In this document: one piece after another, positions 1 through 10,114 of the stretch
Layout of the letters: every line of letters starts with the position of its first letter
How positions within the stretch are numbered: position 1 is the stretch's first letter
NCBI GenBank assembly: GCA_002421565.1
Contig: DIKC01000048.1
Coordinates: forward strand, 1 to 10,114
From: Desulfobulbaceae bacterium UBA5628
Lineage (GTDB): Bacteria > Desulfobacterota > Desulfobulbia > Desulfobulbales > Desulfurivibrionaceae
Length of the DNA stretch: 10,114 bases
Reading direction: 5' to 3'
The notes under the pieces: generated by a model
Database searches by the model: none
The model's input: only the letters and a program-made list of their open reading frames with translations
What the model was told of the DNA's origin: nothing
Program-made: the position numbers and the translations under genes

Positions 1-412
1 CCCGGCAATGAAGAAGGTAGCGCAGGATCGGCAACTGGACCCAGGGGTTGACATGGCACTCGGAAGCGAGCCGGCCCTGGCGATCGATACTGAACTCCTT
101 GCCCAGACAGACCAGGATCAGCCGCTCCCCCACCAACCGGCCGCCGCTCCGCTCGGCGACTTGGGCAAAATCCAACTCCCGCACCTGCTCCTGCAAGCCG
201 GCCACCAGCTCCGCCTGCTCGTCGGCCAGGCTTCGGCGGGGAGCTAGCTCTCCGCCCAGGCCAGCCGCGCTTTCCCGATCCAGGGCCGGGCAGTCGGCCA
301 GCTTTTTTTCCCCCCGCAGCACTGCCGCCGCAAAGGCCAGGCAGGAAGGCAAATAGCACTGTCGGCAGTTGCTTTGGGGCAACAGCTTGTAAATGGTAAA
401 GAGATCAGCCAT
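1..412 (-). CDS. DUF3786 iron-sulfur protein, N-terminal 137 residues (runs off the left edge)
   Basis: The minus strand is open from an ATG at 412 to the window edge, giving 137 residues without a stop. Residues 1-41 form a small four-cysteine module with spacing C-x2-C-x4-C-x16-C (SNCRQCYLPSC, then ADCP), like the 4Fe-4S domain at the N-terminus of corrinoid/CO-dehydrogenase-type proteins. A linker rich in Ala, Glu and Leu follows. The visible end (GRLVGERL, GKEFSIDRQGRL, then HVNPWVQLPILRYLL) matches my memory of DUF3786, a domain common in anaerobic Desulfobacterota and of unknown biochemical role. The protein probably binds a 4Fe-4S cluster in the cytoplasm; nothing in the sequence gives a substrate. 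It is divergent from ald, with 65 bp between the two original start codons. The missing C-terminus would hold the rest of the DUF3786 domain. The family call is firm, the function unknown. Confidence 0.8.
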   Translation of the reverse strand, partial: MADLFTIYKLLPQSNCRQCYLPSCLAFAAAVLRGEKKLADCPALDRESAAGLGGELAPRRSLADEQAELVAGLQEQVRELDFAQVAERSGGRLVGERLILVCLGKEFSIDRQGRLASECHVNPWVQLPILRYLLHCR

Positions 413-477
413 AATCTTGCCATATTAACACAGCCGCTCCGGATTATGAATGAACAAAACCGCGGGAGTGAATGACG
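413..477. promoter_or_regulatory. Divergent intergenic region between the DUF3786 gene and the original ald start
   Basis: This 65-bp stretch separates two diverging start codons. On the minus strand a TG-T-TAATAT sequence (430-422) resembles an extended -10 box, but it lies only about 9 nt from the DUF3786 ATG, so a transcript from it would be nearly leaderless. On the plus strand TTAACA (425-430) is a possible -35, with no convincing -10 at normal spacing. GGGAG (464-468) is a good ribosome binding site 9 nt before the ATG at 478. I infer that this was the native ald promoter. It now reads into the truncated ald copy and the island. Confidence 0.4.
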
Positions 478-487
478 ATGATCATCG
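476..487. repeat. 12-bp perfect palindrome at the left end of the repeat
   Basis: CGATGATCATCG is its own reverse complement. It occupies exactly the first 12 bases of the direct repeat, covering the ald start codon. The same palindrome is at 4708-4719 in the right copy. The boundary of the duplication coincides with the edge of the palindrome. This could mark a recombination or cleavage site, or could simply reflect the codons ATG-ATC-ATC. Confidence 0.6.
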
Positions 488-540
488 GGGTACCCGGGGA
501 AATCAAGGATCATGAGTTTCGGGTGGGGTTGGTGCCGGCC
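476..540 (+). repeat. Left copy of the 65-bp direct repeat (ald 5' end) flanking the island
   Basis: These 65 bases match 4708-4772 at a constant offset of 4232 with no gaps. There are three substitutions: 492 A/G, 496 G/A and 529 T/C (left/right). Similarity stops abruptly on both sides: upstream of 476 and 4708, and after 540 and 4772, the sequences are unrelated. The repeat starts two bases before the ald ATG and spans the first 21 codons. Confidence 0.95.
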
Positions 541-558
541 CAAAAAACGCGCCCATAA
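478..558 (+). pseudogene. ald: Truncated 5' remnant of alanine dehydrogenase
   Basis: Starting at the ATG at 478 with GGGAG at 464-468 as ribosome binding site, the first 21 codons read MIIGVPGEIKDHEFRVGLVP plus Ala, the canonical Ald N-terminus. After 540 the sequence turns into island DNA. The frame continues for only five more codons (QKTRP) to a TAA at 556-558. Compared with the intact copy at 4710, two changes are synonymous (codons 5 and 18). One replaces Arg7 with Gly in the conserved PREIK segment, as expected for a copy no longer under selection. It may still be translated as a 26-residue leader peptide ahead of the island genes. Confidence 0.9.
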
Positions 559-572
559 CGCACAGATTTTTA

Positions 573-601
573 TTGACACGGTTGCCAATGAAAACTATCC
601 C
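573..601 (+). promoter_or_regulatory. Candidate sigma-70 promoter for the island operon
   Basis: A perfect -35 hexamer TTGACA (573-578) is followed, at the ideal 17-bp spacing, by TATCCC (596-601), a weak -10 box that keeps the important leading TA. It lies about 60 bp upstream of the methyltransferase start in AT-rich, non-coding sequence. The -35 is convincing, the -10 poor, so the promoter may be weak or need help. Confidence 0.45.
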
Positions 602-608
602 GTGATAG
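595..608. repeat. Small inverted repeat overlapping the candidate -10 box
   Basis: CTATC and GATAG are perfect inverted arms of 5 bp separated by CCGT. The element overlaps the -10 position of the candidate promoter, where an operator would be effective. Arms this short can occur by chance, and no regulator gene of the controller-protein type is visible in the island. Confidence 0.25.
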
Positions 609-661
609 CATCCTAGTGAACTGATTGTCCGTAATCTCTGCCAAAGTCGACCAAGGAAATA

Positions 662-3600
662 ATGAGCATTGCAACAGCGCATCAAACATTGTTGGCAAAA
701 CATGCTCACCCCCCGGAGGGGATGCATTTTTACGCATCGCCCGAAGAGATCACCATTGATCCGGATATCAGTGCTTATGCCCACCTTTTAAATCGAGCCT
801 GGGAAGACTTTCAGCTTGCCGGAGTCGTCTGTGTCGCCGGTATCCCAACCCTCTATCTCCGTTTTTTCTCCAAAATGCTCACACCGGAAGAGGCCGCCGA
901 ATGCCAACGGCAATTCTGGAACCAGGGCGTAGCAACAGTTCTTGTCTTGGTCGATCCCCAAAGTGTGCGCCTCTATTCCGGTCTGGCAACTCCGGCGAAA
1001 CCGGGGCAAGAGGAGCATGATCAAAGCCTGATCGAAGCCGTATCCCTGGCGGACTATTCCATCCGTATCCATGAAATTTATCACCAACTGGCCACGGGTC
1101 AGTATTACCGGAAACACCCTAAATTCGATGCAAAACAATCCGTTGACGCCTATCTGCTCAACAATCTGGCCGCTTTGCGCGACATTGTCACTGTCGGCCC
1201 CGATGGCCTGAGCAAATCCGAAGCCCACGCCTTTCTGGCCCGCGTCCTTTTTACCTGTTATTTGATTGACCGGGGTATTATCGACCTGGCCCACTACAAC
1301 TATTGCGCCTGTTCCCCCAGGGCAAAACTGGTTGACGTGCTGGAGCCGCTGAAGGGAAAAGAGGCCGCCGCCAAAAAAGTACTGTATCGGCTGTTTGATG
1401 ACCTCAAAGGGAAATTCAACGGCAGCATGTTCGATCAGAGCACCGAGGTTGAACGGGCTCGTATCCGAGACCGCCATATCGAACTCCTAGTGGATTTCTT
1501 GCGGGGCCACCAGGTAGAAAGCAGACAGCTCTCTCTTGGGTTCTGGGCCTACGATTTTCGGTGGATTCCGGTTGAAACCATCAGCGCCATCTATGAGGAG
1601 TTCCTTGCCGGGGAGGACCAGGAGGGCAAACACCAGTCCGGAGCCTTCTACACCCCGAGATTTCTGGCGGAAACGGTCATCGATGTTGCCGTTCAGGGAG
1701 ATCCGGCCTGGGACACGAAACGATACCTTGATCCGGCCTGTGGTTCCGGAATTTTTCTGGTCGCTCTGTTCAACCGCTTGGCGAGCCGCTGGCTGGCAAG
1801 CCATCCAAAACACACATACAAAGAAAAAGCCGATGCCCTGCTGGGGATCATGCGCGATCAACTGTGCGGCATCGATATTCATCCCACGGCCTGCCGTATC
1901 TCCTGTTTCAGTCTTTATCTGGCCTTCCTGGATCGTTTTGATCCCCGCGATATTGTCAGCTATGTGGAACGGACCGGTCGGAAACTACCCCGCATTCTGT
2001 TGAATGACGAAGATGCCACGCCCGAACCGGAGTTTCCTGTTATCAGGCGGGACAACTTTCTTGATCCTTCCCGGCTATTGGGGCGGTTCGCATTGGGGCG
2101 GTTCGGATATGTAATCGGCAATCCCCCCTGGCATGGACGAGGAAGCAAGCAGATCGCCCAGGATTTTGTACAAGCGATCCCGCAATATCTGGAATCGCAA
2201 GGAAGAGCTTGTGTCTTGCTGCCCGCCAAAATCCTCTTCAACCGAACGGCTAATAAATTTCAGCACCAATGGCTATCAACGGTCACCCTGGAAAAAGTCG
2301 TCCAGTTGGCGGATTACAGTTTTATCCTTTTTAAAAATGCGCTTTGCCCCAGTATTATCGCCCGATTCACCGCCGCGCCTCCGGAAATTGCCTCCCACCA
2401 AGTAGATTATGAAACCCCCAAGGTCAGGAAGATTGATTTTCGTAATGGCATAATCCCGGTCGCACCGGGAGACCGGAAGCGTATTGCGCTCCGTGAACTG
2501 CTGCATGATGCCAAAGCAAACAAAGCGTCTATCGTCTGGAAGCGGAATCTCTGGGGGACGCCCAAGGATAATGCCTTTTTGCGGCATCTGCTGGAAATGC
2601 CTTCTCTAGGCGATATAGCAGGCCCGCCGAGAGAAAAAAAACGCTGGATAAAGGGGCAAGGTTTTCAGCCAGAAACCAAGAAAGAGCGTTTGCAGCCCAA
2701 GCAACCGTGGTGGGGGCCGACAGATCTGTTTCTGGCGGCCAAAAAGGAGATACACGGGCTTTTTTTATTTTCTAGTGATTGCAATCCGATAGAAAATAGT
2801 TTCCCAAAACTACGTAGATCTCCAAACCGGAAAATATTTTCCCCACCGCTGGTTTTGATCAGCCAAGGAATTGGCAAAGGAGCCATGCCTAAAGTTGCTT
2901 ATTGCGACTTCCCAGTCCTTTTTCAACATGCTCTGCAATCCATTGCCGGACCCGCTAAAGACGAAAACCTTCTCCTCTTTTTGGCTTCGTATCTGCGATC
3001 AAAGTTAGCTCACTACTTCCTGTTCCATACATCTGCTAATTGGGGCACGGAACGGGATAGAGTCAACCTGGAGGAATTACTTCGTCTGCCTTTTCCGCTT
3101 CCCGGGACCGAGGAGGCACCACCTGACGCGGCGAAAATAGTTAGCGACGTTGCCCAAAAGGCGCGGGCGGTAAAGAAGAAAATTGAAGAGGACGCAAGAA
3201 ACACCCGCGTAGCCGGTGAGTTCCGCCTTACCGGCGAACGCCGGGAAAAATTGGCCGATCGCAGGCAAAAGATGGTTGAAGACTTGCAGGCCGAAGTTGA
3301 ACCGCTGATTTACCGGTACTTCGATCTCATCGAGCAGGAAATCATCCTGATTGAAGACACGGTGGAGATTTTCATCAAGAGCGCCACCCCGCACCGGCTG
3401 GAAACCCTCACTCCCGCCCAGGAATTCATTTACCAGAACAGCCTGCCGGTTTATCGGGCGGGGCTGGCCCCATATGCCGGGGCTATTGCCGGCACCCTGA
3501 ACGATTGGGCGGCGCGGATACCCGACTCAGTCCGGGTTACCCCCTTTGGCGCTATTGATAAATCGAGGGGTTTGGCGATGGTCAGACTTGAACTGACCGC

Positions 3601-3853
3601 AGACCCTCAACCGTTCAAGGAAGAAAAATTGGCCACCGGTCTGGCGGAGGCACTGGAACAGTTGCAGGATACCGCCCGCCAAGCGGCCGGGAGGCTTGAT
3701 TACTTGCGCGGGGTGATCTGGTTTGACGAATCGTCTATCCGGATCATCAAGCCGGCCACGGTGGAATATTGGACCAGAACCGCCGCCCTAAACGACGCGG
3801 CGGAGATTTACGCCCGGATTGCCAAAGCTCGCCAGGAAAAACGGAGGGGTTGA
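662..3853 (+). CDS. Eco57I-type N6-adenine DNA methyltransferase of a two-gene restriction-like module
   Basis: This 1063-residue protein should transfer a methyl group from S-adenosylmethionine to adenine N6 in a specific DNA site. In order it shows: an N-terminal domain (about 1-300) of unknown role; GAFYTP (327-332); the AdoMet-binding motif I DPACGSGIFL (357-366); an acidic GIDIHP (403-408); and the catalytic motif IV NPPW (487-490) in IGNPPW. A region at about 560-820 is probably the target-recognition domain. A charged helical segment follows (about 825-880, probably coiled coil), then a C-terminal domain. The order X, I, IV before the recognition domain is the gamma class used by Eco57I-like and type IIG enzymes. 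The N-terminus lacks a visible PD...(D/E)xK triad, so this is probably not a single-chain type IIG enzyme; the next gene supplies such a site. The start is supported by AAGGA at 653-657, slightly close to the ATG. PglX of BREX and DrmMI of DISARM are related methylases, but no BREX or DISARM partner is present here. Confidence 0.85.
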   Translation: MSIATAHQTLLAKHAHPPEGMHFYASPEEITIDPDISAYAHLLNRAWEDFQLAGVVCVAGIPTLYLRFFSKMLTPEEAAECQRQFWNQGVATVLVLVDPQSVRLYSGLATPAKPGQEEHDQSLIEAVSLADYSIRIHEIYHQLATGQYYRKHPKFDAKQSVDAYLLNNLAALRDIVTVGPDGLSKSEAHAFLARVLFTCYLIDRGIIDLAHYNYCACSPRAKLVDVLEPLKGKEAAAKKVLYRLFDDLKGKFNGSMFDQSTEVERARIRDRHIELLVDFLRGHQVESRQLSLGFWAYDFRWIPVETISAIYEEFLAGEDQEGKHQSGAFYTPRFLAETVIDVAVQGDPAWDTKRYLDPACGSGIFLVALFNRLASRWLASHPKHTYKEKADALLGIMRDQLCGIDIHPTACRISCFSLYLAFLDRFDPRDIVSYVERTGRKLPRILLNDEDATPEPEFPVIRRDNFLDPSRLLGRFALGRFGYVIGNPPWHGRGSKQIAQDFVQAIPQYLESQGRACVLLPAKILFNRTANKFQHQWLSTVTLEKVVQLADYSFILFKNALCPSIIARFTAAPPEIASHQVDYETPKVRKIDFRNGIIPVAPGDRKRIALRELLHDAKANKASIVWKRNLWGTPKDNAFLRHLLEMPSLGDIAGPPREKKRWIKGQGFQPETKKERLQPKQPWWGPTDLFLAAKKEIHGLFLFSSDCNPIENSFPKLRRSPNRKIFSPPLVLISQGIGKGAMPKVAYCDFPVLFQHALQSIAGPAKDENLLLFLASYLRSKLAHYFLFHTSANWGTERDRVNLEELLRLPFPLPGTEEAPPDAAKIVSDVAQKARAVKKKIEEDARNTRVAGEFRLTGERREKLADRRQKMVEDLQAEVEPLIYRYFDLIEQEIILIEDTVEIFIKSATPHRLETLTPAQEFIYQNSLPVYRAGLAPYAGAIAGTLNDWAARIPDSVRVTPFGAIDKSRGLAMVRLELTADPQPFKEEKLATGLAEALEQLQDTARQAAGRLDYLRGVIWFDESSIRIIKPATVEYWTRTAALNDAAEIYARIAKARQEKRRG
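3843..3847 (+). promoter_or_regulatory. Ribosome binding site that fixes the TTG start of the nuclease gene
   Basis: GGAGG at 3843-3847 lies inside the last codons of the methyltransferase gene, 7 nt before the TTG at 3855. It supports this TTG over an in-frame TTG at 3819, which has no such site and would place 36 bp of the gene deep inside the upstream reading frame. Confidence 0.75.
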
Positions 3854-3854
3854 T

Positions 3855-4475
3855 TTGGGCGCTGAGCAGGCCATTCCGCTTTTTCCCGCCGACGAAATAC
3901 CCTGGATTCTCGATACGGTGCTTTCTTGTGCCGGTGTGCTCCGTAAACGGCACGAAACAGAAAGGGAGGATGTGATTACCAACAGACTCTACAAGTTATT
4001 GAGAAAAGCGTTTCGCTCCGCCCCTTTTTCCCTTGCTCGGGAACATTCGGTTTTTGATGACAGCGACAAAGAGGGGGCAAGCGGCAGGATAGATATCAAT
4101 TTTATCTCTCCCCCCGGCGACGAAACCTATTTCGCTATTGAGGCCAAGCGTCTCCATGTAACCTTTCCGTCCGGCTGGCAATCTCTGGTTGGTGAATATA
4201 CCACCGGCGAACAAGGAATGATGTGCTTTGTCTCCGGCAAATACGCCCCTTTTCAGCGGGCGGCGGCCATGCTGGGATATGTCTTTGATGGTGATGTGGC
4301 GAAAGCCAGGGCCGGAATCTCAACCTCGGTCGACAATAACGCCGGGCGGTTGAAACTGGCGCCGCCTCATCGCTTGCAAAAATCCACGGTCCTGCCGGGC
4401 CAGGAGCTGGATGAAACGCGTCATAACCTGGACTCAAGAGAGTTCATCATCTATCACCTGCTGGTTTCCGTATGA
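3855..4475 (+). CDS. Small PD-(D/E)XK-fold nuclease, putative restriction partner of the methyltransferase
   Basis: A 206-residue protein starting at TTG, one base after the stop of the methyltransferase gene and with a strong GGAGG site, so the two are almost certainly translated in a coupled way. Its core is a textbook PD-(D/E)XK nuclease signature: GRIDI with Asp80, a 15-residue beta hairpin, then FAIEAKRL with Glu96 and Lys98, the metal-binding and catalytic residues. An upstream helix with Glu38 (REDVITNRLYKLL) fits the helix that often adds an acidic residue in this fold. Downstream, GEYTTGEQGMMCFVSGKY (113-130) probably forms the next core helix and strand. There is no signal peptide or membrane segment. 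I infer a DNA endonuclease that cuts unmethylated invading DNA under guidance of the neighbour's recognition domain. I do not recognise a named family, and a regulatory or repair nuclease cannot be excluded. Confidence 0.75.
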   Translation: MGAEQAIPLFPADEIPWILDTVLSCAGVLRKRHETEREDVITNRLYKLLRKAFRSAPFSLAREHSVFDDSDKEGASGRIDINFISPPGDETYFAIEAKRLHVTFPSGWQSLVGEYTTGEQGMMCFVSGKYAPFQRAAAMLGYVFDGDVAKARAGISTSVDNNAGRLKLAPPHRLQKSTVLPGQELDETRHNLDSREFIIYHLLVSV

Positions 4476-4585
4476 TGACGGAAATTTTTGCTTAGGGGTT
4501 TTCGCCATGCCGACACTGGAGTTCAAGGGCAAGCAGTTTGTTTATTCTCATCACCTGAGTGTTCCCTTTCGCGAGCTGAAGGTGA

Positions 4586-4699
4586 ATGCGAAAAAATCCC
4601 TGCTCGCCTCAACTGTGGGAGGAAGCGCAAGGAATGACGTTTATCCTGCTTATGGAAGACACTTGGAAAGACGACCTGGCAAAAGCCGGCGTTGCTTAG
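4586..4699 (+). pseudogene. Possible 3' end of a second lost gene at the deletion scar
   Basis: In the frame shifted by one from the Mod fragment, an open stretch of 37 codons ends SPQLWEEAQGMTFILLMEDT followed by WKDDLAKAGVA and a TAG at 4697-4699. The text after the loss of Mod similarity (about 4603) reads more like a real protein C-terminus in this frame than in the Mod frame. I infer an internal deletion that joined the Mod 5' end to the 3' end of a gene formerly downstream, perhaps the Res helicase-nuclease or the Mod C-terminus. The parent gene is not recognised, and a chance open frame cannot be ruled out. Confidence 0.3.
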
Positions 4700-4701
4700 G
4701 A
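4698..4701 (+). promoter_or_regulatory. Island-derived ribosome binding site of intact ald
   Basis: AGGA at 4698-4701 lies 8 nt before the ald ATG at 4710 and overlaps the TAG stop of the preceding remnant frame. It is not part of the repeat, since the native GGGAG stayed with the left copy at 464-468. The intact ald is thus translated from a site donated by island sequence. Confidence 0.6.
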
Positions 4702-4707
4702 CTGTTG

Positions 4708-4772
4708 CGATGATCATCGGGGTGCCCAGGGAAATCAAGGATCATGAGTTTCGGGTGGGGCTGGTGCCGGCC
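4708..4772 (+). repeat. Right copy of the 65-bp direct repeat (start of intact ald)
   Basis: Matches 476-540 in 62 of 65 positions without gaps and begins with the same 12-bp palindrome CGATGATCATCG (4708-4719). It covers the two bases before the ATG and the first 21 codons of the functional ald, and keeps the conserved Arg at codon 7. Confidence 0.95.
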
Positions 4773-5825
4773 GGGGCGCGGAGCCTAGTCGCAGGCGGCC
4801 ATCAAGTGGTGGTGGAGGCCGGGGCCGGGGCGGGCAGCGGCATCGGTGACGAGGATTACCGGGCGGCCGGGGCGGAAATCATGGCCGGAGCGGCCGAGGT
4901 GTACGGCCGGGCCGAAATGATCGTCAAGGTCAAGGAGCCGCTGCCCCCGGAATATCCTTATCTGCGGCCGGGGCTGATTATCTTTACCTATCTCCACCTG
5001 GCGCCGCTGCCGGAATTGACCAACGTGCTGCTGACCAGCGGGGTCACCGCCATTGCCTATGAAACCGTGGAAACGGCAGGGGGCCGGTTGCCCCTGCTGG
5101 CCCCGATGAGCCAGGTGGCCGGCCGGTTGGCGATCCAGGACGGAGCCCATTATCTGGAAAAGGAGCAGGGCGGGCGGGGGGTGCTGCTGGCCGGGGTGCC
5201 GGGAGTGGCGCCGGGCCGGGTGGCGATTCTCGGCAGCGGCACGGTGGCGGTCAACGCGGCCCAGATGGCGGTGGGGCTGGGGGCGGAAACCGCGATCATC
5301 GGCCGCAATCTTGCCAAAATGGCGGAACTGGACGCCCTCTTCCGGGGCCGTCCGCGGACCATCGCCGCCAATCCCCAGCATATCGAGGAACAAGTAATCC
5401 GGGCCGATCTGGTGATCGGGGCGGTGCTGTCGCCGGGGGCAGCGGCCCCCAAACTGATCAGCCGCGAACTGATCGCCAAAATGCAGCCCGGCGCGGTGCT
5501 GGTCGATGTCGCCATCGACCAGGGCGGCTGCGCGGAAACCTCCCGCCCCACCAGCCACTCGCAGCCGATCTTCACGGTGGACGGGGTGATTCACTATGGC
5601 GTCGCCAACATGCCGGGGGCGGTGCCCCGCACCTCCACCCTGGCCCTGACCAACGCCACCCTCCCCTATGTCCGCCGGCTTGCCGACCTCGGATTACCGG
5701 CGGCCCTCCGGCAAGATCCGGCCCTGGCCCGCGGCCTCAATGTGCTGGCCGGGGAACTTACCAACCAGCCGGTGGCCGAGGCCCAGGGGCTGCCCTGGCG
5801 GGAACCGGCCCTGGTCAGCGGCTAA
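4710..5825 (+). CDS. ald: Alanine dehydrogenase (NAD+)
   Basis: Catalyses reversible, NAD-dependent oxidative deamination of L-alanine to pyruvate and ammonium in the cytoplasm, linking amino-acid nitrogen with central carbon. From the ATG at 4710 the product has 371 residues, the family's normal length; a TTG at 4692 is rejected because the family begins MIIGVPREIK. Key residues are at canonical positions: Arg15 (EFRVGL), Lys75 (VKVKEP), His96 (TYLHLAP) and Asp270 (VDVAIDQGG). The Rossmann motif LGSGTVAVNAA starts at 174. The conserved SRPTSHSQP and HYGVANMPGAVPRTST stretches are intact. The gene is GC-rich like its right-hand neighbours. Its first 65 bases including the start codon are duplicated left of the island at 476. 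Its native promoter and ribosome binding site are now about 4.2 kb away, so expression must depend on island transcription or a new promoter. Its 3' end overlaps convergent selD by 11 nt. Confidence 0.95.
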   Translation: MIIGVPREIKDHEFRVGLVPAGARSLVAGGHQVVVEAGAGAGSGIGDEDYRAAGAEIMAGAAEVYGRAEMIVKVKEPLPPEYPYLRPGLIIFTYLHLAPLPELTNVLLTSGVTAIAYETVETAGGRLPLLAPMSQVAGRLAIQDGAHYLEKEQGGRGVLLAGVPGVAPGRVAILGSGTVAVNAAQMAVGLGAETAIIGRNLAKMAELDALFRGRPRTIAANPQHIEEQVIRADLVIGAVLSPGAAAPKLISRELIAKMQPGAVLVDVAIDQGGCAETSRPTSHSQPIFTVDGVIHYGVANMPGAVPRTSTLALTNATLPYVRRLADLGLPAALRQDPALARGLNVLAGELTNQPVAEAQGLPWREPALVSG

Positions 5826-6855
5826 GCCGGATGGTTCCGGCCGGACCGGCGACCACTTCGCCGATCACCCCGAAATTCAAGGAATAATTGCGTTTGCTCA
5901 GGCGGCCGACAATGGCCTCGATGGTGGCGGGCGGGGCGGCGATCAGGAGGCCGCCCGAGGTCTGGGGATCGTAGCAGACCATTTCCAGGGGATCGTTTTC
6001 CTCCAGTTCATTTTCCACGAACCGGCCATAAAATTCCCGGTTGTGGTGCGCCCCTTGCGGAATGATTCCCATCCCGGCGAAATGGAGGGTTTCCGGCAGG
6101 ATCGGCACGGCGGCGGCGGAGAGCCTGATCGCCACCCCGGAGGCGGCCGCCATTTCATGGAGATGGCCGAGCAGGCCGAAGCCGGTAATATCGGTGCAGG
6201 CATCAGGGCCATAGGTCATCATCACCTGGGCCGCCTCCTGATTGAGCATGGCCATCACCCGGCCGATCATCTCCTCGATCCCGTTGCCGGCCAAACCGCC
6301 CTTGATGGCAGTGGCGAGGATGCCGGTGCCCAGGGGTTTGGTAAGGAGCAAGCGGTCGCCGACCTTGGCCCCGGAGTTGAGCACCACCCGGTTGGGATGG
6401 ACCACCCCGGTGACCGAGAGGCCGTACTTGATCTCCTCGTCCTCGATCGAATGGCCGCCCACCAGCAACGCCCCCGCCTCCTTGAGGGCGTCGAGGCCGC
6501 CGCGGAGAATGTCGGTGAGTACCTCACAGGCCATCTTTTTGACCGGAAAGGCGACCAGATTCATCGCCAGCAACGGCTTGCCGCCCATGGCGTAAACGTC
6601 GCTCAAGGCGTTGGCCGCCGCAATCCGGCCGAAGCGGTAGGGATCATCGACAATCGGGGTGAAAAAATCCACCGTCTGGATCAGGGCGGTTTCGTCGTTG
6701 AGTCGATAAACCCCGGCGTCCTCACTGCCGCCGATGCCGGCGATGAGTTTGGGATCAGTGGGCAGGTTGAGGCCGCGCAAAATCCGGTCCAGGTCCCCCG
6801 GACCAAGCTTTGCCGCTCAACCGGCGGCTTTGCTGCGGCTGGTCAGACGGATCAT
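5815..6855 (-). CDS. selD: Selenide, water dikinase SelD with selenocysteine at the active site (in-frame TGA)
   Basis: SelD uses ATP and selenide to make selenophosphate, the selenium donor for selenocysteine-tRNA and selenouridine. Reading from the ATG at 6855 the protein begins MIRLTSRSKAAG, then TGA (6819-6817), then AAKLGPGDL. The TGA falls at the catalytic Cys/Sec position (Cys17 in E. coli), with the essential Lys three residues later (Lys16 here), so it is read as selenocysteine 13. With that recoding the product is 346 residues, normal for SelD. Other family hallmarks are SEDAGVY (44-50), TVDFFTPIVDDPYRFGRIAA (61-80), GGHS (133-136), TDITGFGLLGH (221-231) and a later PQTSGG. AGGAG lies about 6 nt before the ATG. 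The start overlaps the gpsA stop as ATGA, indicating coupled translation in the gyrA-gpsA-selD operon. Gene finders that stop at TGA would start the protein late, at the TTG at 6780, and lose the active site. Confidence 0.93.
6777..6819 (-). promoter_or_regulatory. Selenocysteine UGA codon and bacterial SECIS-like hairpin in selD
   Basis: The UGA is at 6819-6817. The next 17 nt form the left arm and loop approach, and bases 6813-6777 fold into a long stem: GCAAAGCUUGGUCC-type left arm, a 9-nt apical loop GGGGGACCU, and GGACCGGAUUUUGC as right arm. Pairing by hand gives 13 pairs (several G-U) with a single C/A mismatch. The 17-nt distance from UGA to the loop and the G at the loop start fit the published bacterial SECIS pattern as I remember it. 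A shorter alternative (GGUCC-GGG-GGACC) shares the same arm. It would bind SelB. Confidence 0.75.
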
Positions 6856-7967
6856 TGCCACTCCTGTTCGTCCCGGCGGTCGCGGGCCAGCAGATCGCGG
6901 ACCGCCTCCCGGCAGGGTTTGTCTTGGTATAATACCCGGTAAACCTGCTCCAGAATCGGCATCTCCACCCCCTGCCGGGAAGCCAGGGCCCAAGCGGAAC
7001 GGGTGGTTTTGACCCCTTCCGCGACCATCTTCATCTCGGCCAGGATTTCGGCGATTTTCATCCCCCGGCCCAGCTTGAGCCCAACCGTGCGGTTGCGGCT
7101 GAGATCGCCGGTGCAGGTCAGGACCAAGTCGCCCAAGCCCGCCAGGCCGGCAAAGGTGAGGGGGTTGGCCCCCATCTTCACCCCCAAACGGGTGATTTCC
7201 GCCAGACCGCGGGTGATCAGGGCGGCCCGGGCGTTGGTGCCGTAGCCCAGGCCGTCGCTGATCCCGGCCGCAATGGCGATGATGTTTTTAAGCGCCCCGC
7301 CCAGTTCCTGGCCGATCAGGTCGCTGCCGGCATAGACCCGGAAACGTTCGGTGAAGAAAAGCTGCTGAAAAAAGGCGGCGCTGCTCTGGTCATTGGCAGC
7401 CACGGTGACGGCGGTGGGCAAACCCTCGGCCACTTCCCTGGCGAAACTGGGGCCGGCCAGCACCCCCAGCCGATAACCGGCCGCCCCGGCCAGTTCCTCG
7501 GCCATCACCTGGGTCATGGTCAGGAGGGTGTCGTTTTCAATCCCCTTGGTGGCGGAAATAATCGCGGCGTTGGCCGTAAGATGGGGGCGGATTTTTTGGA
7601 ACACGGCCCGGAAACCGTGGGAAGGAACCACCATCACCACTGCCTCGGCCCCGGCCGCCACCGCCGGATCGGAAACCGGGCGAATATTGTCCGGCAACGG
7701 AAAGCCGGGCAGATAGCGGCGGTTTTCCCGCTCGTCGGCCAACAGGGCGACCCGTTCCGGGTTCTGGCCCCAGAGGTCAACCTGATAACCCTTGCCGGCC
7801 AAGACTAGGGCCAGGGCCGTGCCCCAGCTCCCGGCCCCCATCACCGCCACCCGGCCCATGCGGTCACCGGAAGGCGCATCTTGCGACGATCGGGACGGCT
7901 TACGTACTGGCGTACGCTTCACCGCCCCGCTTGCCGCAACCTGCACCTCCCGATGATCGCTTATCAT
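6852..7967 (-). CDS. gpsA: Glycerol-3-phosphate dehydrogenase [NAD(P)+], with an N-terminal extension
   Basis: Reduces dihydroxyacetone phosphate to sn-glycerol 3-phosphate, the backbone for membrane phospholipids, in the cytoplasm. Motifs in order: the nucleotide-binding GAGSWGTALA (44-53), SATKG with Lys141, AGPSFAREVA (171-180), the catalytic GGALKNIIAIAAG with Lys227, TNARAALITRGLAE (244-257) and GDLVLTCTGDLSRNR (279-293). Starting at the ATG at 7967 gives 371 residues, about 36 more than usual, because the conserved part begins at Met37 (7859). The upstream start is favoured: GGAGGAG (7979-7973) lies 5 nt before it, while Met37 has no ribosome binding site. The extra segment is basic and Ser/Ala-rich, with no signal peptide. 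The start is 2 nt after the gyrA stop, and the stop overlaps the selD start. Identity is certain; the true start is less so. Confidence 0.93.
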   Translation of the reverse strand: MISDHREVQVAASGAVKRTPVRKPSRSSQDAPSGDRMGRVAVMGAGSWGTALALVLAGKGYQVDLWGQNPERVALLADERENRRYLPGFPLPDNIRPVSDPAVAAGAEAVVMVVPSHGFRAVFQKIRPHLTANAAIISATKGIENDTLLTMTQVMAEELAGAAGYRLGVLAGPSFAREVAEGLPTAVTVAANDQSSAAFFQQLFFTERFRVYAGSDLIGQELGGALKNIIAIAAGISDGLGYGTNARAALITRGLAEITRLGVKMGANPLTFAGLAGLGDLVLTCTGDLSRNRTVGLKLGRGMKIAEILAEMKMVAEGVKTTRSAWALASRQGVEMPILEQVYRVLYQDKPCREAVRDLLARDRRDEQEWQ

Positions 7968-7969
7968 TA

Positions 7970-10114
7970 TTACTCCTCCGGGGCGGGCGGCGGCTGGTCG
8001 GCTTCGCCGCCTTCCTCCTCGTCGCTTTCGGCCAAGCGGCCCAGGGCCACCACCTTTTCCTCCTGGTCGAGATTGAAGAGGCGGACGCCCTGGGTGTTGC
8101 GGCCGATTACCCGCAAATCGCGCATGGTCATTCGGATGATCTGGCCCCGGTTGGTGATCAGCATGATCTGATCCTCCTCACCGACCTGGAGAACGCCGAC
8201 CACCAAGCCGTTGCGCTCACTGGCCTTGATCGCCATCACCCCCTTGCCGCCCCGCCGGATCAGGCGGTATTCATCGACCGGGGTGCGCTTGCCGAAGCCG
8301 TTTTCGGTCACCGCCAGGATGGTGGCGCCGGGGTCGCCGGACAACACCTCCAGCCCGACCAGTTCGTCGCCAGCCGCCAGGGTGATTCCCCGCACCCCGC
8401 TGGCGGTGCGGCCCATGCTCCGGACGTCGGCTTCATTGAAACGCACCGCCATCCCCTTGCGGGAGACCAGGAGAATTTCATTGCTGCCGCTGGTCAGGGC
8501 GGCGCCCAGAATTTCATCGTCCTCCCGGATGGTCAGCGCGATCTTGCCCCGCCGGATCGGACGCTTGAATTCGCTGAGGATCGTTTTCTTGACGATCCCC
8601 TTTTTGGTGACCATCAGGATGTGGCTCTCTTCCCCCACCGGAATTTCAAAGGACTTGACCGGCAGCACCGCCGCCACCTTTTCCTGGTCGCCGAGATCGA
8701 GGAGATTGACGATCGCCTTGCCCCGCGCCACCCGGCCGGCCAGGGGAATTTCATAAACCTTGCGCCAGAATACCCGGCCCCGGGTGGTAAAGAAGAGGAA
8801 GGTGTCGTGGGTGGAGGCGAGATACATCCGGTTGACGAAATCCTCCTCGGTGGTGCCGGCCCCCTTGATCCCCTTGCCGCCCCGGCGCTGAGCCCGGTAG
8901 AGGTCGGCCGGATTACGCTTGATGTAGCCGGCGTGGGTGACGGTGACCACCATCTCTTCGGGGATGATCATGTCCTCGGGGAGAATTTCGTCCGGGGCCT
9001 CGATGATCTCGGTACGGCGGTCATCGCCGTACTGTTCGCGGATGGCGGCGAATTCGTCGCGGATGATCTTCATCACCAGTCCCTCGTCGGCCAGCACTTC
9101 CTTGTACCAGGCGATTTCCTTGAGCAGGGCCTCGTATTCGGCGATGATCTTTTCCCGTTCCAGGCCGGTCAGGCGATGGAGCCGCATTTCCAAAATCGCC
9201 TGGGCCTGGAGGATGGAGAGGCCGAAACGATTCATCAGCCCGTCCCTTGCCTCCTGGGGGTTGGCCGAGGCCTTGATCAGCTCCACCACCTCGTCGAGGT
9301 TGGTGATCGCGATTTTGAGCCCTTCCAGGATATGGGCCTTTTCCTCCGCTTTTTTAAGATCAAAGGCGGTGCGGCGGTAGATCACCGCTTTACGATGGAG
9401 GAGGAAATGTTCGAGGATCTGGCGGAGGTTGAGGATTTCCGGCCGGTTGTTGACGATGGAGAGCATGATCACCCCGAAGCTCTTCTGGAGCGGGGTCTGC
9501 TTGTAAAGCTGGTTGAGCACCACCTCGGCGATGGAGTCCTTTTTCAGTTCCAGGACCACCCGCATTCCGTGGCGGTCGGATTCGTCGCGCACCTCGGCGA
9601 TGGTTTCGATCTTCTTTTCCTTCATCAACAGGGCGATCCGCTCGATCAGGGAAGCCTTGTTCTGCTGGTAGGGGATCTCGGTGATGATGATCGCCTCCCG
9701 GCCGCTGCCCACCTTTTCGGTGTGGGTGCGGGAACGGATGCAGAGGCTGCCGCGCCCGGTTTCGTAAGCCTCGCGAATGCCGGCCCGGCCGCAAAGAAAG
9801 CCGCCGGTGGGAAAATCCGGGCCGGTGATGATCTCCATCAGGCGGCTGACCGTGATGTTGGGGTCTTCAATCAGGGCGATCAGGCCGTCGATCACCTCGC
9901 TGAGATTGTGGGGCGGGATATTGGTCGCCATCCCCACCGCGATCCCGGCCGAGCCGTTGATCAGGAGATTGGGAATCCGGGTCGGAAAGACCAGGGGTTC
10001 GGTCATCGAGTTGTCGTAGGTGGGGATGAACTCGACCGTCTCTTTTTCCAGATCGGCGATCAATTCCTGATCGATCTTGGTCATCCGGGCCTCGGTGTAA
10101 CGCATCGCCGCCGG
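7970..10114 (-). CDS. gyrA: DNA gyrase subunit A, lacking its first ~116 residues (runs off the right edge)
   Basis: GyrA cuts and rejoins both DNA strands and, with GyrB and ATP, introduces negative supercoils. The visible 714 residues begin PAAMRYTEARMTKI, which contains the catalytic tyrosine (Tyr122 in E. coli) and its neighbouring Arg. The winged-helix/tower part (PTRIPNLLINGSAGIAVGMA, then TNIPPHNL) and the coiled-coil region follow. The C-terminal DNA-wrapping domain holds the GyrA box QRRGGKG (visible residues about 409-415), which argues for gyrase rather than topoisomerase IV ParC. A second, degenerate box-like RRGGKGV occurs near the end. The tail is acidic (ESDEEEGGEADQPPPAPEE). 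The insertion of roughly 35 residues found before the coiled coil end in enterobacterial GyrA is absent, as in most other phyla. The N-terminal quinolone-resistance positions are outside the window. It is the promoter-proximal gene seen here of the operon with gpsA and selD. Confidence 0.97.
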   Translation of the reverse strand, partial: PAAMRYTEARMTKIDQELIADLEKETVEFIPTYDNSMTEPLVFPTRIPNLLINGSAGIAVGMATNIPPHNLSEVIDGLIALIEDPNITVSRLMEIITGPDFPTGGFLCGRAGIREAYETGRGSLCIRSRTHTEKVGSGREAIIITEIPYQQNKASLIERIALLMKEKKIETIAEVRDESDRHGMRVVLELKKDSIAEVVLNQLYKQTPLQKSFGVIMLSIVNNRPEILNLRQILEHFLLHRKAVIYRRTAFDLKKAEEKAHILEGLKIAITNLDEVVELIKASANPQEARDGLMNRFGLSILQAQAILEMRLHRLTGLEREKIIAEYEALLKEIAWYKEVLADEGLVMKIIRDEFAAIREQYGDDRRTEIIEAPDEILPEDMIIPEEMVVTVTHAGYIKRNPADLYRAQRRGGKGIKGAGTTEEDFVNRMYLASTHDTFLFFTTRGRVFWRKVYEIPLAGRVARGKAIVNLLDLGDQEKVAAVLPVKSFEIPVGEESHILMVTKKGIVKKTILSEFKRPIRRGKIALTIREDDEILGAALTSGSNEILLVSRKGMAVRFNEADVRSMGRTASGVRGITLAAGDELVGLEVLSGDPGATILAVTENGFGKRTPVDEYRLIRRGGKGVMAIKASERNGLVVGVLQVGEEDQIMLITNRGQIIRMTMRDLRVIGRNTQGVRLFNLDQEEKVVALGRLAESDEEEGGEADQPPPAPEE
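7973..7979 (-). promoter_or_regulatory. Ribosome binding site supporting the upstream gpsA start
   Basis: GGAGGAG (reading down from 7979) is contained in the last codons of gyrA and lies 5 nt before the ATG at 7967. No comparable site precedes the internal ATG at 7859, where the family's conserved N-terminus begins. Confidence 0.65.

Follow-up and report, generated by a model that had tools for sequence, protein, structure and literature searches.

A restriction-modification island between two copies of the ald 5′ end, and its possible entry with an imported gene end

Results

A restriction island is bracketed by a 65-nt repeat of the ald 5′ end

The window analysed here is a stretch of 10,114 nt, comprising bases 1–10,114 of a 16,519-base contig (C110 of genome G000) from a draft assembly that is 60.7% complete. 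Between a truncated gene on the left and an intact alanine dehydrogenase gene on the right lies an island of restriction genes, with the following features:

2..412, minus strand: left neighbour, FeS / DUF3786 gene (Pfam PF04060, 4e-13; PF12654, 6e-9)
476..540, plus strand: dead left copy of the ald 5′ end (codons 1–21 and the 2 nt ahead of them)
542..616, plus strand: open frame of 24 codons with a stop but no start, from sequence
662..3853, plus strand: MT, a 1063-aa N6-adenine methyltransferase (PF02384, 3e-12; PF07669, 1e-8; PDLC03623, 1e-68)
3855..4475, plus strand: RE, a 206-aa predicted nuclease with a PD-(D/E)XK signature (invariant D80, E96 and K98)
4507..4608, plus strand: type III mod relic, codons 1–34 (PDLC03640, 5e-13, profile positions 1–34)
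4610..4699, plus strand: type III res relic, final ∼29 codons with the stop, in a different frame
4708..4772, plus strand: right ald 5′ copy, which runs on into the gene
4710..5825, plus strand: intact ald (alanine dehydrogenase), 371 codons (TIGR00518, 4e-156, 519.5 bits)

The contig starts at window base 1, so the FeS / DUF3786 gene is cut off by the contig end. G+C is about 0.48–0.57 across the island, compared with 0.58–0.70 to its right.

An earlier note on this DNA had described two collinear ald 5′ copies with abrupt outer edges, and both observations were borne out. The direct repeat (476–540 and 4708–4772) is 65 nt long and gap-free, with 62/65 identical positions (95%) at a spacing of 4232, and was recovered with E = 1e-20 when the window was compared with itself by blastn; the one other pair listed in this self-comparison (8233/8863) was 66% identical. 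In the 50 nt outside the repeat, identity was only 24% on the left and 20% on the right, hence both edges are abrupt. The repeat begins 2 nt upstream of the start codon, and the left copy stops exactly after codon 21, beyond which it passes into unrelated DNA. The right copy, too, is preceded by a ribosome-site-like AGGA (4698–4701), which comes from the island side. Codon comparison agreed with the earlier note's count of three differences, one of them non-synonymous and confined to the dead copy: GTG/GTA (V) and CTG/TTG (L) are silent, and AGG/GGG encodes R on the right against G on the left. Full-length ald occurs once in the assembly; its other matches there are the 22-residue piece on the left and a partial one at 27%, and a DNA search of the assembly with positions 400–700 turned up no further copy of the repeat.

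As the assembly is a draft in 197 contigs and an exact run of 32 nt common to the two copies could be crossed by a short k-mer, two strains' contigs might have been joined through the ald repeat. We consider such a chimera very unlikely. The 540/541 junction shares nothing with the full gene, so the joint between ald end and island must exist in some molecule. Moreover, the same architecture occurs in unrelated genomes, and the RE protein cluster includes a member on a 16,538-base contig that is perhaps a second assembly of the 16,519-base contig.

The cargo pairs a methyltransferase with a predicted nuclease

The MT motifs DPACGSG and NPPW are invariant across 22 relatives. MT matches a PADLOC type IIG profile, and the separate nuclease gene RE adjoins it. 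Profiles from Pfam, NCBIfam and PADLOC gave no match to RE, which has its D...E-x-K residues on neighbouring strands, as expected of a PD-(D/E)XK nuclease; a phage collection yielded no match to it, and plasmids two weak ones. We infer that MT and RE form a two-gene restriction-modification (R-M) unit working as one system. The 24-codon frame at 542..616 is possibly the broken end of a gene; its best match in 251 other genomes of the class was no better than E 0.036. On the other side of the unit, the type III relic spans 190 bp, with the start of mod followed by the end of res in the order of intact operons. Its mod part is 85–88% identical to three intact mod genes and its res part 64–72% to the ends of three res genes, one of the three compared mod/res operons being typed as type III. 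With its middle missing, the relic is not a working system.

Neither an empty ald site nor a circular form was seen in the genomes searched, which include none of the same genus and whose nearest ald proteins are 70% identical. In 29 relatives' loci, the DUF3786 gene was absent within about 1.5 kb of ald.

Gene-end repeats recur around MT–RE loci in three phyla

We assembled 31 further MT–RE loci, to which the window and the locus of genome G126 (L046) were added (33 in total). Six had a flank under 60 nt and were dropped, leaving 27, and in each of these the 4-kb flanks on either side of MT–RE were compared for their best direct repeat, with a cut-off of 60 bits. Bracketing repeats of 62–293 bp and 84–98% identity were present in six of the 27 loci, or in 5/26 when the window, picked for its repeat, is excluded:

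Window: ald 5′ end, 65 nt, 95%
L046: mraY 3′ end, 140 nt, 85%
L060: part of a macB-like permease gene, 293 nt, 98%, at contig ends
L063: menB 3′ end, 161 nt, 96%
L065: segment ending in a stop codon, gene unnamed and frame doubtful, 62 nt, 84%
L069: pheT 3′ end, 132 nt, 89%

The names of the duplicated genes were assigned by reading translations. No locus (0/27) had such a repeat in the inverted (reverse-complement) control, and left flanks compared with the right flanks of other loci gave 3/702 pairs at at least 50 bits (top score 133). Sliding pseudo-units were also placed on random 20-kb stretches, 20 in number, drawn from four genomes in the order to which the window belongs; 8/1640 were bracketed at 60 bits, all in two of the 20 stretches, and the pairs listed were 60–70% identical. 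The remaining 21 of the 27 loci, including L053 at the mraY site, showed no such bracketing repeat; the tally leaves out L067, whose repeat (93 nt, 74%) needed 10-kb flanks to appear, and L054 (41 nt, 83%). The repeat-bracketed architecture spans Desulfobacterota, Verrucomicrobiota and Acidobacteria. In L069 and L065, the copies are 4769 and 4622 nt apart, with little beyond MT and RE between them. In all six gene ends that were identified and readable (ald; menB in L063 and L168; pheT; mraY in L046 and in genome G122), one repeat edge is 0–8 nt away from the start or stop codon and the second is variable.

The menB site carries different cargo and a junction without the R-M island

At menB, a relative of L063 (genome G266) has another island with TerY and TerD genes at the 3′ end of the gene, bracketed by a 345-nt repeat of 98.6% identity. 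In the same genome, an intact menB runs straight into what in L063 is the right-hand flank of the island (a single alignment of 1668 bp, 77.6%), thereby providing a junction without the R-M island. A third genome, G295, has the SNF2 gene of the L063 island directly after menB (84.5% over 1485 bp), indicating that part of the island occupies the same site in another genome. One of the 19 menB regions examined (L168) had a second menB 3′ copy within the stretch retrieved, L063 being the other case.

Differing cargo at one gene end, Ter genes in one genome and R-M genes in another, is what would be expected of a remnant of an integrase-type genomic island (a cis-mobilizable element), the repeats being attL and attR and the integrase lost or acting in trans. 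Integrase islands are known to use gene ends and to regenerate them, for example the dusA 5′ end, and matches to the tyrosine integrase family PF00589 were present somewhere in 10/10 genomes searched. Against this, repeat length is inconstant at menB itself (161 and 345 nt), one R-M family sits at many different genes, and no PF00589 match lies near any repeat, in a search confined to that family: on the repeat-bearing contigs, several of them short, the only one was about 860 kb away in G126, and the 16,519-base contig of the window had none. The island ORFs and their families likewise include no integrase or transposase, in keeping with the earlier note's description of an island lacking both. 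Five islands compared with one another had no common end sequences and no convincing inverted ends (best raw local scores of 7–12 over 150 nt). We therefore regard an integrase-derived origin as unlikely.

A head-to-tail joint lies between mraY and murD

In a relative of G126 (G122), 98 nt of the mraY 3′ end are duplicated at 91.8% identity. The gap between mraY and murD measured 0.8, 4.3, 7.1, 7.5, 8.7 and 11.5 kb in the six Electrothrix-genus genomes in which both genes could be placed on the stretch fetched, two of which (G122 and G126) have the duplicated mraY end; in three further genomes, outside this count, murD lay beyond the stretch or was not above 45% identity. The order in G126 is mraY, MT, RE, other genes, a murD 5′ piece, an mraY 3′ piece, a second R-M system (matching PDLC03226 and PDLC03565) and a near-full-length murD. 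The murD 5′ piece is thus joined head-to-tail to the mraY 3′ piece between two R-M systems. A fragment consisting of the mraY end, an R-M system and the murD start would yield this order if it were circularised and recombined once within murD; the joint is as expected if a ligated circle had integrated by a single crossover.

Differences between repeat copies are mostly synonymous

If insertion itself had duplicated the target, the copies would have been identical at birth. This is the published reading for R-M genes (PMC3874152), and the variable repeat lengths (62–345 nt) agree with it. It was also the reading preferred in the earlier note. The three ald differences fit decay of the dead copy, and several amino-acid changes at menB clearly represent such decay. 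For the repeats as a set, we counted synonymous and non-synonymous differences as follows:

ald: 2/1
menB, L063: 5/1
menB, G266: 3/2
pheT: 10/5
macB-like: 4/3
mraY of G122: 6/2

Pooled over these six repeats, the count was 30/14, leaving out L065 (5/5, owing to its unnamed gene and doubtful frame) and L046 (gaps). Neutral decay of a single dead copy predicts 26% synonymous differences (P = 8e-9), and the expected share is 42% if both copies drift and the intact one is purged (P = 3.5e-4). The test draws on few events, pooled with a simple mutation model, and includes L060, where neither copy is seen in full. The synonymous excess suggests that part of the divergence between copies predates the duplication. 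In L063, five synonymous differences fall inside the first 24 of 161 nt and the remaining 137 nt hold one, a distribution that speaks against a simple single crossover with a diverged donor; the longer stretch would require gene conversion or a near-identical donor. Neither the excess nor its clustering in L063 is predicted by duplication of the target in one step, and nor are the gene-terminus edges and the murD/mraY joint; we accordingly rate that process as possible, though rather improbable.

The pattern at pheT is what an incoming intact end might leave: at 10/15 differing sites the relatives' commoner base is in the dead copy, at four in the intact one, with one tie. Closeness of a copy to its relatives proved contradictory as an indicator of origin. 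The intact copy is the closer one in L063 (25/29), L168 (24/29) and ald (15/29, against 2/29 for the left copy), and the dead copy is closer in L069 (24/28, intact 3). Two other candidate indicators at L069 were set aside as well: among the matches listed, its left flank matches relatives mainly via the duplicated segment, and its dead end fits host codon usage better, yet the intact end falls inside the spread seen along the gene body.

Taken together, the synonymous differences, the gene-terminus edges and the one head-to-tail joint favour an imported gene end rather than a duplicated target. The assignment in the earlier note to 'insertion with long target duplication' is supported as far as the architecture goes, by its recurrence at other genes and by the menB junction without the R-M island; that the insertion made the duplication fits less well, the six pooled repeats favouring an incoming end. 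The note's other suggestion, that one copy came from another strain's ald, gains from the same pooled repeats as the better general reading, and at ald itself the two synonymous and one non-synonymous differences decide nothing between import and decay.

Discussion

We found an MT–RE island with a type III relic between two copies of the ald 5′ end, and the same architecture at other genes. The island may well have been imported together with an ald 5′ end and integrated by recombination inside the resident ald, the repeat being the imported gene end and not the product of an insertion enzyme. In such a scenario, the incoming DNA would already have carried the ald 5′ end adjoining the restriction genes, and would have recombined within the resident gene, most simply by a single crossover of a circularised fragment. 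The crossover would have rebuilt a complete ald, with its start from the island side and its body from the host, and would have left the remaining 5′ end as the dead 65-bp repeat. A second, type III system beside ald would later have shrunk by deletion to the 190-bp relic. The circle, the single crossover and the direction of import at ald are our reconstruction from the comparisons above.

We place the window in the reported class of insertions with long target duplication, as a case that probably arose via import of a gene end. The data suggest that MT–RE islands may not need their own recombinase to move and may take a gene end with them. More tentatively, restriction islands and islands with other cargo such as the Ter genes could represent a class of recombinase-free mobile DNA, in which fragments with gene ends circularise and enter by one homologous crossover; the gene would be regenerated, the leftover repeat would provide homology for the next excision, and the 'long target duplications' around R-M genes would be the trace that such a cycle leaves.

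Ever since long target duplications were reported from Helicobacter pylori, it has been an open question how R-M genes move with neither a transposase nor an integrase. Insertion of R-M genes with long target duplication was reportedly described by Nobusato in 2000 and Furuta in 2010. The MT–RE family, with its repeats at five genes (ald, menB, pheT, mraY and one resembling macB) across three phyla, provides a natural series for which two models, duplication on insertion and import of a gene end, predict different outcomes: they differ in whether differences are synonymous or random, in gene-terminus edges and in circular joints. The pooled sequence comparisons side with import, and the choice between the two becomes testable in the laboratory. 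The architecture is already of a known type; the import model is the part that we offer as worth testing. A limited literature search returned no report of the MT–RE family or of the gene-end argument.

Several known systems share parts of this architecture. Cis-mobilizable elements and integrase islands also have direct repeats at gene ends and varied cargo per site, but they derive from integrase elements, whereas no tyrosine integrase was found near the MT–RE islands. The H47 genomic island of E. coli likewise has no recombinase of its own and is flanked by long, imperfect direct repeats (148/144 bp), and host functions excise it (PMC5426353); it differs in its microcin cargo and in its experimentally shown, RecA-independent excision. 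Also in E. coli, circles made by ligating linear DNA integrate via a RecA-dependent single crossover, and a gene end was duplicated in 56/60 clones of one class, over 109–950 bp in 14 that were sequenced (PMC3240628). These duplicated gene ends arise with no special enzyme, as proposed here, although that system is a laboratory construct and the ald island is natural. Also close are the long, variable target duplications around R-M genes, which are established (PMC3874152, PMC1643837 and PMC4978471), with R-M genes between direct repeats of ∼100 bp and variable length and no known mobile element. Relative to those cases, MT–RE is another R-M family, found in Desulfobacterota, Verrucomicrobiota and Acidobacteria, and its gene-terminus edges, together with a majority of synonymous differences, argue for an imported copy.

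Island nuclease and left edge

The 206-aa PD-(D/E)XK nuclease of the island has 473 relatives without a family name, a candidate new restriction endonuclease family; 29 of 31 named-genome loci show its linkage to a methyltransferase. At the left edge, the dead ald copy has an additional in-frame ATG (window 472-480), two codons upstream of its ald start and outside the 65-bp repeat. The left island end also holds the first of two frames considered here:

542-616: headless frame of 24 codons, left island end
5818-6855, minus strand: selD-like frame right of ald, AIRS domains from 6780 downward

If a fragment with a gene end closed into a circle and integrated by a single crossover in the resident gene, the 542-616 frame may represent a donor gene's broken end.

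Insertions at other loci and comparison with known systems

In Electrothrix-type genomes, the cell-wall gene junction mraY-murD (loci L046 / L103 and L232; genomes G126 and G122) is a hot spot for insertions. The inserts measure 0.8-11.5 kb, and in at least two genomes (G124 and G126) they include restriction-modification (R-M) systems.

The selD-like frame, which seems to start at 6855, has an in-frame TGA at 6819-6817 (minus strand) within its glycine/lysine-rich start. Genes for selenocysteine-containing SelD have an in-frame TGA in such a start, a feature that this frame may share.

Genome G266 carries an island of Ter-type genes (TerY and TerD; locus L168, 3813-12972) at the menB 3′ end, bracketed by a 345-nt repeat (98.6%); it has the same architecture as the R-M islands and a different cargo.
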